Notes under the pieces: model-generated
What the model was told of the DNA's origin: nothing
Databases searched by the model: none
Seen by the model: only the letters and a program-made list of their open reading frames with translations
Program-made: the position numbers and the translations under genes
Part shown: positions 1 to 64,000 of the stretch, piece by piece
How positions within the stretch are numbered: position 1 is the first letter of the stretch
How the letters are laid out: every line of letters begins with the position of its first letter
NCBI GenBank assembly: GCA_026386805.1
Contig: JAPLMX010000189.1
Span: forward strand, 1 to 64,000
DNA length: 64,000 nt
Reading direction: 5' to 3'
From: Phycisphaerae bacterium
Lineage (GTDB): Bacteria; Planctomycetota; Phycisphaerae; Sedimentisphaerales; Anaerobacaceae

Positions 1-51
1 AACACAATAGGTCGAACTTCGATAAGGAACATCCAGTCCTACGTACCGCAT
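1..51 (-). CDS. IS110-family transposase, N-terminal fragment (runs off window)
   Basis: The minus strand reads ATG at 51 and then 16 further codons to the window edge, giving MRYVGLDVPYRSSTYCV. This matches the start of IS110-type DEDD transposases, whose first catalytic Asp lies in a Y-V-G-L-D-V motif. A GAAGGAG Shine-Dalgarno sits 7 bases upstream (59-65). Only 17 residues are visible, so the family call rests on this motif and on the structured non-coding leader beside it. The element lies downstream of the LamG gene that follows. Confidence 0.6.
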   Translation of the reverse strand, partial: MRYVGLDVPYRSSTYCV

Positions 52-130
52 AGCAAGTCTCCTTCATCTGTGGGGTTCCGAAATACCCACCATTATCTCC
101 GCCGGCCCGCGGACCGGAAGGAGGCTTGCT
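52..130 (-). ncRNA. Structured leader of the IS110-like element (possible bridge RNA part)
   Basis: On the minus strand, a 14-bp closing stem pairs 117-130 with 52-65 (AGCAAG plus a 7-bp CCTTC-rich arm, one wobble). It encloses two smaller hairpins: a GTGGG/CCCAC hairpin at 70-90 and a CCGG/CCGG hairpin at 102-117, which makes a three-way junction. The transposase Shine-Dalgarno lies inside the closing stem, so the fold could hide it. IS110 elements encode a guide (bridge) RNA in the non-coding end before the gene. Assigning that role here is inference; the fold is read by eye. Confidence 0.4.
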
Positions 131-225
131 ACATAGTCTCATCTTACTTATTTCGCAAGGGGAACTCGGAGGGACGATGACGCGCGTTTCTTTCGGCTCT
201 CCAGAAAGGTGAGCACGCCGGGACC

Positions 226-457
226 CCAAACGCAAAATGCCGCGTTTGGCGACCCGGCCATCCTATCAGACTTCGGGCGAACGGGACGGTGTCAGGGGTT
301 GGGAGTCAACGAAGCTCATACCAAAAGGACCAGAGCAAAAGCGGAGCGTTGTCCTGTGGACGAACGCCCCGCCTTCGTGTCATTGTGCGCCCCGTGCTGC
401 GGCGCTGTTACCCGTAGCATGGGGTTGGGTTCCCAAACGCATCATTCCGCGTTTGGG
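226..457. repeat. Pair of related palindromes (CCAAACGC...GCGTTTGG)
   Basis: Two short palindromes, at 226-249 and 432-457, share the arms CCAAACGC and GCGTTTGG around 8-10-base centres. They lie in otherwise gene-free DNA between the IS110 leader and the LamG gene. The layout of two related hairpins separated by unrelated sequence matches the compound palindromes found elsewhere in the window. I see no convincing gene in 131-499. Confidence 0.5.
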
Positions 458-480
458 GGCCCCGCGAGCGCCCATGAAGA

Positions 481-502
481 CACGGGCAAGATGCCCGTGC
501 TA
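481..502. repeat. Short hairpin repeat supplying the stop codon of the LamG gene
   Basis: A CACGGGCA/TGCCCGTG hairpin (481-499) is followed by CTAC. On the minus strand this reads GTAG, and its TAG is the stop codon of the LamG protein. It is of the same type as the arms of the longer compound palindromes (for example near 34000 and 54050). Confidence 0.5.
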
Positions 503-3334
503 CTGGGCCGGGTGACCGTATCCGATGTCGTCGATGTACAGCATGCCGGCGGCGCCCGCTTTCGGGCCAGTCTTATCGCCGACGCCGAGCGTGATCTTCT
601 TGACGGCCGCCACGTTGACGCCCGTCAGGTCACTCAGCGGAATCCGCCACTGCGTCCAGGTCCCCGTCGCGCTGGCCGACGGATTCGGGTTGACCACCGT
701 CTTGGTCTTGCCGGCCTTGTCTTCCACCGTCAGGTACAAGGGCGCCGGACCATTGGTCACCATCGTTGCACCGATGGCCATAGACTGCCACGAGCCGGTG
801 ATCGTGCCGGTGGCCGAGACATTCGAGACCTCCGCCGTGGTCGTCAGGGCCGCATCATGGCTGGTCACGGCCAAACCGATGTAGACGTTGGCCGCCATCG
901 CGATCGTCACGTCGGCGCCCAGGGCGGTCCAGGTCTTGCCGTCCGGCGAGCTCTCCAACCGGAACACGTTGCCCGTGCGGGTCACGCGCGCCCAGTACGG
1001 GGGCGTGACGGCCGTGCCGGTCCAGTTCGTGCTGGCACTGGCACCGGCCGCGGTATTGCGATACTGGGCCGCACAACTGTTGCCCGGCGTCACGGCCATC
1101 ATGGCGTGCTTGGAGCCGGGATCGAGGGTCTCGCGGATCATGGGACCCGCCTTCGCCCAGACGTTGGTGTTCACGAGGCTGTCGACTCGCATGGTGATCG
1201 AACCGTTGCCGCTGAGCGACTTGTAGAGGAAGCGGAACTCGTCGCCGTTGTTCCAGATGTCCGTGCCGCTGGCGCTGACGGTGTACGCGTTGTTGCCGTT
1301 GTCCACGAAGGCGGCCGGAGAGCCCCGGAACCACAGGGACAGGGTGTCTGCACCATTGGTTGTCCAGCTCTGGGCGGTGTCAAAGGTCCGCTGGGCCTCG
1401 GAGTAGAACGGCGTCTTGACGTTGTTGTACTCCAGCGGCATCGACTGCTTGCCACCGTGAACGATCGTCCGCTCGGCAAACGGGGCGGTCATGTTCCCGA
1501 CAATCGAGCCGCTCTTGCCGTCGGTGTAGCCGTCGATCCAGGAGTCGTAGATGCGATTGTCGTCATCGTTATAGCTCTCGAAGTCGTCGATAGCGCCATA
1601 TTCCTGCGTGGTGAAGCTCCAGACGTCGCCCGGATAGGCGACGGCGTTGACCTCATCGACCTTCCAGTAGTAGGCCGTGCCGAAGTTGAGAGAGCCCGGG
1701 GTAAAGGCGCAATCGGCCGCCGTCTTGGCAGCGACCGTTCCGTTCGCGACGGCGTTCGGATCGGTGCCGAAGAACACCTGATGCGAGCCCGCCTCGCGGC
1801 CGGGCCGCCAATTCAGGGTCGGATCGACCGCGATGCCCGTGGCGGCGGTCGCCGGCTGCGGCACCCTGGCCTGGACGGGGACATAGGAGAATCGCACTTC
1901 ACTCAGACCCGTCTGCGGCGCCATACCGCCCCAGTTGCTGTTGATCGTTAGCTTGACGTACTTGGCCATGACGCCGCCCATGTTGACCGTGGTGTTGGCG
2001 GCGTAGCCCGGCATGCCGGTCGCCCGGGCGAACTCGGGCACGTTGGCCAGCGCCGTCCAGGTCGTGCCGTCGGTGGAGTACTCGATCGTGACTTTCTCGG
2101 CGCCAAAGCCCAGGAAGCCTTCAATCAGTTGGTTGGAGTTCCACACCTTCAGATCAAACAGCTTGTAGACCTTGTCGAACTGATACTGAATCCAGTTCGG
2201 CACTGCGCCACTGGTCAACCACATCGTGGTCCCCTCGGGGCCGTGCAGGTCCCCTGTCAGGCCGGAACCATCGATGGTCTTCTCGGGGCCCATGTTGGCC
2301 GCCGCACTGGAGGCCGTGGCGGTTATGCTCGTGATCGGATAGCCGTAAGGCTCAGCCGTGAAGGACCAGATGCCGCCCTTGTAGATGGTGCCGTCGGCAG
2401 ACTTGTTGACCTCATCGACACGCCAGTAGTAGGTCTGCCCATAGGCGAACACGCCGGCGGGATCGAAGCTGGTGTCCGCCTGGCCCTGGCTGGCCAACAG
2501 GCCGCTGGCGCTGGTTCTGCTGGCGTTGTTCACATCCGCGGCAACGGTCCCCAAGTACACATCGTGCGTGGCGGGATACTGGCCTGCCGTCCAGTTCAAC
2601 GTCGCATCGCGTGTCACGTCCGTGGCGCCATCCTCCGGGCTGACGTTCACGGCAGCAGACAGGCTCTTCATGCTCTTCTGAATCTCCGCGGCCGTCAGTA
2701 TCTGATCGTAGATGCGCAGATCATCCACCAGGCCCTGGAACCAGCCCATGGCGTGACCGGAATTGGAGCCTACGAAGATCCGGGTGCCCGTGCCCCACAG
2801 CGTGCCGGCGGTATCGACGGACGTACCGTCCTCTTTCCCGTTGACATAGAGACGCATCGGGCCGTTATTCTGGGCCACGATAGCGACGTGGTACCACGTG
2901 TTGGGAACGATGACCGTGGTCCCGGGCACGTTCCGCTCCGCACCCACCCACAGGTAATGATGAAAGACACCGCTCTGAATTCGCAGTTGGTGAGACCAGG
3001 AGGTGGTTGGCCCGGAGCTGTCCGTTCGCGTGATGACCCCCGCGTCGCTCGTGCGCGCCGGCTTGACCCAGGCGGAGATGGTGTAGAGCGCCGGATTCGT
3101 GGGTGACGGGATGTCCACGTAGTCGTCCACCCCGTCGAATGAGATCGCCTGGCCGATCTGTCCCCTTGGGTAGCTCGGTTGTCCTCCAACGAACGTGCCG
3201 TTCGCCGTGCCGGCCATGTCGTTGAGATTCCCATCAAACGGCCAGTATCCCGTCAGAGGCGCGGCACTTACCGTCCCGGACGCGACATACAGAACGCCGG
3301 CCAACAGAGTTGTGAAAAGCAGCTTCTTCCCCAT
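500..3334 (-). CDS. Secreted LamG / discoidin-domain surface protein
   Basis: This is a 944-residue exported protein probably involved in carbohydrate or surface binding; no catalytic domain is seen. The ATG at 3334 is chosen because AGGAGG lies 6 bases upstream and a signal peptide (MGKKLLFTTLLAG, cleaved near SAA) follows. In order it shows a LamG jellyroll (about 28-230, ending in VDDLRIYDQ), a planctomycete-type Ig-like repeat with a DVYLGT motif (about 245-330), a discoidin-like F5/8C domain (about 345-485), a second Ig-like repeat (about 495-585, QVFFGTD), and a C-terminal part with DDFESYND containing a DUF1349-like beta-sandwich (about 700-860). It ends with IDDIGY and has no PEP-CTERM or LPXTG sorter. 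Domain limits are approximate. Its stop codon lies in a repeat element. Confidence 0.85.
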   Translation of the reverse strand: MGKKLLFTTLLAGVLYVASGTVSAAPLTGYWPFDGNLNDMAGTANGTFVGGQPSYPRGQIGQAISFDGVDDYVDIPSPTNPALYTISAWVKPARTSDAGVITRTDSSGPTTSWSHQLRIQSGVFHHYLWVGAERNVPGTTVIVPNTWYHVAIVAQNNGPMRLYVNGKEDGTSVDTAGTLWGTGTRIFVGSNSGHAMGWFQGLVDDLRIYDQILTAAEIQKSMKSLSAAVNVSPEDGATDVTRDATLNWTAGQYPATHDVYLGTVAADVNNASRTSASGLLASQGQADTSFDPAGVFAYGQTYYWRVDEVNKSADGTIYKGGIWSFTAEPYGYPITSITATASSAAANMGPEKTIDGSGLTGDLHGPEGTTMWLTSGAVPNWIQYQFDKVYKLFDLKVWNSNQLIEGFLGFGAEKVTIEYSTDGTTWTALANVPEFARATGMPGYAANTTVNMGGVMAKYVKLTINSNWGGMAPQTGLSEVRFSYVPVQARVPQPATAATGIAVDPTLNWRPGREAGSHQVFFGTDPNAVANGTVAAKTAADCAFTPGSLNFGTAYYWKVDEVNAVAYPGDVWSFTTQEYGAIDDFESYNDDDNRIYDSWIDGYTDGKSGSIVGNMTAPFAERTIVHGGKQSMPLEYNNVKTPFYSEAQRTFDTAQSWTTNGADTLSLWFRGSPAAFVDNGNNAYTVSASGTDIWNNGDEFRFLYKSLSGNGSITMRVDSLVNTNVWAKAGPMIRETLDPGSKHAMMAVTPGNSCAAQYRNTAAGASASTNWTGTAVTPPYWARVTRTGNVFRLESSPDGKTWTALGADVTIAMAANVYIGLAVTSHDAALTTTAEVSNVSATGTITGSWQSMAIGATMVTNGPAPLYLTVEDKAGKTKTVVNPNPSASATGTWTQWRIPLSDLTGVNVAAVKKITLGVGDKTGPKAGAAGMLYIDDIGYGHPAQ

Positions 3335-3503
3335 GATAGTCCTCCTGTTTGTTTGTTGTCGATGACCCACCGTGCAATCTCAATCGGTCCGACGAGTCGG
3401 CAGCGTCGGTCGAAATGCCTGATTATCTCCAACACCCACGTCCCTTCTCGGACCGTCCATCACGCATTCGCTGCCACCTATCCGTCACTTTCCTGCAGTT
3501 CAT

Positions 3504-3531
3504 TGTATACTCCCGGCCAATTCCAAGTCAA
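3504..3531 (-). promoter_or_regulatory. Sigma70-type promoter for the LamG gene
   Basis: The minus strand has TTGACT (3526-3531), a 16-base spacer and TATACA (3504-3509). This would give a transcript with a leader of about 160 bases before the start at 3334. Both boxes are close to consensus. The rest of 3335-3746 shows no gene I can support. Confidence 0.55.
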
Positions 3532-3746
3532 GAGACATTTGGAACCGTCTGGATCGATCGACTTCGGGGGTCACGACTTCAGAGAAACCCTGAAAGTGAG
3601 CTGGAACAGGAGCGATTCATGGCCAAGCAAGCCGGTGCGCGAAGCACACCCTGCCGGCTGTCGCCGAAGCCGTGGGAATCCGCGTTTGAAAGATGAGAGT
3701 TGGACCGATCCCGCGAAGCCCGTGCTGGCGCAACGGGGGCTTGTTT

Positions 3747-3833
3747 ATGCCCATCGCCCTGGGGATAATTGTGCTGTGCTGTTGGATGCTGTTCTCAGGC
3801 TGTGTCCTGCGTACGCGAAAGGCTGAGATATGA
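3747..3833 (+). CDS. Possible 28-residue membrane peptide overlapping the glycosidase start
   Basis: ATG at 3747 opens a 28-codon frame (starting MPIALGIIVLCCWMLF, ending RTRKAEI). Its TGA overlaps the ATG of the next gene (ATATGA). The product would be one hydrophobic helix with a basic tail. A GGGGG stretch lies about 8 bases upstream. The overlap suggests translational coupling, but such a short frame could be chance. Confidence 0.25.
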   Translation: MPIALGIIVLCCWMLFSGCVLRTRKAEI

Positions 3834-5341
3834 GGCGAAGAGTCGGGCGAAAAAGCCGGTGTGCCGTCTTGGTCTTGCTGGCTACCGGCGTGGTCTCGAC
3901 GGCCGCGTGGGCCAGTGGTGCTCCGAGCCGCAGCGTGGAGCAATGGGGCATCTTCGAGTTGGCTCTCCAGGGGCCGTCGGAAGGAAATCCGTTTGCCGAG
4001 GTGCAACTGAAGGCTGAGTTTCGCCGGGGGGACCGCGTTCTCACCCCCGAGGGCTTCTACGATGGTGACGGTGTGTATCGGATTCGATTCATGCCCGATG
4101 AGCCCGGCGCGTGGACCTATGTGACCAAGAGCAACGTCACGGAACTCGATGGAACAAAGGGAGAATTCGTTTGTGTGAAAGCTGGGCCGGGCCATCACGG
4201 ACCGGCGCAGGTTTGCGATACCTTCCGGTTGGCCTATGCCGATGGCACACCGCACTTCTCCGTGGGGACCACGTGCTACGCCTGGGTTCACCAAGGCGAT
4301 GCGATGGAAGAGCAGACGCTCGCGACCTTGAGGAGTTCGCCGTTCAACAAGATCCGGATGTGCGTGTTCCCCAAGGCGTACGCGTACAACAGCAACGAGC
4401 CGCCGTACTATCCCTATGAGGGCAAGCCCTTGAAGGACTGGGACTTCCAGCGGTTCAACCCCGCCTTCTGGCGGCATTTCGAGACGCGGGTTGGGCAGTT
4501 GCGCGACCTGGGGATCGAGGCGGACATCATCATCTTCCATCCGTATGACCGCTGGGGGTTCAAGAGCATGGGGCATGAGAACAATCTCTTCCTCCTGCGG
4601 TACCTCGTGGCCCGCCTGGCGGCCTATCGCAACGTCTGGTGGTCCTTTGCCAACGAGTATGACCTGCTCAAATGGCCGATGGAAGATTGGGACCAGTACA
4701 TGAAGCTCGTGCAGGAGATCGACCCCTACCACCACCTGCGGGGCATCCACAATTGCCGGGGCTGGTACGATCATAGCAAGCCCTGGGTCACCCATTGCAG
4801 CATCCAGGACCGCGATTTCACGAAGGCGCAGGAGTATCGCGACAAGTACCATAAGCCGGTGGTCTACGACGAGTGCCGCTACGAGGGGGATATCCCGCAG
4901 TCCTGGGGCAGCCTCAGTGCCCAGCAGATGATGCGCAATTTCTGGATGGGGTCGCTGGCGGGCTGCTACGTGGGTCACGGCGAGACGTTCAAGCACCCGC
5001 AGGATCTGCTGTGGTGGGCCAAGGGAGGCGTGCTGCGGGGCCAAAGCCCGGCGCGGATTCAGTTCATGAAGGACATCGTCGAGGCGCTGCCGTATCAGCG
5101 GATGGAGCCCGACTTCAGCCGACATCCGGACGTGTGCGTTCTGGCCAAGCGAGGTGAATGCTACCTGATGTATTTCGCGGAGGCCAAGCCGCTCGCATTC
5201 AACCTGCCCGGCGATGGTCCCTACAAGATGGACGCCATCGATCCCTGGGAGATGAAGATCCAGTCGATGGGTTCCACGGGCCCGGGCCAGTTCCGCTTCA
5301 CACCGCCGAAGCCGGACTACGCAATCCGGCTGACAAGGTGA
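3830..5341 (+). CDS. Secreted DUF5060/DUF4038-type glycoside hydrolase
   Basis: A 503-residue protein predicted to act outside the cytoplasm on a polysaccharide; the substrate is not predictable from sequence. A signal peptide occupies about 1-31 (twin basic start, hydrophobic core, cleavage near AWA-SG). An N-terminal beta domain of DUF5060 type (about 40-125, GFYDGDGVYRIRFMPDEPG) precedes a (beta/alpha)8 barrel of DUF4038 type (about 130-420). WWSFANEYDLL near residue 270 places an Asn-Glu pair where clan GH-A enzymes carry the acid/base. A small C-terminal beta domain (YLMYFAEAKP) follows. The gene stands alone on this strand. The family call is good; activity is inferred. Confidence 0.8.
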   Translation: MRRRVGRKSRCAVLVLLATGVVSTAAWASGAPSRSVEQWGIFELALQGPSEGNPFAEVQLKAEFRRGDRVLTPEGFYDGDGVYRIRFMPDEPGAWTYVTKSNVTELDGTKGEFVCVKAGPGHHGPAQVCDTFRLAYADGTPHFSVGTTCYAWVHQGDAMEEQTLATLRSSPFNKIRMCVFPKAYAYNSNEPPYYPYEGKPLKDWDFQRFNPAFWRHFETRVGQLRDLGIEADIIIFHPYDRWGFKSMGHENNLFLLRYLVARLAAYRNVWWSFANEYDLLKWPMEDWDQYMKLVQEIDPYHHLRGIHNCRGWYDHSKPWVTHCSIQDRDFTKAQEYRDKYHKPVVYDECRYEGDIPQSWGSLSAQQMMRNFWMGSLAGCYVGHGETFKHPQDLLWWAKGGVLRGQSPARIQFMKDIVEALPYQRMEPDFSRHPDVCVLAKRGECYLMYFAEAKPLAFNLPGDGPYKMDAIDPWEMKIQSMGSTGPGQFRFTPPKPDYAIRLTR

Positions 5342-5365
5342 GTCACAGAGCCGGCTCGCCAAGCC

Positions 5366-5396
5366 CACGGACAAACAAGTTTGTCCGTGCCACCCG
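5366..5396. repeat. Single-arm hairpin of the compound palindrome family
   Basis: CACGGACAAAC/GTTTGTCCGTG forms a hairpin (5366-5389) followed by CCACCC. It is the same unit as the right arms at 34076 and 54062, but here only one arm is present. Confidence 0.5.
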
Positions 5397-5517
5397 GTAT
5401 TTGCCACGATCTGGTCCTGCGCCCAGGCGGCTGAATCCTGCCGATGGGATTTGACAGGAAGCGGTTATCTTCGGATGATAGGAGTTGTCTGGGCTGTCGT
5501 GTGCTTGTGAGGTACTG

Positions 5518-5841
5518 ATGGGAATAAGTCCGACACTGGTGAGTGAAATCGTGAAACGGATTCTGGAGGTGGCCGAAGCACGTCGAATCATCCTGTTTGG
5601 CTCCGCCGCTGCGGGACAAATGACCAAAGACAGTGATATTGACCTGCTGGTGCTGGAGTCCGCTCCCGGTGATACCCGCAAGGAAAGCGTTCGCATTCGC
5701 CAAGCCGTGCGCGGGCTGGGTTATCCGTTCGATATCGTCGTTATGGCTGTCGAGCGATTCGAGGAGAGCAAGGATGTCGTTGGCGGCATCGCCTATCCAG
5801 CACACAAATATGGTAAGGTCATCTATGAAGAAGCCGCCTGA
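5518..5841 (+). CDS. MNT-type nucleotidyltransferase antitoxin
   Basis: A 107-residue minimal nucleotidyltransferase. The signature GSAAAG...DSDIDLLV (a GS motif, then D-x-D metal ligands) lies near residues 28-45. In MNT/HEPN modules the MNT protein neutralises the HEPN partner, often by AMPylating it. The ATG at 5518 has GAGGT 5 bases upstream, so it is preferred over an upstream in-frame start. The 3' end overlaps the HEPN gene by 17 bases, which indicates co-translation. The role is inferred from family and pairing. Confidence 0.8.
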   Translation: MGISPTLVSEIVKRILEVAEARRIILFGSAAAGQMTKDSDIDLLVLESAPGDTRKESVRIRQAVRGLGYPFDIVVMAVERFEESKDVVGGIAYPAHKYGKVIYEEAA

Positions 5842-6226
5842 TCGGGTGAGAGACGAATTTGCGCGCCAATGGCTGGCGAAGGCGGAGGAAGACCTCAATG
5901 CCGCCAAGTCCCTTATCACCTATGGCTCGACCTTTCTATCCACGGTGTGTTTTCACTCGCAACAAGCCGCCGAGAAGTACCTGAAGGCGTTTCTGACTCG
6001 TCATCAGGTCGAGTTCCCAAAGACGCACGATATTGACGAGCTTCTCGACCTGATCATGCCCATCAACGGAAAGCTCTCCGAGTCTCTACGCGACGTCATC
6101 GCACTCACGAATTACGGTGTAGACGTCCGCTATCCCGGCGGTTTTCCCGGTGTGACTGCCAGCGATGCTCAACAAGCAATCCAACTGGCCGATAGAGTTC
6201 GTAGGTTGGTCTTAGAGTTGTTATAG
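5825..6226 (+). CDS. HEPN-domain toxin partner
   Basis: A 133-residue all-alpha HEPN protein, the second gene of the MNT/HEPN pair. The typical family core (AKAEEDLNAAK, then CFHSQQAAEKYLKAFL, then KTHDIDELL) is present. The ATG at 5825 lies within the end of the MNT gene, so the two are coupled. HEPN partners are usually RNases or related toxins; the R-x4-6-H motif is not clear here, so nuclease activity is uncertain. It ends 19 bases from the convergent lysA end. Confidence 0.75.
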   Translation: MKKPPDRVRDEFARQWLAKAEEDLNAAKSLITYGSTFLSTVCFHSQQAAEKYLKAFLTRHQVEFPKTHDIDELLDLIMPINGKLSESLRDVIALTNYGVDVRYPGGFPGVTASDAQQAIQLADRVRRLVLELL

Positions 6227-6244
6227 CGCAGCAGCGGGAAACGA

Positions 6245-7534
6245 CTACCGTTCCGGGGCCACTAAATCTTCGTAGGTCTCCCGGCGGCGGATGATCTCGA
6301 ATTGGCTGCCATCCACGAGAATCTCCGGGGCACGAGGGCGGGCGTTGTAGTTGCTGGCCATGGTGAAGCCGTAGGCGCCGGCGGTAAAGACCGCCATCAG
6401 GTCGCCCCGCTGGACGGGCGGGATCGACCGGTCTTTGGCGAGGAAGTCGGCTCCTTCGCAGATCGGACCGACGATGTCCACTGTCTCGCTGCCCTCCACG
6501 CGGAGGTCCTGGCTGCGGACTGTGGGGACGAATTGCGGCTCCGTCTGGGTGGGCCAGATGAAATGGAAGGCGCCGTACAGCGAGGGACGGATCAGGTCGT
6601 TCATGCCTGCGTCCACGATGACGAACCGCTTGCTGGCCCCCATCTTGGTGTAGAGGACCCGCGTCAGGAGGATCGCGGCGTTGGCGCAAATGCTCTTGCC
6701 GGGTTCGAGGATAAGCCGGAGGTTCTTGCCTTTGAGCAGAGGGACGATCCCCGCCGCATACTCTTCGGCGGAAGGGACGGTTTCCGTCTCGTAGTCGGCG
6801 CCGTACCCGCCACCAAGGTCCAGGGCCTCGATCGCGTGGCCCTTTTGACGGAGACGGTCAATCAAGGGCAGGATCTTCTTCACCGCTTCCACGTAGGGAT
6901 CGATTGTCTTACCGCCCGTGCCGAGGTGGACGTGGATCGTGCTCAGCCGGACGGACCAGCTCTTGCCGTACTTCTCGAAGACCGCGACGGCCCGCTCGAT
7001 GTCCACGCCGAACTTGGTGTCCTTCTTGCCCGTGGTCAGATAGGCATGGGTTTGGTATTCGATGTCCGGATTCACCCGCAGTGCGGCGTTGATTTTTGCG
7101 TCTGAACTCCTCGCGTGCTGCTGGGCCAACCGGCTGAGGTTCTCCAACTCCTGCTCCGACTCGATATTGAAGCAGCCAATGCCCGCTTGCAGGGCGCTGA
7201 CGATCTCCTCGTCGGTCTTGCCCACGCCGGCGTAGACCACTTTCGAGAGGTCAGCCCCCGCCTGCTGGACGCGGTACAGCTCGCCACCGCTGACGATATC
7301 GAACCCGCTGCCGTGGCGGGCCATGAGCTTCAGGATATGGATGTTGCCGCAGGCCTTGACGGAGAAGCAGATGGTCGTATCGAGTTCTCTGTACGCCTCC
7401 TGCATCTTGCCGAGGTGATCGATGAACGTGCCTTGACTGTAGAGGTAGGCGGGCGTTCCCACCTGGGCCGCGATACGCTCGACGTCCACGTCCTCCGCGA
7501 ACAGCCTGCCGCCCTTGTACCGAAACAGATCCAT
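6245..7534 (-). CDS. lysA: Diaminopimelate decarboxylase
   Basis: A 429-residue PLP enzyme of the alanine-racemase fold that decarboxylates meso-diaminopimelate to L-lysine, the last step of lysine synthesis. The PLP lysine is K60 in CFSVKACGN. Glycine-rich phosphate binding is seen in LDLGGGYGADY and EPGKSICANA. The C-terminal barrel carries the GAYGFTMASNYNARPR motif that contributes to the active site across the dimer. The ATG at 7534 is chosen for its AGGAG 10 bases upstream; another ATG lies 30 bases earlier. It stands alone and is convergent with the MNT/HEPN pair. Confidence 0.93.
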   Translation of the reverse strand: MDLFRYKGGRLFAEDVDVERIAAQVGTPAYLYSQGTFIDHLGKMQEAYRELDTTICFSVKACGNIHILKLMARHGSGFDIVSGGELYRVQQAGADLSKVVYAGVGKTDEEIVSALQAGIGCFNIESEQELENLSRLAQQHARSSDAKINAALRVNPDIEYQTHAYLTTGKKDTKFGVDIERAVAVFEKYGKSWSVRLSTIHVHLGTGGKTIDPYVEAVKKILPLIDRLRQKGHAIEALDLGGGYGADYETETVPSAEEYAAGIVPLLKGKNLRLILEPGKSICANAAILLTRVLYTKMGASKRFVIVDAGMNDLIRPSLYGAFHFIWPTQTEPQFVPTVRSQDLRVEGSETVDIVGPICEGADFLAKDRSIPPVQRGDLMAVFTAGAYGFTMASNYNARPRAPEILVDGSQFEIIRRRETYEDLVAPER

Positions 7535-7600
7535 AGACCCGATTTCTCCTATGGTCGCGTTCAACCGGCCCTTGGGGCATCATCCACGAACACGGCTGCC

Positions 7601-7628
7601 AGTATAGAGGAATCGGGCCGAATTACAA
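7601..7628 (-). promoter_or_regulatory. Promoter for lysA
   Basis: On the minus strand TTGTAA (7623-7628) and TATACT (7601-7606) are separated by 16 bases. This is a good sigma70 match about 65 bases before the lysA start. Confidence 0.5.
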
Positions 7629-7720
7629 GGAGCCAGATGAAACGAAGACGTGGCGCCCGGCCGAGCGGTCCCGGAGCGATCCACGGCCGCGGCGACCTCG
7701 TCACCCCCCCCAAAGAAAAC

Positions 7721-7751
7721 GAAAGGCCCTCCACCCTGTGGGGGGCCTTTC
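7721..7751 (-). terminator. Rho-independent terminator of the histone-like gene
   Basis: GAAAGGCCC and GGGCCTTTC arms form a strong hairpin. On the minus strand it is followed by a T-rich run (CGTTTTCTTT). It lies downstream of the small histone-like gene and before the lysA promoter. The remainder of 7629-7896 holds no gene I can see. Confidence 0.7.
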
Positions 7752-7896
7752 GTTGCCTGAAAGCCTGTTGCAGACGAAACTTTGCGGTATTCTGGTCGCT
7801 CAGGACGGCCTAAGGGAAGCTTCTATCCATTGCGGCTACTTCCAATCGCCGCCGAAAGTCGCGAGTCTTCGGCTTTCCTCGTGACGCGTAGTCACC

Positions 7897-8016
7897 CTAC
7901 TTCTTCTTCGCTTTTTTGGCGGCCTTCTTCTTCGCCGGCGCCTTCTTCACCACTTTCTTCGTCGTCTTCTTTGCCACTTTCTTTGCCGCCTTCTTCGCCA
8001 CCTTCTTCTTGACCAT
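7897..8016 (-). CDS. Lysine-rich histone H1-like peptide
   Basis: A 39-residue protein made almost entirely of Lys, Ala and Val in AAKK/VAKK repeats (MVKKKVAKKAAKKVAKK... ending KKAKKK). It resembles the C-terminal tails of histone H1 and bacterial Hc1/H1-like nucleoid proteins, so non-specific DNA or RNA binding is likely. A GGAG motif lies 11 bases before the ATG, and a strong terminator follows. It has its own transcription unit. A perfect operator-like palindrome lies upstream. Confidence 0.7.
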   Translation of the reverse strand: MVKKKVAKKAAKKVAKKTTKKVVKKAPAKKKAAKKAKKK

Positions 8017-8121
8017 TACCTTTTCTCCTTTACCTTGACCACGGGATGATTCGTTCTAAGCCACCTGCACTCTCGCACAATGGAGATTGCTAAGCACCAC
8101 TAAGATTGCAGGCTACGCCCT

Positions 8122-8161
8122 TGTCAACAGCATTATGGCGAATGCTGATAACAATTGTTAT
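8122..8161 (-). promoter_or_regulatory. Putative promoter/operator region of the histone-like gene
   Basis: A perfect -35 box TTGACA (minus strand, 8122-8127) has a weak -10 candidate about 18 bases on. Just upstream is a perfect 14-bp palindrome, ATAACAATTGTTAT (8148-8161), of the kind bound by dimeric regulators. The regulator is unknown. Nothing else in 8162-8453 looks coding; a GC-rich GCGGCGGC/GCCGCCGC hairpin lies near 8395-8420. Confidence 0.35.
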
Positions 8162-8563
8162 GTTAGTTATCGTCCAAGTATTTCCCAAACCTTCATAGAA
8201 TTTTTTGGGGACGAGGAGAACGGCCGCACCCGTCGCGCGGATTGCCGGTGCCAAGCGACGGAGGAAGGCATCAGGAGCCGGTTGCGGCGTAGAATGTCGC
8301 GACGGGAGAGACATCGGACGAAAGCGCCGATAAAGGCTTGTTTTATAGTTTCGGCGCGTGGCCCGGCCGCACGCGAAAACGACGGAGGCCCTGCGGCGGC
8401 GCGGAGGGCCGCCGCCGCGCATCCACAAAAGCGCGGCGCAGAAAATAACTGACTTGACTTTCCCACCGTCCGAGTATTCCTTAGGTCACGACTGCGGCTG
8501 ACGATTCGTCACAATCGTGGTCCGTGCGACGGAAGAGACACACAGGTTGGCTGTTAATAACCG

Positions 8564-9193
8564 ATGATGACAACACGCATAGCATTGTTCGGCGGCACCT
8601 TCGACCCAATTCATCTGGGTCACACGACCGTGGCGGAGGCCGCGGCCAGGCAGATCGACGCACGGAAAGTCATCTTCGTTCCCGCGAAGATCTCTCCCTT
8701 GAAAGGGTTCTTTCCCTTCGCGAGCGACAAAGACCGGCTGCGCATGATCGAGCTGGCCATTGCGGGCAACGACCTCTTCGCCGTCAGCGATTGCGAGCTC
8801 AAACGCCCTGCTCCCAGCTACACGCTCGATACGGTGCGGCAGTTCCAGCGCGACGGCGAACCGGAGACTTCCCTTCATTGGCTGATCGGCGCCGATGGGA
8901 TCGGCGACTTGGTGCATTGGCACCAGATTCAAGAGTTGATTGATGAGTGCCACCTGACCACCATGCGCCGCCCCGGCTATCCCGCGCCGGACGTCGATCG
9001 GTTCGAGCCTGTGTGGGGGCCGCAGCGCGTGGCCAAGCTCAAGCACGATATGATCGAGACGCCACTGGTTGATATCAGTAGCACGGAGGTGCGAAAGCGA
9101 CTGGCCGCGGGCAAGGACGTCACTGGAATGCTTCATCCCGACGTCATCGAGTACATCCGCGAGCACGGCCTCTATCGAGGGGTACGACCATAG
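8564..9193 (+). CDS. nadD: Nicotinate-nucleotide adenylyltransferase
   Basis: A 209-residue cytoplasmic enzyme that adenylylates nicotinate mononucleotide in NAD synthesis. The nucleotidyltransferase alpha/beta phosphodiesterase signature GGTFDPIHLGH (residues 10-20) and the C-terminal ISSTEVRKRL motif are present, with SYTLDTVRQFQ and LHWLIGADG between them. The length is usual for NadD. Two adjacent ATG codons open the frame; the ribosome site is weak. No rsfS or obg neighbour is present. Confidence 0.92.
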   Translation: MMTTRIALFGGTFDPIHLGHTTVAEAAARQIDARKVIFVPAKISPLKGFFPFASDKDRLRMIELAIAGNDLFAVSDCELKRPAPSYTLDTVRQFQRDGEPETSLHWLIGADGIGDLVHWHQIQELIDECHLTTMRRPGYPAPDVDRFEPVWGPQRVAKLKHDMIETPLVDISSTEVRKRLAAGKDVTGMLHPDVIEYIREHGLYRGVRP

Positions 9194-9221
9194 ACCGCGA
9201 GGATTTACCCTTGCACAGTCC

Positions 9222-9321
9222 GTCATCCTGAACGCAGCGAAGCGGAGTGAAGGATCTGGGCCACGACTTGGAGGAACCTCTCATCCACAGACCAGATCCT
9301 TCGCCTTCGGCTCAGGATGAC
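9222..9321. repeat. TCATCCTGA-type inverted-repeat element
   Basis: The left arm GTCATCCTGAACGCAGCGAA and a right arm ending CTTCGGCTCAGGATGAC enclose AAGGATCTGG/CCAGATCCTT. The element is about 100 bp and fills the space between nadD and hypB. Related copies occur at 31984, 48764 and 50906. Confidence 0.65.
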
Positions 9322-9363
9322 AGAGCCCCACACCACGCGGCACTGCTTCAAGGCTCGCTATGG

Positions 9364-10023
9364 TTACCTGCGGATTTGACCCGTCAGCCAAGCATACCAA
9401 TCCTGCATGCCTTCGCCGGTCTTGGCCGAGACGGGGAAGATTTCGATGCTCTTGTTGAGTCTCCGCGCATCCACTTTGGCGCGCTGGAGGTCGAAATCGA
9501 CCTGGGCGCCGCCTTGGAGCAGGTCGATCTTGTTGATGAGCAGGACTCTCGACTTGGCGAAGATGCCGGGATACTTCGCCGGCTTATCATCACCCTCGGG
9601 CACGGACAGCACGACAATCTTCCCATGTTCGCCCAATTCAAACGCCGCCGGACAGACGAGATTACCGACATTCTCAATCAAGACCATATCCAGACGATCG
9701 AGAGGCAGTTCTTTCAAAGCACGGCTCACTTGCGCGGCGGACAGGTGACATCCTCCCTCCGTGTTGATCTGGACCGCCGGGGCCTTGGCGGCCCGGATTC
9801 TCTGGGCATCGATATCCGTCTGAATGTCACCCTCAATGACCCCGATCCGCAGCGTCCCGGTCAGGTCCGTGATGGTCCGCACGAGCAGGGTCGTCTTGCC
9901 GGAGCCGGGCGAGGAGATCAGGTTGAAACACGGCGTGCCGTGCTGAGCCAGAAGCTGGCTGTTCTTCAACGCGTACGCCTCGTTCGCGCTCAGTACCTTC
10001 TTGCCGATGTCAACCTTCTCCAT
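9364..10023 (-). CDS. hypB: Hydrogenase nickel incorporation GTPase HypB
   Basis: A 219-residue SIMIBI GTPase that, with HypA, delivers nickel to the [NiFe]-hydrogenase large subunit. It shows P-loop SSPGSGKTTLL, GDIQTDIDAQR, the Zn/Ni-site GGCHLSA, and NKIDLL for guanine recognition. It lacks the N-terminal His-rich nickel-storage stretch. The ATG at 10023 overlaps the end of hypA by 14 bases and has AAGGA upstream. It is the last gene of the hypC-D-E-A-B run. Confidence 0.93.
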   Translation of the reverse strand: MEKVDIGKKVLSANEAYALKNSQLLAQHGTPCFNLISSPGSGKTTLLVRTITDLTGTLRIGVIEGDIQTDIDAQRIRAAKAPAVQINTEGGCHLSAAQVSRALKELPLDRLDMVLIENVGNLVCPAAFELGEHGKIVVLSVPEGDDKPAKYPGIFAKSRVLLINKIDLLQGGAQVDFDLQRAKVDARRLNKSIEIFPVSAKTGEGMQDWYAWLTGQIRR

Positions 10024-10369
10024 CGTCCCATCCTTCAAATTCGATTTCTTCCACAAGCAAAGGCGCGTCGGGCAGCAATTCGAAATCGCCGCCGCCGCAG
10101 TCCGGACATTTCACGTTCGAAAAATCGACGGCGAATACGTGGCCGCAGGTCCCGCACTTCGCCTCCAGCGGCTTGTGCACGATCTGGAGCTTCACCCCCT
10201 CGCACGGCGTGCCCTCGGCAATGGCCTCGAATGCGAAGGACAGCGACTCATCGTTGATCGCATTGAGCTGGCCGCAGCTCATCTTCGCGCGAATCGGCCT
10301 GGCGTGGCGGTTGTGCGCCTCCTGCGAGACTATCTCGACCAGACTTTGGGCCACCGCCGTCTCGTGCAT
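10010..10369 (-). CDS. hypA: Hydrogenase nickel metallochaperone HypA
   Basis: A 119-residue nickel chaperone. The start is placed at the ATG at 10369 because the mature protein must begin Met-His-Glu, which binds nickel; an upstream TTG would mask it. The zinc site is two C-x2-C pairs (CGTCGH and CPDCGGG) near residues 72-92. The ATG overlaps the hypE stop by one base (TGATG), and the 3' end overlaps hypB, so the three are co-translated. Confidence 0.93.
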   Translation of the reverse strand: MHETAVAQSLVEIVSQEAHNRHARPIRAKMSCGQLNAINDESLSFAFEAIAEGTPCEGVKLQIVHKPLEAKCGTCGHVFAVDFSNVKCPDCGGGDFELLPDAPLLVEEIEFEGWDDGEG

Positions 10370-11400
10370 CAGCAAATCCTCGGCAACTCCCGCCCGTAGG
10401 GCATCTGCACGATCCGCCGGCCCCCGATCTTCGTCTTGAGCTCGACCAGTGGGACATCGCGCGTCTCGACGATCTGGCCGATGATCCTGGCTTCAGCACC
10501 CAATGGATGCTCCCGGCACACTCTCAGACACTCATCGGCGGCATCGGGCGATACGACGGCCACGAACTTGCCCTCGTTCGCCGCGTTGAGCACGTCGAAG
10601 CCGAGCATATCGGCGGCCGCCTGGACCGCCGGCTTCACGGGAATCGCCCTCTCTTCGATCTCCACGCTTCGGCGGCTGCCTTCAACGATCTCGTTGAGCG
10701 TCGCGGCCAAGCCGCCCCGCGTCGGGTCCCGCATGAACCGAATCCCCGGCACCGTCTCGAACAAGCGGCACGTCAGCTCCGCCAGTCCCGCACAATCGCT
10801 GGCCAGCGGCGATTCGAAGCTGATCCCTTCGCGCTGTGAGATGATCGTCATGCCGTGGTCGCCGATCGTACCGTTGATGAGAATCTTGTCCCCCACCTCG
10901 ATCCGGCCCAATCCCAGCTCCACGTTCGGCAGCTTGATGCCGATCCCGGCGGTGTTGATGAAGATCCCGTCGGCACAGCCATGATCGACGGTCTTCGTAT
11001 CGCCCGTCACGATGCTCACGCGATTGCACTCGGCCGTGGCGCTGATGCTTTGCAGGATTCGGTCCAACAGCTCGATCTCGAAGCCTTCCTCGATAATCAG
11101 TGCCAGCGACAAAGCGAATGGCCTGGACCCGGACACTGCCAGGTCGTTCACCGTCCCGCAGACAGCGAGCTTGCCGATATCGCCGCCCTTGAAGAACAGC
11201 GGCTTGACCACGTAGCTGTCCGTCGTGAAGCAAATCGCGTTGGAGGATAGCGTCAAATGGGCGGAGTCGCCCAGCTCGCCCAGCACGTCGTTCTTGAGTC
11301 TCGGCAGGATTCGCTCGCGGATAAGCTGGTTCTGGAGCTGGCCTCCGCCACCGTGAGCAAGCAGGATTCTTTCAGGCTCGGTCGCCATCGTGCGCGTCAT
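10369..11400 (-). CDS. hypE: Carbamoyl dehydratase HypE
   Basis: A 343-residue PurM-type ATPase that dehydrates the carbamoyl group on its C-terminal cysteine to a cyano ligand for the hydrogenase iron. The C-terminus is the diagnostic ELPRIC. The N-terminal LLAHGGGG motif and central DPTRGGLAATLNE are typical. The start ATG at 11400 overlaps the hypD stop as ATGA. The open frame extends much further upstream, but that part is hypD read in another frame. Confidence 0.95.
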   Translation of the reverse strand: MTRTMATEPERILLAHGGGGQLQNQLIRERILPRLKNDVLGELGDSAHLTLSSNAICFTTDSYVVKPLFFKGGDIGKLAVCGTVNDLAVSGSRPFALSLALIIEEGFEIELLDRILQSISATAECNRVSIVTGDTKTVDHGCADGIFINTAGIGIKLPNVELGLGRIEVGDKILINGTIGDHGMTIISQREGISFESPLASDCAGLAELTCRLFETVPGIRFMRDPTRGGLAATLNEIVEGSRRSVEIEERAIPVKPAVQAAADMLGFDVLNAANEGKFVAVVSPDAADECLRVCREHPLGAEARIIGQIVETRDVPLVELKTKIGGRRIVQMPYGRELPRIC

Positions 11401-12473
11401 TTCCTCCGACCATATTTGAACCACGCCGCACAGGTCCCCTCCGAGCTGACCATGCACGGGCCGACCGGCTTCTGCGGCGTACACCGGGTCCCGAACAGCG
11501 GGCATTGCATCGGCTCGATCAGTCCGCACAGGACTTCGCCGCACCGGCACCCCTTGATCTCCTTGCCGGGCTTGTCCTGGAGGCCGAACCGCTTGAAGGC
11601 GTCGAATTGACGGTATTGCTCTTTGAGGGCCAGCGTGCTCTTCGCGATCTTTCCGACGCCGCGCCAATAGCCATCCACCGGCTCGAAGCACTCGGCGGTG
11701 ATCCGCTGAGCGGCGGTGTTGCCTTTTTCACTCACGACGGCGTTATAGATCGACTTCAGTTCCGCCGTCCCGGCCGCAAGCTGCCGGCAAATCTCCGCCA
11801 ATCCCTCGATGATCTGCAGCGGCTCAAAACCTGCGACCACACAGGGACGATGATAGTCGTTCACGATTTCCGCGAACGCACCCGAACCGATGATCACGCT
11901 GACGTGCCCCGGGCAGAGAAAGGCGTCGATCCGGTCATTCATCCCGCTCAGCAGCGCCCGCATCGCGGGAATGACCAACTTGTGGCCGCTGAGGATGCAG
12001 AAATTCGGAATCCCTTCGCTCGCCGCCTCCTGGACTGCGACGGCGGTCGCCGGCGTCGTCGTCTCGAAGCCCACGGCAATGAACACGACGGTCCTGCCGG
12101 GGTTGTCGCGGGCCAACTGAAGCGCATCTTCGCTGCTCAGAACCACCTTGACATTGCCGCGCGACGCCCGCGTTTCCAGCGACCCATCGCTGCCCGGCAC
12201 GCGGATCATGTCGCCATAGGTCGCAATCAAGCAGTCCTCGCGGTCCGCCAACTGCATCACGGCGTCGATGTAGCCCTGGTCCGTGACACACACCGGGCAT
12301 CCCGGCCCGGAGAGCAGCTTCAATTTCTCGGGCAGAATCGACCGAATCCCACTGCGGAAGATGGAGACCGTATGCGTCCCGCAGACCTCCATGACCGTGA
12401 TCTGCCGGTCCAACCCCCGGCACGCTTGTTCAATGGTGTGCTGCGCTTGCGCGACCCTGTCCAACATCCGCAC
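11397..12473 (-). CDS. hypD: Hydrogenase Fe-S scaffold HypD
   Basis: A 358-residue [4Fe-4S] protein on which the Fe(CN)2CO unit is built with HypC. The signatures MEVCGTHT, GPGCPVCVT and AVGFETTTPAT are all present, and the C-terminal cysteines (GCRCGEVLCG, CPLFGTRC) complete the cluster region. The length is normal. It is coupled to hypE by ATGA. A word-like repeat separates it from hypC. Confidence 0.95.
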   Translation of the reverse strand: MRMLDRVAQAQHTIEQACRGLDRQITVMEVCGTHTVSIFRSGIRSILPEKLKLLSGPGCPVCVTDQGYIDAVMQLADREDCLIATYGDMIRVPGSDGSLETRASRGNVKVVLSSEDALQLARDNPGRTVVFIAVGFETTTPATAVAVQEAASEGIPNFCILSGHKLVIPAMRALLSGMNDRIDAFLCPGHVSVIIGSGAFAEIVNDYHRPCVVAGFEPLQIIEGLAEICRQLAAGTAELKSIYNAVVSEKGNTAAQRITAECFEPVDGYWRGVGKIAKSTLALKEQYRQFDAFKRFGLQDKPGKEIKGCRCGEVLCGLIEPMQCPLFGTRCTPQKPVGPCMVSSEGTCAAWFKYGRRK

Positions 12474-12482
12474 TACCTCTTT

Positions 12483-12597
12483 GAAGTATGAGGTGTGATG
12501 TTTGACGTTTGAAGTAGGAAGCCGCCCTCAGTTCGGATCAAAGGATCACCCTCCATCAAGAATCAACCATCAAAATTCTCACTTCTCACTTCCTCGA
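12483..12597. repeat. Word-like inverted repeat between hypC and hypD
   Basis: Low-complexity runs of GAAGT/TTTGA words on the left (TGATGTTTGACGTTTGAAGT) are answered by ATCAA/CACTT words on the right (TCTCACTTCTCACTTCC). The right end overlaps the 3' end of hypC. Similar elements occur at 41013, 43800, 55057 and 59556. Confidence 0.5.
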
Positions 12598-12799
12598 TCT
12601 CCGCGAAGAGCTCCCACGTCTTCTTCGCCTCTTCCTCATCCACTTGGGAAATGGCAAAGCCAGCGTGCACCAGTACCACGTCCCCGAGCTTCGCCTCGGG
12701 CAAAAGCGTAGTCTTCGCCTTCCAGCGGTTGCCCATTGCATCGACCACCGCCCGGTCGCCCTCCAACTCAATGATCCGTGCCGGTACTGCCAAACACAT
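12563..12799 (-). CDS. hypC: Hydrogenase maturation chaperone HypC
   Basis: A 78-residue chaperone that carries the iron ligand complex between HypD and the hydrogenase large subunit. The start is the ATG at 12799, giving the essential N-terminal Met-Cys (MCLAVPARI); the longer frame upstream would bury that cysteine. GDVVLVHAGFAISQVDEEEA is the family core. It is the first gene of the hypCDEAB run, and about 90 bases of repeat separate it from hypD. Confidence 0.92.
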   Translation of the reverse strand: MCLAVPARIIELEGDRAVVDAMGNRWKAKTTLLPEAKLGDVVLVHAGFAISQVDEEEAKKTWELFAEIEEVRSENFDG

Positions 12800-12930
12800 A
12801 ACTCGATACTCGTTCCTTATTCCTATTGCATGAACGTCATCATTACGGTTCAACGGCCTGTTTGTGCGTGCCAATGGTCATTGTATGGGTCCAGGCGCCC
12901 AGGGTCAACCCTGTGGGAGCAAGAGGCCAA

Positions 12931-13089
12931 GGCAATTGCATGTGCCCGTGGTTCTGAAGTGTCGAGGGCGTCCCGCCCTCGAATCGCGGGCAGGATGCCC
13001 GCGACACAAGCAGGGCCCAATGGACCGGGTGGCGCTGCCCGGCTGTTTTCGACAGAGGGCAGTGCTTCACAAGGGAACATGCAATTGCC
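12931..13089. mobile_element. 159-bp MITE-like element, copy 1
   Basis: The ends are perfect 12-bp terminal inverted repeats, GGCAATTGCATG (12931-12942) and CATGCAATTGCC (13078-13089). Inside is a double hairpin (GAGGGCGTCCCGCCCTC and GCGGGCAGGATGCCCGC). An inverted copy of the same 159-bp length lies at 27843-28001. There is no coding capacity, so it would be non-autonomous. Confidence 0.6.
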
Positions 13090-13109
13090 CTGGAGAAGAA
13101 GCAGCTTCT

Positions 13110-13213
13110 GTAGGGCGAGCGTCTCCCGCTCGCCGCCCTTGTCGTTCATTTTCGCGCGACGGTTCCGACAACTTCGACTTCTCACAATAAGCGAGCGGGG
13201 ACGCTCACCCTAC
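13110..13213. repeat. Compound palindrome (GTAGGG(C/T)GAGCG arms)
   Basis: The left arm GTAGGGCGAGCGTCTCCCGCTCGC and right arm GCGAGCGGGGACGCTCACCCTAC are inverted copies about 60 bases apart, and each can also fold on itself. It sits directly after the MITE-like copy. Confidence 0.6.
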
Positions 13214-13371
13214 TGGGCGGCCGCGAATCCGTCACCGAATGCTGACCACCCCTCGATGCGGACGCCGCAGGCAAGACTTGACACGCCGCGAGGCATTGCA
13301 TACTCTGATGGTCGATTTACAGACACAATCGTAGTATTTGGAGAGGGGCAGGCTGAGCCGGGAAGTGATGT

Positions 13372-13662
13372 ATGGCGATCAGACAAATACTCGAAGAGAA
13401 GCGGGACGACATACTGAATACCGCGGCCAGACATGGAGCGTACAACGTTCGGGTGTTTGGCTCGGTGGCGCGAGGCGAAGACAGACCCGACAGCGACGTG
13501 GACTTGTTGGTTGATGTCCGAACCACAACGAGCTCGTGGTTCCCGGCCGGACTCATCTTGGATCTTGAGCAGATTCTCGGCCGGCAGGTGGAAATCGTGA
13601 CCGAAAAAGGGCTGAACCCGCACCTGCGCGAACAGGTGCTCCGAGAGGCCGTCCCTTTATGA
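13372..13662 (+). CDS. Orphan MNT-type nucleotidyltransferase
   Basis: A 96-residue minimal nucleotidyltransferase with GSVARGEDRPDSDVDLLVD (residues 24-42), the GS...D-x-D signature of MNT antitoxins. A typical C-terminus (GRQVEIVTEKGLNPHLREQVLREA) follows. The expected HEPN/DUF86 partner should start right at its end: an ATG does (ATGAGGCTATGCGCATAA), but it stops after five codons. The pair therefore looks broken. It is unlike the intact MNT/HEPN pair at 5.5 kb, so not a recent duplicate. Positions 13663-13898 contain nothing else I can support. Confidence 0.75.
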   Translation: MAIRQILEEKRDDILNTAARHGAYNVRVFGSVARGEDRPDSDVDLLVDVRTTTSSWFPAGLILDLEQILGRQVEIVTEKGLNPHLREQVLREAVPL

Positions 13663-13898
13663 GGCTATGCGCATAAGTGTGTGCTCACAATGAAATGGGG
13701 ATCACGTTTAACGCATGACAGGCTACCAGCAGATAAATGCACTGATGCGCCCGATGCACCAAGATGAGCCTGATTCGACCGGGCTCTTCTGATCCTGCTG
13801 GTAGCCACCAATGCGATAAACACATCACGACCATTGGCTCGGTTATGTGAGAAGCCTGAAACCAAAAGGATTGTATCGGGCGCGGAGGAAGAAGATTT

Positions 13899-14642
13899 AT
13901 GAACGGAGTGTTCGACGATCTCGACGATGTGGCAAAAGAGTATCTGTTGCCAATGGTTCAAGACCCCGCCAATAGAGAATGGTCCTGGGGCCACTGCTAC
14001 ACTTTTTTTCAGAATTACCGTGACTGGAACGAAAAGCAACGACGGGCGGACAGAGAGCTTGCGCCTCTTCATCTGGGATTCTATTTGGCAAGTTGGGGTA
14101 TGTTCAGAGGCAGCGGTCTCTTAATACAGAAAGATTACACTATATACGGGGCTATCATAGACCGTTTGCTCGCAGACCGGTACAAAGAACTATGGAATGC
14201 GGATTTCTTCCAGGACTTGTTTACGAGCAAGAATCGCATTTCGCCGGACAATGCGCAAGTTGGGCTGGTCTTTGACTTAGTAGACCAGATTCGGAAGTAC
14301 GTTGATGGACTGCCGGTTACCGGGAATCCCGGCAGACCTGTGCCCAGATGCACCGATACGATAGTAACGAAGATCCTCCTTGGTACTCTGGCTTGCACAC
14401 CAGCCTACGACCAATACTTCCCCGTGGGGCTAACCGTCCACCGCGCCAGAAGGTGCGGTTCCTTTACGAGGGACTGCTTTACAAATCTACTGAACGTCTG
14501 CAGAGAAGAGCACCTTTGGCAGAGACTATGTGAGGATCCTATCGAGTATCCCGGTGTCGATCCCCCCATACCCCTGATGCGTGTTGTCGATCTCTACTTC
14601 TGGTACAAGGGGTTCTGCAAATCTCGCGAAAAGCGATTGTAA
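13899..14642 (+). CDS. Conserved-looking protein of unknown function
   Basis: A 247-residue soluble protein with no signal peptide or membrane helix. It is rich in aromatic residues and Asp. A striking central stretch, LHLGFYLASWGMFRGSG (about 58-74), looks like a conserved helical motif. I do not recognise an enzymatic family. It lies between an orphan antitoxin and hypF, convergent with hypF (15-base gap), and interrupts the hyp gene set. The next-door position of toxin-antitoxin, repeat and restriction genes makes a defence or mobile origin possible, but nothing in the sequence proves it. Confidence 0.65.
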   Translation: MNGVFDDLDDVAKEYLLPMVQDPANREWSWGHCYTFFQNYRDWNEKQRRADRELAPLHLGFYLASWGMFRGSGLLIQKDYTIYGAIIDRLLADRYKELWNADFFQDLFTSKNRISPDNAQVGLVFDLVDQIRKYVDGLPVTGNPGRPVPRCTDTIVTKILLGTLACTPAYDQYFPVGLTVHRARRCGSFTRDCFTNLLNVCREEHLWQRLCEDPIEYPGVDPPIPLMRVVDLYFWYKGFCKSREKRL

Positions 14643-14656
14643 ATACCAAATCGCCA

Positions 14657-17005
14657 TCAACGAGTGACTATTCTTGCGGCAATCGCCGCCTGGCCGAGGG
14701 CGATTCCGCCATCGTTGGACGGGACGCTACGGTTCCCTAATACCGCAAACCCCTCCTGCTTCAAACGCCTAACCAAACGGTCCGTCAGAAACCGATTGCA
14801 GAAGACGCCACCGCTTAAGGCCGCCACCTCCAGCCGCGTGCTCTCTCTGGCCGCTTTGGCCATCACCAGCAATGCCTCAGCCAGCGTGTTGTGGAACTTC
14901 GCGGAGATGACCGCTGCGGTCCTGTCGCTTCTCAGGTCTTCCACCACGCCTTTGAGCGTTCTGCGCAGATCCAATTGCAGCGGTTCAGCGCCGTGTGGCA
15001 GGTCAGACTCGTAGCGATCTTCAATGCCCGGCTCCGCCAGCGATTCCAGGGCCATTGGAAGCTGGGCGTCGAAGTGGTTGTAGTTGCCCAGGCCGAGCAG
15101 CGCCGCGACCGCGTCAAAGACCCTGCCCAAGCTGGAAGTGCTCACCGTGTTGATTCGCTTATCGATCTGTTCGAGGATGAGCTTCATCTTGCTGTGGCCG
15201 GACTCGACTCGTTCCAGCAGCCATGCGAATCGATCAAGTGTGAAATCGTCTCCGTAGGCCTGCCTCAGGAGGCTCAGAAGCGGCCGAATCGGTTCCTTGC
15301 TTGCCTTGTCACCACCGGGCAAGGGATAATACGCGAGGTGCCCGAAGCGCCGGAACTGCGTCAAAGAGGCGATCATGCACTCGCAGCCCCAGATGGCCCC
15401 GTCCGTGCCGTAGCCCGTGCCGTCGCATTCGAGGCCGATCACCGGCCCGGCCAGCCCGTGCTCGGCCAGAACCGACGCGATGTGGGCCCAGTGATGCTGG
15501 ACCTGAATCACTCTCACGCCCGGAAGGGATTTCGCATATTGCGTGGACAAGTAGCCCGGATGCAGATCGCACGCGACGACCTTTGGCTCCACTTCGAATA
15601 GTCCGGCCAGATGCCGGATGGACCCGACATAGTGGTGGTAGACTTCCGCGTCCTCGAGGTCGCCGATGTGCTCGCTGAGGATCAGTTGGTTGTGCTTCGC
15701 GAAGCAGAAGGTGTTCTTCAGATCCGCCCCGGTCGCCAGCACTTCCTGCGGCGCAGGCTCCGGCATGAAGATCGGGGTCGGCACATAGCCTCGCGCCCGA
15801 CGCAGCAGCGCCGGCTCACCGGCGACTGACTGCACGATGGAATCGTCCACCTGCCGGTAGATCTCCCGGTCGTGCATCAGGAAGGCGTCCGCCACGTCGC
15901 CGAGCCTCTCCAAGGCAAGCTCGTTGCGGCAGATCAGCGGCTCATCCGAAAGGTTCGCACTGGTCATCACGAGCACGTCCAGGCCCTCGGCAAACAGCAG
16001 GTGATGAAGCGGTGCATAGCAGAGCATGAATCCGACCGTGCCGACGCCCTGTGCCACTGAAGGCGCAAGACCGGGGTCAGGCCTTCCAGAGGCTGCGTGA
16101 GAAGCCGGCATTCTCGGGGTGGCATACACCCTCTTAGGCAAGAGCACGATGGGACTCTGAGGACTTCTCAGGACCTGTTCGGCCGCCTGGTCCACGAACG
16201 CGTACTCTTTTGCGTCTTCCACGGAGCGAACCATCATCGCAAAGGGCTTGTGATCGCGCCGCTTGCGTTGGCGGAGTCTGAGCACTGCATCATTGTTGAG
16301 AGCGTCGCAAGCCAGATGAAACCCGCCGACGCCCTTGATCGCGACGATCTTTCCCGCCCGCAGCAGCCGGGCCGCCTCTGTGATGACCCCGTCCGTGCCG
16401 GTTTGCAGCGCTTTGCCGGCGGGGTCAGCCAGCCAGATCTTCGGTCCGCACTGGGGACATGCGACCGGCTGGGCGTGGAACCGCCGATCCGCCATGTCGC
16501 GGTACTGGGCGGCACACCGCCCGCACATCTCGAATGACGACATGGTCGTGTTGGGCCGGTCGTAGGGGATCGTCTTGATGATCGAGTAGCGCGGCCCGCA
16601 GTTGGTGCAGTTGATGAAGGGATAGCGATACCGGAAATCCGCCGGACTGAAGAGTTCCGCCAGGCAATCGCCGCAGGTGGCGATATCCGGCGTCACTTGC
16701 GACAGGGCCGTGCCTTGCGAGTCGCTCTTTTCGATGGCGAACCCCGTCTCGCCCTCCACCGGCTCGATGTCCACCCGCCGGCACGACCTGATCCGGGCCA
16801 GCGGCGGCTTATCCGCCCCCCCTTGCAGCCGGCGGAGAAACTCATCAATCGCCTCTGGGGGCCCCTGGAGCTCGACCGTCACCCCTTTGGTATCGTTAAA
16901 GACCCTGCCCGTCAGGGCCAAGTCCCGGGCCAACCGATACACGGCAGGCCGAAAGCCCACTCCCTGCACGCGCCCCGTCACTCGTATCGTTTGCCTTTGA
17001 ATCAA
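14657..17005 (-). CDS. hypF: Carbamoyltransferase HypF
   Basis: A 782-residue protein that converts carbamoyl phosphate to carbamoyl-AMP and transfers the group to the HypE cysteine. In order: acylphosphatase domain (VTGRVQGVGFRPAVYRLA, about 6-90), two zinc-finger motifs (CGDCLAEL...CTNCGPRYS and CGRC...CPQCGP, about 105-195), a YrdC-like domain (about 200-380) and a Kae1-like domain with HHWAHIASVLAEHG and DGTGYGTDG. No ATG is suitable. A TTG at 17005 with GGGGA 5 bases upstream overlaps the stop of the restriction-modification gene as TTGA, so translation is coupled to that gene. It is separated from hypC by about 1.9 kb of foreign-looking DNA. Confidence 0.92.
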   Translation of the reverse strand: MIQRQTIRVTGRVQGVGFRPAVYRLARDLALTGRVFNDTKGVTVELQGPPEAIDEFLRRLQGGADKPPLARIRSCRRVDIEPVEGETGFAIEKSDSQGTALSQVTPDIATCGDCLAELFSPADFRYRYPFINCTNCGPRYSIIKTIPYDRPNTTMSSFEMCGRCAAQYRDMADRRFHAQPVACPQCGPKIWLADPAGKALQTGTDGVITEAARLLRAGKIVAIKGVGGFHLACDALNNDAVLRLRQRKRRDHKPFAMMVRSVEDAKEYAFVDQAAEQVLRSPQSPIVLLPKRVYATPRMPASHAASGRPDPGLAPSVAQGVGTVGFMLCYAPLHHLLFAEGLDVLVMTSANLSDEPLICRNELALERLGDVADAFLMHDREIYRQVDDSIVQSVAGEPALLRRARGYVPTPIFMPEPAPQEVLATGADLKNTFCFAKHNQLILSEHIGDLEDAEVYHHYVGSIRHLAGLFEVEPKVVACDLHPGYLSTQYAKSLPGVRVIQVQHHWAHIASVLAEHGLAGPVIGLECDGTGYGTDGAIWGCECMIASLTQFRRFGHLAYYPLPGGDKASKEPIRPLLSLLRQAYGDDFTLDRFAWLLERVESGHSKMKLILEQIDKRINTVSTSSLGRVFDAVAALLGLGNYNHFDAQLPMALESLAEPGIEDRYESDLPHGAEPLQLDLRRTLKGVVEDLRSDRTAAVISAKFHNTLAEALLVMAKAARESTRLEVAALSGGVFCNRFLTDRLVRRLKQEGFAVLGNRSVPSNDGGIALGQAAIAARIVTR

Positions 17006-20000
17006 GCCGGTCCCCAAGGGAAGGTTGAGGTCTTCACGGCACGGTAGTTCTCGTCCAGCTTCGGTTGCAGCAGGAGAATGGCCGCGATGCGCCGGGCCAT
17101 GTTCGTGACCTCACGAGCCTCTTCAGGGCTGATCGCCCGGCCCAGGATACCCTCTTCCCGATAGCTCAGCCATTTTTTGATGACCTGATACCCCCCGATG
17201 TAATACTCCCACACGTTGACCGGGATATTACGCCAGTAGGCCGCGTGGTTCAGGTACACGTCGCAAGTCTTTTCGCCCAACAGCCGAATCACGTCTCTGC
17301 TTGCCATGCCGCACTTTGCAGCTTCGGCTTCGATCGCCTTGAGTTCCTCCGCATCATACGCCCGCTCGGACAATCTGCCCTTGGCAGGCATGACAACACC
17401 CCCCTTGCCGGGGTGGCCCCAGCCGGCCGTCACGGCCAGGTCGAGCACGGCGTCTCCGATCTTCGTCGTAGGGCCGATGGTCTTGAACACAGGAGCGAAC
17501 TTGCCCGCTGTAACGCCATGGACCTCGGTTTCGGTATCCAGAAGCGCCGCGATCTGCTCGCCCAGCGACGCCGACGCTTCCAGGGCCTGACGGTCTGCCG
17601 GCAGCGGGATGCGCGGCCAGTCCCGCCGGACGCCGTCCGCGTTCTCCGATAGATACAGTGGGCTATATCCAATGGCCAAAGCGTGCATCCAGACCAGCCT
17701 CGCCGTCTTTACGTCAGCCTCAGAACCCCCGAATCGCAGGGCTACCAAGTACTCTCGTACTCGCGCCGACAGGTTCGCCACCGGTCTGTCAGCTTGCGGT
17801 TTCTCCCCTAAAGCGGCGAAGAGCGTCGCCTCGGCCTCCCTTTCAAGCCGAGAGCCGTTCCTGAGAAGGACAGGGAAGTGACGCGCGTGGCCGGAAATAC
17901 AGTCGTAATCACAAACCAATCGTGAGAAAAAGAAGGGAGGACCTTCCCGGGCCTTGTCGGCGGTGTCCCGCGAGAGGAAGAAACCGTTGCCGGGAAAACG
18001 CTGGGCGAGCAACTGGGGACTTGGTCGGGAAAACAGCGGCTGGATGGCCGGGTCCAAGTAGGCGGCCCGAACGTCGAACGGCTTGAAAGGGTAATGGACG
18101 ACGTTCTGCACGTCATACCTCACTTTGCCCTTCAGTGCCATCCGAGACTCCTCCGCATGAAACTCCCCTGATGATAGCATGAAGCGCGGTTCAAGCAGGC
18201 GGATTCCGCTGTCCGCTGCGGTGGGGTCAAGGTATGCTCGCAAATACTCAAACTCATGGACCTGCGACGGGAAACGGATCAGCGAATTACCACGGCGCTC
18301 GACAGGCCCATTGAACGGCGCCACGGCGCACAGTTCAACGAGCTTGGGCCAACTCTCGTAATCTCCCGTCACATTCTCCGGGCGGAAAGAAAGCCGGTTC
18401 TCACGCGATGGACAGGCCAGCGTGTATGTCGCATCGAACCGCCGGGTCTTGAGGCTGTCGAGCAGTTCCGCCCGCTTGTCGACACCCCAGAACTGGCGGA
18501 AACGAACGATAGGCTTCTTCCGGCGCGCGGGTCTGCGGACGATGACGCAAACGGCCGTGCCAAGTTGGATACCTTCACGGTTGTAGTCGGTGGAGAAGAC
18601 GGACGGGTCGGGCTTGCCGTCAGGGGTCAGCTTGCCGGTTTCCCGGCTGTCGCCGTTCATGCAGTCCAGCCACAGCTTGTCGAACTCAGCCAGGAATCGC
18701 TGTCGCATCACCACGAAAGACGGATCGCCCAGGTAGGAAAAATTGGAGATGAATGACACTACACCCTTGCCACTCATTTCCGCGATGCGCCGCTCAGCCA
18801 AGCGGAAGAACCGGACGTACAAGTCGTCAAGGTTGAATTTCTTGATCCCCCAACCACCCTCCCGAATAGGCTTGTTCAGACCCTCCTTGTACACCGCCGT
18901 GTTCACGCTCGGACTCGCGGCTTCGGCAGCGGAGTAGAGGATATCGACCTTGCCTTTCTTCGGCTTGCTGTTGTAGGGCGGGTTTCCTATGACAACAAGT
19001 ATCTTCTCTTGCTGTTTGACATTAGCTGCCGCGTCGCGTTCCTCCCCCAGTCCAGCGAACGCCATGACCTGCTGCTTCGGCCTCTCCGTTGCGTCCCAGC
19101 CCGTCAGCGAGTTGGTGAGATAGACGCCAACTCGCTCGCCGGTCTCGTGTGATAGTGGCGCGCCTTCTCTCTGGAGCATCAGCCCTAACTGGAGGTGTGA
19201 TACTACAAACGGGCCGGGCAGAATCTCAAATCCGAACACGCGATTCATCGCCGCTTCCTTTAGGTCCGACGCCACGAGCGCATCTCCCGCCTTGTCGCGC
19301 AGGATCGTGGCAATTCGGCGGAGGACTTCGACCAGATATGCCCCCGTGCCGCAACAGGGGTCCAGCACGATGACGTTCGGGTCAGCCAAGCCGTCGGGCA
19401 AATCCAGTTCTTCACGCAAGACGGTGTCGACACGGGCTACCTGATACTTGACAATCTCCGGCGGGGTGTACCAGACGCCTAACTCTTTGCGCAAGTCTGG
19501 GTCATAAGCCTCCAAAAACGGTTCATAGAAGTATTGGACCGCGTGCTCGTCCTCGAACCGCTTGAAGAACTCACCCCGGTCAACACGGTTCAGCACGCCG
19601 GCTGCCCAGTCCAGCAGTTCCACGAGGCCCAACTGCCCAAGCTGGTTGGGTTCGGCGACTTGGCGGTATAACGTTCGGATGAAGGGCACGTGCAGCGACC
19701 ATTCGGCCGTCCGCCAGTCAAATCGGGCGCTGGGACCGGGATCGGCCTTGTGCCAGCTCACCCAGGCGGAGAAAACCCCATAGAAAAGGGTCTGAACCAG
19801 GGTTGACCGGAAAAAGTGCTCTCCCTTATCGGCGGTAAACTTCATGCCCAGGGCATCTTCCAGGGCGGACCGGATGGTTTGCAGGGCCGGCAGTTGCTTC
19901 TGCTGCTCGACGCGGGAAAGAGCAGTGATCGCGTAGGAGGCCAGGAACCGCGCCACGTCTTTCGGGTTCAACAGCGGCGCGGCGTGCAGGCAGGCGCGCT

Positions 20001-20568
20001 TGATAAACTCGATGAACTGCGTTCCCTTCTGCTGGGCCGTGGCGCGCGGACGCGCAGCCTTGCGCTCCCAGAAATCCTGTTCGTCGTCGGCCAGGGCGAA
20101 GGACTCGCGTTCCACCGGCTGACCGTTGGGGTCGAGTTCGACGATCAGGAAATCGCGCAGGTTCGACACGATGACGATGCCGTAGGTTCTCAGGTAGTTC
20201 TTGACTTGCTCGCTTGCGGCAATTTCCTTCACGTCGGGCTTTGTGCCCTTGACTTCTATGGCCCCGCGCGACGGCAGTTGGTCAACGCCAGGCGAGGTAT
20301 CCGATGAACGGTGAGACTGATCGGCCGTGAACAGTCCCGCATCGGGCATGCCTGCCCCCAGGTTCTTCAGGTTCGTCATGCAACGCACTTTGGGCTTGAG
20401 AGTCACGCCTACGGCGTTGAAAAGGCCGGCCAAGGTGGGGTAGTAGGATGTCTCAGGCACTCCTGCACCGCTCGCTCGAATCTCCTTCAGCTCAGACAAA
20501 TACGCCTCAACCGTAGCTGCCGCTCGGTTAGTCGCCATAGGACCGCCGCTTGGCTCACGATTTGCCAT
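17002..20568 (-). CDS. Single-chain restriction-modification N6-adenine methyltransferase (type IIG/ISP-like)
   Basis: A large (1188-residue) DNA-modifying enzyme. The N-terminal part (about 1-170) has an IEVKGT motif of a PD-(D/E)XK-type nuclease. The middle carries the AdoMet motif I VLDPCCGTGAYLVEV and the catalytic motif IV NPPY (VIGNPPYNSKPK), typical of gamma-class N6-adenine methyltransferases. The C-terminal 450 residues resemble the specificity region of type ISP/IIG enzymes. No helicase motifs are seen, so it is shorter than LlaBIII-type ISP proteins. The ATG at 20568 with GAGGT 8 bases upstream is preferred; an ATG 21 bases earlier is possible. It overlaps hypF by 4 bases. Confidence 0.8.
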   Translation of the reverse strand: MANREPSGGPMATNRAAATVEAYLSELKEIRASGAGVPETSYYPTLAGLFNAVGVTLKPKVRCMTNLKNLGAGMPDAGLFTADQSHRSSDTSPGVDQLPSRGAIEVKGTKPDVKEIAASEQVKNYLRTYGIVIVSNLRDFLIVELDPNGQPVERESFALADDEQDFWERKAARPRATAQQKGTQFIEFIKRACLHAAPLLNPKDVARFLASYAITALSRVEQQKQLPALQTIRSALEDALGMKFTADKGEHFFRSTLVQTLFYGVFSAWVSWHKADPGPSARFDWRTAEWSLHVPFIRTLYRQVAEPNQLGQLGLVELLDWAAGVLNRVDRGEFFKRFEDEHAVQYFYEPFLEAYDPDLRKELGVWYTPPEIVKYQVARVDTVLREELDLPDGLADPNVIVLDPCCGTGAYLVEVLRRIATILRDKAGDALVASDLKEAAMNRVFGFEILPGPFVVSHLQLGLMLQREGAPLSHETGERVGVYLTNSLTGWDATERPKQQVMAFAGLGEERDAAANVKQQEKILVVIGNPPYNSKPKKGKVDILYSAAEAASPSVNTAVYKEGLNKPIREGGWGIKKFNLDDLYVRFFRLAERRIAEMSGKGVVSFISNFSYLGDPSFVVMRQRFLAEFDKLWLDCMNGDSRETGKLTPDGKPDPSVFSTDYNREGIQLGTAVCVIVRRPARRKKPIVRFRQFWGVDKRAELLDSLKTRRFDATYTLACPSRENRLSFRPENVTGDYESWPKLVELCAVAPFNGPVERRGNSLIRFPSQVHEFEYLRAYLDPTAADSGIRLLEPRFMLSSGEFHAEESRMALKGKVRYDVQNVVHYPFKPFDVRAAYLDPAIQPLFSRPSPQLLAQRFPGNGFFLSRDTADKAREGPPFFFSRLVCDYDCISGHARHFPVLLRNGSRLEREAEATLFAALGEKPQADRPVANLSARVREYLVALRFGGSEADVKTARLVWMHALAIGYSPLYLSENADGVRRDWPRIPLPADRQALEASASLGEQIAALLDTETEVHGVTAGKFAPVFKTIGPTTKIGDAVLDLAVTAGWGHPGKGGVVMPAKGRLSERAYDAEELKAIEAEAAKCGMASRDVIRLLGEKTCDVYLNHAAYWRNIPVNVWEYYIGGYQVIKKWLSYREEGILGRAISPEEAREVTNMARRIAAILLLQPKLDENYRAVKTSTFPWGPA

Positions 20569-20694
20569 GACCAGGACCTCTAAGACCATCTCCCGACCGG
20601 CGGATTATAGCGGGCGGGCCCGCGAAACACAACTTCTGTCTCGCGAGCGAAGGGCGTGCGGAACGTATGCAGACAAATACCTGGAAAAAAATGC

Positions 20695-20723
20695 TTGCCG
20701 ACCACAGTCAGGCATGGTAGCAT
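20695..20723 (+). promoter_or_regulatory. Promoter for tRNA-Ala
   Basis: TTGCCG (20695-20700) and TAGCAT (20718-20723) are 17 bases apart, about 70 bases before the tRNA. It is a moderate sigma70 match. Confidence 0.4.
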
Positions 20724-20793
20724 GACGATAATCTATTGCCGGCCGCTGGCCGTTAGGGACCAACTACTAACGGCCGATGACGGTTTATGGTTC

Positions 20794-20866
<73 letters not shown>

Positions 20867-20867
20867 T

Positions 20868-20915
20868 TCAGTTCAACACAGCGAAGAAGGCGGAAGCATC
20901 GACATAGACGTTCAC
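20868..20915 (-). pseudogene. PIN-domain toxin, first 15 codons only
   Basis: A GTG overlapping the antitoxin stop (GTGA) opens a frame reading MNVYVDASAFFAVLN and then TGA. V-Y-V-D-A-S-A-F is the start of VapC-like PIN RNases, and its Asp is the first catalytic acid. The frame is cut one base away from the 3' end of tRNA-Ala, so the remaining ~115 residues were lost at that junction. Confidence 0.65.
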
Positions 20916-21160
20916 TTGCCGTTGTCCTCTGCCAAGTAGTGGTCATGGCGAACAGAGACATCCTTACGGCCCGAGCGAAACCGTCCGGCCGCCGCCATTG
21001 CTTTGTGCTTCTTCCGGCCGACGTCAGCCGACAGGTCTGATGCCAGTACTTGGTCCACCCCTCGTCGTATGAGTTCCGCCATAGACAACTGATGCCGATG
21101 CGCCAGCTTCCTCAGGGACTGGGCTTGGCTTTCCGTCAACTGAACTTGGGTCCGAACCAT
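20912..21160 (-). CDS. Ribbon-helix-helix antitoxin (VapB/CopG-like)
   Basis: An 82-residue DNA-binding antitoxin. A ribbon-helix-helix fold is evident in VRTQVQLTESQAQSL...LSMAELIRRGVDQVL near the N-terminus, followed by a charged tail that would wrap the toxin. The start MVRTQVQ at 21160 (AAGGTGG 8 bases upstream) fits the usual family start. An ATG at 21190 with GGAG is also possible. Its partner PIN toxin gene overlaps its stop codon but is destroyed after 15 codons, leaving the antitoxin alone. Confidence 0.75.
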   Translation of the reverse strand: MVRTQVQLTESQAQSLRKLAHRHQLSMAELIRRGVDQVLASDLSADVGRKKHKAMAAAGRFRSGRKDVSVRHDHYLAEDNGK

Positions 21161-21240
21161 ACGTGAATCCACCTTGAGTTCTTTGGCCATGAATTGCTCC
21201 GAATAGCCCCAGCGCGGCCTTCGGCCGCAACCAAAACCTC

Positions 21241-21325
21241 CTCTCGCCAAGACGCAGAGAACGCCAAGAAGACAGGACCGTGATCCTCTTACCCTTTGCG
21301 GTCTTGGCGTCTTTGCGAGAAACCT
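21241..21325. repeat. Word-like inverted repeat (CGCCAAGACGC / GTCTTGGCGTC)
   Basis: Left words CTCTCGCCAAGACGCAGAG are mirrored by GCGGTCTTGGCGTCTTTGCGAG on the right. It lies between the antitoxin and the template-repeat region, where a DGR reverse transcriptase would normally stand. Confidence 0.55.
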
Positions 21326-21474
21326 GATTCTCTGGGTTTTAACGACTTACGTCGCGTATGCGCAAAAACCTTCGCGAGAAAACAAGATTGGAACAAGTAG
21401 GAGTACAAAAGGCCGCACGGCACGTTCGGATGCAATCGCCTACCAGTCCCGCGCGGTCCTGTGACGTAGATTCG

Positions 21475-21555
21475 GTTGCCGGGACACCGGCCCGGCAACT
21501 CAGGAGCAGCGCCAGGACTTCCGGAACCACGCTCCCGGCATCCGTAAACGCCGGG
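21475..21555 (-). other. Structured region 3' of the template repeat
   Basis: Downstream of the template on its transcribed (minus) strand are two stable hairpins: GTTGCCGGG/CCCGGCAAC (21475-21499) and CCCGGC/GCCGGG (21534-21555). In characterised DGRs the RNA just after the template folds and is bound by the reverse transcriptase. That role here is inferred from position only. No reading frame in 21326-21592 looks like a protein. Confidence 0.35.
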
Positions 21556-21592
21556 ATTCCGGGCACAGAAGAAAGCCTTCTGAGCGGAAGTG

Positions 21593-21734
21593 CAAGGCCA
21601 AACGACACCGACACCACACGAAAACCAATATTGTCGTTGCGTTCATCGGGGTCGTTGTTGTTGCGATACGCGCTGCGACAGTTCCTGGGATTATTGTTCC
21701 AGGCACCGCCACGCAACACACGACCAGAGCCAGA
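21593..21734 (-). repeat. DGR template repeat (TR)
   Basis: A 142-bp non-coding copy of the 3' end of both receptor genes, on the same strand. Reading it in frame gives [20 protein letters not shown], rich in AAC/AAT codons as in DGR templates. Compared with the first receptor there are 15 differences, 14 of them at template adenines. Compared with the second there are 28, of which 19 are at adenines. After the shared GTCGTTTGGCCTTG the template continues CACTTCCGC, while both receptors continue GGAC, as expected for IMH* versus IMH. It has no start codon or ribosome site of its own. This is my strongest non-gene call. Confidence 0.9.
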
Positions 21735-21765
21735 CAGCGCTGCCCCTTCAACCAACAAAAGGCAT

Positions 21766-21795
21766 TGTAAAGGGTAAAAGAGCAAAGAGCAAAGG
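21766..21795. repeat. AAAGAGCAAAG word-like repeat after receptor 1
   Basis: The GTAAAGGGTAAAAGAGCAAAG stretch follows the stop of receptor 1, and an almost identical stretch follows receptor 2 (24651-24680). The shared flank extends past both stop codons but is absent next to the template repeat. Confidence 0.5.
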
Positions 21796-24636
21796 TTATT
21801 CGGAAGGTCCAAGGCCAAACGACACCGACACCACACGAAAACCAATATAGTCGTTGCGAGCAACGGGGGCGCTGCAGTAGCGATACGCGCTGCGACAGAA
21901 CCAGGGACTATTGATCCAGGCACCGCCACGCAACACACGAACAGAGCCGAATGGAGGCGCGTTTGGGTCCTTGACAGTGGATTTCTCGCCAAACAAGTCG
22001 CTGCACCATTCCCAGACGTTGCCGGCCATATCCAGATGGCCGCCAGGTCCCGCGCCGGCAGGATACATCCCCACGGGGCTTGGCGCTCCCACGTTATGAC
22101 CGAAGTTCAGGAGTTCTTCGTTCGCGGGCTCGTTGCCCCAGGGGTAGTCGCCCTGGGGATTCGTGGCCGCCGCGGCCCATTCCTCTTCCGTCGGGAGGCG
22201 ATAGGGCAACTCGGTAGACTCACGGAGCCATTGACAGTAAGCGCGTGCCTCGTACCACGATACGCCGGTAACCGGCCGGCTGAGATGCTCCAACTGATCG
22301 TCCCAGTGATCTGGAGCGTCCCATCCCTCGCGGGCCTTGATGGACCAGGAATCACCCCAGAAGCGCTCCTGCCCATAGCCGCCGTTGTCTACGAATCGTC
22401 TGTACTCGTCGACCGTGACCGGATACCGGCCCAGCAGAATCCCCTTCACACCTGGCACCGGGAGCATCGCAGGCTCAGGCCTGGCCAAACGCGGGTCGCC
22501 CGCCTTGCCCAGGGCCTCCGCCGCCGCCAAACGCTGGCGCCAGGGGACCCGCTGGGCCCCTTCTCGTGTGAATATCGCCAAGACGCGATCCCGCGTCTCG
22601 TCCCAACCCAACCGCGCCGGCGGTTGATAGTCATACACCGCCAGGATGTGCAGCAGCCGGCCCAGGATACCCACGGCCCGTGCCGTCGCGGCCAAGTCCC
22701 CCTCCTTCGCCTGGCCCAGGATGCGTTCCACCAGCAGATACAACCCGCGCCGGCCGGTCTTGGCCAGACAGCCGGCAAAGTGATCGATGACCTCTTTCCA
22801 CTGCTCATCGTCCGCGTGGGGAGCGATCTGGGCCCACCACCCTTCCTCCCCGTCGCCCAATTCCGAGAGGGCCTTACCGGCGTAGTGCTCCTGAAACGTC
22901 AGGTGCCAGAACCGCAGGCGGCCGGTACTGTCCTGGCATACGATCCCGCTGTCGACCATTTCCGCCTCCAGGAACCGCACGCCTTCGCGGCGCAGATGGT
23001 CTGGCTTGACGTCGCGTTCATCCAGAAAAGGCCGGCCCAGTTGCTCCGCCGCCCAGGCCAAATCGACGGTGACCTGCTTGCCCTCGGGGGCCGTGGTCAT
23101 CGCCAGGGCCAGTTCTTTGAAACACTCCCCGGCAAAGGTGCTGGTGTAACCTCGGTCCCTGCGTTTCTCGTCCCTGGCGTACAGCAGCCAACGGAGCACG
23201 GCCATCAACAGGTCCGCCTTGCCCTCGGGGAGATGACGCTCGTTCCAGTGGACCACGCACAGGCAGGTCAGCATCACCGGGTTCTGGGCCATACGGCGTA
23301 TGTGCGGCACGTTGAGGACGGCGGCCTGGAGCTGGGGTAGATAGGCGTTTCGGCCTCGCTCTTGTTCATCCGGATACAAGGCCGTGGCCCAGCGCTGCAT
23401 GAACTGGACGATCTCCGGCTTCTCGAAGGCGCAGATGTGCGCCGTGGCCATGCCTTCAAGTCCGGCCACGGCCTGGTAGCCGAAGGGGCGGGACGTAATC
23501 ACGAACAGATTGTTCCTCCAGTGATGAACCAGCGCGTTGACCATGTCGGCCATGCGGGTACGCAACGCCGGGTCGGCCACCTCGTCCAGCCCATCCAGCA
23601 GGACCACACACCGATCCTGATCCAGGAATCTCGTCAGCAGGTCCGCCTTGGCGGCGCCGAAGCCATCCGCAAGGGCCCGTGGCAGGGCGCACCATGCGGC
23701 TCCACGGCCGCCGTCTTTCGAGGCCGCGACCAGTCGGGCCACGCTGACCAGGATGGGCACCGGCACGGCCTCCACGTCCGCCAGCCCGAGCAATGCGTGG
23801 CGGCGCGATTTCCCCGGGTCCAGTCCGTCTTTGGCCAGTACGCACGCGATGAACCGCAGAAACGTCGTCTTGCCACCGCCCGGATCACCCACGATCAGAA
23901 GCCGCCGATGGCGCGACAAAAGGTCTGTCAGCGGCACACGCTCGGAAGGGCCGCCCCTGCCAATGTCGGACACGCGCGCTGGGCTGTCTGAGCCGGTCTG
24001 AAGGGGAGTGTAGTGCTCCTCAATGGGAAAGTACACCGGCTGCCGACCCGCCCCCGATTCCGAGAGAATGCCCTGGATATCGATCCGATGCGTCTGGGCC
24101 TTCAGCTCCTCAAGATAGTCCCGGCGCAGACGTTCGTGCGCACCCAGGTCTCGGCCCTTCTTCCATTGCAGCAAGGCCGCCAGGACCTTCTGGCCCAAGG
24201 TGTTGTCGGTGAACGGGGCCGCCATCTGGTCCCTACGGAACCGGGCCTTGAAGGCATCGAGCTTGTCTTGCTTCTTCCATCGATCCGGACCTGCGTCAAA
24301 GTCACCTGGGGCCACAGGTAACGACGGGTCGATCTCGAACATCAGCCGCTCGCGCGCCTGCCCATATTCGAGTTCCGTGATCGATGCGTCTTGTCCCTCT
24401 GGCATCCACCCATATCGGTGCGCGACAATCCCCAGCAGCGCATCGGCCTGCTTCACATAGTCCAGGCACGCTTCCATCGTCGGCGTCGTCGAAGCCGTAA
24501 ACCTCTCCATGCCAATGGGCATCATGTCGGCTTGGAGTATGGCCTCCTCCACGATCTGGCGTCGCTCCTGGTTGTCCAAATACGTGCTGGACACAAACAC
24601 CTTGTAGGTTCTCTCCGATGTCCCGTCTCGTGTCAT
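21796..24636 (-). CDS. DUF4062-NACHT-FGE-sulfatase receptor, DGR variable protein 1
   Basis: A 946-residue STAND-type NTPase probably acting as an intracellular sensor in conflict or self/non-self recognition. It has an N-terminal DUF4062 domain ([15 protein letters not shown], about 10-105), a NACHT NTPase with Walker [10 protein letters not shown] (250-258) and Walker [11 protein letters not shown] (343-352), and a helical linker. The C-terminal formylglycine-generating-enzyme-like C-type lectin fold (about 730-946) has [42 protein letters not shown] and RVLRGGAW. The last 50 residues are the variable region. Helical repeats such as TPR or WD are absent. It follows receptor 2 on the same strand with a 45-base gap. 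Confidence 0.88.
21811..21949 (-). repeat. DGR variable region 1 (VR1)
   Basis: The 3' end of receptor 1, aligned without gaps to the template at 21593-21734. Changed codons are AAC>ATC, AAT>AGT, AGG>TGG, AAC>TTC, AAC>TAC, AAC>TGC, AAC>AGC, GAC>GCC, GAT>GTT, GAA>GCT and AAT>TAT, all at template adenines. The only other difference is one G>T near the 5' edge. Conserved lectin-fold positions (CRSAYR, IGFRVV) are unchanged. The near-perfect match outside adenines indicates recent or ongoing retrohoming. Confidence 0.9.
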
Positions 24637-24681
24637 AAGATGTACGGCCCTCTAAAGGGTAAAAGAGAAAAGAGCAAAGGG

Positions 24682-27600
24682 TTATTCGGAAAGTCCAAGG
24701 CCAAACGACAGCGACACCACACGAAAACCAAGAAGGTCAAGGCGCTCATCAGGGTCGTAGAAGTGGCGGCACGAGCAGCGACAGAACCAGGGATAATGGA
24801 ACCAGCACCCACCACGCAACACACGACCAGAGCCAGAGGGTGGTCCCTTTGGGTCCTTGATACCTGCTTTCGGATACTCACCGTACCGCTCGCTACACCA
24901 TTCCAGTACATTGCCGGCCATGTCCAAGACTCCTTTCGGCGTAGCGCCGCGAGGGTAGATACCTACGGGCGTCGGACACCGTATCTCGCTCTCACCGTAG
25001 TTCATTCGCGATGGATCGGGCTTCTCGTCCCCCCAGGGGTAGCGCCGGCCCCGGGGTCTGCGAGCCGCCCGTTCCCATTGGGCCTCCGTGGGCAGGCGAC
25101 AGCCCGACCAAGCGGCGTAGGCAGCGGCCTCGTACCAGCTCACGCCCACCACCGGCCTCGTCGGGTGTTCAAGCTGCTCCTCCCACCCGTCCGGCGCCGG
25201 CCACTTGCCAAAGCCCTCGGTGTCCCACAGGCGCTCCTCTTCGTAGCCGCCAGCCTCGATGAACCGCAAGAACTCGGCCACTGTCACAGGGTAACGCCCC
25301 ATCCGGTATGCCTCCAGAGTGACCGGGTGAACGGGCGATTCGTCAGCATCCGCTTCGGGGTCGTAGTTGGGCTGGGAACGGTCGCTCTTCTGGGCGCCCA
25401 TGAGGAACTCACCGGCGGGGATCGTGACCCAGTTGTCCGCGCGGGCGGCGTCCGTAAAGCGAGGATCGCCCGCTTGGCCAAGGGCCTCGGCGGCCTGGAT
25501 GATGACCTTGATGTCGATCCCCTTGGCCTTCTGGGCGTCGAAAATGGCCATCACCTTGTCGAGAAGCTGCTGATAGCGCGGGTCCGCCGGCCGATAGCCC
25601 ACCGCCGTAAGGTCCCGTACGGCCGCCCCCAGCAGGCCGGCACACCGGGCCTGGCCGGCAAGCGTCCCGCTATCGCAGGCCCCTTCCAGAACAGCCGAGA
25701 CGAAGGCATCGACCTTGCGATGGCCCTGTTTGTGCAGAACGCCGGCCAGCAACAGCACGACCTCTCGCCAGGACGGCAGATACAGCTTGGGGCCATCGGG
25801 GGGCGTCAAAAGGATCGTTTTGGCTTCCTGCTCCGGACGGGCGGCGATGGCACGGGCGGCCAGGAACTCCTGGAACGTCAAGTGCCAAAAGCGGATATCA
25901 TCGCCGCGACGGATCACGATGCCGCTATCGACCTCCTCTTCCGCCAGAAATCTCTCGGCGGTCTCAATCCGGTCCCGCTCCGACCCTTGGGCCCATTCGC
26001 CAACGATCTGCTCGGCCGCCCAGCGTCGAGGGACTTGGACCTGACGGCCTTCCGGGTGATTCTGCATCGCCAGCGCCAGCTCCTGCAACCGGTTGATGCA
26101 CGCCGGGGCGGGCAGACGCCCGGGACGTCCTTCACGAGAACGCGACAGCCAGGTAATAATCGACTCGTAGAGATCGGCACGCTGCTCGGGCAGGCGTTTC
26201 TCATGCCAGTGGACGACAGCCAACGCCGTCAGCATGACCGGGTTGCGGGCCATGCGGCGAATCTCGATCCTTGAACGAACGGCCTTGAGCAGCTCGTCGC
26301 CGTGCTGCCGCGCCTGTTTTTCGCTGTTGTCGAAGAGACGCGCACACCAGCGAGTCAGAAATGTCTCGATGGCGTCGTCTTCCAGAGGCTCGATCCGGAC
26401 CTGCGTGAAATCCGGCAGGACCGCCCGGCCCTCGAAGGCCGGCGGGCGGCTGGTCACGACGAAGCGGCAGTTCTCGAAATGCCGAGCCGCCTTGGTCACC
26501 AGATCGACAATCCATTCACGCTGCTGCCTCGTTGCCGTCTCATCCAGCCCGTCCAACAGGACCACGGCCGGGCCTTGGGCAATTGTCTGGTCGAAGAACT
26601 CCCGATCGAGGCCCGCCTTCTCGTCGGCGTTGGCCGCGGCCATGAAGTGCGCCAGCCACGCGGGCGCATTTTTGACGTGCGGCGCTCCAGGCTCTCGCCC
26701 GCAACACCCCTCGACGTGCTCGGCCAGTTCCGAGAGGCGGATCAGGGCTGGAAATGCCCGATCCTCCAAGCCCAGAGTCTCCGCCGTCGTCTTGCCACCG
26801 AGCCCGAGCCTGCTGTTGCACAGGCCGTAGGCGATCCGCCGCAAAAACGTCGTCTTTCCCGCGCCGGGATCGCCCAGAATGACCAGCTTGCGGTGTTTCA
26901 GGGCCGCGTGCAGGTCCATCGGTCTGTGCTCTTCGATGTGGGACTGCACCTCCTTGCTGTCCTTCCGCCTCTGACGGGACTCTGGCGATTCGTCCGCCAG
27001 GATCGTCTTGAGCGGGATGTAAAGGTCGTCAATGGGAAACCGTTGGGCCCGGCCGCTTTCCACTTCCAGACCCCGGATGTCAATATGGGAGGTCTCCTCG
27101 CGAAGCGTCCGCAGATACCGATCCGGGTCGGATACTCGCGGCGCCGGCCCTCCAGTTATGCCACGGCCCTGGCCCCACTGCGACAGCGCCAATTGAATCT
27201 TGCCCCCGAGGTCCTCCGGCGTGGTGAACGTTGCCCGAGTCCGATCCTTGCTGAGCCAGGTTTTGAACTCCTTGAGGCGGTTGACCCGCCACTGGATGTC
27301 CGCGGAAAGCTCCGGTGTCAGCTTGTCCTGCTGGACCGCCGAAATGAGCGTGTATTCTTCGCAGAGGTCCGCCGGCCATTTGTGCTTGTCGTCCACGAGA
27401 AAGACCAGCATGTCCTTGCCGCTGTCTTTTGCCCTCTCGCACTCCAGCCAGGTGATGCTCTTTCGCTTCGCAGGGTCGGTTTCGGGCTGCTGGTCCGGTA
27501 CCCAGCCGAATCGATAGGCGACGATCACGACCAGCACATCGGCCTTCTCGACCTTCTCAAGGCACTGTTTCAGTGGCGGGTTGTCTTTTGCCGCCCAGTA

Positions 27601-27717
27601 CTCCTGCATCTCGGGAAAAAAGCCCGCCCCGAGGGCTGCTTCCTTGGCCTCGATGCGGTGTCTGGTCTTGTCGAGGTCTTCACAGGTCGATGAGATGAAA
27701 ACAACGGGTTTTGCCAT
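24682..27717 (-). CDS. DUF4062-NACHT-FGE-sulfatase receptor, DGR variable protein 2
   Basis: A 1011-residue paralogue of the downstream receptor with the same domain order. DUF4062 (KPVVFISSTCEDLDKTR, about 1-125) is followed by NACHT with Walker A GDPGAGKTT and Walker [14 protein letters not shown] helical region precedes the FGE-sulfatase lectin fold (GRYPVTVAEFLRF, GVSWYEAAAYAAW, RLPTEAQWERAARR, DMAGNVLEWCSE). The start ATG at 27717 has AGGAG 8 bases upstream, preferred over one 30 bases earlier. The two receptors are diverged over most of their length but nearly identical at the very end, where the template acts. It lies first in the two-gene unit. Confidence 0.88.
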   Translation of the reverse strand: MAKPVVFISSTCEDLDKTRHRIEAKEAALGAGFFPEMQEYWAAKDNPPLKQCLEKVEKADVLVVIVAYRFGWVPDQQPETDPAKRKSITWLECERAKDSGKDMLVFLVDDKHKWPADLCEEYTLISAVQQDKLTPELSADIQWRVNRLKEFKTWLSKDRTRATFTTPEDLGGKIQLALSQWGQGRGITGGPAPRVSDPDRYLRTLREETSHIDIRGLEVESGRAQRFPIDDLYIPLKTILADESPESRQRRKDSKEVQSHIEEHRPMDLHAALKHRKLVILGDPGAGKTTFLRRIAYGLCNSRLGLGGKTTAETLGLEDRAFPALIRLSELAEHVEGCCGREPGAPHVKNAPAWLAHFMAAANADEKAGLDREFFDQTIAQGPAVVLLDGLDETATRQQREWIVDLVTKAARHFENCRFVVTSRPPAFEGRAVLPDFTQVRIEPLEDDAIETFLTRWCARLFDNSEKQARQHGDELLKAVRSRIEIRRMARNPVMLTALAVVHWHEKRLPEQRADLYESIITWLSRSREGRPGRLPAPACINRLQELALAMQNHPEGRQVQVPRRWAAEQIVGEWAQGSERDRIETAERFLAEEEVDSGIVIRRGDDIRFWHLTFQEFLAARAIAARPEQEAKTILLTPPDGPKLYLPSWREVVLLLAGVLHKQGHRKVDAFVSAVLEGACDSGTLAGQARCAGLLGAAVRDLTAVGYRPADPRYQQLLDKVMAIFDAQKAKGIDIKVIIQAAEALGQAGDPRFTDAARADNWVTIPAGEFLMGAQKSDRSQPNYDPEADADESPVHPVTLEAYRMGRYPVTVAEFLRFIEAGGYEEERLWDTEGFGKWPAPDGWEEQLEHPTRPVVGVSWYEAAAYAAWSGCRLPTEAQWERAARRPRGRRYPWGDEKPDPSRMNYGESEIRCPTPVGIYPRGATPKGVLDMAGNVLEWCSERYGEYPKAGIKDPKGPPSGSGRVLRGGCWFHYPWFCRCSCRHFYDPDERLDLLGFRVVSLSFGLGLSE
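24695..24837 (-). repeat. DGR variable region 2 (VR2)
   Basis: The 3' end of receptor 2 compared with the template. Of 28 differences, 19 are at template adenines (for example AAC>TTC, AAT>CAT, AAT>TAT, AGG>TGG, AAC>CAC, AAC>TAC, AAT>CTT, ATT>CTT). Nine are elsewhere, several of them synonymous (GGC>GGT, CCC>CCT). The extra non-adenine changes indicate an older copy that has drifted since its last template conversion. It ends with the same GTTTGGCCTTGGAC as VR1. Confidence 0.85.
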
Positions 27718-27842
27718 GGACGGCTCTCCTGACGGCGGGCGTCCCACGTCTCATGGGAAACGTTGCCACGCACGCGCGTTCCTGTGACGCGGAGTATAGA
27801 GAGCCTGCGTTCTTGTGTCAATGCGTCTTGAGACCGGCTCAG

Positions 27843-28001
27843 GGCCACGGCAGGTTCCCTCATCAAGCCTTGGTCTCCGCCGAAGACAGCCGGATAGCGT
27901 CACCCAAGACGTCGGGCCCTGCTTGTGTCGCGGGCATCCTGCCCGCGATTCGAGGGCGGGACGCCCGCGACACTTCAGAGCCACGCTCGCGTGCAATTGC
28001 C
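27843..28001. mobile_element. 159-bp MITE-like element, copy 2
   Basis: An inverted relative of the element at 12931-13089 with the same length. The central 65 bases (GGGCCCTGCTTGTGTCGCGG... to ...CGACACTTCAGA) are nearly identical. One end keeps GCAATTGCC (27993-28001), while the other end has decayed (GGCCACGG). It stands just upstream of receptor 2, so it may contain or interrupt that gene's promoter. Confidence 0.6.
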
Positions 28002-28025
28002 TGGGAGACCGGCTTCTGAGGTCTT

Positions 28026-28517
28026 CTACGGGGTCGTGAAGGGGGCGTTCAGGATATCCGTCGTGCGGAAGCTGCCTACGATCCTTAGCTCCGCGCCGGT
28101 TGCATCTTCTTGTCTGCCAAAGGAATACGTGAAGGGCCAGGACTCCCCCGGCACGATGTTCCGGTTGGAAGCGGGACAGAAGTGCCCGACCGCCACGATA
28201 CGGCCGGAGGTATCCCGCAAGGATGCCTGCAACTCCACGCCCCGAGCGGCGGAGCCGGTGTTCTTGATCTCTCCGACGACGGACAATTGACCGTAGCTGC
28301 TGCGGATCGCCCGAAAACCGAACACGGCAAAGCCATGTTGTTCCAGGCATGGAGTCGCGGGAGCACCCTTCAGCTCGCCCGATGTCGAGTCCGCCGTCGG
28401 CTGTTTCGTGGCGGCACCCGCCGAAAAACAGGCTTTGCCCGCCCGCCGGGAGCTGGCGCAGCCGCAGGCGAGCAGCAAAAGGCCCACAGCAAGGACTGTT
28501 GCACAGATTCTTCTCAT
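28026..28517 (-). CDS. Lipoprotein with FxLYD-like beta domain
   Basis: A 163-residue envelope lipoprotein. A signal sequence (MRRICATVLAVGLLLLACGC) ends in a lipobox with Cys near residue 18-20. The C-terminal half (SVVGEIKNTGSAARGVELQASLRD...IVPGESWPFTYSF) resembles FxLYD/DUF3426-type domains of unknown function found in many envelope proteins. There is no catalytic motif. It stands alone, divergent from the prepilin-like gene. The function is unknown. Confidence 0.7.
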   Translation of the reverse strand: MRRICATVLAVGLLLLACGCASSRRAGKACFSAGAATKQPTADSTSGELKGAPATPCLEQHGFAVFGFRAIRSSYGQLSVVGEIKNTGSAARGVELQASLRDTSGRIVAVGHFCPASNRNIVPGESWPFTYSFGRQEDATGAELRIVGSFRTTDILNAPFTTP

Positions 28518-28699
28518 TACCCCATCCCTTTCCTTGGCCCCCGTCCAGGCAGCACGGAATCCTTCGGACCGGCGACCAACCTTCCCGCGTCCCTGCCTTT
28601 GAAACCGAGTTGGACCCTCTCGGGCCTGCCTCTTTCCTCTATCATTATCCTTTTTTCGGCCCCTTCTGTCAAGGTTTTCATTACTCCGGTCGAAATCTG

Positions 28700-28728
28700 T
28701 TGATGTATGGCCGACGGGTCGGTAGAAT
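28700..28728 (+). promoter_or_regulatory. Promoter for the prepilin-like gene
   Basis: TTGATG (28700-28705), a 17-base spacer and TAGAAT (28723-28728) make a good sigma70 site about 170 bases before the start codon. Confidence 0.5.
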
Positions 28729-28900
28729 AGAGAAAATTACCTGTGTCTTCGGAGGACGGCAAATAAAAGGTGGTTCAGGCAGGAACACATTGGTTGCAGA
28801 GCGACTCTTACACGTGTGTGGGCCGGAATGTCTTGCGTATCCGGTTGCTGATCAATTGGTGGTCTCCAAGTGCCCGTTTTTCTAAGGGAGGAAACACGCT

Positions 28901-29743
28901 ATGAAGAAATCGAAGGGCTTTACACTGATCGAACTGCTGGTGGTGATCGCGATTATCGCGATCCTGATGGCTATTTTGATGCCGGCTCTAAACAGGGCTC
29001 GAGAGCAGGGTAAACGGGCCGCCTGCCTGAGCAACCTCAAACAATTGCAACTGGCCTGGATCGCCTACGCCGGGGATAATGATGACAGGATTGTCAACGG
29101 CGAGGCGGAATACAATCAAAGCGCCATAGGCGCTTGCAGCACGCCCACGGGCGGCCTGCACCCACGCGAAAAGTGGTGGGTAGGGACCGACTGCGCTTCG
29201 GACTACATGACCGGCGGCAAGCTTGCCAAAGAGGTCCAACTCTCCGCCATCCGAGCGGGTGCGCTATATCCGTTTGTCCCGGCCGACAAGGCGTACCAAT
29301 GTCCGACCGGCGTCCGGGGCGAGATGCGAACCTACTCAGCCGTGGACTCGATGAACGGACTGGCGAGAACCGGGACCTATAGCGGCGCCTCGGGAACCAG
29401 GGTGGGCCGAACCGTTTTGTGGATCAAGAAGACAACGGAAGTCTCCGTGCCGGGTCCGGCCAGCAGGCTTGTCTTCCTCGATGAGGGCCGGGTGACGCCG
29501 GACAGCTACGCCACCCACTATGTCCAGGCGACCTGGTGGGACCCGCCGCACGTCCGCCACGCCGACGGCACGAACGTATCCTTCGTCGACGGTCACAGCG
29601 ACTATTGGAAGTGGGAATCCAAAGAGACAATCACGGTGGGGAAGATGGCGAACCCGCAGCATCAGTATGCCCCCAAGTCCGATGATGCGATGGCCGACCT
29701 GCAGAGAATCCAGAAGGCCATCTGGGGCAGACTCGGTTACTAA
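28901..29743 (+). CDS. Prepilin-type protein with C-terminal H-x9-DG domain
   Basis: A 280-residue pseudopilin-like protein of the type greatly expanded in planctomycetes. The N-terminus [17 protein letters not shown] is a class III prepilin signal, cut after Gly and methylated at Phe. One hydrophobic helix follows. Near the end, [22 protein letters not shown] carries the H-x9-DG motif of the family. GGAGG lies 9 bases before the ATG. It is expected to be exported through a type II secretion/pilus system; its exact role is unknown. A terminator follows. Confidence 0.88.
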
Positions 29744-29866
29744 TCGATCTTTCGGTATTTGGCCCCTGCCTGCTCGGGCGCTCCGCCGACACGGTGGGAG
29801 CGCCCCGTGCGAAATTTGTGAGAAAATCTTGGCGGGCGGGGGCCTGGGTTATCGGGGTTAAACTAG

Positions 29867-29902
29867 ATAGGTTGCCGGCAGCGCGGCAACCTATTTTGTT
29901 TT
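29867..29902 (+). terminator. Rho-independent terminator
   Basis: ATAGGTTGCCG and CGGCAACCTAT form a strong hairpin followed by TTTTGTTTT. It lies about 120 bases after the prepilin-like gene. Confidence 0.75.
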
Positions 29903-30206
29903 GGCCCCCGTAAGGATCGGCAGGCTGAGAGAGCCGGCCAAATCCATCGAGCTGGGCCGTACTTGCTGCACTGATCCACGCGATTCTCACCGCTGAAAGT
30001 CCCTCCGAAAAAGTTCAAGAAAACGAATCGGGCTTGCCGAAGAAGAGACTGTCGGGCAAGCTGACAACTGTGGCTCGAAGCTGCGGCCAGCAAGGTCATC
30101 TTAACCCCGGCTTGGGCCGTCCTTGAAGCCCGCAAACATGTCGGATCTGGGTCGGGACGGCACGAGGGGCGGTTAGGAAGAAAAGAAAGAGCCACAAAAT
30201 CCTTGG

Positions 30207-30308
30207 GCGTGCCCCTGCGAAGTAGCCGACGAGTATTACACCAGGCAATACATGGCCAAAAATGGATACCGAGTACCTCGTCTGGCCGTCGCAGGGGCTT
30301 TTTATTTG
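30207..30308 (+). ncRNA. Candidate structured RNA or long hairpin element
   Basis: A 10-bp outer stem (GCCCCTGCGA/TCGCAGGGGC) encloses a GACGAG/CTCGTC stem and an inner GTATT/AATAC hairpin. The outer stem is followed by CTTTTTATTT, as in an intrinsic terminator. It lies in a 770-base gap upstream of a Gfo/Idh/MocA gene, before that gene's promoter. It matches no riboswitch I know and may be only a palindromic repeat. Nothing else in 29903-30430 looks like a gene. Confidence 0.35.
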
Positions 30309-30432
30309 TAGTGACTTACGAACGCCTATTGAGCGACCGGCGCCGCAAGCGAGCCTAGAACCGCATTGTCCTGTCACCGCATCATCGACTGTGCCGGACC
30401 CGCGTCTCCCCTTCTTGCCGCAGTATCGAGTC

Positions 30433-30461
30433 TTCACATAGGCACGCTCCTCCGGTATAAT
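30433..30461 (+). promoter_or_regulatory. Promoter for the Gfo/Idh/MocA gene at 30516
   Basis: TTCACA (30433-30438), a 17-base spacer and a perfect TATAAT (30456-30461), about 50 bases before the ATG. Confidence 0.7.
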
Positions 30462-30515
30462 ATCGACGCGATCAATAGCGTGTGCGCTGTATGACCTTCT
30501 TTTCGGAGGACTATT

Positions 30516-31889
30516 ATGAGAAGAGCGATGAAACGACGCACGTTCCTGAAGCAAACCGCCGGAGCGGCCATCGGGACGTTGGGCTTGCCTCTTTTTATTC
30601 GATCCAGTGCCCTGGGAAAGGCCGGCAGCACGCCGCCAAGCGAGCGGATCACGCTGGCCTCCATCGGCGTCGGCGGCATGGGCACGAACAATATGCGCGC
30701 CTTCCTGGCTCAGCCCGATGTCCAGGTGGTGGCCGTCTGTGACGTGGTCGAGGCCAGCAATGAGTATGGGCATTGGTATAAGAAGGGCTGGAACGGCGAG
30801 TGGTTCGGCCGCGAGCCCGCCCGCAAGATCGTCGAGAGCGAATACGCCCAGAAGAGTCCCTCCGGCGGCTACCAGGGCTGCAAGGCTTACGTGGACTTTC
30901 GGGAGATCATCGCGCGGGACGACATCGACGCCGTGTGCGTGACCACGCCGGACCATTGGCACGCGATCCCCGTCATCCTGGCGGCCGCTGCCGGCAAGGA
31001 CATCTACTGCGAAAAGCCCCTGAGCCTGACGGTCGCGGAAGGCCGCGCGATGGCGGAGGCTGTGCGACGACACGGAACTGTCTTTCAGACGGGCACGATG
31101 CGAAGATCGGCCGAACAGTACCGTTTCCTCTGCGAGCTCGTTCGCAACGGGCGCATCGGCAAGCTCCAGCGGGTCACTTCCACCATCGGGCCAAACAACA
31201 AGGAGGCGCCGGCGCGAGATTGGAAGCCAATGCCGGTCCCCGCGTGGCTCGATTACGACAGGTGGCTGGGTCCCGCTCCCTGGGCCCCCTACCACAAGGA
31301 CCGATGCCTCTACACGTTCCGCTTCGGCCTCGACTATTCCGGCGGCCAAACCACGAACCTCGGTGCCCACGTCATCGACATCATCCAGTGGGCCAACGGC
31401 ACCGACGACACCGGCCCCGTCGAGTTCGAGGACCTGGGCAGCGAGTGGCCCACGGATGGACTGTTCACGACCGCCACCAAGGTGAGCTTCCGAGCCCGCT
31501 ATGCCAACGGCGTCGAATTCACGTGCAAGACCGACAAAACGGAGTCTTGGCGGCTCGAAGGGACCGCCGGCTGGATCGACGTGCGGGACGACAAGTGGAC
31601 CAGCACGCCGGAGTCGCTCAAAACAACCGTCATCGGCGCCAACGAAATCCACCTCTACAAGAGCACCGATCACCATCGCAACTTCCTCGACTGCATCAAG
31701 AGCCGCCAGCCGACGGCAGCCCCCGTGGAGATCGGCCATCGCTCGACGTCGATCTGCCATCTCGGCAACATCGCGATGCGGCTCGGCCGCAAGCTCCACT
31801 GGGACCCGGCGGCCGAGCGATTCACCGACAGCGACGAGGCCAACCAGATGCTGTTCAAGCCCCTGCGAGGCCCCTGGCATCTGGGATGA
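30516..31889 (+). CDS. Tat-exported Gfo/Idh/MocA family oxidoreductase
   Basis: A 457-residue NAD(P)-dependent sugar or cyclitol oxidoreductase. A Tat signal (MKRRTFLKQTAGAAIGTLGLP) shows export with bound cofactor. The Rossmann motif ASIGVGGMGTNN, the catalytic-lysine motif CEKPLSL, and HVIDIIQWANG of the C-terminal domain place it in the planctomycete Gfo/Idh/MocA group. GGAGG lies 6 bases before the ATG. Substrate is unknown; paralogues at 34.8, 43.9, 46.3, 48.9 and 52.8 kb suggest different sugars. It has its own strong promoter. Confidence 0.9.
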   Translation: MRRAMKRRTFLKQTAGAAIGTLGLPLFIRSSALGKAGSTPPSERITLASIGVGGMGTNNMRAFLAQPDVQVVAVCDVVEASNEYGHWYKKGWNGEWFGREPARKIVESEYAQKSPSGGYQGCKAYVDFREIIARDDIDAVCVTTPDHWHAIPVILAAAAGKDIYCEKPLSLTVAEGRAMAEAVRRHGTVFQTGTMRRSAEQYRFLCELVRNGRIGKLQRVTSTIGPNNKEAPARDWKPMPVPAWLDYDRWLGPAPWAPYHKDRCLYTFRFGLDYSGGQTTNLGAHVIDIIQWANGTDDTGPVEFEDLGSEWPTDGLFTTATKVSFRARYANGVEFTCKTDKTESWRLEGTAGWIDVRDDKWTSTPESLKTTVIGANEIHLYKSTDHHRNFLDCIKSRQPTAAPVEIGHRSTSICHLGNIAMRLGRKLHWDPAAERFTDSDEANQMLFKPLRGPWHLG

Positions 31890-31925
31890 GTTGTCAGTTC
31901 TCAGTTGGCAGTTGCCCGTAAGAGG
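31888..31925. repeat. Word-like CAGTT repeat
   Basis: A short run of GTCAGTTCTCAGTTGGCAGTT directly after the stop codon belongs to the word-like class but has no mirrored half here. Confidence 0.4.
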
Positions 31926-31983
31926 AGATAGGAGAAGACCTATGCGGCGTACGACTACATTTAGTGATGGGCCAACCCCTATT

Positions 31984-32116
31984 TGTCATGCTGAGCGAAG
32001 CGAAGCATCTGGCCATTGCGGGGGAAGCCACCGTCGCATCGAGTCCACCTACACGTCGGCGGCCAGATTCCTTCGGCAGGCTCAGGACAGGCTCTTCGCT
32101 GCCGCTCAGGATGACA
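31984..32116. repeat. TCATCCTGA-type inverted-repeat element
   Basis: The left arm TGTCATGCTGAGCGAAGCGA and right arm CGCTCAGGATGACA enclose GCATCTGGCC/GGCCAGATTCC words. It fills most of the gap before the LamG gene. Confidence 0.6.
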
Positions 32117-32148
32117 GAATGGGCGCACAGTCGCCGCGAAGGTTGATT

Positions 32149-32919
32149 GTGCACCCTATGTGGCAAAGGTGTTCGTTGGCATGCGCGCTGGTCCTTTTCG
32201 TTCTCACACTCCCTGACGATCCGGCGGTAGCCAATGGTGGCAAGCCTGTGACGCTCGACACCGATCCCAACCTGGTCGGCTGGTGGAGATTCGATGAGAC
32301 CACAAGAAATACCGCTGCGGATTCCAGCGGGCACCAGCGAGATGGAATGCTCAAGGGAGACCTCGCATTCGACAAAAACTCCGCACCCGGCAAGATGGGC
32401 AAGGCCATTCGATTCGATGCCAAGAATGCCGTGATCGAGGTCAAGAACTACCAGGGAGTCGCCGGGACTCGACCCCGGACCGTTGCCGCCTGGATCAAGA
32501 CGGCATCCTCGCGGGGCGAGATCGTCTCCTGGGGAAAAGAGGACTTCGGCCAGATGTTCACCTTGGGCTACATTCGCGGCCGGATCGGCGTCACTCCCAG
32601 CGGCGGCTATCTCTACATGAACGCCGAGACCCACGACGACCAATGGCACCACGTCGCGGTCGTGGTACAGAAGGCCGAGCTGCCAAATCTGTACAACGAC
32701 GTGAAGCTCTACCTCGACGGCGCGCCCGCCGAGATTCATGACATCGGCCTTCTGGATTTGTGGCCGATCCAAACCGGACAGGAATTGCCCGTCCGCATCG
32801 GCCGGGGATTCACAGGGCTGATGGATGACCTGCGTATCTACGATCGCGGCCTCTCCGATGAAGAGATCGCCGCGATTTTCCAGCTCCAGACAGATCGGCC
32901 CCTGCAAAAAGCGAAGTGA
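32149..32919 (+). CDS. Secreted LamG-domain protein
   Basis: A 256-residue exported protein that is essentially one concanavalin-like LamG jellyroll (GWWRFDETTRNTAADSSG... to MDDLRIYDRGLSDEEIAAIF), probably binding glycans. A signal peptide (MWQRCSLACALVLFVLTL) is present. The GTG at 32149 has GAAGG 6 bases upstream; the ATG at 32158 is the alternative. The open frame further upstream is repeat DNA. It ends 11 bases before the next gene, so the two are probably co-transcribed. Confidence 0.8.
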   Translation: MHPMWQRCSLACALVLFVLTLPDDPAVANGGKPVTLDTDPNLVGWWRFDETTRNTAADSSGHQRDGMLKGDLAFDKNSAPGKMGKAIRFDAKNAVIEVKNYQGVAGTRPRTVAAWIKTASSRGEIVSWGKEDFGQMFTLGYIRGRIGVTPSGGYLYMNAETHDDQWHHVAVVVQKAELPNLYNDVKLYLDGAPAEIHDIGLLDLWPIQTGQELPVRIGRGFTGLMDDLRIYDRGLSDEEIAAIFQLQTDRPLQKAK

Positions 32920-32930
32920 AGGAGATCATG

Positions 32931-33926
32931 ATGAACCACAACGAGATCAACCGCAGGCAGTTCGTATACGGTGCCGCCGCCACGGCGGCCACTGTGGCTG
33001 CCAGCCTGGGCCTTGCGAGCGCGAGCGAGCCGGCGAATCCATCGAAGATCCTCAGTTACAACCCGGACATGGAGTATCGCCGCCTGGGAAAGACGAATCT
33101 CATGGTATCGGCCGTGGCCCTGGGCGGACATTCGCGCAGCAACGACGAGGAACGCCGCGAGATCGTCAGCCGGTGTCTGGACGCGGGCATCAACTATATC
33201 GACGCCTGCTGGGACAACGAGGTCAAACGGGACGCCAAGGCCCTCAAAGGCCGGCGGGACAAAGCCTACCTGGCCCTGTCGCACGGGGCCAAGGAGGTTC
33301 GCAACGAGGACTTCCGCACGTCCAAGAAGCTCCTGGAATCGCTGGATGAGCTGCTCAAGGCATCGGACCAGGAATACACGGACCTCTGGCGAATCACCTG
33401 CCTGGAGCCCGGCGGCCGGCACACGTTCAATACCGCCTGCGAGATCGTCGATGCCCTGGAAAAGGGCAAGAAACAGGGCAAGGCCCGCTTCGGCGGCTTC
33501 TCCTCCCACGACCGGCGGTGGATTCAATTCATGATCGAATACTTCCCGCAGATCGACGTCGTGTGCTTTCCGTTCACGACCATGAGTAAGAAGGCGCCGC
33601 AGGACAGTCTTTTTGATGCGTTGAAGAAGCGCGACATTGGGGCCTTTGGGATCAAGCCCTTCGCGGCCGCTTCTCTCTTTGCCGGTACGCCGGAAGAGAA
33701 CAATCAGCGGGGCCGGCTGGCTATTCGATACATCCTGCACACCAACACCGTCACGCCCATTCCCGGCATGAACAGCGTCCAGGAAGTGGACAACGTGATC
33801 GCCGCCGTGAAGGAAAGGCGGCAATTGGACGTGAAGGAGAGTGCGGAGCTGGAACACGCCGGCCACCAGGCCTGGGCCAATCTGCCGACAAGTTACCAGT
33901 GGCTCAAGGATTGGCAGTATGTCTGA
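32931..33926 (+). CDS. Tat-exported aldo/keto-reductase-like protein
   Basis: A 331-residue TIM barrel of aldo/keto reductase type (MEYRRLGKTNLMVSAVALGG; later TPIPGMNSVQEVDNVIAAV). A Tat signal (NRRQFVYGAAATAA) directs export. Where classical members carry the catalytic Tyr, the sequence reads NYIDACWDNE, so the Tyr appears absent although the Lys (RRDKAYLA) and His (LSHG) are kept; its activity may differ. The ATG at 32931 has GGAG 6 bases upstream. Co-transcription with the LamG and cytochrome genes is likely. Confidence 0.83.
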   Translation: MNHNEINRRQFVYGAAATAATVAASLGLASASEPANPSKILSYNPDMEYRRLGKTNLMVSAVALGGHSRSNDEERREIVSRCLDAGINYIDACWDNEVKRDAKALKGRRDKAYLALSHGAKEVRNEDFRTSKKLLESLDELLKASDQEYTDLWRITCLEPGGRHTFNTACEIVDALEKGKKQGKARFGGFSSHDRRWIQFMIEYFPQIDVVCFPFTTMSKKAPQDSLFDALKKRDIGAFGIKPFAAASLFAGTPEENNQRGRLAIRYILHTNTVTPIPGMNSVQEVDNVIAAVKERRQLDVKESAELEHAGHQAWANLPTSYQWLKDWQYV

Positions 33927-34629
33927 TCGGAAGCCGCATTCGCCAAGCCTCCAATACGATACCGGTGAGAATCTTGCGAGCGATGGGTGGCATGGGCAAA
34001 CTCGTTTGCCCGTGGACGTTCGGGCGCTCAGGTCCAATCGAAGGAGCACCGTCAAACGAGTTTGGCGGTGCCACCCGGCAGACTCCAAGCGCAACCTTCT
34101 CCTTGTGACATGCGTAATCTCGATGATTCTGGCCGGCGGTTGCGAGCGAACCTCAACCACCGACCAACCTCAGGTGCAGACTGCTCCGGCAGATCATCCG
34201 GAGCCTCCGGCCAATGAGCCGCCCAAACCTGCCACGCCGGCGCCGTTGCTGTTGGAAGACGAGCCGGCGGTCCAAGGGTCAAACGGACCCGCCGCCGACA
34301 ACAACCGCTGTTTCGTCTGCCATGTCAACTACCTGCAGGAAAAGCTCGCCGTCACCCATGCCAAAGCCAACATCGGGTGTGCCCGTTGTCACGGAGCAAG
34401 CGACGCCCACATTGCGGATGAATCCTGGGCTTCCGGCGGAAACGGCACGGCCCCGGACCTCATGTATCCCAGGGACAAGATCAACCCCTCCTGCATGCAC
34501 TGCCACCCCAAGGACAAGATCGACACGCCGCAGCACCAGGCGGTCCTGACCGACACAGAGGGCAAGCAGGTCTGCACCGACTGCCACGGCAGTCATCGCC
34601 TGCCCCAGCGCCGCTGCAAGTGGAAATAG
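33919..34629 (+). CDS. Multihaem cytochrome c lipoprotein with repeat in its 5' region
   Basis: The protein carries four C-x2-C-H haem sites (CFVCH, CARCH, CMHCH, CTDCH) in its last 120 residues after a Pro-rich linker. A lipoprotein signal (RNLLLVTCVISMILAGGC) lies before it, so an envelope electron carrier is likely. The true start is unclear. No good start lies just before the signal; the ATG at 33919 (AAGGA upstream, overlapping the previous stop) stays open through a compound palindrome (33985-34076). A GTG at 34105 is the short alternative. The palindrome probably entered the 5' end of this gene. Confidence 0.7.
   Translation: MSDRKPHSPSLQYDTGENLASDGWHGQTRLPVDVRALRSNRRSTVKRVWRCHPADSKRNLLLVTCVISMILAGGCERTSTTDQPQVQTAPADHPEPPANEPPKPATPAPLLLEDEPAVQGSNGPAADNNRCFVCHVNYLQEKLAVTHAKANIGCARCHGASDAHIADESWASGGNGTAPDLMYPRDKINPSCMHCHPKDKIDTPQHQAVLTDTEGKQVCTDCHGSHRLPQRRCKWK
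33985..34076. repeat. Compound palindrome (GGGTGGCA arms)
   Basis: GGGTGGCATGGGCAAACTCG and its right counterpart GAGTTTGGCGGTGCCACCC frame unrelated DNA. Each arm has its own hairpin (GGGCAAACTCGTTTGCCC on the left). It lies in frame within the upstream part of the cytochrome gene. Confidence 0.65.
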
Positions 34630-34651
34630 GAGCGGTTCTCCTGGATACTTC

Positions 34652-34738
34652 GGGTGGCAGCCTCAAGCGCAGCTCGGGGATGGCTTGCTCTGTCTATGCC
34701 TGCCATCCCCAAGGCCTTCGGCCTTGAGGCTGCCACCC
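34652..34738. repeat. Compound palindrome (GGGTGGCAGCCTCAAG arms)
   Basis: The left arm GGGTGGCAGCCTCAAG matches right arm CTTGAGGCTGCCACCC as a perfect 16-bp inverted repeat, with inner GGGGATGGC/GCCATCCCC and AAGGCCTTCGGCCTT hairpins. It lies between convergent genes, where it could act as a terminator. Confidence 0.65.
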
Positions 34739-34766
34739 GTCGCAATCCACAATCCGAAATCCGCAA

Positions 34767-36062
34767 TCAGATCAGTTGTGTCTGGCCCGGGACGGCTACG
34801 GGTGCGACCGGCAGATCGCCCATTTCGTACTTGGCGGGCGTAAGGTCGAGCTTGGAAGCGTTCAGCGCCCAGTCCCACTTCATGGCCCGACCCGTGTAGG
34901 CGCTCATCCGGCCCATAATCAGGGTCATTGTCGTCTCCGCGATCCGGCGGCACTCGTTCCGCGGCTTGCCCTCGCGAATGCTCTGGAAGAGATTCGTAAA
35001 CTGGGCGACTTCGCCGCTGTGGATGGGATCGCTGTACGTGAAGACCTTGCGGCCTCGCGTGTCCTCGATATAGCCCATCGAGCGGTCGGTGACGGTGGCG
35101 CCCTTGGTGCACAGGACCCGCTCGCCGATCTTCGACGTGGATCCCTCGATCTGGGAGCACATGCTCATCACGCGAACGCCGTTGGGGTATTCGTATTCGA
35201 TTGTGAAATGGTCCCAGATATTGCCGAACTCGGGACTGGTGCGGCTCTGGCGACCTCCCATGCCAAGGCAGGAGACGGGGTGCGATCCGATGGCCCAGTT
35301 GATCACGTCCATGTTATGGAGGTGTTGCTCGACGATATGATCTCCCGAGAGCCATGTGAAGTAGGGCCAGCAGCGAATCTGCCACTCCATGTCGGACCAG
35401 CCGGACTGACGCTGTTCCCAGTGCCATTTGGAGCTGCCCCAGTTCCAGTACGCCTGCCCGCCGACGACTTCGCCGAGATCGCCGTTGTGGACCCGCTTCA
35501 TCAATTCCTGGTACTGCGGCTGCCACCGCTGCTGCGTCCCGACCACGATGGAGAGCTTTTTCTGGTCGGCGATATCGGCCGACGCCAGCAGAGACCGGAT
35601 GCCCACGGGATCGACGGCCCCGGGCTTTTCCATGAAGACGTGCTTGCCTGCTTCCACGGCGGCCCGCAGCGTCTGCGGACGAAAGCCGGGCGGCGTCAGG
35701 AGCAGCACGGCGTCCACGTCCTTCATGGCCATGACCTTCTTATGGGCGTCGAAGCCGATAAAGCTGGTCTGAGGCGTCACCTTGACGCGGTCGGGGACCT
35801 CCTTCTTCATCCTCGCCAGTGAGCTTTCGAGCCGGTCCGGCAGCAGCTCGGCCATAGCGATCATCTCCACGCCGGGGGCGGACTTGAGACAGTCGATCGC
35901 GTCCTTCGTCCCTCGGTCGCCGCAACCAACCATGGCGACCCGGATCTTATCGGAGCCGGCGGCAAACACCCGGCCGCTCGATGACAATACGACACCGGCC
36001 GACACAGCGGCCCCCGCCTTGAGCAGGTCCCTGCGAGAAAACTGTGACTTTCGATTCTTCAT
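34767..36062 (-). CDS. Tat-exported Gfo/Idh/MocA family oxidoreductase
   Basis: A 431-residue member with Tat signal (SRRDLLKAGAAVSAGVV), Rossmann motif VAMVGCGDRG and the catalytic-type MEKPGAVD. The C-terminal GGQAYWNWGSSKWHWEQ and HNMDVINWAIG are typical of the large planctomycete clade with a substrate pocket rich in Trp. The ATG at 36062 with AGGAGG 9 bases upstream is chosen over an upstream one. It is divergent from the Fur-type gene; the 300-base space between them holds only the promoter listed. Confidence 0.88.
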   Translation of the reverse strand: MKNRKSQFSRRDLLKAGAAVSAGVVLSSSGRVFAAGSDKIRVAMVGCGDRGTKDAIDCLKSAPGVEMIAMAELLPDRLESSLARMKKEVPDRVKVTPQTSFIGFDAHKKVMAMKDVDAVLLLTPPGFRPQTLRAAVEAGKHVFMEKPGAVDPVGIRSLLASADIADQKKLSIVVGTQQRWQPQYQELMKRVHNGDLGEVVGGQAYWNWGSSKWHWEQRQSGWSDMEWQIRCWPYFTWLSGDHIVEQHLHNMDVINWAIGSHPVSCLGMGGRQSRTSPEFGNIWDHFTIEYEYPNGVRVMSMCSQIEGSTSKIGERVLCTKGATVTDRSMGYIEDTRGRKVFTYSDPIHSGEVAQFTNLFQSIREGKPRNECRRIAETTMTLIMGRMSAYTGRAMKWDWALNASKLDLTPAKYEMGDLPVAPVAVPGQTQLI

Positions 36063-36112
36063 TGTGCGTGTCCTCCTATTGAGATGCGTGGTTTGTGACT
36101 CATGCCCCCTAC

Positions 36113-36139
36113 CATATAGGAAAGCGATGTCCCGGTCAA
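36113..36139 (-). promoter_or_regulatory. Possible promoter for the gene at 36062
   Basis: The minus strand shows TTGACC (36134-36139) and TATATG (36113-36118) with a short 15-base spacer, about 50 bases before the start. Confidence 0.35.
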
Positions 36140-36368
36140 TCGCTCGGACGGGGAGACCGAACACCGAAGATTCTCAGAGATTGCTTGCACAACGGGACAC
36201 GCGAGACTATCATCGACCCTCACTTGCACGGAAAGACGCCTTGGTGAGATAAGGATGCCCTGGATTGCATCCGCGGATGACGGTGCAATAGTCCTTGGGA
36301 TTTACCCTGAATTGAGATTCGAGCAGCAACGGGATCTGCGGGAGACTCAGGCCCGTGAGGGAACACGC

Positions 36369-36836
36369 ATGAGGGGAAAGACGAACGCAACGACGGGACT
36401 GGGGATCGAGGAGCAGATGAATGCCTTTCGGGCGAAGTGCCACCAGAGGAGTCTGAAGGTCACTCCGCAGCGCATGGCGGTCTACAAGGCCCTCCTCGAG
36501 AGCACGGAGCACCCTGGCGCCGAGGCGGTGTTCCGGCAGCTTCGAGAGACCTTCCCGAGCATTTCGCTCGATACGGTCAACCGAACCCTGCTAACCCTGA
36601 ACGACATCGGCGCCGCCTTCGTCGTCGAAGGCTCGGGAGACGCCAAGCGGTTCGACGCCAATCTGAAAATTCATCAGCATTTCAAATGCGTTAAGTGCAA
36701 GCGAATCATAGACTTCCATCACGAAGCGTTTGACTCGATCGACATTCCGGAAAACCTTATGGCCAGGTTCGCCGTACTCAGAAAGACCGTGTATCTGGAA
36801 GGATACTGTGACCTGTGCAAAACAAAGCAAAAGTGA
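36369..36836 (+). CDS. Fur-family transcriptional regulator (PerR-like)
   Basis: A 155-residue metal-dependent repressor. The winged helix (LKVTPQRMAVYKALLESTEHP...TVNRTLLTLNDIG) is followed by a dimerisation domain with HQHFKCVKCKRIIDF and YCDLCK, whose two C-x2-C pairs form the structural zinc site. The position at the head of a peroxide/superoxide/oxygen defence cluster makes a PerR-type peroxide sensor more likely than an iron-only Fur. The ATG at 36369 has GAGGG upstream; one at 36420 is an alternative. A box sequence could not be identified. Confidence 0.85.
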   Translation: MRGKTNATTGLGIEEQMNAFRAKCHQRSLKVTPQRMAVYKALLESTEHPGAEAVFRQLRETFPSISLDTVNRTLLTLNDIGAAFVVEGSGDAKRFDANLKIHQHFKCVKCKRIIDFHHEAFDSIDIPENLMARFAVLRKTVYLEGYCDLCKTKQK

Positions 36837-36944
36837 AAAGGCAAAAGGTCCTGCTGCAGATCGGCCGTCAGCACCGGATTGAGCGGTTCCAGTCTGCCGG
36901 CACCTTTTCCCTTTTGCCTTTTTACCTTTTACCTGTCCAAAGGA
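36836..36944. repeat. Word-like inverted repeat (AAAAGGCAAAAGG / CCTTTTGCCTTTTT)
   Basis: GTGAAAAGGCAAAAGGTCC on the left is answered by CCTTTTCCCTTTTGCCTTTT on the right, with about 60 bases between. It separates the regulator from rubrerythrin. Confidence 0.55.
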
Positions 36945-36951
36945 GGTCTGA

Positions 36952-37524
36952 ATGAGTCTAAAGGGCACCGAAACCGAACGGAATCTGCTGACCGCCTTTG
37001 CGGGCGAATCGCAGGCCAGGAACCGCTATACGTACTTCGCCGGCAAGGCCCGGGAGGAAGGCTACGAGCAAATGGCGGCCATTTTCGAAGAGACGGCCAA
37101 CCAGGAAAAGGAGCACGCCAAACGGCTGTTCAATTTCCTCGAAGGCGGCGAAGTCGAGATTCGGGCCGCTTTCCCGGCCGGCGTCATCGGCACGACCCTG
37201 CAAAACCTGCAAGCGGCCGCCGCCGGCGAGCACTACGAGAACACCGAGATGTACCCGGGGTTCGCGCAGGTGGCCGAGAAAGAAGGGCTCAAGGAAATCG
37301 CCGCCGTGTTCCGCAAGATCGCCGTCGCGGAGAAGCGGCACGAGGACCGGTACCTCGCCCTGGCCAAGAACATTTCGGACGGCACCGTCTTCAAGCGCAG
37401 CACGCCCGTTCGGTGGGTCTGCCGCCACTGCGGGCTGGTCCACGAGGGGCTGGAGGCCCCCAAGATCTGCCCGGCCTGCGGCAAGACGCGCGCCTATTTC
37501 GAGATCGAAGCCGCCAACTATTAG
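36952..37524 (+). CDS. rbr: Rubrerythrin
   Basis: A 190-residue cytoplasmic NADH-peroxidase of anaerobes that reduces H2O2. The N-terminal four-helix diiron domain has the E-x2-H ligands ([10 protein letters not shown] and [10 protein letters not shown]), and the C-terminal rubredoxin domain has CRHCG and CPACG. The length is typical. AAAGGAGG lies 7 bases before the ATG. Downstream rubredoxin and flavoprotein genes supply partners. Confidence 0.95.
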
Positions 37525-37553
37525 CCAATCCCCGCTGGGGGGCAAGGACAATC

Positions 37554-38183
37554 ATGAGGACGCCCATTCACAGCCGAAACAGTCCGACGGCTTTGCTGGT
37601 CTTGGGAACAATCCTGGGCGCCGTCGTGGGATGCCACGAGCCAAAGGGGAAGAAGGAGATTGACATGGCAGAGAGAACGGGCCTGATTACATTCAAGGGC
37701 GGTCCGCTGACCCTCGTCGGAAACGAGGCGAAGATCGGCCGGAAAGCACCGGAGGCCGAACTGGTAGCGAATGACCTTTCCGTCGTCAAGTTGTCCGCTT
37801 TGTGCCGGGGCAAGGTCTGCATCATTACGTCCGTGCCGTCGCTGGACACGCCGGTCTGCGACATGGAGACGCGACGCTTCAATGAAGAGGCCGGCAAGCT
37901 GGGTCAGGACGTTGTTGTCCTGACCGTCAGCAGAGACCTGCCTTTCGCCCAGAAACGCTGGTGCGGTGCGGCGGGTGTGAAGAACGTCCAAACGCTCTCC
38001 GATTATCGCGAGGCCGCCTTTGGCAAGGCCTACGGCGTGCTCATCAAGGAACTTCGGCTGCTCGCCCGGGCCGTATTCGTGCTGGATAAACAAGGCGTCA
38101 TCCGGTACGTAGAGTTAGTGAAAGAAGTGGCGAGCGAGCCGAACTACGGCGCCGCATTGACTGCCGCAAAAGAGCTTTTATGA
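37554..38183 (+). CDS. tpx: Thiol peroxidase (Tpx), possibly with lipoprotein and cytosolic forms
   Basis: An atypical two-Cys peroxiredoxin that reduces hydroperoxides. Counting from the internal ATG at 37665, the peroxidatic Cys is C65 in VPSLDTPVCDMETRRF and the resolving Cys is C100 in KRWCGAAG, 35 apart as in E. coli Tpx. Two starts look real. ATG 37554 (AAGGA, 5 bases) adds a lipoprotein signal with VVGC lipobox; ATG 37665 (AAGGAG, 6 bases) gives the standard 172-residue enzyme. The longer form is listed here. Confidence 0.88.
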   Translation: MRTPIHSRNSPTALLVLGTILGAVVGCHEPKGKKEIDMAERTGLITFKGGPLTLVGNEAKIGRKAPEAELVANDLSVVKLSALCRGKVCIITSVPSLDTPVCDMETRRFNEEAGKLGQDVVVLTVSRDLPFAQKRWCGAAGVKNVQTLSDYREAAFGKAYGVLIKELRLLARAVFVLDKQGVIRYVELVKEVASEPNYGAALTAAKELL

Positions 38184-38198
38184 AGAGGGACTGACAAG

Positions 38199-39380
38199 AT
38201 GCAGGAACTGAGGCCGGATATCTATTCGATTCGCGCTATCGACTGGGATCGTCGGCTCTTCGACGAGCTGATCCCGCTGCCCGAGGGGACCACGTACAAC
38301 GCCTACCTGGTGGAAGGGAGCGAGAAGACCGCCCTGCTCGATACGGTGGACCCAACAAAGACCGGCACTCTCATAGACAGTCTAAACGCTTCCGGCGTGG
38401 ATCGAATCGACTACGTCGTCTCGCATCACGCCGAGCAGGACCATTCCGGCTCGATCCCGAATGTCCTGGCGCGCTGCCCGGAGGCGAAGGTCGTCACGAA
38501 CGCCAAGTGCAAGGCCATGCTCATCGATCTCCTGCACATCGACGAAGGCAAGTTCCTCACGATCACGGAAGGCCAGACGCTGCCCTTGGGGGGCAAAACG
38601 CTGCAATTCTTCGATATCCCGTGGGTCCACTGGCCGGAGACCATGTGCACCTACCTGCAGCAGGAGCGAATCCTGTTCCCCTGCGATTTCTTCGGGTCGC
38701 ATTTGGCCACGAGCAGTCTGTACACCGAAGATGAGGCCTTGGTCTACGAGTCGGCCAAGAGATACTACGCCGAGATCATGATGCCCTTCCGGACGATGAT
38801 CAAAAAGAACCTCGAGAAGCTCGGCAAGCTCCAGATCGACATGATCGCCCCCAGCCACGGGCCGGTGTACAACAAGCCCGGTTTCATCGTCCAGGCGTAC
38901 AAGGACTGGGTCGGCGATAGCGTCAAGAACGAGGTCGTGCTGGCCTACGTTTCCATGCACGAGAGCACGAAAATGATGGTCGAGCACTTCTCGAATGCCC
39001 TGATCCGGCGCGGCATCACGGTCAAGCAGTTCAACCTCACCGTGGCAGACCTGGGCCGACTCGCGATCGCCCTCGTCGATGCCGCCACGATCGTGCTCGG
39101 CTCGCCCACGGTCCTGACCGGGGCACACCCCAAGGCAGCCTACGCGGCGTTTGTGGCCAACGCCCTGCGGCCCAAAACGAGATTCGCCTCGATCATCGGC
39201 TCCTTCGGCTGGGGCGGCAAGATGGTCGACCAGCTTGCGGGACTCTTGACGAACCTGAAGGTCGAGCTGATCCCGCCCGTGATCGCCAAGGGACAGCCCA
39301 AGGCCGAGGATTTCGTCGCCCTGGAGAAGCTGGCCGATCAGATCCTGGCCAAGCATCAATCGGCCGGAATCGCCAAATGA
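38199..39380 (+). CDS. FprA-type flavodiiron protein (oxygen/NO reductase)
   Basis: A 393-residue flavodiiron protein that reduces O2 to water (or NO to N2O) with electrons from rubredoxin. The N-terminal metallo-beta-lactamase-like domain carries the diiron ligands H-x-E-x-D-H at 77-82 (HAEQDH). The C-terminal flavodoxin domain begins near residue 247 (VVLAYVSMHESTKMMVEHF) and binds FMN. It has no fused rubredoxin domain, and a free rubredoxin gene lies 1.5 kb downstream. It is 15 bases after tpx. Confidence 0.93.
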   Translation: MQELRPDIYSIRAIDWDRRLFDELIPLPEGTTYNAYLVEGSEKTALLDTVDPTKTGTLIDSLNASGVDRIDYVVSHHAEQDHSGSIPNVLARCPEAKVVTNAKCKAMLIDLLHIDEGKFLTITEGQTLPLGGKTLQFFDIPWVHWPETMCTYLQQERILFPCDFFGSHLATSSLYTEDEALVYESAKRYYAEIMMPFRTMIKKNLEKLGKLQIDMIAPSHGPVYNKPGFIVQAYKDWVGDSVKNEVVLAYVSMHESTKMMVEHFSNALIRRGITVKQFNLTVADLGRLAIALVDAATIVLGSPTVLTGAHPKAAYAAFVANALRPKTRFASIIGSFGWGGKMVDQLAGLLTNLKVELIPPVIAKGQPKAEDFVALEKLADQILAKHQSAGIAK

Positions 39381-39440
39381 AAACGTCTTGGCCGTCCGCC
39401 AAGCGCAGATATCATTGAAAATGGAAAGGGAAGAAAAGGG

Positions 39441-39818
39441 ATGGCAGAGAAACTTCAAGTCTACAAGTGCGCCAGTTGCGGCAACGTCGCAGAGGTTCTC
39501 ACCGCCGGCAACGGTATCTTCGCGTGCTGCAACAAACCGATGGTGCACCTGGCGCCCAAGTCAGCAGACCAGGGCAAGGAGAAGCACGTGCCAGTCATCG
39601 AGAAGTTCAACGGCGGCTTCAAAGTGAAGATCGGCAGCATTCCCCATCCGATGGAAGACAAGCACTTCATCGAGTGGATCGAGGTCGTCACGGACGGCAA
39701 GGTTTATCGCCAGTCCCTCAAGCCCGGCCAGGCGCCCGAGGCGGTGTTCAACCTGGCCGCCGAGAACATCTGTGCCAGAGAGCACTGCAACATTCACGGA
39801 CTGTGGGAGGTGAAGTAG
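39441..39818 (+). CDS. dfx: Desulfoferrodoxin (superoxide reductase, 2Fe type)
   Basis: A 125-residue superoxide reductase, which reduces superoxide to peroxide without making oxygen. The N-terminal desulforedoxin centre I is C10, C13, C29 and C30. The catalytic centre II is formed by H49, H67, H73, C114 and H117 ([25 protein letters not shown]). The peroxide made is removed by rubrerythrin and Tpx encoded in the same cluster. It ends one base before the ferritin gene. Confidence 0.95.
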
Positions 39819-39819
39819 T

Positions 39820-40308
39820 ATGATCAGCGAAAAAATGGAAAAAGCTCTGAACGAGCAGATCAACGAGGAGTTGTACTCCGCCTATCTCTATTTGGCCATG
39901 TCGGCCTGGTTCGAGTCGCAGAACCTCCCCGGCTTCGCGGCCTGGATGAAAGTGCAAATGCGGGAGGAGAATGTACACGCCCTGAAGCTGTTCGACTTCA
40001 TCCACGAGCGTCGCGGCCGAGCCGTGCTCAAGGCGATCAAGGAGCCGGGCAAGGACTGGAAGTCGCCGCTGGCGGCCTTTGAGGCGGCGTTGGAGCACGA
40101 GCAGCACATCACCGGCTGCATCAACAAGCTCATGAATCTGGCCGTCGCGGAGAAGGATCACGCCACGGCCGGCCTGCTGCAATGGTTCGTCAAAGAGCAG
40201 GTCGAGGAAGAAGCTTCGGCGGACCGGATCGTCCAGATGCTCAAGATGGCGGCCAACGCCCCCGGTGCCCTGCTGATGCTGGACCACGCGATGGGTGAGC
40301 GCAAATAA
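39820..40308 (+). CDS. ftnA: Ferritin (non-haem)
   Basis: A 162-residue iron-storage ferritin. The four-helix bundle shows ferroxidase ligands in NEELYSAYLYLAM and REENVHALKLFDFI, plus the later helix EEEASADRIVQML. It limits Fenton chemistry by storing iron. Its start lies one base after the desulfoferrodoxin stop, so the two are translated together. Confidence 0.93.
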   Translation: MISEKMEKALNEQINEELYSAYLYLAMSAWFESQNLPGFAAWMKVQMREENVHALKLFDFIHERRGRAVLKAIKEPGKDWKSPLAAFEAALEHEQHITGCINKLMNLAVAEKDHATAGLLQWFVKEQVEEEASADRIVQMLKMAANAPGALLMLDHAMGERK

Positions 40309-40338
40309 CCGCCGACAAGACACGAAGGAGAAGCATGC

Positions 40339-40833
40339 ATGAGCATCACATTCAACGCCGATGAAGTCTTCGAAATGGCGGAGCAGATCGAGCGCAATGG
40401 CGCCAAGTTCTATCGCGAGGCCGCGGCGAAGATCTCGGACCGCCAAGCCAAGGACCTGTTCCTGCGCTTGGCCGGGATGGAAGACGGCCACCTGCGGACG
40501 TTTCAGCAGATGAGAAAGACGCTGAGCGCTCGGGAGAAGGAAGAAACGACGTTCGATCCCGAGGGCGAGGCCGCGTTCTATCTGCAGGCGATGGCGGACG
40601 AGCGGGGGTCCGAGGGCAAGAAGACCCCCACCGTGAAGCTGACCGGCCAGGAATCCACGCAAGAGCTGTTCGACGTCGCCATCGGCGCGGAGAAGAACTC
40701 CATCCTCTACTACGTCGGGCTCAAGGGTCTCGTCCCGGAGGGAGCCGGCCGAGACAAGGTCGAGGTCATTATCCGGGAAGAGGCCGGCCATCTCGCCGAA
40801 TTGCGGCGGCAAATGGACGCGCTGAAAGCTTAG
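40339..40833 (+). CDS. Ferritin-like diiron protein (rubrerythrin family, no rubredoxin domain)
   Basis: A 164-residue protein with two E-x2-H-type iron motifs ([26 protein letters not shown] and [13 protein letters not shown]). It resembles erythrin/ferritin-like proteins of anaerobes and lacks the C-terminal rubredoxin knuckles. The role is probably peroxide or iron handling within this cluster. GAAGGAG lies upstream of the ATG. Confidence 0.85.
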
Positions 40834-40849
40834 TGGAAAGGAACGACTG

Positions 40850-41014
40850 ATGAAATATCAATGCCTCCTGTGCAGCTACGTCTACGATCCCGCCCTGGGC
40901 GACCCGGACAATGGCGTCAAGCCCGGCACCGCGTTCGAAGATCTGCCGGACGAGTGGGTGTGCCCGGAATGCGGCGCCGGCAAAGACGAATTCGAGCCGG
41001 TCGAAGACGAGTGA
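40850..41014 (+). CDS. Rubredoxin
   Basis: A 54-residue Fe(Cys)4 electron carrier. The four ligands are C5, C8, C38 and C41 (CLLC and CPEC), with the typical [13 protein letters not shown] and WVCPECG motifs. It is the likely electron donor to the FprA protein, rubrerythrin and superoxide reductase of the same cluster. It lies 16 bases after the ferritin-like gene with GAAAGGA upstream. Confidence 0.95.
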
Positions 41015-41100
41015 AGTTTCAAGTGTGAAGTTGGAAGCAGTCGCGACAAAACGCTCTCTGCACTTCAGACTTCACACTTCAAACTTGCAGCTTCAGACTG
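41013..41100. repeat. Word-like inverted repeat (AAGTGTGAAGTTGGAAG / CTTCACACTTCAAAC)
   Basis: Left words GTTTCAAGTGTGAAGTTGGAA face right words ACTTCACACTTCAAACTTGCAG. The element begins at the rubredoxin stop codon and ends just before zwf. Confidence 0.55.
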
Positions 41101-41118
41101 TCTTCGTGGGGGTGGGAC

Positions 41119-42705
41119 ATGGCGAGTCGCGAGATTCATCCGTCCATCGCGGGTATGGATATCATTTGTGCCGAGACGCCGGCCCCGCCCACGGCGATGG
41201 TCGTGTTCGGCGCCTCGGGCGACCTCGCGCATCGAAAGCTGCTGCCCGGCCTCGCGCAAATCCAGGAGCGGGGCCTATTGAGCGAGCAGTTTTGCCTGTT
41301 GGGCTGCGGGCGGACGGAATACTCCGATGACCAGTTCCGGCGGCTCGCGGCCGACGCGATCCGCAAGAACTCGGGGGGCGTCTCTTCCGACGCGTCGAAC
41401 ACATTTCTCGACAAGCTCTACTACCTCAGCGGCGACTATGGAGACGCCCGGACCTACGAGCGCATCAAGAGCAGGCTGGCCGAGTTGCGAAAAAGGCACA
41501 ACGTGGACGGCTGCAACCTGTTCCACCTCTCGGTCCCTCCCGTCCTCTATCAGACGATCATCGATCGCCTCGGCTCGGCCGACCTGTCGGGGACGGACGG
41601 CTCCGCGTGCGAGAAGCGGGCCCGGCTGATCGTGGAGAAGCCTTTCGGACGCGAACTGCAAAGCGCGGCCGAGCTCAACAACACAATCTCCAAGTGGTTC
41701 GAGGAATCCCAGGTCTACCGGATCGATCACTACCTGGGCAAAGAGACGGTCCAGAATATCATGATCTTTCGCTTTGCGAACGCCATCTTCGAGCCGGTCT
41801 GGAACCGCAACCACGTCGACAACGTCCAGATCACCATTGCCGAGACGCTGGGTGTGGAACACCGGGCGGACTACTACGACAAGTCCGGAGCGCTGCGAGA
41901 CATGTTCCAGAACCACATGCTCCAGATGCTGGCGCTTGTCGCGATGGAGCCGCCCATCTCGTTCGACGCCGACCGCGTCCGCGATGAGAAGGCCAAGCTC
42001 CTGCGGGCGCTGCGACCTTTCGACTGCGGATCGCGGGAAGCAGGCGAGGCGATCTCGCCCTCCCATTGCCGTGTCGTTCGAGGCCAGTACGGTCCTGGCC
42101 GAATCGACGGCCAATCGGTGCCCGGCTATGGCTCGGAGAAGGGCGTGGCTCCCAATTCGAGGACGGAGACCTTCGTCGCCGCCCGGCTTCTCATCGATAA
42201 TTGGCGCTGGAAGGACGTGCCTTTCTACCTGCGGACCGGCAAAAGACTGGCGAAGAAGAGCACCGAGATCGCCGTAACATTCAAGGAGATTCCGCACTCG
42301 CTGTTCGGCTCGGTGGGGCTCGACCAGATGCCACCCAACGTCCTGGTGTTCCAGATTCAGCCGGAGGAAGGAATCGCGCTGCGTTTCCAGGCCAAGCGGC
42401 CGGGATCGAAGATTTGCATGGGCACGCTGCAGATGGCGTTCCGCTACAGGGACGTTTTCGGCGTGGAGATGCCCGAAGCCTATCAGCGGCTGCTGCTGGA
42501 CAGCATGGCCGGCGACCAGACGCTGTTCACGCGCTTCGACAGCATCGAGGTCTCCTGGCAGCTCCTGATGCCGGTACTGGAGGCCTGGGAGAACAGCCCG
42601 CAGAAACCGTTCGAATACCCCGCCGGCAGCGAGAGCCTCCCGCAAGCCGACGCCCTCCTCGAAGCCGACGGCCGCCGATGGCACAAACCGGGCGCGGAGT
42701 CCTGA
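41119..42705 (+). CDS. zwf: Glucose-6-phosphate 1-dehydrogenase
   Basis: A 528-residue NADP-dependent enzyme that starts the oxidative pentose phosphate pathway. It shows the Rossmann motif [16 protein letters not shown], the substrate motif [13 protein letters not shown] with its catalytic His, and the C-terminal core. The length fits. It follows the oxygen-defence genes on the same strand, so NADPH supply for peroxide reduction is a reasonable link. No pgl or gnd gene is next to it. A short GGTGTG/CACACC hairpin (42753-42771) lies before the convergent gene. Confidence 0.94.
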
Positions 42706-42768
42706 TTCTCCGCCATGATGACGAGCGCACGGGATCGGCCGATGGAGACGGTGTGTGCACGGCACACC

Positions 42769-43785
42769 CTACCAGCCGACCGCCAGCACGTTTTCCGTCG
42801 GTACGCCCGGGGGCAGGCCGCCGCCGCAGGACAGGATGATCCGGCTCTTGTCGGCCAGAGGCTCGACGGCCGCTCGCACGCTCGCCGTCACTTCGGCTGG
42901 CGTCCCCTGCGCCAGAACGTCACGCGGCGGGATGTTCCCCAGCAGCGTCACACTCGGGCCAGCCCATTCCCTCATCTGGGCCAGCGAGTGCTCGAAACTG
43001 AAGTTGAAAAGGTTGATGCCGATCTCGGCCAGGAACTTCGCACAGACGCGCCCTTGCGCGTCGTTGTGGAAGAAACGCACGGGCACATCGAGACAGCCGA
43101 AAATACGTTTGAGATAGGGCAACGCGGTATTCCGGAGATCCCCTTCGCCGAGGAACCCAACGATGTCATCGAGCACGAAGATGCCCTCGACCGATGGCAG
43201 ACACTCCTTCTGGTATTGCAGCCAATCGACGATGAAATCCGTGATCAGCGTCAGGAGCCGCTGCATCTCATCCGGGCTGGTGCGAATCGCCATCAGAAAC
43301 TCCGTCGTTCCCATGAGAAAGCTGGCGATATTCAGCGGCCCACGCGAAACGGCGAACCGGATCGAATGTCCCGCCTCCTCAATGCCTTGGCGGTGAAGCT
43401 GCCAGCGATGGACCACGAAAGGCAGCAGTCCATCGGTCCTGACATTGGGCTTCTCTAGGCGGCCGACATCGTCCATCGTCCTGAGGATACGATCGGCAAA
43501 GGGCAGATCCTGCTCGGCCCAGCGGCACTTGGTCCCGAACGCGGACGGCTCCGTACACATCCCAAACTCGGACCAGAAGCCCGGCAAGAACATGATCTGC
43601 GGAAATGTCCGCACCGCCTTAAGATTGGCCGCGAGCCATTTCTCGTCGCTCGCGTAGTAGTCCAGCGTGGAAATGCCCGCCCAGCCGGGCAGCCAGGGGC
43701 TGTCAATGATGAACCCCACCGGCAGAGGATCGAAGACCTCCCCCTCCATCACGGCCAGCAGCTTCTCCCATTGCTCGTTGGTCAT
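42769..43785 (-). CDS. Uroporphyrinogen decarboxylase-family (MtaA/CmuA-like) protein
   Basis: A 338-residue UroD-fold TIM barrel. Motifs FVLDDIVGFLGEGD, NLFNFSFEHSLAQM and ILSCGGGLPPGVPTENV fit the branch that includes corrinoid-dependent methyltransferases and many uncharacterised catabolic proteins, rather than haem synthesis. The ATG at 43785 with GGAG 8 bases upstream is preferred over one 54 bases earlier. It is next to a Gfo/Idh/MocA gene and may share its transcript across a word-like repeat. Its substrate is unknown. Confidence 0.75.
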   Translation of the reverse strand: MTNEQWEKLLAVMEGEVFDPLPVGFIIDSPWLPGWAGISTLDYYASDEKWLAANLKAVRTFPQIMFLPGFWSEFGMCTEPSAFGTKCRWAEQDLPFADRILRTMDDVGRLEKPNVRTDGLLPFVVHRWQLHRQGIEEAGHSIRFAVSRGPLNIASFLMGTTEFLMAIRTSPDEMQRLLTLITDFIVDWLQYQKECLPSVEGIFVLDDIVGFLGEGDLRNTALPYLKRIFGCLDVPVRFFHNDAQGRVCAKFLAEIGINLFNFSFEHSLAQMREWAGPSVTLLGNIPPRDVLAQGTPAEVTASVRAAVEPLADKSRIILSCGGGLPPGVPTENVLAVGW

Positions 43786-43799
43786 CACTTGCTCCAGAA

Positions 43800-43860
43800 G
43801 TTTGATCGTTGATTGTTGATTCAAGAAATCAAACATCACAAATCAAACATCACACTTCCT
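43800..43860. repeat. Word-like repeat (TTGATCGTTGATTGTTGATTC / AATCAAACATCACA)
   Basis: GATTGTTGATTC on one side is mirrored by AAATCAAACATCACAAATC on the other. It lies between the two adjacent minus-strand genes. Confidence 0.5.
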
Positions 43861-43863
43861 GCG

Positions 43864-45039
43864 TCAAAAGGTTTTGACTGGAACCTCCACGCCCTTCCGT
43901 TCCGCCGAAACGTAGGCGCTGTAGATCGTCGAGATGCAGTCGGCCGCGATGCTGCTGTCGCTTTCCACCGGCTCGCCGTAGGCGACGGTGCGGTAGAACG
44001 CTTCGATCTCCTGCGGATACCCGGTGAACCAGTCCTCATTCGGCGAAGGATACGTCCAACCCTGCTTGGTCCCGATCTTCTCCACCACGTAGACGTCCTG
44101 GAAGTTTGCCTCCACGGGATTGTAGGTCTGCATGGCCGTATTGGGGTTGATGTTGCAGAACGTCCGGTGGTTGTTCGCGGCAACCTCCAGCCAGTTGTGA
44201 ATCCCGCCCAGGATGATGTCCGACGCGAAGATCGTCGCGACGGTCCCGTCTTCAAAGGTGACGTGCATCATCGAAAAATCGTCAATGTCGAAGTAGTTGG
44301 AGCGGATGTGGCCCTCATCGCGGAAGCTCGGCATGCGCGTCATCGCGTGAATGCGGGCCGTGACGGACTTCGGCCGGATCGGCTGGCCGTCGCGGGCCTT
44401 GCCCTCCACGCGTTTGAGGTACAGGGCCGCCGTCAGGGGGTGACATCCCTTGCCGATCATGACGCCGCCGCCGGAGTACTTCCAGTACGCGTAGGTCTTG
44501 GCGTGCGAGCCGGAGTGGGCCTCTTCCGCATGAATCCAAAGGACCTGGGCCCCGGTCTTCTCGATGATCTCGCGCTCCTTCTGGACCGAGGGGGCATAGA
44601 TCCAGTTCTCCGCGTAGAGGATGCGTCCCTTGCTCTTCTTCTCCGCCTTGAGCATGCGCTCGATACTCGCCAGGGCCTCTTTCTGAGCCTTCTCCTTGGG
44701 GAAGGTCTCGCCGTTGAAATTCTCGGAGCCGTCGCCGAAGAAGCCCGTCAGAGGCTTCTCCACAATCGCGAACTTGCCCCGTTCCAAGGCCGCAATCGCA
44801 ATCGACTCGTGCGCCGACGCCGTGGCACAACAGTGAATGACATCCACGTCGTCCAGAAGTCTTTCGAGCGAATCGTAGGCGGCGATCTCGTGCTTCTGGG
44901 CGTAGGCCTCCGCCCCTTCCAGGGCGTACACGCCCTTGATCTCGACGTTGGTGCTGTACACCTGCCCAATCGCCTCGAAATGGAAGGAGGCGGAAAAACC
45001 CGCCCCCACAATGCCGGCGCGAACAGTCTTTTTATTCAT
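43864..45039 (-). CDS. Gfo/Idh/MocA family oxidoreductase (cytoplasmic)
   Basis: A 391-residue dehydrogenase with Rossmann motif AGIVGAGFSASFH and VEKPL. No export signal is present. An unusual insert (FFGDGSENFNGETFPKEKAQ) follows the EKP motif. GKGCHPLTAAL gives the C-terminal His. The ATG at 45039 has GGAG upstream. It sits with UroD-like and ThuA genes and probably oxidises a sugar, cyclitol or derivative. Confidence 0.87.
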   Translation of the reverse strand: MNKKTVRAGIVGAGFSASFHFEAIGQVYSTNVEIKGVYALEGAEAYAQKHEIAAYDSLERLLDDVDVIHCCATASAHESIAIAALERGKFAIVEKPLTGFFGDGSENFNGETFPKEKAQKEALASIERMLKAEKKSKGRILYAENWIYAPSVQKEREIIEKTGAQVLWIHAEEAHSGSHAKTYAYWKYSGGGVMIGKGCHPLTAALYLKRVEGKARDGQPIRPKSVTARIHAMTRMPSFRDEGHIRSNYFDIDDFSMMHVTFEDGTVATIFASDIILGGIHNWLEVAANNHRTFCNINPNTAMQTYNPVEANFQDVYVVEKIGTKQGWTYPSPNEDWFTGYPQEIEAFYRTVAYGEPVESDSSIAADCISTIYSAYVSAERKGVEVPVKTF

Positions 45040-45056
45040 TCCCAAGCTCCTGCTAT

Positions 45057-45236
45057 CAACAACGAATTCCTACGAGAAAGCCACAGAGAGCACAGAGGTC
45101 ACCGAGAAGAGAAGAAGGCCGGAAGACAAGAACGTGGGAAGGCAGAAAGGTCCAAACGTGCTCCTACCTTCTTCTCTTCTCATCTTCATTCCTTCCTCTC
45201 TGTGATCTCTGTGTCCTCTGTGGCAATCATGCTTCT
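45057..45236. repeat. Word-like inverted repeat (CCACAGAGAGCACAGAGG / CTCTGTGTCCTCTGTGG)
   Basis: The outer words CCACAGAGAGCACAGAGGTC are mirrored by GATCTCTGTGTCCTCTGTGG, and the inner words AAGAGAAGAAGG by CCTTCTTCTCTTCT. It is the longest word-like element in the window, at about 180 bases. Confidence 0.6.
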
Positions 45237-46181
45237 TCACTTCTTCATCAGTTTCGCACTGGGCGTGGTGTCGGCCTTGAGGTCCCCGAGAACGAATTGA
45301 ATACCGTCGAGATAATGCTGCAGGACGATCGGGTTCCAGAAAAGCTCATGCTCGTGGCCGAGGGCACAGTAGAACACCCGGCCCTGGCCGTAGTTCTTTA
45401 CCCACGTCATCGCGAAGTCCTGGTCCTGACGGTGAACGTTCTTCTGCTGCTCCGGCGTGGTCCGGGTCCGCTCGGGGTCCACGCTAAGCAGGACCCGCAG
45501 ATTCTCTCGCGAGTACGGGGCCGTCACCTGGTAGATCTCATCCGTCACGATGAAATAGGGCTCTTTGAACGCCGCCATCAGCGGGTGATCCGGCTCTTCC
45601 ACGCGCAGCACGACGGTCGAGCCGGCACCCCACGGGTGATTGTCGAACCGCGCCCCGGCGATATTCCCGAACTCGGGCCAATCGCGGAAGCTCGCCACGC
45701 CGGCATGGATGATGGCCAGACCGCCGCCGGTCTGGAGGAAATCGACGAAGCTCTTCTTGAGCATCTCATCGCGCTGACGTGCCTTCGCCTGTTCCTGCGG
45801 CGGCCGCTTGGCGAAATCCTCCGGCAGGAAGATCTCTTCGTTCGTATTGTTGAGCACGACGGCGTCGAACTGCTTGAGGCTCTGCGGCTCGAACAGGGCG
45901 TCATTCTCGGTGAGCACAGCCTCGAACGCACCGGTCTTCTGGCCCAGGATCTCGATGGCCTTGGCGCCGAAGGGCCGGGCCGTGTGCTGGTAGCCCCAGG
46001 ACCGCGAAAAGACCAGGAGCTTGCGAGCCTTCGCGGGCTGGACCCGGCCCTTCTGGGGCGCCGCCGCCTGCATCTTGGCGATCTCTGCCGCGGTCGGCAC
46101 CGGGTCTTGGCCCCATAAACAGGCCGGCATCAGCAGCATGGCGGCCGCGAGAACGAACCCCAATCGTTTGTGACCAATCAT
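45237..46181 (-). CDS. Secreted ThuA-domain protein
   Basis: A 314-residue exported protein of the ThuA class I glutamine amidotransferase-like fold (LVFSRSWGYQHTARPFGAKAI, GGLAIIHAGVASF, FYCALGHEHELFW). ThuA proteins take part in trehalose/disaccharide use, often beside Gfo/Idh/MocA dehydrogenases; 3-keto-sugar work has been proposed. A signal peptide (LGFVLAAAMLLMPACLWGQ) is present. The ATG at 46181 has GGAGG 6 bases upstream. A compound palindrome separates it from the next Gfo/Idh/MocA gene. Confidence 0.83.
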   Translation of the reverse strand: MIGHKRLGFVLAAAMLLMPACLWGQDPVPTAAEIAKMQAAAPQKGRVQPAKARKLLVFSRSWGYQHTARPFGAKAIEILGQKTGAFEAVLTENDALFEPQSLKQFDAVVLNNTNEEIFLPEDFAKRPPQEQAKARQRDEMLKKSFVDFLQTGGGLAIIHAGVASFRDWPEFGNIAGARFDNHPWGAGSTVVLRVEEPDHPLMAAFKEPYFIVTDEIYQVTAPYSRENLRVLLSVDPERTRTTPEQQKNVHRQDQDFAMTWVKNYGQGRVFYCALGHEHELFWNPIVLQHYLDGIQFVLGDLKADTTPSAKLMKK

Positions 46182-46199
46182 TTGTGCCTCCTGCAACAT

Positions 46200-46266
46200 G
46201 TAGGGTGGGGCTTGCCCCACCGCATACCATGCAGCGGACGAGCTGGTGGGGCAAGCCCCACCCTAC
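46200..46266. repeat. Compound palindrome (GTAGGGTGGGGCTTGCCCCACC arms)
   Basis: The left arm GTAGGGTGGGGCTTGCCCCA and right arm TGGGGCAAGCCCCACCCTAC are inverted copies, and each also folds on itself (GGGGCTTGCCCC). About 25 bases lie between. Confidence 0.7.
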
Positions 46267-46277
46267 AACCAAAGGAC

Positions 46278-47630
46278 CTACAACTTCCACGGCGCCCGCA
46301 TGGTCCTGGAGAGCATCCCGTTCGCCTGGGCGTCGTTGAGGAACTGCTCCTGGCCGGGGTCCCACCGCAGCTTGCGGCCGAGGTGCATCGCAATGTCGCC
46401 CAGCAGACAGGCCGAGCACGAGCGGTGCGCGACCTCCACCGGCGCAATGGTCTGGGCCCGCGATTTGATGCACTCATAAAAGTTGGCCTTGTGGTGATTG
46501 CTCACGTAGAGCTTGGTCTCGCCGGCGCCGATGGTCTCTTGCAGCAGCGACTTCGGCTCGGCGTCGATCGCGCCCCGCGTCACGAAGACCCAGCCCTTGT
46601 CGCCCTCGAACCGAATGCCGTTCTTGACCTTCTTCTCATCCTCGCAAATCATCTTGACGCCGTTGGCGTAGGTGTATTCGATGTGGAAGGTTCCGTGCAC
46701 ATCCCAAAGCCCGTCCTTCGGGAATTCGGCCTGGCCCTGGACATCGACCGGGCCGGTGTATTCGGTGCCCATGCCCCAATGGGCGATGTCGAGGTGGTGG
46801 CTGCCCCAGCCGGTGATCATGCCCGCCCCGTAGTCGGAGATGCGGAGCCAGCCCGGCCGGGCGTTGAGGCTGTTCTGGGGATGCACCCGTTCCTCCGTGT
46901 AGGGGGCCCAGGAGACCGGACCCAGCCACATTTCGTAGTTCAAATTCTCCGGCACCGGCATCGTCGGCTGAGGATCGCAGCCAGGGTCTGTGCCGAAGCC
47001 GATGATAATCCGCTGGAGTTTGCCGGCCCGGCCGTTGCGAACCAGCTCGCAGGCTTGCCGGAACAGCTTGTCGGAACGCTGCTGGCTCCCGATCTGAAAG
47101 ACGCGGTTGAACCGCCGAACCGTGTCGCTCACGACGCGTCCCTCCTGAATGGTCAGAGAACACGGCTTTTGCAGGAAGATGTCCTTGCCGTTTCGGGCCG
47201 CTTCCAGAGCGGGCAGGGCGTGCCAGTGGTCCGGCGTGGAGATCTGCACCGCATCGATGTCGCTCCGCGCCGCCAGTTCCCGGAAGTCACCGTAGACGGC
47301 GCAGCCTTTGTACTCGCCCCCGGAACTTCGCTTGGCGTAAGTGGACTCGACCCTCTTGCGAGCCATTTGCGCCCTTTTGGCGTCCAGATCGCAGACGGCC
47401 ACGACCTGCACCTGCGGGAGACCAAGGGCTTCGCCCAGGTCGCCGTTACCCATGCGGCCGACGCCGATGCAGCCAACCGTGATCCGCTCGCTCGGGGCCG
47501 CCGCTCCGAAGACCGAGGCGGGAACGATCGTGGGAAGAGCGAAACCTGTCCCCACCGCCGCTGCCGTTCTCAGGAAGTCCCGACGGGATAAGGTGCGCAT
47601 TGCCGATGGATGACCCATGAATCTCGTCAT
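46278..47630 (-). CDS. Tat-exported Gfo/Idh/MocA family oxidoreductase
   Basis: A 450-residue paralogue of the protein at 30516. It has Tat signal TLSRRDFLRTAAAVGTGFALP, Rossmann VGCIGVGRMGNGD, LQKPCSL in place of the usual EKP, and HHLDIAHWGMG. The ATG at 47630 with GAGGAG 7 bases upstream is chosen; an ATG 30 bases downstream is also possible. The Glu-to-Gln change in the EKP motif is unusual, although the Lys is kept. It is divergent from an exported TIM-barrel gene. Confidence 0.87.
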   Translation of the reverse strand: MTRFMGHPSAMRTLSRRDFLRTAAAVGTGFALPTIVPASVFGAAAPSERITVGCIGVGRMGNGDLGEALGLPQVQVVAVCDLDAKRAQMARKRVESTYAKRSSGGEYKGCAVYGDFRELAARSDIDAVQISTPDHWHALPALEAARNGKDIFLQKPCSLTIQEGRVVSDTVRRFNRVFQIGSQQRSDKLFRQACELVRNGRAGKLQRIIIGFGTDPGCDPQPTMPVPENLNYEMWLGPVSWAPYTEERVHPQNSLNARPGWLRISDYGAGMITGWGSHHLDIAHWGMGTEYTGPVDVQGQAEFPKDGLWDVHGTFHIEYTYANGVKMICEDEKKVKNGIRFEGDKGWVFVTRGAIDAEPKSLLQETIGAGETKLYVSNHHKANFYECIKSRAQTIAPVEVAHRSCSACLLGDIAMHLGRKLRWDPGQEQFLNDAQANGMLSRTMRAPWKL

Positions 47631-47849
47631 AAAAGCACTCCTCAATCTGGCCGTTCAACGTCAGGGTTGGATCGTCGGTGACCGCCGGCTCCCCGGTCTG
47701 ACCAAGCCCAATCTTAACGCGCGGACGCCCGGCCGGCAAGACCGCCGAAAATCGAATTTGCGGAGGTGCTTGCCACGGCGGAACAACTGGGCTATCATGG
47801 CCGCAGGTCTTCCGTGATGAACAAGGATCAGCAAAAGGAGACGGTGTTT

Positions 47850-48743
47850 ATGAAACCGAATCACAACAGAAGAGAGTTCTTGCAGATCGCGACGGCCGGA
47901 GCGGCCGCGTTGGTCGCGGCTCCGGTGTGGGGCGCCGAAAGCAACAAGAAGGGTAAAGGCCGCAACCGGCAATCCCAGAAAGCGTCGACCCCGGCTTCGA
48001 CCGAGGGCCGCAAGCTACCCTTCGAGCTGGGCTTGGCGTCGTACACGTGCCGAAAGTTCGACCTCAAGCAGACTCTGGCAATGGCAAACCGGGCCGGCCT
48101 CAAACACATCGCACTCAAGGACGTTCACCTGGCGATGAATAGCAGCCCGGAACAGATCAAAGAGGTTGTCGCCCAGGTGAAAGACGCGGGCCTGGACCTC
48201 TATGGCGGCGGCGTCATCTACATGAGAAACGAGGCACAGGTCAACGAGGCGTTTGACTACGCCAAGGCCGCCGGGATGAGGGTCATCATCGGCGTGCCCG
48301 AGCCCGAGTTGCTGCCCCTGGTGAACAAGAAAGTCAAAGAATATGACATCAAGGTCGCCATTCACAACCACGGCCCGACCGACAAGGTCTACCCCATACC
48401 GGCGACGGCCTATGAGAAGATCAAGGACCTCGACAAGCGAATCGGGCTATGCGACGACATCGGCCACACGGCCCGTGCCGGCGTGGACTCGGCCACCTCG
48501 CTCGAACAGTTCGCCGACCGGCTTCTGGACATCCACATCAAGGACGTGACGGCGGCTAATCCCAAAGGCGGCACGACCGAGGTTGGCCGCGGCGTCATCA
48601 GTATCCCCCAGGTCATTCGGACTCTCGTCAAGATCAACTACACCGGAATCGTGTCGTTTGAGTACGAGGACCGCCCCGACGACCCGCTGCCCGGCTTGGC
48701 CGAGTCGGTCGGCTATGTTCGAGGCGTGATGGCCACTGTCTGA
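47850..48743 (+). CDS. Tat-exported sugar phosphate isomerase/epimerase-type TIM barrel
   Basis: A 297-residue xylose-isomerase-like (AP endonuclease 2 fold) protein. A Tat signal (NRREFLQIATAGAAAL) is followed by a Lys-rich linker and then the barrel, with metal-site motifs VAIHNHGPTDK, GLCDDIGHTARAG, LLDIHIKDVT and IVSFEYEDRPDDP. The ATG at 47850 has AAGGAG 9 bases upstream. Such proteins act with Gfo/Idh/MocA dehydrogenases on oxidised sugars; the exact reaction is unknown. Confidence 0.83.
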   Translation: MKPNHNRREFLQIATAGAAALVAAPVWGAESNKKGKGRNRQSQKASTPASTEGRKLPFELGLASYTCRKFDLKQTLAMANRAGLKHIALKDVHLAMNSSPEQIKEVVAQVKDAGLDLYGGGVIYMRNEAQVNEAFDYAKAAGMRVIIGVPEPELLPLVNKKVKEYDIKVAIHNHGPTDKVYPIPATAYEKIKDLDKRIGLCDDIGHTARAGVDSATSLEQFADRLLDIHIKDVTAANPKGGTTEVGRGVISIPQVIRTLVKINYTGIVSFEYEDRPDDPLPGLAESVGYVRGVMATV

Positions 48744-48763
48744 GGCAGACCGGTCAATCCCCT

Positions 48764-48857
48764 TGTCATCCTGAACGGAGCAACGCGGAGTGAAGGATCT
48801 GGGCCGCGACGGAGAGCAGCCTCTCATGCGTGGGCCAGATCCTTCGTCTTCGGCTCA
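48764..48857. repeat. TCATCCTGA-type element overlapping a stop codon
   Basis: The left arm TGTCATCCTGAACGGAGCAA and inner AAGGATCTGG/CCAGATCCTT words are present. The right arm breaks off after CTTCGGCTCA, whose TCA is the stop codon of the minus-strand gene ending here. Confidence 0.6.
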
Positions 48858-49892
48858 ACCCAGCTTGACAAGCCGCTTTTCTTTGGCTGAACGGTAAATC
48901 GCCAGAATCACTTCGACCGCTTTACGGGCCTCCGGGCCGCTGATCCAAAAGTCCGTCCCCTTCTCCAGGGAGTCGAGGAACGCCTTGAAATTGCGGGTGT
49001 GGTTCTCGTGTGTGATTGCCGCCGGATCGGCGACGCCGCCGCCACCTTGGATCTTTGTGAACTTCCGGCGGACCTGCTCGTCCTCGGGTCTCTCGTCGGC
49101 GAACTGCCAAACCGTGATGCTGTTCTCGACGTTGATGACCGTGCCCTTGGTGCCCGTGATCTCGAACCGGCGGAACTGGCCCGGAAATGAAGCCGTGGTC
49201 CCGTAGATGACGCCGAGGGCGCCAGTGGTGTACCGCAATGCCGCGACGGCGGTATCCTCGGTCTCCATCGTGTGCCCCAGCGTGGCCGTGTACGCCTGCA
49301 CCGACTCGATCGGCGGCATGAGGTCGCAGAGCATGTCCACCATGTGGATGGACTGGTTCATCAAGGCCCCGCCGCCGTCGAGCTTTTGCGTGCCGTGCCA
49401 GGAGTCCTTGTAGTACGCGTCGGTCCGCCACCACGGGACGTACACGCTTGCGTACGTGATCGTGCCGAACCGCCCGGACTGGATCGCCTCCCGCAGCGGC
49501 ACCATCAGGTCGTTGAACCGATACGGGAAAATGCCGCCCAGCCGGGTCCCGGCCTTCTGGTGGGCCTCGATCATCGCGTCGATCCGCTTCAGCGTGATCT
49601 CCACGGGCTTTTCGCAGATGACGTGCTTGCCCGCCTTGGCCGCCGCGACGGTCGGCTCCATGTGCAGCCCGCTCGGCGTGGCAATGGTCACGATGTCGAT
49701 ATCGTCGCTCTTGACCATGTCTTCGTAGCTGCTATACGCTTTGGCTCCGTACTTGCCGGCGAGGGCCTCCGCCTTCGGCACCACCGTGTCGCAGCAAGCG
49801 ACAAACCTGGCGTTGGGAATATCGCGGATCGCTCGTGCGTGAAAATCGGCGATCAACCCCGCGCCGACCACGCCAAAATTCCATGTCTTCAT
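48855..49892 (-). CDS. Gfo/Idh/MocA family oxidoreductase (cytoplasmic)
   Basis: A 345-residue dehydrogenase with Rossmann FGVVGAGLIADFHA, CEKPVEIT and GGALMNQSIHMVDML. It lacks an export signal and is closest to the myo-inositol/glucose-fructose type. AAGGAG lies 6 bases before the ATG. The last codons run into a repeat element that provides the stop. A TIM-barrel gene lies upstream on the same strand across a palindrome. Confidence 0.88.
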   Translation of the reverse strand: MKTWNFGVVGAGLIADFHARAIRDIPNARFVACCDTVVPKAEALAGKYGAKAYSSYEDMVKSDDIDIVTIATPSGLHMEPTVAAAKAGKHVICEKPVEITLKRIDAMIEAHQKAGTRLGGIFPYRFNDLMVPLREAIQSGRFGTITYASVYVPWWRTDAYYKDSWHGTQKLDGGGALMNQSIHMVDMLCDLMPPIESVQAYTATLGHTMETEDTAVAALRYTTGALGVIYGTTASFPGQFRRFEITGTKGTVINVENSITVWQFADERPEDEQVRRKFTKIQGGGGVADPAAITHENHTRNFKAFLDSLEKGTDFWISGPEARKAVEVILAIYRSAKEKRLVKLG

Positions 49893-49910
49893 GCTCTACT
49901 CCTTCTCAGG

Positions 49911-50017
49911 GTAGGATGGGCTTTAGCCCATGCCGCAAACAAGCTGGATAGGCGCCGGTCCATGCAGATTCCGTCTTGCCATGATGAATCATCCGCATGG
50001 GCTGAAGCCCATCCTAC
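49911..50017. repeat. Compound palindrome (GTAGGATGGGCTTTAGCCCAT arms)
   Basis: The left arm GTAGGATGGGCTTTAGCCCA and right arm GGGCTGAAGCCCATCCTAC are inverted, and each contains a hairpin of its own. About 65 bases lie between. It sits between two same-strand genes. Confidence 0.65.
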
Positions 50018-50022
50018 ATGAT

Positions 50023-50859
50023 TCAATCGCATTTTAGGCCGACCTCAGCAGCGAGGCTCCTCACCGCCGCGATGGCTTTGGAGAACAGCTCCGGCCCGGT
50101 CGAGCCGCCGAACTGGCCACCCGTCTCCAGGTGCGGCTCCATCGTCACGCAGCCCTGATACTTCATGGCCGCCAGCTCGGCCAAAAGCTCCTTGATTTGC
50201 CCGTCGCCCTGGCCCGGCATACTGCCGATGTCCTTGGCCCCAAGCTTCCAGTCTTTGATATGGATATGGACGACGTAGGGCTTCATCAAAGGCCAGCAGA
50301 CCTCGACGTTGTTCGTGATCTTCTCGCCCCAGACGAAGTTGGCGGGATCGTAGGCCAGCCGCAGCTTCGGCGAATCGATCTCCTTGACAAGGTCTACGCA
50401 GTTGGCAGCCGAGTGGCCGTAGATGTTGGCTTCGTTCTCGTGGACCATGACGACGTTGGTGCCCGTGAGCACTTCCAGCTTGGCCACCATGCGGTCCATG
50501 ACCTGGAAGCGATAGTCGTCGATGTTCTTGCCCTCCGGGGCATAATAGCTGAACATGCGGATGAACGGCGTCTCAAGGTATTGGGCCAGCTCGACAGCGT
50601 GCTTGAACTTGTCCAAGTGCGGCTTGAAGGGCTGATCCAGCTTGACCTTGCCAATCGGCGAGCCGATGGCGCTGACCTTGAGGCCGTGGTCCCGAATCAG
50701 CTTGCGGGTGTCCGCCAGCTCCTTTTGATTCAGGTCCATGAGGTTCTTCTTGTTGACGAACCGCGGCTCGATGTAGCCAACCTTCTCCTTCGCCAAAAAC
50801 TCGACCTGGCCACGGAAGTCTTCCGTCACTTCATCCGCAAAAGCACTCAGTTTCGCCAT
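50023..50859 (-). CDS. Sugar phosphate isomerase/epimerase-type TIM barrel
   Basis: A 278-residue cytoplasmic xylose-isomerase-like protein. Metal-site motifs VVMVHENEANIYGH, LRLAYDPANFVWGE, VVHIHIKDW and GCVTMEPHL are in the usual order. There is no signal sequence. It probably isomerises or cleaves a keto-sugar made by the adjacent dehydrogenase. GGAG lies 9 bases before the ATG. Confidence 0.85.
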   Translation of the reverse strand: MAKLSAFADEVTEDFRGQVEFLAKEKVGYIEPRFVNKKNLMDLNQKELADTRKLIRDHGLKVSAIGSPIGKVKLDQPFKPHLDKFKHAVELAQYLETPFIRMFSYYAPEGKNIDDYRFQVMDRMVAKLEVLTGTNVVMVHENEANIYGHSAANCVDLVKEIDSPKLRLAYDPANFVWGEKITNNVEVCWPLMKPYVVHIHIKDWKLGAKDIGSMPGQGDGQIKELLAELAAMKYQGCVTMEPHLETGGQFGGSTGPELFSKAIAAVRSLAAEVGLKCD

Positions 50860-50905
50860 TTTCAGTCACTCCAGAATTTTGAGTAGTTACACACCCCTAT
50901 GCACT

Positions 50906-50995
50906 TGTCATCCTGAGCGCAGCGAAGGATCTTGTCTGAGAATTTTGGGATCCTCTCCTTCATAGGCCAGATGCTTCACTTCGTTCAGCATAACA
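50906..50995. repeat. TCATCCTGA-type inverted-repeat element
   Basis: The left arm TGTCATCCTGAGCGCAGCGA and an imperfect right arm CTTCACTTCGTTCAGCATAACA. It lies between the TIM-barrel gene and the enolase-superfamily gene. Confidence 0.55.
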
Positions 50996-51020
50996 AATCC
51001 CATCCGTCACATTGGGCCAT

Positions 51021-52421
51021 CTATTTCGAAAAGCCGGCTGCCTTTTCCGGCAACTGCCGCTTGATCTCGTCCAGCCGGTAGCCGAAGCCGGGGCCGCGAA
51101 TTGAGGACAGGTCCACCTCGCCGTTGCGCCGGCGGTAGAGTCCCGGATGCACGGCCTCTTCCGGCGCCGAGGCGGCCGGGTAGAACTGCATCGCATTCGT
51201 CTCGACGCCCATAATCGTCCCCGCGTAGGCCGCCAGCAGGCAATGCGGAATCTGGGCCAGCATGGGGTTGGTCAGGTCCTGGACCATGAGGGTCATGCCG
51301 TGCGCCTTGGCCCAACACAGGCTCAGCAGCGCGCCGGTTTGGGTTTTACAGGTCTTGAGGGCGACGCCGGTCCAGCCCAACTGCCGTCCGAGCCGGATCA
51401 GTTTCCAGTCGTGGGCGCTCTCGTCCATGAACAAAGGTTTGCGGGCCGAGACACTGTGCACGTCGATCTGGTTCGTCTCCAGGTCGTATGGGAACGGCTG
51501 CTCCACGTAGAGAATCATCTGATAGATGCGAGGATGGTCCTGCACGAGTCTATCCAGAAGCTCATTGACATAAGCCGGATTGGTGACGGTCGAGTTGAAA
51601 TCGCTGGTCAGCCAAAGGACGTTGTGCTTGAGGGCGATCTCGCCAACCTTGACCAGCCGGTCGTAGTCCCACGCGGCGTCGGTGCCGCGCAGCTTCACCT
51701 TGAGACACTTGAGCCCATCCCGCTCGATCCAATCGGGCAGAAGGACCGGATAGCCGTCTTTCGGTTCCTCGCCGGTAAGCTCCGAAGCGTCGAGCAGATC
51801 CTTACCACCGACCAAGTGCCAGGCGGGCATCCGCCGGGGGACCGGCAGCTTGAAGAAGTCGGCCGGGTACTTGCCCACAAAGGAGACCTTGCTGCCCACG
51901 GCCGGCTTGAGGAAGTAGCTCAAGTCCACGTTCATGTACCTGGCGTTGTACGTCTCATAGACCGGGACGCCCAGGAGCCGGCCGTAGGCGTCGTGCAGGG
52001 CGATATCGAACGGCGAGCAGCAGACGAGGGCCGCCAGCCAGGGCATCGGCTCCTTGCCGGCCCGCTGCTTGCGATTGAATGCCTTGAACAGATCCGGGAG
52101 CACGGACCGCCAGAAATCGTGTCCCACCTCGAGGGGATGACCCTTGCCCCGAAAATACGCCCACGCCTGGGCGAGCTGCCGGCAGAACTCCTGCATGGCG
52201 TCGCACCGCTCCTGGTAAGCGATACTGCTCGGCCAGGTCCACTGGACGCTCAGCGGGGTCTCGCCCCAGCCTTGAGCCCGTCCCTCCTTGCCGGCGACAG
52301 TCATGCACACTCGCGCGCAGATCACCGACGTGAGCGTCTCGGGTCCAAACTTCAGGGGCACTCGCGTCGTCACCGGGAGGAAGTACAAATCGACGGAAAC
52401 AGGATGGATGTCGATCCCCAT
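51021..52421 (-). CDS. Enolase-superfamily (mandelate racemase-like) protein
   Basis: A 466-residue protein with the enolase-superfamily plan. A capping domain precedes a barrel carrying KVKLRG (catalytic Lys), the metal acids in LTSDFNS, LYVEQPFPYD and FMDESAHDW, and the second-side KTCKTQTG. Acid-sugar dehydratase or racemase activity is likely, but the substrate is unknown. GAGGT lies just before the ATG. A large N-terminal region (residues 60-200) is longer than in mandelate racemase. Confidence 0.8.
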   Translation of the reverse strand: MGIDIHPVSVDLYFLPVTTRVPLKFGPETLTSVICARVCMTVAGKEGRAQGWGETPLSVQWTWPSSIAYQERCDAMQEFCRQLAQAWAYFRGKGHPLEVGHDFWRSVLPDLFKAFNRKQRAGKEPMPWLAALVCCSPFDIALHDAYGRLLGVPVYETYNARYMNVDLSYFLKPAVGSKVSFVGKYPADFFKLPVPRRMPAWHLVGGKDLLDASELTGEEPKDGYPVLLPDWIERDGLKCLKVKLRGTDAAWDYDRLVKVGEIALKHNVLWLTSDFNSTVTNPAYVNELLDRLVQDHPRIYQMILYVEQPFPYDLETNQIDVHSVSARKPLFMDESAHDWKLIRLGRQLGWTGVALKTCKTQTGALLSLCWAKAHGMTLMVQDLTNPMLAQIPHCLLAAYAGTIMGVETNAMQFYPAASAPEEAVHPGLYRRRNGEVDLSSIRGPGFGYRLDEIKRQLPEKAAGFSK

Positions 52422-52539
52422 ATTACCTCACTACTTCAAAACGAGCCGTCCCAGGGACAACTCAACCGGCACAAGGCAAGGTTTAAGGTTTGTGCCGGGG
52501 ATTGTCAACGCTTAGTTTATCGCTTGATCGAATCCGCCC

Positions 52540-52568
52540 TTGCGAAGCCATTTTTCGCCGGGTATAGT
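52540..52568 (+). promoter_or_regulatory. Promoter for the Gfo/Idh/MocA gene at 52766
   Basis: TTGCGA (52540-52545), a 17-base spacer and TATAGT (52563-52568), about 190 bases before the start. No gene is seen in the long leader. Confidence 0.5.
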
Positions 52569-52765
52569 GACTCGTCCAAAGGGCGATTTCGGTCAGCCAA
52601 AGCGGCCTTTTCGGTTGCTTTGCCGGCTTGAACTTCTATAATCGCCCCAGGTCATTGTACAGGAGGAAAACACGTTTCGGGCTGCAAGGCCCCGTGAGCA
52701 CATTCATCGAGAACAGAGAGCTTCTGCAAAATGGAGATTAGGCTTACTTATTGAAAGGAGCAGGT

Positions 52766-53938
52766 ATGAAACTCGACCGGAAGTTGAGAATGGGTTTGAT
52801 CGGCGGAGGCCCCGGGGCGTTCATCGGTGAGGTTCACCGCAAGGCCTCTCGTCTCGATGGGGAGATTGAGCTGGTGGCCGGAGCGTTCGATATCGATCCC
52901 CAGAAATCCAAGGACATGGGCAAGAGTCTCGCCTTGAACGCCAAACGCGTGTACAGCAATTATACCGACATGATTAAGGCCGAGTCCGCCCTGCCTCCGG
53001 AGCAGCGGATCGACTTCGTCTCGGTGACGACGCCCAACAACTGGCACTTCCCGATTACGCGGGACTTCCTCAAGGCGGGCTTCCACGTCATGTGCGAAAA
53101 ACCCATGACCCTCGACTCCAAGGAGGCGAAGGAGTTGCAGACGCTCGTGAAGAAAACCGGCTTGGTCTTCGGCCTGATGCACAACTACACAGGCTACCCG
53201 ATGGTGAAGCTCGCCCGCGACATGGTGAAAAAGGGCGAGCTGGGCAAGATCCGCAAGATCGTCGTGCAGTACCCGCAAGGCTGGCTGGCCACGGCCCTGG
53301 AAAAGACGGGCCAGATGCAGGCCAGTTGGCGGACCGACCCAAAGCAAACCGGCGCCGGCGGCTGTGTCGGCGACATCGGCACCCACGCCGCGAACTTGGC
53401 CGAGTATATCTCCGGCCTGAAGATCACCCACATCTGCGCCGATCTGACGACCTTCGTCGCCGGGCGGCTGGTGGACGATGACTGCAACTGCCTGCTCAAA
53501 TTCGACAATGGGGCCAAGGGCGTCTTGCACGCCAGCCAGATCTCCATCGGCGAAGAGAACAACCTCGCGATCTGGGTTCACGGCGAGAAGGCGAGCCTCG
53601 AATGGCACCAGGAGAACCCGAACTACGTGTACGTCCGGCAGATGGATAAGCCCGAAGAGGTCTGGAAGCGAGGCAATGGGTACGTCGGCGCCTACAGCCC
53701 GGCCGCCGGTCGCGGCACCCGCCTGCCCTCCGGCCATCCGGAAGCCTTCCTTGAGGCCTTCGCCAACAACTACATGAACTTCTGCGAGACCGTCAAATGC
53801 AAGATCGCCGGCGAGAAGCCGAGCGACCTGGCCCTGGACTTTCCCGGCGTCGAAGCCGGCGTCCGCGGCCTGCTCTTCATCGAGACAGTCGTGGCCAGTT
53901 CCAAGAGCGACCAGAAGTGGACCCCGATGGGGAAATAG
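52766..53938 (+). CDS. Gfo/Idh/MocA family oxidoreductase (cytoplasmic)
   Basis: A 390-residue dehydrogenase with Rossmann MGLIGGGPGAFIGEVHR, CEKPMTL and GGCVGDIGTHAANLAEY. The long insertion after the first strand and FGLMHNYTGYPMVKLARDM match a clade often found beside hydroxypyruvate-isomerase-like genes, as here. The ATG at 52766 has AAGGAG 6 bases upstream. Substrate is probably a hexose or keto-sugar derivative. Confidence 0.9.
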   Translation: MKLDRKLRMGLIGGGPGAFIGEVHRKASRLDGEIELVAGAFDIDPQKSKDMGKSLALNAKRVYSNYTDMIKAESALPPEQRIDFVSVTTPNNWHFPITRDFLKAGFHVMCEKPMTLDSKEAKELQTLVKKTGLVFGLMHNYTGYPMVKLARDMVKKGELGKIRKIVVQYPQGWLATALEKTGQMQASWRTDPKQTGAGGCVGDIGTHAANLAEYISGLKITHICADLTTFVAGRLVDDDCNCLLKFDNGAKGVLHASQISIGEENNLAIWVHGEKASLEWHQENPNYVYVRQMDKPEEVWKRGNGYVGAYSPAAGRGTRLPSGHPEAFLEAFANNYMNFCETVKCKIAGEKPSDLALDFPGVEAGVRGLLFIETVVASSKSDQKWTPMGK

Positions 53939-53971
53939 CCTACGTGTCCAGCCTGCCGGTTTTGCCTCGCC

Positions 53972-54062
53972 GGGTGGCACCGCCAAACTTGTTTGACGGT
54001 GCTGCTTCGATGGGCTTGACCGTCTGAAGGCCCACGGGCAAACGAGTTTGCCCGTGCCACCC
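53972..54062. repeat. Compound palindrome (GGGTGGCAC arms)
   Basis: GGGTGGCACCGCCAAACTTG on the left and AAACGAGTTTGCCCGTGCCACCC-type sequence on the right are inverted relatives, each with an inner hairpin. It is closely related to 33985-34076 and lies between two same-strand genes. Confidence 0.65.
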
Positions 54063-54117
54063 GGGACAGAGTAGAGCCGGTAAGGTTGGGTATATACTAA
54101 TTGCCAGGAGCATTCGC

Positions 54118-55056
54118 ATGAAAGACCAGCAAAACGATTCTCGCCTCTCTCGACGGGGCTTCCTTTCGAGTGCCGCGGCGGCAACGGTGGCGGTCTCGGC
54201 GGTATCGTCTATGAGCAAGGCCGCCGAATCGCCGAAGAAGTTCAAGCTCAAGTACGCGCCGAGCCTGGGCCAATTCCAGGAACATGCGGGCAAAGACCCG
54301 ATCGACCAGATCAAGTTCATGGCGGACGAGGGCTTTTCGGCCATGTTCGACAACGGCCTGCCGGGCAAGCCGCCGGAACTCCAGGCGAAGATCGCCGCGG
54401 AAATGGCTCGCCTCGGCATGACCCTCGGGCCCTTCGTCATGTACGCCGACTTCAGCAAGGCGACCCTCGTCACGCCGGACCAGGAAGTCCGCGACATGAT
54501 CGTCAAACGCACGAAAGAGGCCGTGGAGACCTCCAAGCGGGCCAACGCCAAGTGGGCGCTCATTGCCCCCGGATTGTGCAGCCAAAAGCTGGAATGGGAC
54601 TATCAGACCGCCAACCTGATCGACAATCTGCGGCGCTGCGCCGAGGTCGCGGAGCCCGCCGGCATGGTCATCGTGATTGAGCCCCTCAACTGGTGGGCCA
54701 ATCACCCGGGCCTGTTCCTCCAGAAGGTCCCGCAGGCCTACCTCATCTGCAAAGCGGTCAACAGCCCGTCCGTCAAGATCGTCAACGACCTGTACCACCA
54801 GCAGATCACCGAAGGAAACCTCATTCCCAATATTGATAAGACCTATAGTGAGATCGCGGCGTTCCACCTCGGCGACAATCCCGGCCGAAACGAGCCAGGC
54901 ACCGGAGAGATCAACTACAAGAACATCTTCCGGCACTTGGCCAAGAAGGGCTATCAGGGCACGCTGTGCATGGAGCACGGCAAGAGCAAACGGGGCAAGG
55001 AAGGCGAGCGAGCCGTGATCGACGCCTACCGAGCCTGCGACAGTTTTGAAGTGTAG
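54118..55056 (+). CDS. Tat-exported hydroxypyruvate isomerase-like TIM barrel
   Basis: A 312-residue barrel with Tat signal LSRRGFLSSAAAATVAVS. Motifs VIVIEPLNWWANHPG, VKIVNDLYHQQITEGN, FHLGDNPGRNEPGTGEINY and TLCMEHGKSK are the metal-site pattern of the Hyi/hydroxypyruvate isomerase branch. The paired dehydrogenase upstream suggests a joint pathway. The protein is exported while that dehydrogenase is not. A strong terminator follows. Confidence 0.86.
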   Translation: MKDQQNDSRLSRRGFLSSAAAATVAVSAVSSMSKAAESPKKFKLKYAPSLGQFQEHAGKDPIDQIKFMADEGFSAMFDNGLPGKPPELQAKIAAEMARLGMTLGPFVMYADFSKATLVTPDQEVRDMIVKRTKEAVETSKRANAKWALIAPGLCSQKLEWDYQTANLIDNLRRCAEVAEPAGMVIVIEPLNWWANHPGLFLQKVPQAYLICKAVNSPSVKIVNDLYHQQITEGNLIPNIDKTYSEIAAFHLGDNPGRNEPGTGEINYKNIFRHLAKKGYQGTLCMEHGKSKRGKEGERAVIDAYRACDSFEV

Positions 55057-55142
55057 AAGGCGAGTTCCAAGTGTGAAGTTTGAAGTGGCAAGCAGGAAGT
55101 CGCAAGACTCCCAGCTTCAAACTTGAAACTTCACACTTGACA
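55057..55142. repeat. Word-like inverted repeat (AAGTGTGAAGTTTGAAG / CTTCAAACTTGAAACTTCACAC)
   Basis: The left words are answered by AACTTGAAACTTCACACTTG on the right, with about 30 bases between. The words are the same as at 41013. Confidence 0.6.
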
Positions 55143-55144
55143 CT

Positions 55145-55184
55145 AAAAAAAAGAAGTCGCGCCATCCTTGACGCGACTTCTTTC
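55145..55184. terminator. Bidirectional terminator between convergent genes
   Basis: AAAAAAAAGAAGTCGCG and CGCGACTTCTTT pair across a 10-base loop, with A and T runs on either side. It serves the hydroxypyruvate-isomerase-like gene and the convergent SH3 gene. Confidence 0.85.
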
Positions 55185-55229
55185 ATTCCGGCGAATCGAT
55201 AACCTACGTCCTTGCAGGGTCGGTTCGAA

Positions 55230-56465
55230 TCACTTGTCGGAATCGAGAAGGACGATCTCGGTGAATTCAATGAAGGCCCGGCCCGTGGCCTCACTCGCCG
55301 AGATCTTGCCGACCAAACCGACTTTGCGGCCGATGAGCTTGCTGAAGTCCGTATTGACGGCCGCTCCGACCGGCGTCACGTAGCAGATGGTCTTGCCAGC
55401 GTCATCGAGGATGCGATACCGTTGGGTCTGCCCCGTACCGGTGTAGACACTGGAAGTCTCCAGCGTGCCCACGACGGCAAACTTGCTGCTATCGGGGATT
55501 TGGCCCAGTTTCGTGGTTCGCGCCTCGTCGATCTTGGCGTTCGTCTTCTGCAACTGTTTATCCTGCTGACTCACCTCTTTGGCCACCGTGCAGGCCAACT
55601 CGTACCGTTCCACCTGCTTGAGGGTGAAATCCGCGTAGCGGGCCGCACGGCCGCCATCCTTGCTGGCCGCAAGCGCCGCCAACTTCTTCTTGACGTCCGT
55701 ATAGTTCTGCTCCCCAAGGGGCTTGTTGTGCTCGGCCTTCATCTTATCGACGAGGGCATAGTACAGGTCGAGGCCCGTCAACGTCACCGCGTTCGGGTCC
55801 CCCGGCTTCTTCACCGTTGTCGGCTTGGCCGCCGCGTTCGTTTCGGCCGCAGGCGCCTTGGCAAGCGGCTTATCCACGCGCTGGACGAACTGACTGCTGA
55901 CCCAAAGGCAGGCGCCCTGCGGAGGGGCGATCTTGTAGTAGTCGTCCTTCTCTTCGCCGAGCAGCTTCACGGCCTGCCCCCGGCTGAGCACCACCTGCTT
56001 ACTGGTGGAATACTTCGCCTCTTGCGTATCCGATCCCGTGTAGACGCCGACATTGTCGCCGGTGACGACGCCCATCGTCGGATTCTGCAGAGTGATGCTC
56101 ACGTACTGCATCGAGATCCACGAGAAGCAGCCTGGGGGCGGAATGATGGCGGACCAGCCCTGCTGCGACTTGATGACTTGGACACGGTCGCCCGCATAGA
56201 GCTTGGCGCACTGATAGAACTGCGTGCCGGGACCGGAGCGAATGAACACGTCGTTGCCCGTGACCTCGGCCACGTAAGACTCATTCACCGTCCCGGCGGC
56301 CGCTGCCTCGTTGGGCAGCGCGATGGGGCCGCGAGGCGCATTGACATCCTGAGCCCATCCCGCCGCCGGCAAGATCAGCACCACGGCCAGCAGCCCAGCC
56401 AAAACCCAACCCAAATACACCGTCACACGTACACAACGCTCGGGAGAATAGGCGCGAGCCTGCAT
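55230..56465 (-). CDS. Exported SH3-domain (SH3b) protein
   Basis: A 411-residue envelope protein. A signal peptide (TVYLGWVLAGLLAVVLILPAAGWAQ) is followed by two bacterial SH3 domains (VAEVTGNDVFIRSGPGTQFYQC, about 65-125, and VVTGDNVGVYTGSD, about 130-195). A Lys/Ala-rich linker, a helical stretch (about 250-330) and a C-terminal OB-like beta domain (VVGTLETSSVYTGTGQTQRYRIL) come after. SH3b domains usually bind peptidoglycan peptides. There is no hydrolase domain. Confidence 0.75.
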   Translation of the reverse strand: MQARAYSPERCVRVTVYLGWVLAGLLAVVLILPAAGWAQDVNAPRGPIALPNEAAAAGTVNESYVAEVTGNDVFIRSGPGTQFYQCAKLYAGDRVQVIKSQQGWSAIIPPPGCFSWISMQYVSITLQNPTMGVVTGDNVGVYTGSDTQEAKYSTSKQVVLSRGQAVKLLGEEKDDYYKIAPPQGACLWVSSQFVQRVDKPLAKAPAAETNAAAKPTTVKKPGDPNAVTLTGLDLYYALVDKMKAEHNKPLGEQNYTDVKKKLAALAASKDGGRAARYADFTLKQVERYELACTVAKEVSQQDKQLQKTNAKIDEARTTKLGQIPDSSKFAVVGTLETSSVYTGTGQTQRYRILDDAGKTICYVTPVGAAVNTDFSKLIGRKVGLVGKISASEATGRAFIEFTEIVLLDSDK

Positions 56466-56603
56466 CGTTTGGCCTCCTAAAACATTGCCTTGGAACAGCC
56501 CGCAGGTAGGGCGATCCTTCAGGTATCACGTTACGGCTCTTCACCCGGCGTGTCAAGCCCCATGTGCTTTTTGACGCGACAATTACGCAGAAAAATGTGT
56601 GCT

Positions 56604-57806
56604 TCACGGACTTAGTCGCGCCAACTCGTCGTGACACATCTGCACTTGCCCGGGGTCGGTGAGCCGCTCGGCGGCCTTCTGGAGGTGCTGGACAGCCTTC
56701 TGGGGCTCGTGCAAATAGCGGGAGTAGAGGATGCCGAGCATCAATTCCACCTGCTCGGTGTATTCGTAGGTGGTGCTGTAGTGCGCCAGGAACTGCTCGT
56801 AGGCCCGGGCCGCTTCGACGGTCCGGTGATCGCTCACGAATTGGTTGGCGATGTCCAGCAGTTGCTGGCGCGGCAGCAACTGTCCGGGGTCCAGCCTCAT
56901 CAGCTCGACGTAAAGGTCGGCCGCCGCAGGCAGGTTGCGCTGCTCGATCCGGCCACTGATGTCGCGGCGAATCTGCTCGATCTTCTCCTGATGTTGACCG
57001 TCGCTGCGCACCCGCGCTTCCACGCGACGACGGCCCCCCACCGCCGAGAACGGATCGTAGCCCGCCGCGACAGTGTCGCGATATTGCCGACGACGATTCC
57101 ACTGCCGGATCATCACCCACAAGTCGTAGTGGGTCCCGCTGAGAATCCTCGTCGCCAAAAGCGCCAGCATCAGGCCGATCCCATACACGTACCCGGCCAA
57201 ATGCGCCTCGTAGGCGACCGCCGGGGTGATGCGGGAGATCAGGTTATCGAAGATGATCAGTTTGAAGCCGATGAAATACAGGGCGGGAATCTCGAACGTC
57301 CCGATGAAAAGGACGACCCAATAGAGCACCGTGATCTGGGTCTGCGGGAAAAGAACAAGGTAGGCCCCGATGACAGCCGAGATCGCGCCGCTGGCGCCGA
57401 GCGTTGGAACGATGGACGACGTGTGCAGGACGGCAAAGCCCAGGCCGCTGACAATGGCGCCCGTCAGGTAGAAGACCACGTACCGCAAGTGCCCGAGCTT
57501 GTCATTGATGTTGTTGCCGAACAAGTAGAGGAAGAACATATTACTGACGATGTGTGCGATGCCGCCGTGCAAGAACGCATACGACAGAAACTGCCAATAA
57601 TGCCAGTAACGGGGCACCAGGACCCACTCGATCGCCCAGGGGCGGATGGGGAGCGAAAGGATGTGGCCGCCGATCAGGTACGCGTACTGCCTCTCGAACG
57701 AGTACGACAGAAGGAATAGGACGATATTGATAAGGATCAGGACATAGTTGGCGTAGGGAGTCCGCCTGGGCCAGATACTCGTCCGAATCGGCAGCAGTAG
57801 CAGCAT
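56604..57806 (-). CDS. Rhomboid-family intramembrane serine protease with helical C-terminal domain
   Basis: A 400-residue inner-membrane protease. Six hydrophobic segments occupy about 17-235. The catalytic pair is S139 in GASGAISAVIG and H202 in YEAHLAGYVYG, with the HGGIAHIVSNMFFLYLFG motif near 80-98. After residue 240 a basic linker leads to a soluble helical region (about 270-400) with TPR-like repeats (AADLYVELMRLDPGQ, AARAYEQFLAHY). Its substrates are unknown. Confidence 0.88.
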   Translation of the reverse strand: MLLLLPIRTSIWPRRTPYANYVLILINIVLFLLSYSFERQYAYLIGGHILSLPIRPWAIEWVLVPRYWHYWQFLSYAFLHGGIAHIVSNMFFLYLFGNNINDKLGHLRYVVFYLTGAIVSGLGFAVLHTSSIVPTLGASGAISAVIGAYLVLFPQTQITVLYWVVLFIGTFEIPALYFIGFKLIIFDNLISRITPAVAYEAHLAGYVYGIGLMLALLATRILSGTHYDLWVMIRQWNRRRQYRDTVAAGYDPFSAVGGRRRVEARVRSDGQHQEKIEQIRRDISGRIEQRNLPAAADLYVELMRLDPGQLLPRQQLLDIANQFVSDHRTVEAARAYEQFLAHYSTTYEYTEQVELMLGILYSRYLHEPQKAVQHLQKAAERLTDPGQVQMCHDELARLSP

Positions 57807-57859
57807 CGGTCACGGTTCTCAAGAATGATCAGCCGGCAATTCCGTCGAAGCACGGACTC

Positions 57860-57888
57860 ATTCTAACGGCTCACCGCAGGACCGACAA
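57860..57888 (-). promoter_or_regulatory. Promoter for the rhomboid gene
   Basis: On the minus strand TTGTCG (57883-57888), a 17-base spacer and TAGAAT (57860-57865), about 55 bases before the start. Confidence 0.5.
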
Positions 57889-57899
57889 GAAAGGAAAAA

Positions 57900-57923
57900 G
57901 GACGGCAGCCCTGGCCGCCGTCC
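57900..57923 (-). terminator. Terminator-like hairpin facing the minus strand
   Basis: GGACGGC/GCCGTCC-type arms form a hairpin that on the minus strand is followed by TTTTTCCTTT. No minus-strand gene is recognised between 57924 and 58463 that it would end, so it may serve an unseen transcript. Confidence 0.45.
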
Positions 57924-58191
57924 CGCGTGTGAAAACGGGTCTTGAAGGAGGACAGTCAAAAAACCCAAACGCGAGCGGTAGCGCTTGAAACCACTTCTCC
58001 CCTGCGGAAAACACCGCCCACTGTCCGATCCGCAATGACCACCCCTCCGATCTGTCCCGCTCTACTGAAAGTATAACTACCAAATCGCGCGAAGCCAAAT
58101 GACCCCGTGAGAAGCCTCCCGCTGCCGGATACCTGCGGATCGGTAGCGCGTTGCCCGTGCCGCAGGGCAAACGCGAAGTCGTCTGACTTTC

Positions 58192-58302
58192 GGGTGGCAG
58201 CGTCAAGCGCAGCGCCCCTCCTGAGCCTGCCGAAGGATTGGCGATGGCGGCTTTGCCATGGTAACACCATCGCCAAGGCCTTCGGCCTTGACGCTGCCAC
58301 CC
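58192..58302. repeat. Compound palindrome (GGGTGGCAGCGTCAAG arms)
   Basis: The left arm GGGTGGCAGCGTCAAG and right arm CTTGACGCTGCCACCC form a perfect 16-bp inverted repeat. Inside are a GGCGATGG/CCATCGCC pair and AAGGCCTTCGGCCTT. It is closely related to the element at 34652. Confidence 0.7.
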
Positions 58303-58463
58303 GTTGCCGAAGACGGCGACGCGTCCGACGGATCCGCTTCCGGGACTTTGCGTTCGCCCTGGTCCGTGCCGGCGGAGAGCTTGTCGTACACCCTCGGGCG
58401 AGGTAGACTGCTGGCACCGGCGGCCAGAGAAGAACCGCCAGATTCAAGGAGGTACGGCTGAAG

Positions 58464-59555
58464 ATGAATCCGGAGAGCATCACGCAACGCGTCAGGGGCG
58501 TTCGGGCGGAACTGAGCAACAGGCGATGCGACGCCCTGGTCCTTACCAAACCTGCGAATGTCACCTATGTAACCGGCTTCTCGGGCGAAGATAGCTGGGC
58601 CGTTGTCGCCGGCGGCGCGGTGTACCTTCTGACGGACAGCCGCTACACCGAGCAGGCACAGAAGGAGTGCCCTCAGGCAAGCATCGTCGAGCGAAAAGGA
58701 GCCATTACCGAGGCGGCCGGCAAGCTCCTGGGAAAACTCAAGTCCGCGAGGACCGTCGCCGTGGAGAAATCCATCTCGCTCGCACAGTATCAGACCTTCA
58801 AGAAGAACGTCGGGGCCCGGTTGAAGGCCGTGGACGGTCTCGTCGAGGACCTGCGGAGCGTCAAGGACAGGAACGAGCTGGCCGCGATCCGGTCTGCCGC
58901 CGCCATCGCCGCGACGGCGTTCGAGAGGGCCGTGCGCCACCTCAGGCCGGGGATCACGGAAAGCGAGCTGGCCGGAATACTCGATCTGGAAATGCGAAGG
59001 CGAGGGGCGAAGGTTGGCTTCGAGACGATTGTCGCCTTCGGGCCCAACGGCTCCCGGCCGCACCATCAACCCTCACAAAGGAAGCTCGGCGAGCGCGATA
59101 CCATCCTGATCGACTTCGGGGCCAGATACAACGGCTACTGTTGCGATATCACGCGCTCGTTCGCCTTCGGCAAGCCGGTCCCCGCCTACTGCCGGGCCTA
59201 TGAGGCCGTCGAGAAGGCGCAAGCCGCCGCGATACGAGCAGCCAAAGCCGGGGCCAAATTGGTGGAGGTCGATGCCGCCGCCAGAAACGCGATTCGCGAG
59301 AGCGGCCTGCCCGTCTATGGCCACGGAACCGGGCATGGTTTCGGCCTCGAGATCCACGAGATCCCCTTTCTCAAGGAAGAGGCAAAGGGCAAACTGAAGA
59401 CCGGCCAGATCATCACCATCGAGCCCGGCGTCTACCTTCCGGGCAAACTCGGCGTCCGGATCGAGGACGACATCCTCATCACCGATAACGGCTGCGAGCT
59501 TCTCACGGGAGCCTGCCCGCGCAGGTCGCCTCTGGAGGCCGCCGGGAGAAAGTGA
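58464..59555 (+). CDS. pepQ: Xaa-Pro aminopeptidase (M24 family)
   Basis: A 363-residue cytoplasmic dimetal peptidase that removes residues next to proline. The creatinase-like N-terminal domain (about 1-130) is followed by the pita-bread fold. Metal ligands are visible in LIDFGARYNGYCCDITRSF (two Asp), GTGHGFGLEIHE (His), TIEPGVYLPG (Glu) and RIEDDILIT (Glu). GGAGG lies upstream at a somewhat long distance. PepP/PepQ assignment is not certain. Confidence 0.88.
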   Translation: MNPESITQRVRGVRAELSNRRCDALVLTKPANVTYVTGFSGEDSWAVVAGGAVYLLTDSRYTEQAQKECPQASIVERKGAITEAAGKLLGKLKSARTVAVEKSISLAQYQTFKKNVGARLKAVDGLVEDLRSVKDRNELAAIRSAAAIAATAFERAVRHLRPGITESELAGILDLEMRRRGAKVGFETIVAFGPNGSRPHHQPSQRKLGERDTILIDFGARYNGYCCDITRSFAFGKPVPAYCRAYEAVEKAQAAAIRAAKAGAKLVEVDAAARNAIRESGLPVYGHGTGHGFGLEIHEIPFLKEEAKGKLKTGQIITIEPGVYLPGKLGVRIEDDILITDNGCELLTGACPRRSPLEAAGRK

Positions 59556-59620
59556 GATTGTTGATTTCTGATTTTTGATTTATGAATCAACAATCAAACA
59601 TCACACTTCAAACTTGTGGA
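59556..59620. repeat. Word-like repeat (GATTGTTGATTTCTGATTTTTGATT / AATCAACAATC)
   Basis: TGTTGATTTCTGATTTTTG words on the left are mirrored by ATGAATCAACAATCAAACATC on the right, between convergent genes. Confidence 0.5.
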
Positions 59621-59654
59621 AACCGCCTCACGTCACTACGGACGGCGAAAGTCT

Positions 59655-61037
59655 CTACCGAGGCAGGCCCTTCTTCTGGACGGGCTTCTGGCCGTCGGGC
59701 TTGGGGACAAACATGTCGTCCTTGGTCAGGCCGCAGCGCGCCGCCATCAGGCGGCTGTAGGCCAGATCGCCCAAGTCGTCCTTGCTGGCGTTGTTGGTGC
59801 CGAAAGAGAATTTGGCGCCCGCCGCCTTGGCTCTCTTGATGAACGTCTCGCTGGGAAGTTTGTACCGGGCGTTGATTTCGATGGCGACGCCATTCTTCAC
59901 CGCCGCCTGGATCACCTTGTCCATCCGCGCATCCGTCCAGAGCGTGTCGTATTCGCTCGCGATGACGGCCGGCAGGAAGGTCGGATTGACGTAGATGTCG
60001 ATCGGTTCGTTGTTGAGGATGCCGACCGTCCTGTCAACCAGCATCTCCATGAACTGCTGCTTGTCGGCGACTTCGACTTCGTTCGGCATCCACAGACGCA
60101 TTCGTTTGCCGCGGTCGTTCGTCCATGTCATCGAGTCCGTGAAAACGTAATCGAACTTCGCAATCATCTCCGGCGAGAACATCTTGACCCATTCGCGTCC
60201 CTCGGCCTGCATAGCCCGGTAGACGGGTTTGCCTTCGAGCTTCTGCAACGCCTTCTTCAGCCCCTCGTCGTTGGTGACCGGGTTGCCGACGCCACAATTC
60301 TCGGCGACGCCAATCTTGACCGCACGCGGCTGGAAGATCGCGACCAGGTCGTCGATGGTCAGGCCGCCCTTGAGGTGGACGTGATAGTCCGCGAGCGGGA
60401 AAAGCGGCTTGACGTAGATGTTCTTGTAGTAGACGGTGCTGCGCTCGTCGTGCCCCTGCAGGGCGAAGGTGCCGCTGCTCAGCACGCGGCCCAGCCTATC
60501 CGACGGAGGCTGCGGCGGCTGCGGCTCGGTCCAATCGACGAGCTTGCGGCCGGCCACGTCCACCGTGACATGCCTGCCCTCGACCACCACGTGCATCGTG
60601 AACCACTCCCCGTCTTTGACGGGCGCTTCTCTCACATCCTGCATCTTGTATAGACTGCCTGTCTTGAGAGGGTCGGTGCGATCGCTGTTATTGACCTGGA
60701 CTTCGAAGCCTTTGGCCACCAGGCCCTTCTCCTGGTATTGGGTGTGGAAGAAGACCCCGCCATTGGCCTGCGGCTCGGTCCTTACATCCACCTTCAGCTC
60801 GAAATCCTTGAAATCGCCGTAGTACACCGGCCCCACGTAGAAAAGGTGACTATTAGGGCCGTGCGCCACAATCGCCCCCTCGCAAACGGAGAACGTTCCG
60901 GCATTTGCGCCCGCTTTCCACCCGTCCAGGCTCTTGCCGTCGAACAGGCTGACCCAGCCCTGATCACCGGTCTGCCCACTTGCAGGAATCGCCAGGACGG
61001 CCATGAACACCCCTACCAGACTCATCACCAATCTCAT
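59655..61037 (-). CDS. Secreted DUF1080 (3-keto-disaccharide hydrolase-like) protein fused to a PHP-like barrel
   Basis: A 460-residue exported protein with two parts. The first (about 25-215) is a DUF1080 jellyroll (WVSLFDGKSLDGWKAG, GGVFFHTQYQEKG), a fold now linked to hydrolysis of 3-keto-glycosides. The second (about 220-445) begins YHVHLKGGLTIDD and contains DYVFTDSMTW, DIYVNPTFLP, GVAIEINARYKLPS and FSFGTNNAS, resembling the PHP/amidohydrolase pattern. The signal is MRLVMSLVGVFMAVLAIPASG. The ATG at 61037 has AGGAG 8 bases upstream. The fusion suggests consecutive steps on one substrate; this is inference. Confidence 0.8.
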   Translation of the reverse strand: MRLVMSLVGVFMAVLAIPASGQTGDQGWVSLFDGKSLDGWKAGANAGTFSVCEGAIVAHGPNSHLFYVGPVYYGDFKDFELKVDVRTEPQANGGVFFHTQYQEKGLVAKGFEVQVNNSDRTDPLKTGSLYKMQDVREAPVKDGEWFTMHVVVEGRHVTVDVAGRKLVDWTEPQPPQPPSDRLGRVLSSGTFALQGHDERSTVYYKNIYVKPLFPLADYHVHLKGGLTIDDLVAIFQPRAVKIGVAENCGVGNPVTNDEGLKKALQKLEGKPVYRAMQAEGREWVKMFSPEMIAKFDYVFTDSMTWTNDRGKRMRLWMPNEVEVADKQQFMEMLVDRTVGILNNEPIDIYVNPTFLPAVIASEYDTLWTDARMDKVIQAAVKNGVAIEINARYKLPSETFIKRAKAAGAKFSFGTNNASKDDLGDLAYSRLMAARCGLTKDDMFVPKPDGQKPVQKKGLPR

Positions 61038-61235
61038 GGTACGATCTCCTTTACACGCGCGGTATACGAATGGGTACGTGCGGCGCACGCCACGTCCCTA
61101 TCAGACCACAAATGGAGCGATCTCGCAAGTGGTAGAGGCACTTCTGCGACGTCACAGCGGGGTGCATGGGCAAAGTGAGGGCGCGCTCTCCGAGAGGCAG
61201 ACCAGGTCGCCGGTGTGGACGTGTTCGGATGCGCA

Positions 61236-61292
61236 TAAAAAAAAGGAGGCCCAGGCGACGACAGTATAACGTGTTGTAGGCCGGTCTCCTTT
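61236..61292 (-). terminator. Rho-independent terminator after ribD
   Basis: On the minus strand AAAGGAGACCGGCC pairs with GGGCCTCCTTT across about 27 bases, followed by a run of T. It lies about 130 bases after the ribD stop. The rest of 61038-61418 shows no gene. Confidence 0.6.
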
Positions 61293-61418
61293 GTTGCGGT
61301 GTGCCACAACGCACCGTACCGCGGATGGCGCTTACGAGACCCACTGATCTCCGTCTGCACCCGCAACACTTATATTCTACAACAAACCGGCCGTCCGGTC
61401 AAGTCGATCCCGACTATT

Positions 61419-62576
61419 TTATGATGGATTTCCGCTATCCACGACCTTGTCGAGAGGTGCGCCGTTCTCCAACCTGCCGCTGATACGGACGTCCTCTCCG
61501 AACGCCTTGCTCTGGACGTGATGCAGCCCGATAACACGATCCAAACACGCCATCGGCTCTCCGATGTCAGCCGTCCCGGCCGAGCCGAGGACCTTCGGCG
61601 CGATGTACACGCAAATCTCATCCACCAGAGCTTCCCGCAGGAAGGACGCCGCCACGTGCGGCCCACCCTCGACCAGTACCTGCTGAATGCCGCGTTTGCC
61701 CAACTCCTCGAGCAGGAATCGTAAGTCCGGCATCGGGCCGCTACCCTCGTAGACGAGCACCTCCGCGCCTTTGTCCCGAATTTGCCCGGCAAGCTGCGGA
61801 TTGGCATCGACGGCCGCTTGGTGCGTGTAGATCAGGACCGGGCTGGTTTTGATCGTCCGCAGAAGCTGGCATTCGAGCGGGATTCTGAGTTGATCGTCCA
61901 ACACGACCCGGAGGGGCTTGCGGCCCTGGCTCGGCCGGGGCGTGAGCAGCGGATCGTCCGCCAAAACCGTGTTGATCCCGACCAGGATCGCGCCGGCCCG
62001 CCGACGCAGCTTGTGGGCATCGCTGCGACTGGCCTCGTTCGTGATCCAGCGCTTCTCGGACGACTGATCGGCGTACGCCAGCTTGCCATCGATGCTCTGG
62101 GCCCACTTGAGCACGACCCAGCATTGGCCCGTCGTCACGTGCTTGAAAAAGGGCGCATTGAGCAGCCGTGCCTCCTGCTCGCAAAGCCCGACCTCCACTT
62201 CGATCCCGGCCTGCCGCAGTCGCTCCAAGCCCTTGCCGTTGGCGTGCCCCGATGGATCGACCGTCGCAGCGATCACCCGCGCGACCTTGGCATTGATGAT
62301 GGCTTCGGTGCACGGGCCGGTCTTGCCCTGATGGCAGCACGGCTCCAGCGTAATGTACAGGGCACCGCCCTCCGGCGTGACGCCCAGCGTCCGGCAATCC
62401 TCGATCGCGTTGACTTCCGCGTGCGGCCCTCCGAACTTCTTGTGATAGCCCTTGCCGATCACTTGGCCGGCCTTGACGATGACGCATCCGACCGCCGGAT
62501 TCGGCTCCACCGAGCTGATCCCCTTCTCCGCCAGCTTCAGAGCCGACTGCATGAATTTCTCGCCCTGCGCATTCAC
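61419..62576 (-). CDS. ribD: Bifunctional riboflavin deaminase/reductase RibD
   Basis: A 385-residue enzyme for two steps of riboflavin synthesis: deamination of the pyrimidine and then reduction of the ribosyl side chain. The deaminase zinc ligands are H52 (HAE motif), C80 and C89 (PCCHQGKTGPC). The reductase half (about 150-365) has WAQSIDGKLA, AILVGINTVLADDP and LVEGGPHVAASF. It lies 4 bases after the ligA stop on the same strand, so it is probably co-transcribed; ribE, ribBA and ribH are not beside it. Confidence 0.93.
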   Translation of the reverse strand: MNAQGEKFMQSALKLAEKGISSVEPNPAVGCVIVKAGQVIGKGYHKKFGGPHAEVNAIEDCRTLGVTPEGGALYITLEPCCHQGKTGPCTEAIINAKVARVIAATVDPSGHANGKGLERLRQAGIEVEVGLCEQEARLLNAPFFKHVTTGQCWVVLKWAQSIDGKLAYADQSSEKRWITNEASRSDAHKLRRRAGAILVGINTVLADDPLLTPRPSQGRKPLRVVLDDQLRIPLECQLLRTIKTSPVLIYTHQAAVDANPQLAGQIRDKGAEVLVYEGSGPMPDLRFLLEELGKRGIQQVLVEGGPHVAASFLREALVDEICVYIAPKVLGSAGTADIGEPMACLDRVIGLHHVQSKAFGEDVRISGRLENGAPLDKVVDSGNPS

Positions 62577-62580
62577 GGCA

Positions 62581-64000
<1,420 letters not shown>

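Follow-up and report, generated by a model that had tools for sequence, protein, structure and literature searches.

The window, a 64,000-nt stretch of a Phycisphaerae contig, carries on its minus strand two adjacent genes of the same architecture, followed by a short repeat of their 3′ ends. We refer to the genes as receptors 1 and 2, to the repeat as TR (template repeat) and to its counterparts inside the genes as VR1 and VR2 (variable regions):

21796-24636, minus strand: receptor 1, 946 aa, DUF4062-NACHT-FGE-sulfatase (ORF and Pfam)
24682-27747, minus strand: receptor 2, 1021 aa as an ORF, DUF4062-NACHT-FGE-sulfatase (ORF and Pfam)
21813-21948, minus strand: VR1, the 3′ end of receptor 1 (comparison with TR)
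24699-24834, minus strand: VR2, the 3′ end of receptor 2 (comparison with TR)
21596-21731, minus strand: TR, 136-nt core with 27 adenines and 109 other sites

Along the minus strand the order is thus receptor 2 (27747-24682), receptor 1 (24636-21796) and TR (21731-21596). The database protein of receptor 2 (P0121) starts about 10 codons later than the ORF and has 1011 aa. Both translations contain a GDPGGGKTT or GDPGAGKTT stretch and an LLDGLDE stretch, which we take to be Walker motifs. The Pfam FGE-sulfatase domain runs to the C-terminus in both receptors, in keeping with the C-type lectin fold that a first-pass annotation of this DNA had assigned to the targeted end. An AlphaFold2 model of the receptor 1 domain (mean pLDDT 88) resembles FGE/EgtB-type folds. 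In sequence, the same domain matches TvpA of Treponema denticola (2y3c) at E 3e-13; TvpA is a target of a diversity-generating retroelement (DGR) whose TR/VR logic is that of the window. From their architecture, both NACHT receptors are predicted to be sensors of invaders; CLec-STAND proteins are described as still without experimental characterisation (Dore et al. 2024, PMC10907252).

TR has no gene of its own. It is flanked by the stop codon of receptor 1 (21796) on one side and by an antitoxin-like ORF on the other; an open frame of 217 aa, which covers part of VR1 as well, does read through it. The three copies lie in register (21574-21768, 21791-21985 and 24677-24871) and the receptor ends align with the template without gaps, which confirms the near-identity of a non-coding segment to two receptor 3′ ends noticed in the first pass. 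Similarity to TR reaches beyond the core, to about 21588-21734, and identity outside the repeat falls to 20-50% per 20 nt. Across the assembly, the clear matches to TR are TR itself, VR1 and VR2; a search at E ≤ 10 gave 10 matches, and the remaining seven span 15-22 nt with E ≥ 0.2. On another contig of this genome (C45, 6538-6749; L169), an FGE-type gene end is 62% similar to TR over 125 nt.

Adenine-directed differences between template and receptors

Over the 136-nt core, VR1 differs from TR at 15 positions, 14 of them template adenines, and VR2 at 28, 19 of them adenines; the earlier counts are reproduced exactly. By site class, the differences fall on 14/27 A sites and 1/109 non-A sites in VR1, and on 19/27 and 9/109 in VR2. 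Tabulation by template base, the check proposed with those counts, therefore places the mismatches preferentially on A (hypergeometric p 6e-11 for VR1 and 1e-10 for VR2). When the comparison is extended to 147 nt, VR1 has 19 mismatches (14 at A) and VR2 has 29 (19 at A), and no change in either is to A. The commonest replacement at a template adenine is T (9/14 in VR1, 12/19 in VR2). The template is indeed packed with AAC/AAT codons: AAY makes up 9 of its 45 codons, against 2% in receptor 1. We estimate its peptide repertoire at about 10^15. None of its 17 A-codons can reach a stop codon, an outcome expected by chance in 25% of cases and thus proving nothing.

The third positions of the altered codons are informative about drift. 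Where A at codon position 1 or 2 has changed, a non-A third base is altered in 0/10 codons of VR1 and 2/13 of VR2; this speaks against drift, which would strike third bases first. Duplication of the receptor ends, followed by drift, by selection on the binding face or by ordinary gene conversion, would dispense with a DGR altogether. Tandem receptors can arise by duplication, and the family as a whole is hypervariable at the binding face. However, drift after duplication is contradicted by the adenine table and by the unchanged third bases of VR1, with its single non-A change in 109 sites, and gene conversion would have levelled the A sites too. Moreover, DGRs that do carry a reverse transcriptase (RT) show the same adenine bias in 7 of 80 related loci and in the same-genus genome G008. 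We consider an origin by duplication hardly credible.

Family-wide variability follows the same codons. We compared columns at the 17 template codons whose first or second base is A with all others. In the best 120 of 753 homologs of receptor 1, query included, column entropy is 3.15 bits at the A-codons versus 1.50 elsewhere (p ~2e-6); in the best 120 of 738 homologs of receptor 2, again with the query, it is 3.29 versus 1.40 bits (p ~2e-6). Among the 120 homologs listed in each case, non-A columns above 3 bits number two for receptor 1 and four for receptor 2 (with a fifth at 3.00), all at the repeat's edges, and two A-codons, AGC and ATT, vary less than the others. As the changed codons belong to the C-type-lectin end and coincide with hypervariable columns of the family, each rewriting would change receptor binding.

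A metagenomic homolog of receptor 2 (P0128) has a C-terminus, ...PALPLRESSSVPGIR, that resembles the in-frame reading of the TR 3′ flank; judged by this likeness, its VR seems to continue into flanking sequence of the template type.

Each variable region follows the template of its own species

An orthologous locus is present in G003, a genome of the same genus, on contig C156:

6301-6166: VR, the end of a DUF4062-type receptor
6091-5956: TR, with 15 of 16 mismatches to its own VR at A

By site class, G003 TR and VR differ at 15/26 A sites and 0/104 non-A sites. The receptor is a shuffled ortholog of receptor 1: its DNA resembles that of receptor 1 in the N-terminal part (69% over 500 nt) and in the VR, but hardly in between. 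It was reached through the TR match and lies beyond our search of 60 relatives at E ≤ 1e-60, which returned receptor 1 in its own genome only. Upstream of it, only the remnant of a second VR is left (9311-9403).

In the core, 102 positions carry a base other than A in both templates, and at 10 of these the templates disagree. At these diagnostic sites VR1 has the state of the window's TR in 10/10 cases and VR2 in 9/10, while the G003 VR has the state of the G003 TR in 10/10; a 6-nt absence is common to G003 TR and VR. Four TRs from other genomes, used as outgroups, allowed 3 of the 10 sites to be polarised. Position 21645 changed in the window's lineage, and its new state is present in VR1 and VR2; positions 21663 and 21647 changed in the lineage of G003, and their new states are present in the G003 VR. 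Since each VR follows the template of its own species, TR-to-VR copying continued after the species split in both lineages.

Together with the adenine table, template following strongly supports adenine-directed rewriting of the two NACHT receptor ends. The first-pass annotation had proposed that these receptors are, or recently were, diversified: we find strong support for "recently were", and partial support for its interpretation as a whole. With 9 non-A differences in 109 sites against 1, VR2 was rewritten earlier than VR1. Taken as a clock, the 1/109 of VR1 would limit the age of its last rewriting only loosely, to a few percent of divergence. Adenine-directed copying from the present TR alone does not explain the 9 non-A differences of VR2.

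A locus without reverse transcriptase or complete Avd

The RT is a required DGR component (Roux 2021). In a six-frame search of the 64-kb window with a profile of 7 DGR RTs, the best match had E 4.9. The assembly comprises 5.55 Mb in 279 contigs and is 93.5% complete, so that 6.5% of the genome may be unseen; RVT_1, the DGR RT profile and a sibling's RT as query found no DGR RT in it. RVT_1 returned two RTs, on contigs C114 and C79, the DGR profile at E ≤ 10 only that on C114, and the sibling's DGR RT added one 34-residue RT tail on C77. As a control, the profile retrieved the L035 genome at 2.6e-180, as expected for an RT that is itself in the profile. Complete Avd, the accessory protein, was not found in the assembly either; there is a 27-nt likeness beside TR and one truncated Avd on C77. 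Because searches of both the window and the assembly failed to turn up the RT, and Avd is reduced to a 27-nt likeness, the locus does not qualify as a complete DGR.

Candidates for the missing parts were considered and rejected. The C114 RT matches the DGR profile at 2.9e-20, but it has two stops and a motif that we take to be group II-type. The C79 RT (166-1200; L171/L002) is retron-like: its best PADLOC match is RT_VI (3e-64), with no DGR-profile match at E ≤ 10. Four S23-like four-helix proteins (on C205, C69, C235 and C193) were examined as Avd, two of them by in-frame reading; that on C205 alone matches the Avd profile, at 6.7e-6 versus 1.3e-42 for C77.

The DGR RT profile has matches in 33 of 99 relatives at 1e-5, but in only four at E < 1e-90 (G008, G045, G048 and G075). 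Within the genus, G008 is the only one of 8 other genomes with an RT match below 1e-90. The G003 assembly yielded no DGR-type RT, its orthologous locus being RT-less too; its two weaker profile matches (5.7e-27 and 5.7e-11) look group II-like.

On the 3′ side of TR, comparison with G003 divides the sequence as follows:

21405-21595, minus strand: TR 3′ flank, conserved with the orthologous G003 locus (nucleotide alignment)
21198-21404, minus strand: about 200 nt absent at this place in G003 (gap between aligned pieces)
21171-21197, minus strand: likely Avd scar, 27 nt, ATG at 21190 (comparison with G003 Avd)
20912-21250, minus strand: antitoxin-like ORF (ORF and weak ribbon-helix-helix match)

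From 21600 to 21405 the flank is identical to that of G003 at 172/196 positions, and the counterpart of the ~200-nt insert is 8 nt long. The scar matches the start of the truncated G003 Avd gene at 24/27 positions, the ATG included (E 3e-5 in a 1-kb comparison), and 20 shuffles of 7 kb gave no match with ≤ 6 mismatches. In G003, the accessory gene that follows the TR flank matches Avd profile positions 3-85 of 113 and then runs into another stretch, presumably antitoxin-like. The window's antitoxin-like ORF (RHH_1 E 0.0011, 19.3 bits, under the Pfam cut-off of 20.5) includes the scar in its reading frame and lies where Avd and RT stand in sibling loci. By its likeness to G003, the 27-nt stretch is likely a remnant of the Avd start; as it stands 3′ of the shared flank, the window's TR was probably once followed by Avd. 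Sibling loci suggest that the RT would have come next in the ancestral locus.

Beyond the antitoxin-like ORF, a short frame at 20867-20950 reads VNVYVDASAFFAVLN and stops beside a tRNA-Ala gene; we take it to resemble the start of a PIN toxin. A toxin-antitoxin remnant may thus occupy the place where Avd and RT were. The tRNA-Ala (GGC) gene, at 20794-20866, lies at the edge of the receptor/template block and is a possible island boundary.

The missing RT might also be an artefact of contigs misjoined across repeats, the real locus continuing from TR to Avd and RT. TR/VR repeats are troublesome for assembly, and a palindromic, repeat-like stretch is visible at ~21250-21330. Yet the break falls not at TR or VR but beyond ~190 nt of conserved flank, the insert and the 27-nt Avd-like stretch, and the C77 and G003:C156 loci have other, differing junctions. 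A misjoin is accordingly quite improbable.

A second broken locus in the same genome

Contig C77 carries a second DGR that is broken:

10877-15865 (L168): NACHT/FGE receptor, VR, Avd, RT tail and transporter-like ORF ("transporter" is our own reading)

Its receptor is in two overlapping frames, through either a frameshift or a sequencing error, and ends in the VR. Avd is cut at its 3′ end and the transporter-like ORF follows. In the sibling species G008, contig C510 has the order Avd, TR-like repeat, RT and the same transporter-like ORF. The two contigs share Avd (85% over 267 nt) and the transporter-like ORF (78% over 1324 nt); in C77, Avd passes directly into what remains of the RT, its 3′ tail (71% over 108 nt). 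Missing from C77 are about 1.36 kb that in G008 hold the TR-like repeat and nearly all of the RT, and by eye a short shared stretch is found at the deletion junction. Between the G008 repeat and the C77 VR there are 24 mismatches in 120 nt, 17 of them at A (29 A; p 4e-8). Searched against the window's genome, the C510 repeat matches the C77 VR and the window's TR, and nothing else. Read against its sibling, the C77 locus has undergone a deletion that removed the template along with almost the entire RT.

The DGR RTs of G008 are located on small contigs, of 3.4 and 5.5 kb. They belong to two intact DGRs, L159 and L158. L159 has RT, TR and two FGE-ended VR genes, and resembles the template/target half of the window; 20/25 and 22/27 of its mismatches are at A. 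The 3.4-kb contig (L158) contains Avd, a TR-like repeat and RT, whereas RT and Avd are absent from the window locus. Our scan for adenine-biased repeats found no VR on this contig; its repeat is known by its likeness to the window's TR (74%) and to the C77 VR.

Related loci and known systems

We scanned 80 related loci for adenine-biased repeats, leaving out L003-L005, L017-L019, L023 and L026 as copies of the window. Repeat pairs of this type occur in 8/80 loci, seven of which have a full RT, containing the letters PIGNLTSQ, next to the pair. The eighth, L059, has kept Avd, and its RT is reduced to a C-terminal fragment. It is a degenerate DGR (10553-11532) with a NACHT/FGE target and 11/11 TR/VR mismatches at A. 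RT-eroded loci of this receptor class therefore exist elsewhere. At L099, an RT match is partial and the scan found no repeat pair.

In DGRs generally, copying of a template RNA introduces errors at its adenines, and the cDNA then takes the place of the VR (Dore et al. 2024, PMC10907252; Roux 2021); Avd belongs to many DGRs, though not all. The NACHT-sensor DGRs described by Dore et al. have, like the window, a pair of neighbouring targets, each with NACHT in the middle and a single CLec/FGE end at the C-terminus. By Pfam, the window's receptors show this trait of clade 5D (two targets, central NACHT/nSTAND, a single CLec each). Loci in that description also combine missing or pseudogenised machinery with adenine-directed rewriting, as here, and the degenerate-DGR trait, with TR and/or VR kept, is found both in the window and on C77. 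The window departs from that account by its DUF4062 N-terminus, which goes unmentioned in the paper's main text, and by an assembly in which no RT was found; in addition, a between-species template test here replaces read-level variation. The FGS-domain conflict systems (Kaur et al. 2020, PMC7159879) likewise have a C-terminal FGE/FGS domain varied by a DGR in putative conflict proteins; as described there they are mainly vWA/MoxR ternary systems, with which we compared the window at the level of its ORF list. Bordetella phage BPP-1 (L108) shares the TR/VR logic. Its DGR keeps RT and Avd together with TR at a single locus and diversifies a tail protein, whereas the window is RT-less and its targets are NACHT receptors. 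Among the open-access papers searched, none pairs DUF4062 with "diversity-generating", and none treats concerted evolution together with loss, reverse transcriptase and diversity-generating retroelement.

A proposed, recently orphaned retroelement

We now propose, with a probability of roughly 60%, that a DGR rewrote the two NACHT receptor ends until recently and has since likely lost its RT, which would make it a recently orphaned, degenerate element. The best reading of the window locus is a degenerate DGR of the NACHT-sensor kind (Dore et al. 2024, PMC10907252). We infer the enzyme, the copying, the sensing role and the present silence of the system. TR RNA would have been copied by the DGR RT together with Avd, random bases being inserted opposite template adenines. 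The resulting cDNA would have replaced the 3′ end of receptor 2, in an earlier event, and of receptor 1, in a later one. The altered C-type-lectin end would then shift what the NACHT receptor binds, predicted to be a ligand of an invader.

The element may instead still be active, with RT and Avd acting in trans from an unassembled or unbinned part of the genome, or with cells in the population that have an intact locus. This is a serious though clearly less probable account. VR1 (1/109) and the G003 VR (0/104) are almost without non-A differences. They are so fresh that loss of the enzyme must be assumed to have happened recently twice, and a single unseen RT per species would explain both equally well. 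Binning can miss contigs as small as those that carry the RTs of G008, and the present assembly is incomplete. The Avd scar, only 27 nt long, is another point against loss. In Thiohalocapsa PB-PSB1, disrupted DGR loci are reported to have stayed diverse, and action in trans or coexisting intact structural variants were proposed (Dore et al. 2024, PMC10907252).

Against present activity, neither the window's assembly nor that of G003 yielded a DGR RT. C77, the only further locus with Avd, lost its RT by deletion and has its receptor in two overlapping frames, and VR2 is not fresh. Outside cellular genomes, TR has no exact 25-mer in viral contigs and no phage match, and its matches to five cyanobacterial plasmid records (H1-H5) reach only 73-81% over ~100 nt; those stretches possibly belong to DGRs carried on plasmids. 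Between loss of the enzyme and action in trans or intact variant cells, we favour loss at about two to one. It is doubtful, and somewhat less probable than continued activity as such, that the RT-less loci of both sister species have been kept in step by an RT from another replicon or from cells with an intact copy. If the RT did come from elsewhere, receptor diversification would be a shared, trans-acting resource and not a self-contained cassette.

Under loss of the RT, the locus would capture a DGR in the act of decay: template and receptors are intact, the enzyme is not found, and deletion scars can be read against sibling genomes. The between-species template test needs no reads to tell recent rewriting from an old duplication, and it can be applied to other RT-less loci, which searches starting from the RT skip. 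DUF4062-NACHT-FGE receptors would join the putative bacterial sensors that were once hypermutated. Whether frozen receptors are useful, and whether an RT can serve a template at another locus, thus become testable questions.

Finally, G045, a genome of the same order, also has adenine-biased pairs. In L185, 10/11 and 16/18 mismatches are at A, and in L186, which carries RT and an Avd match, 19/20.
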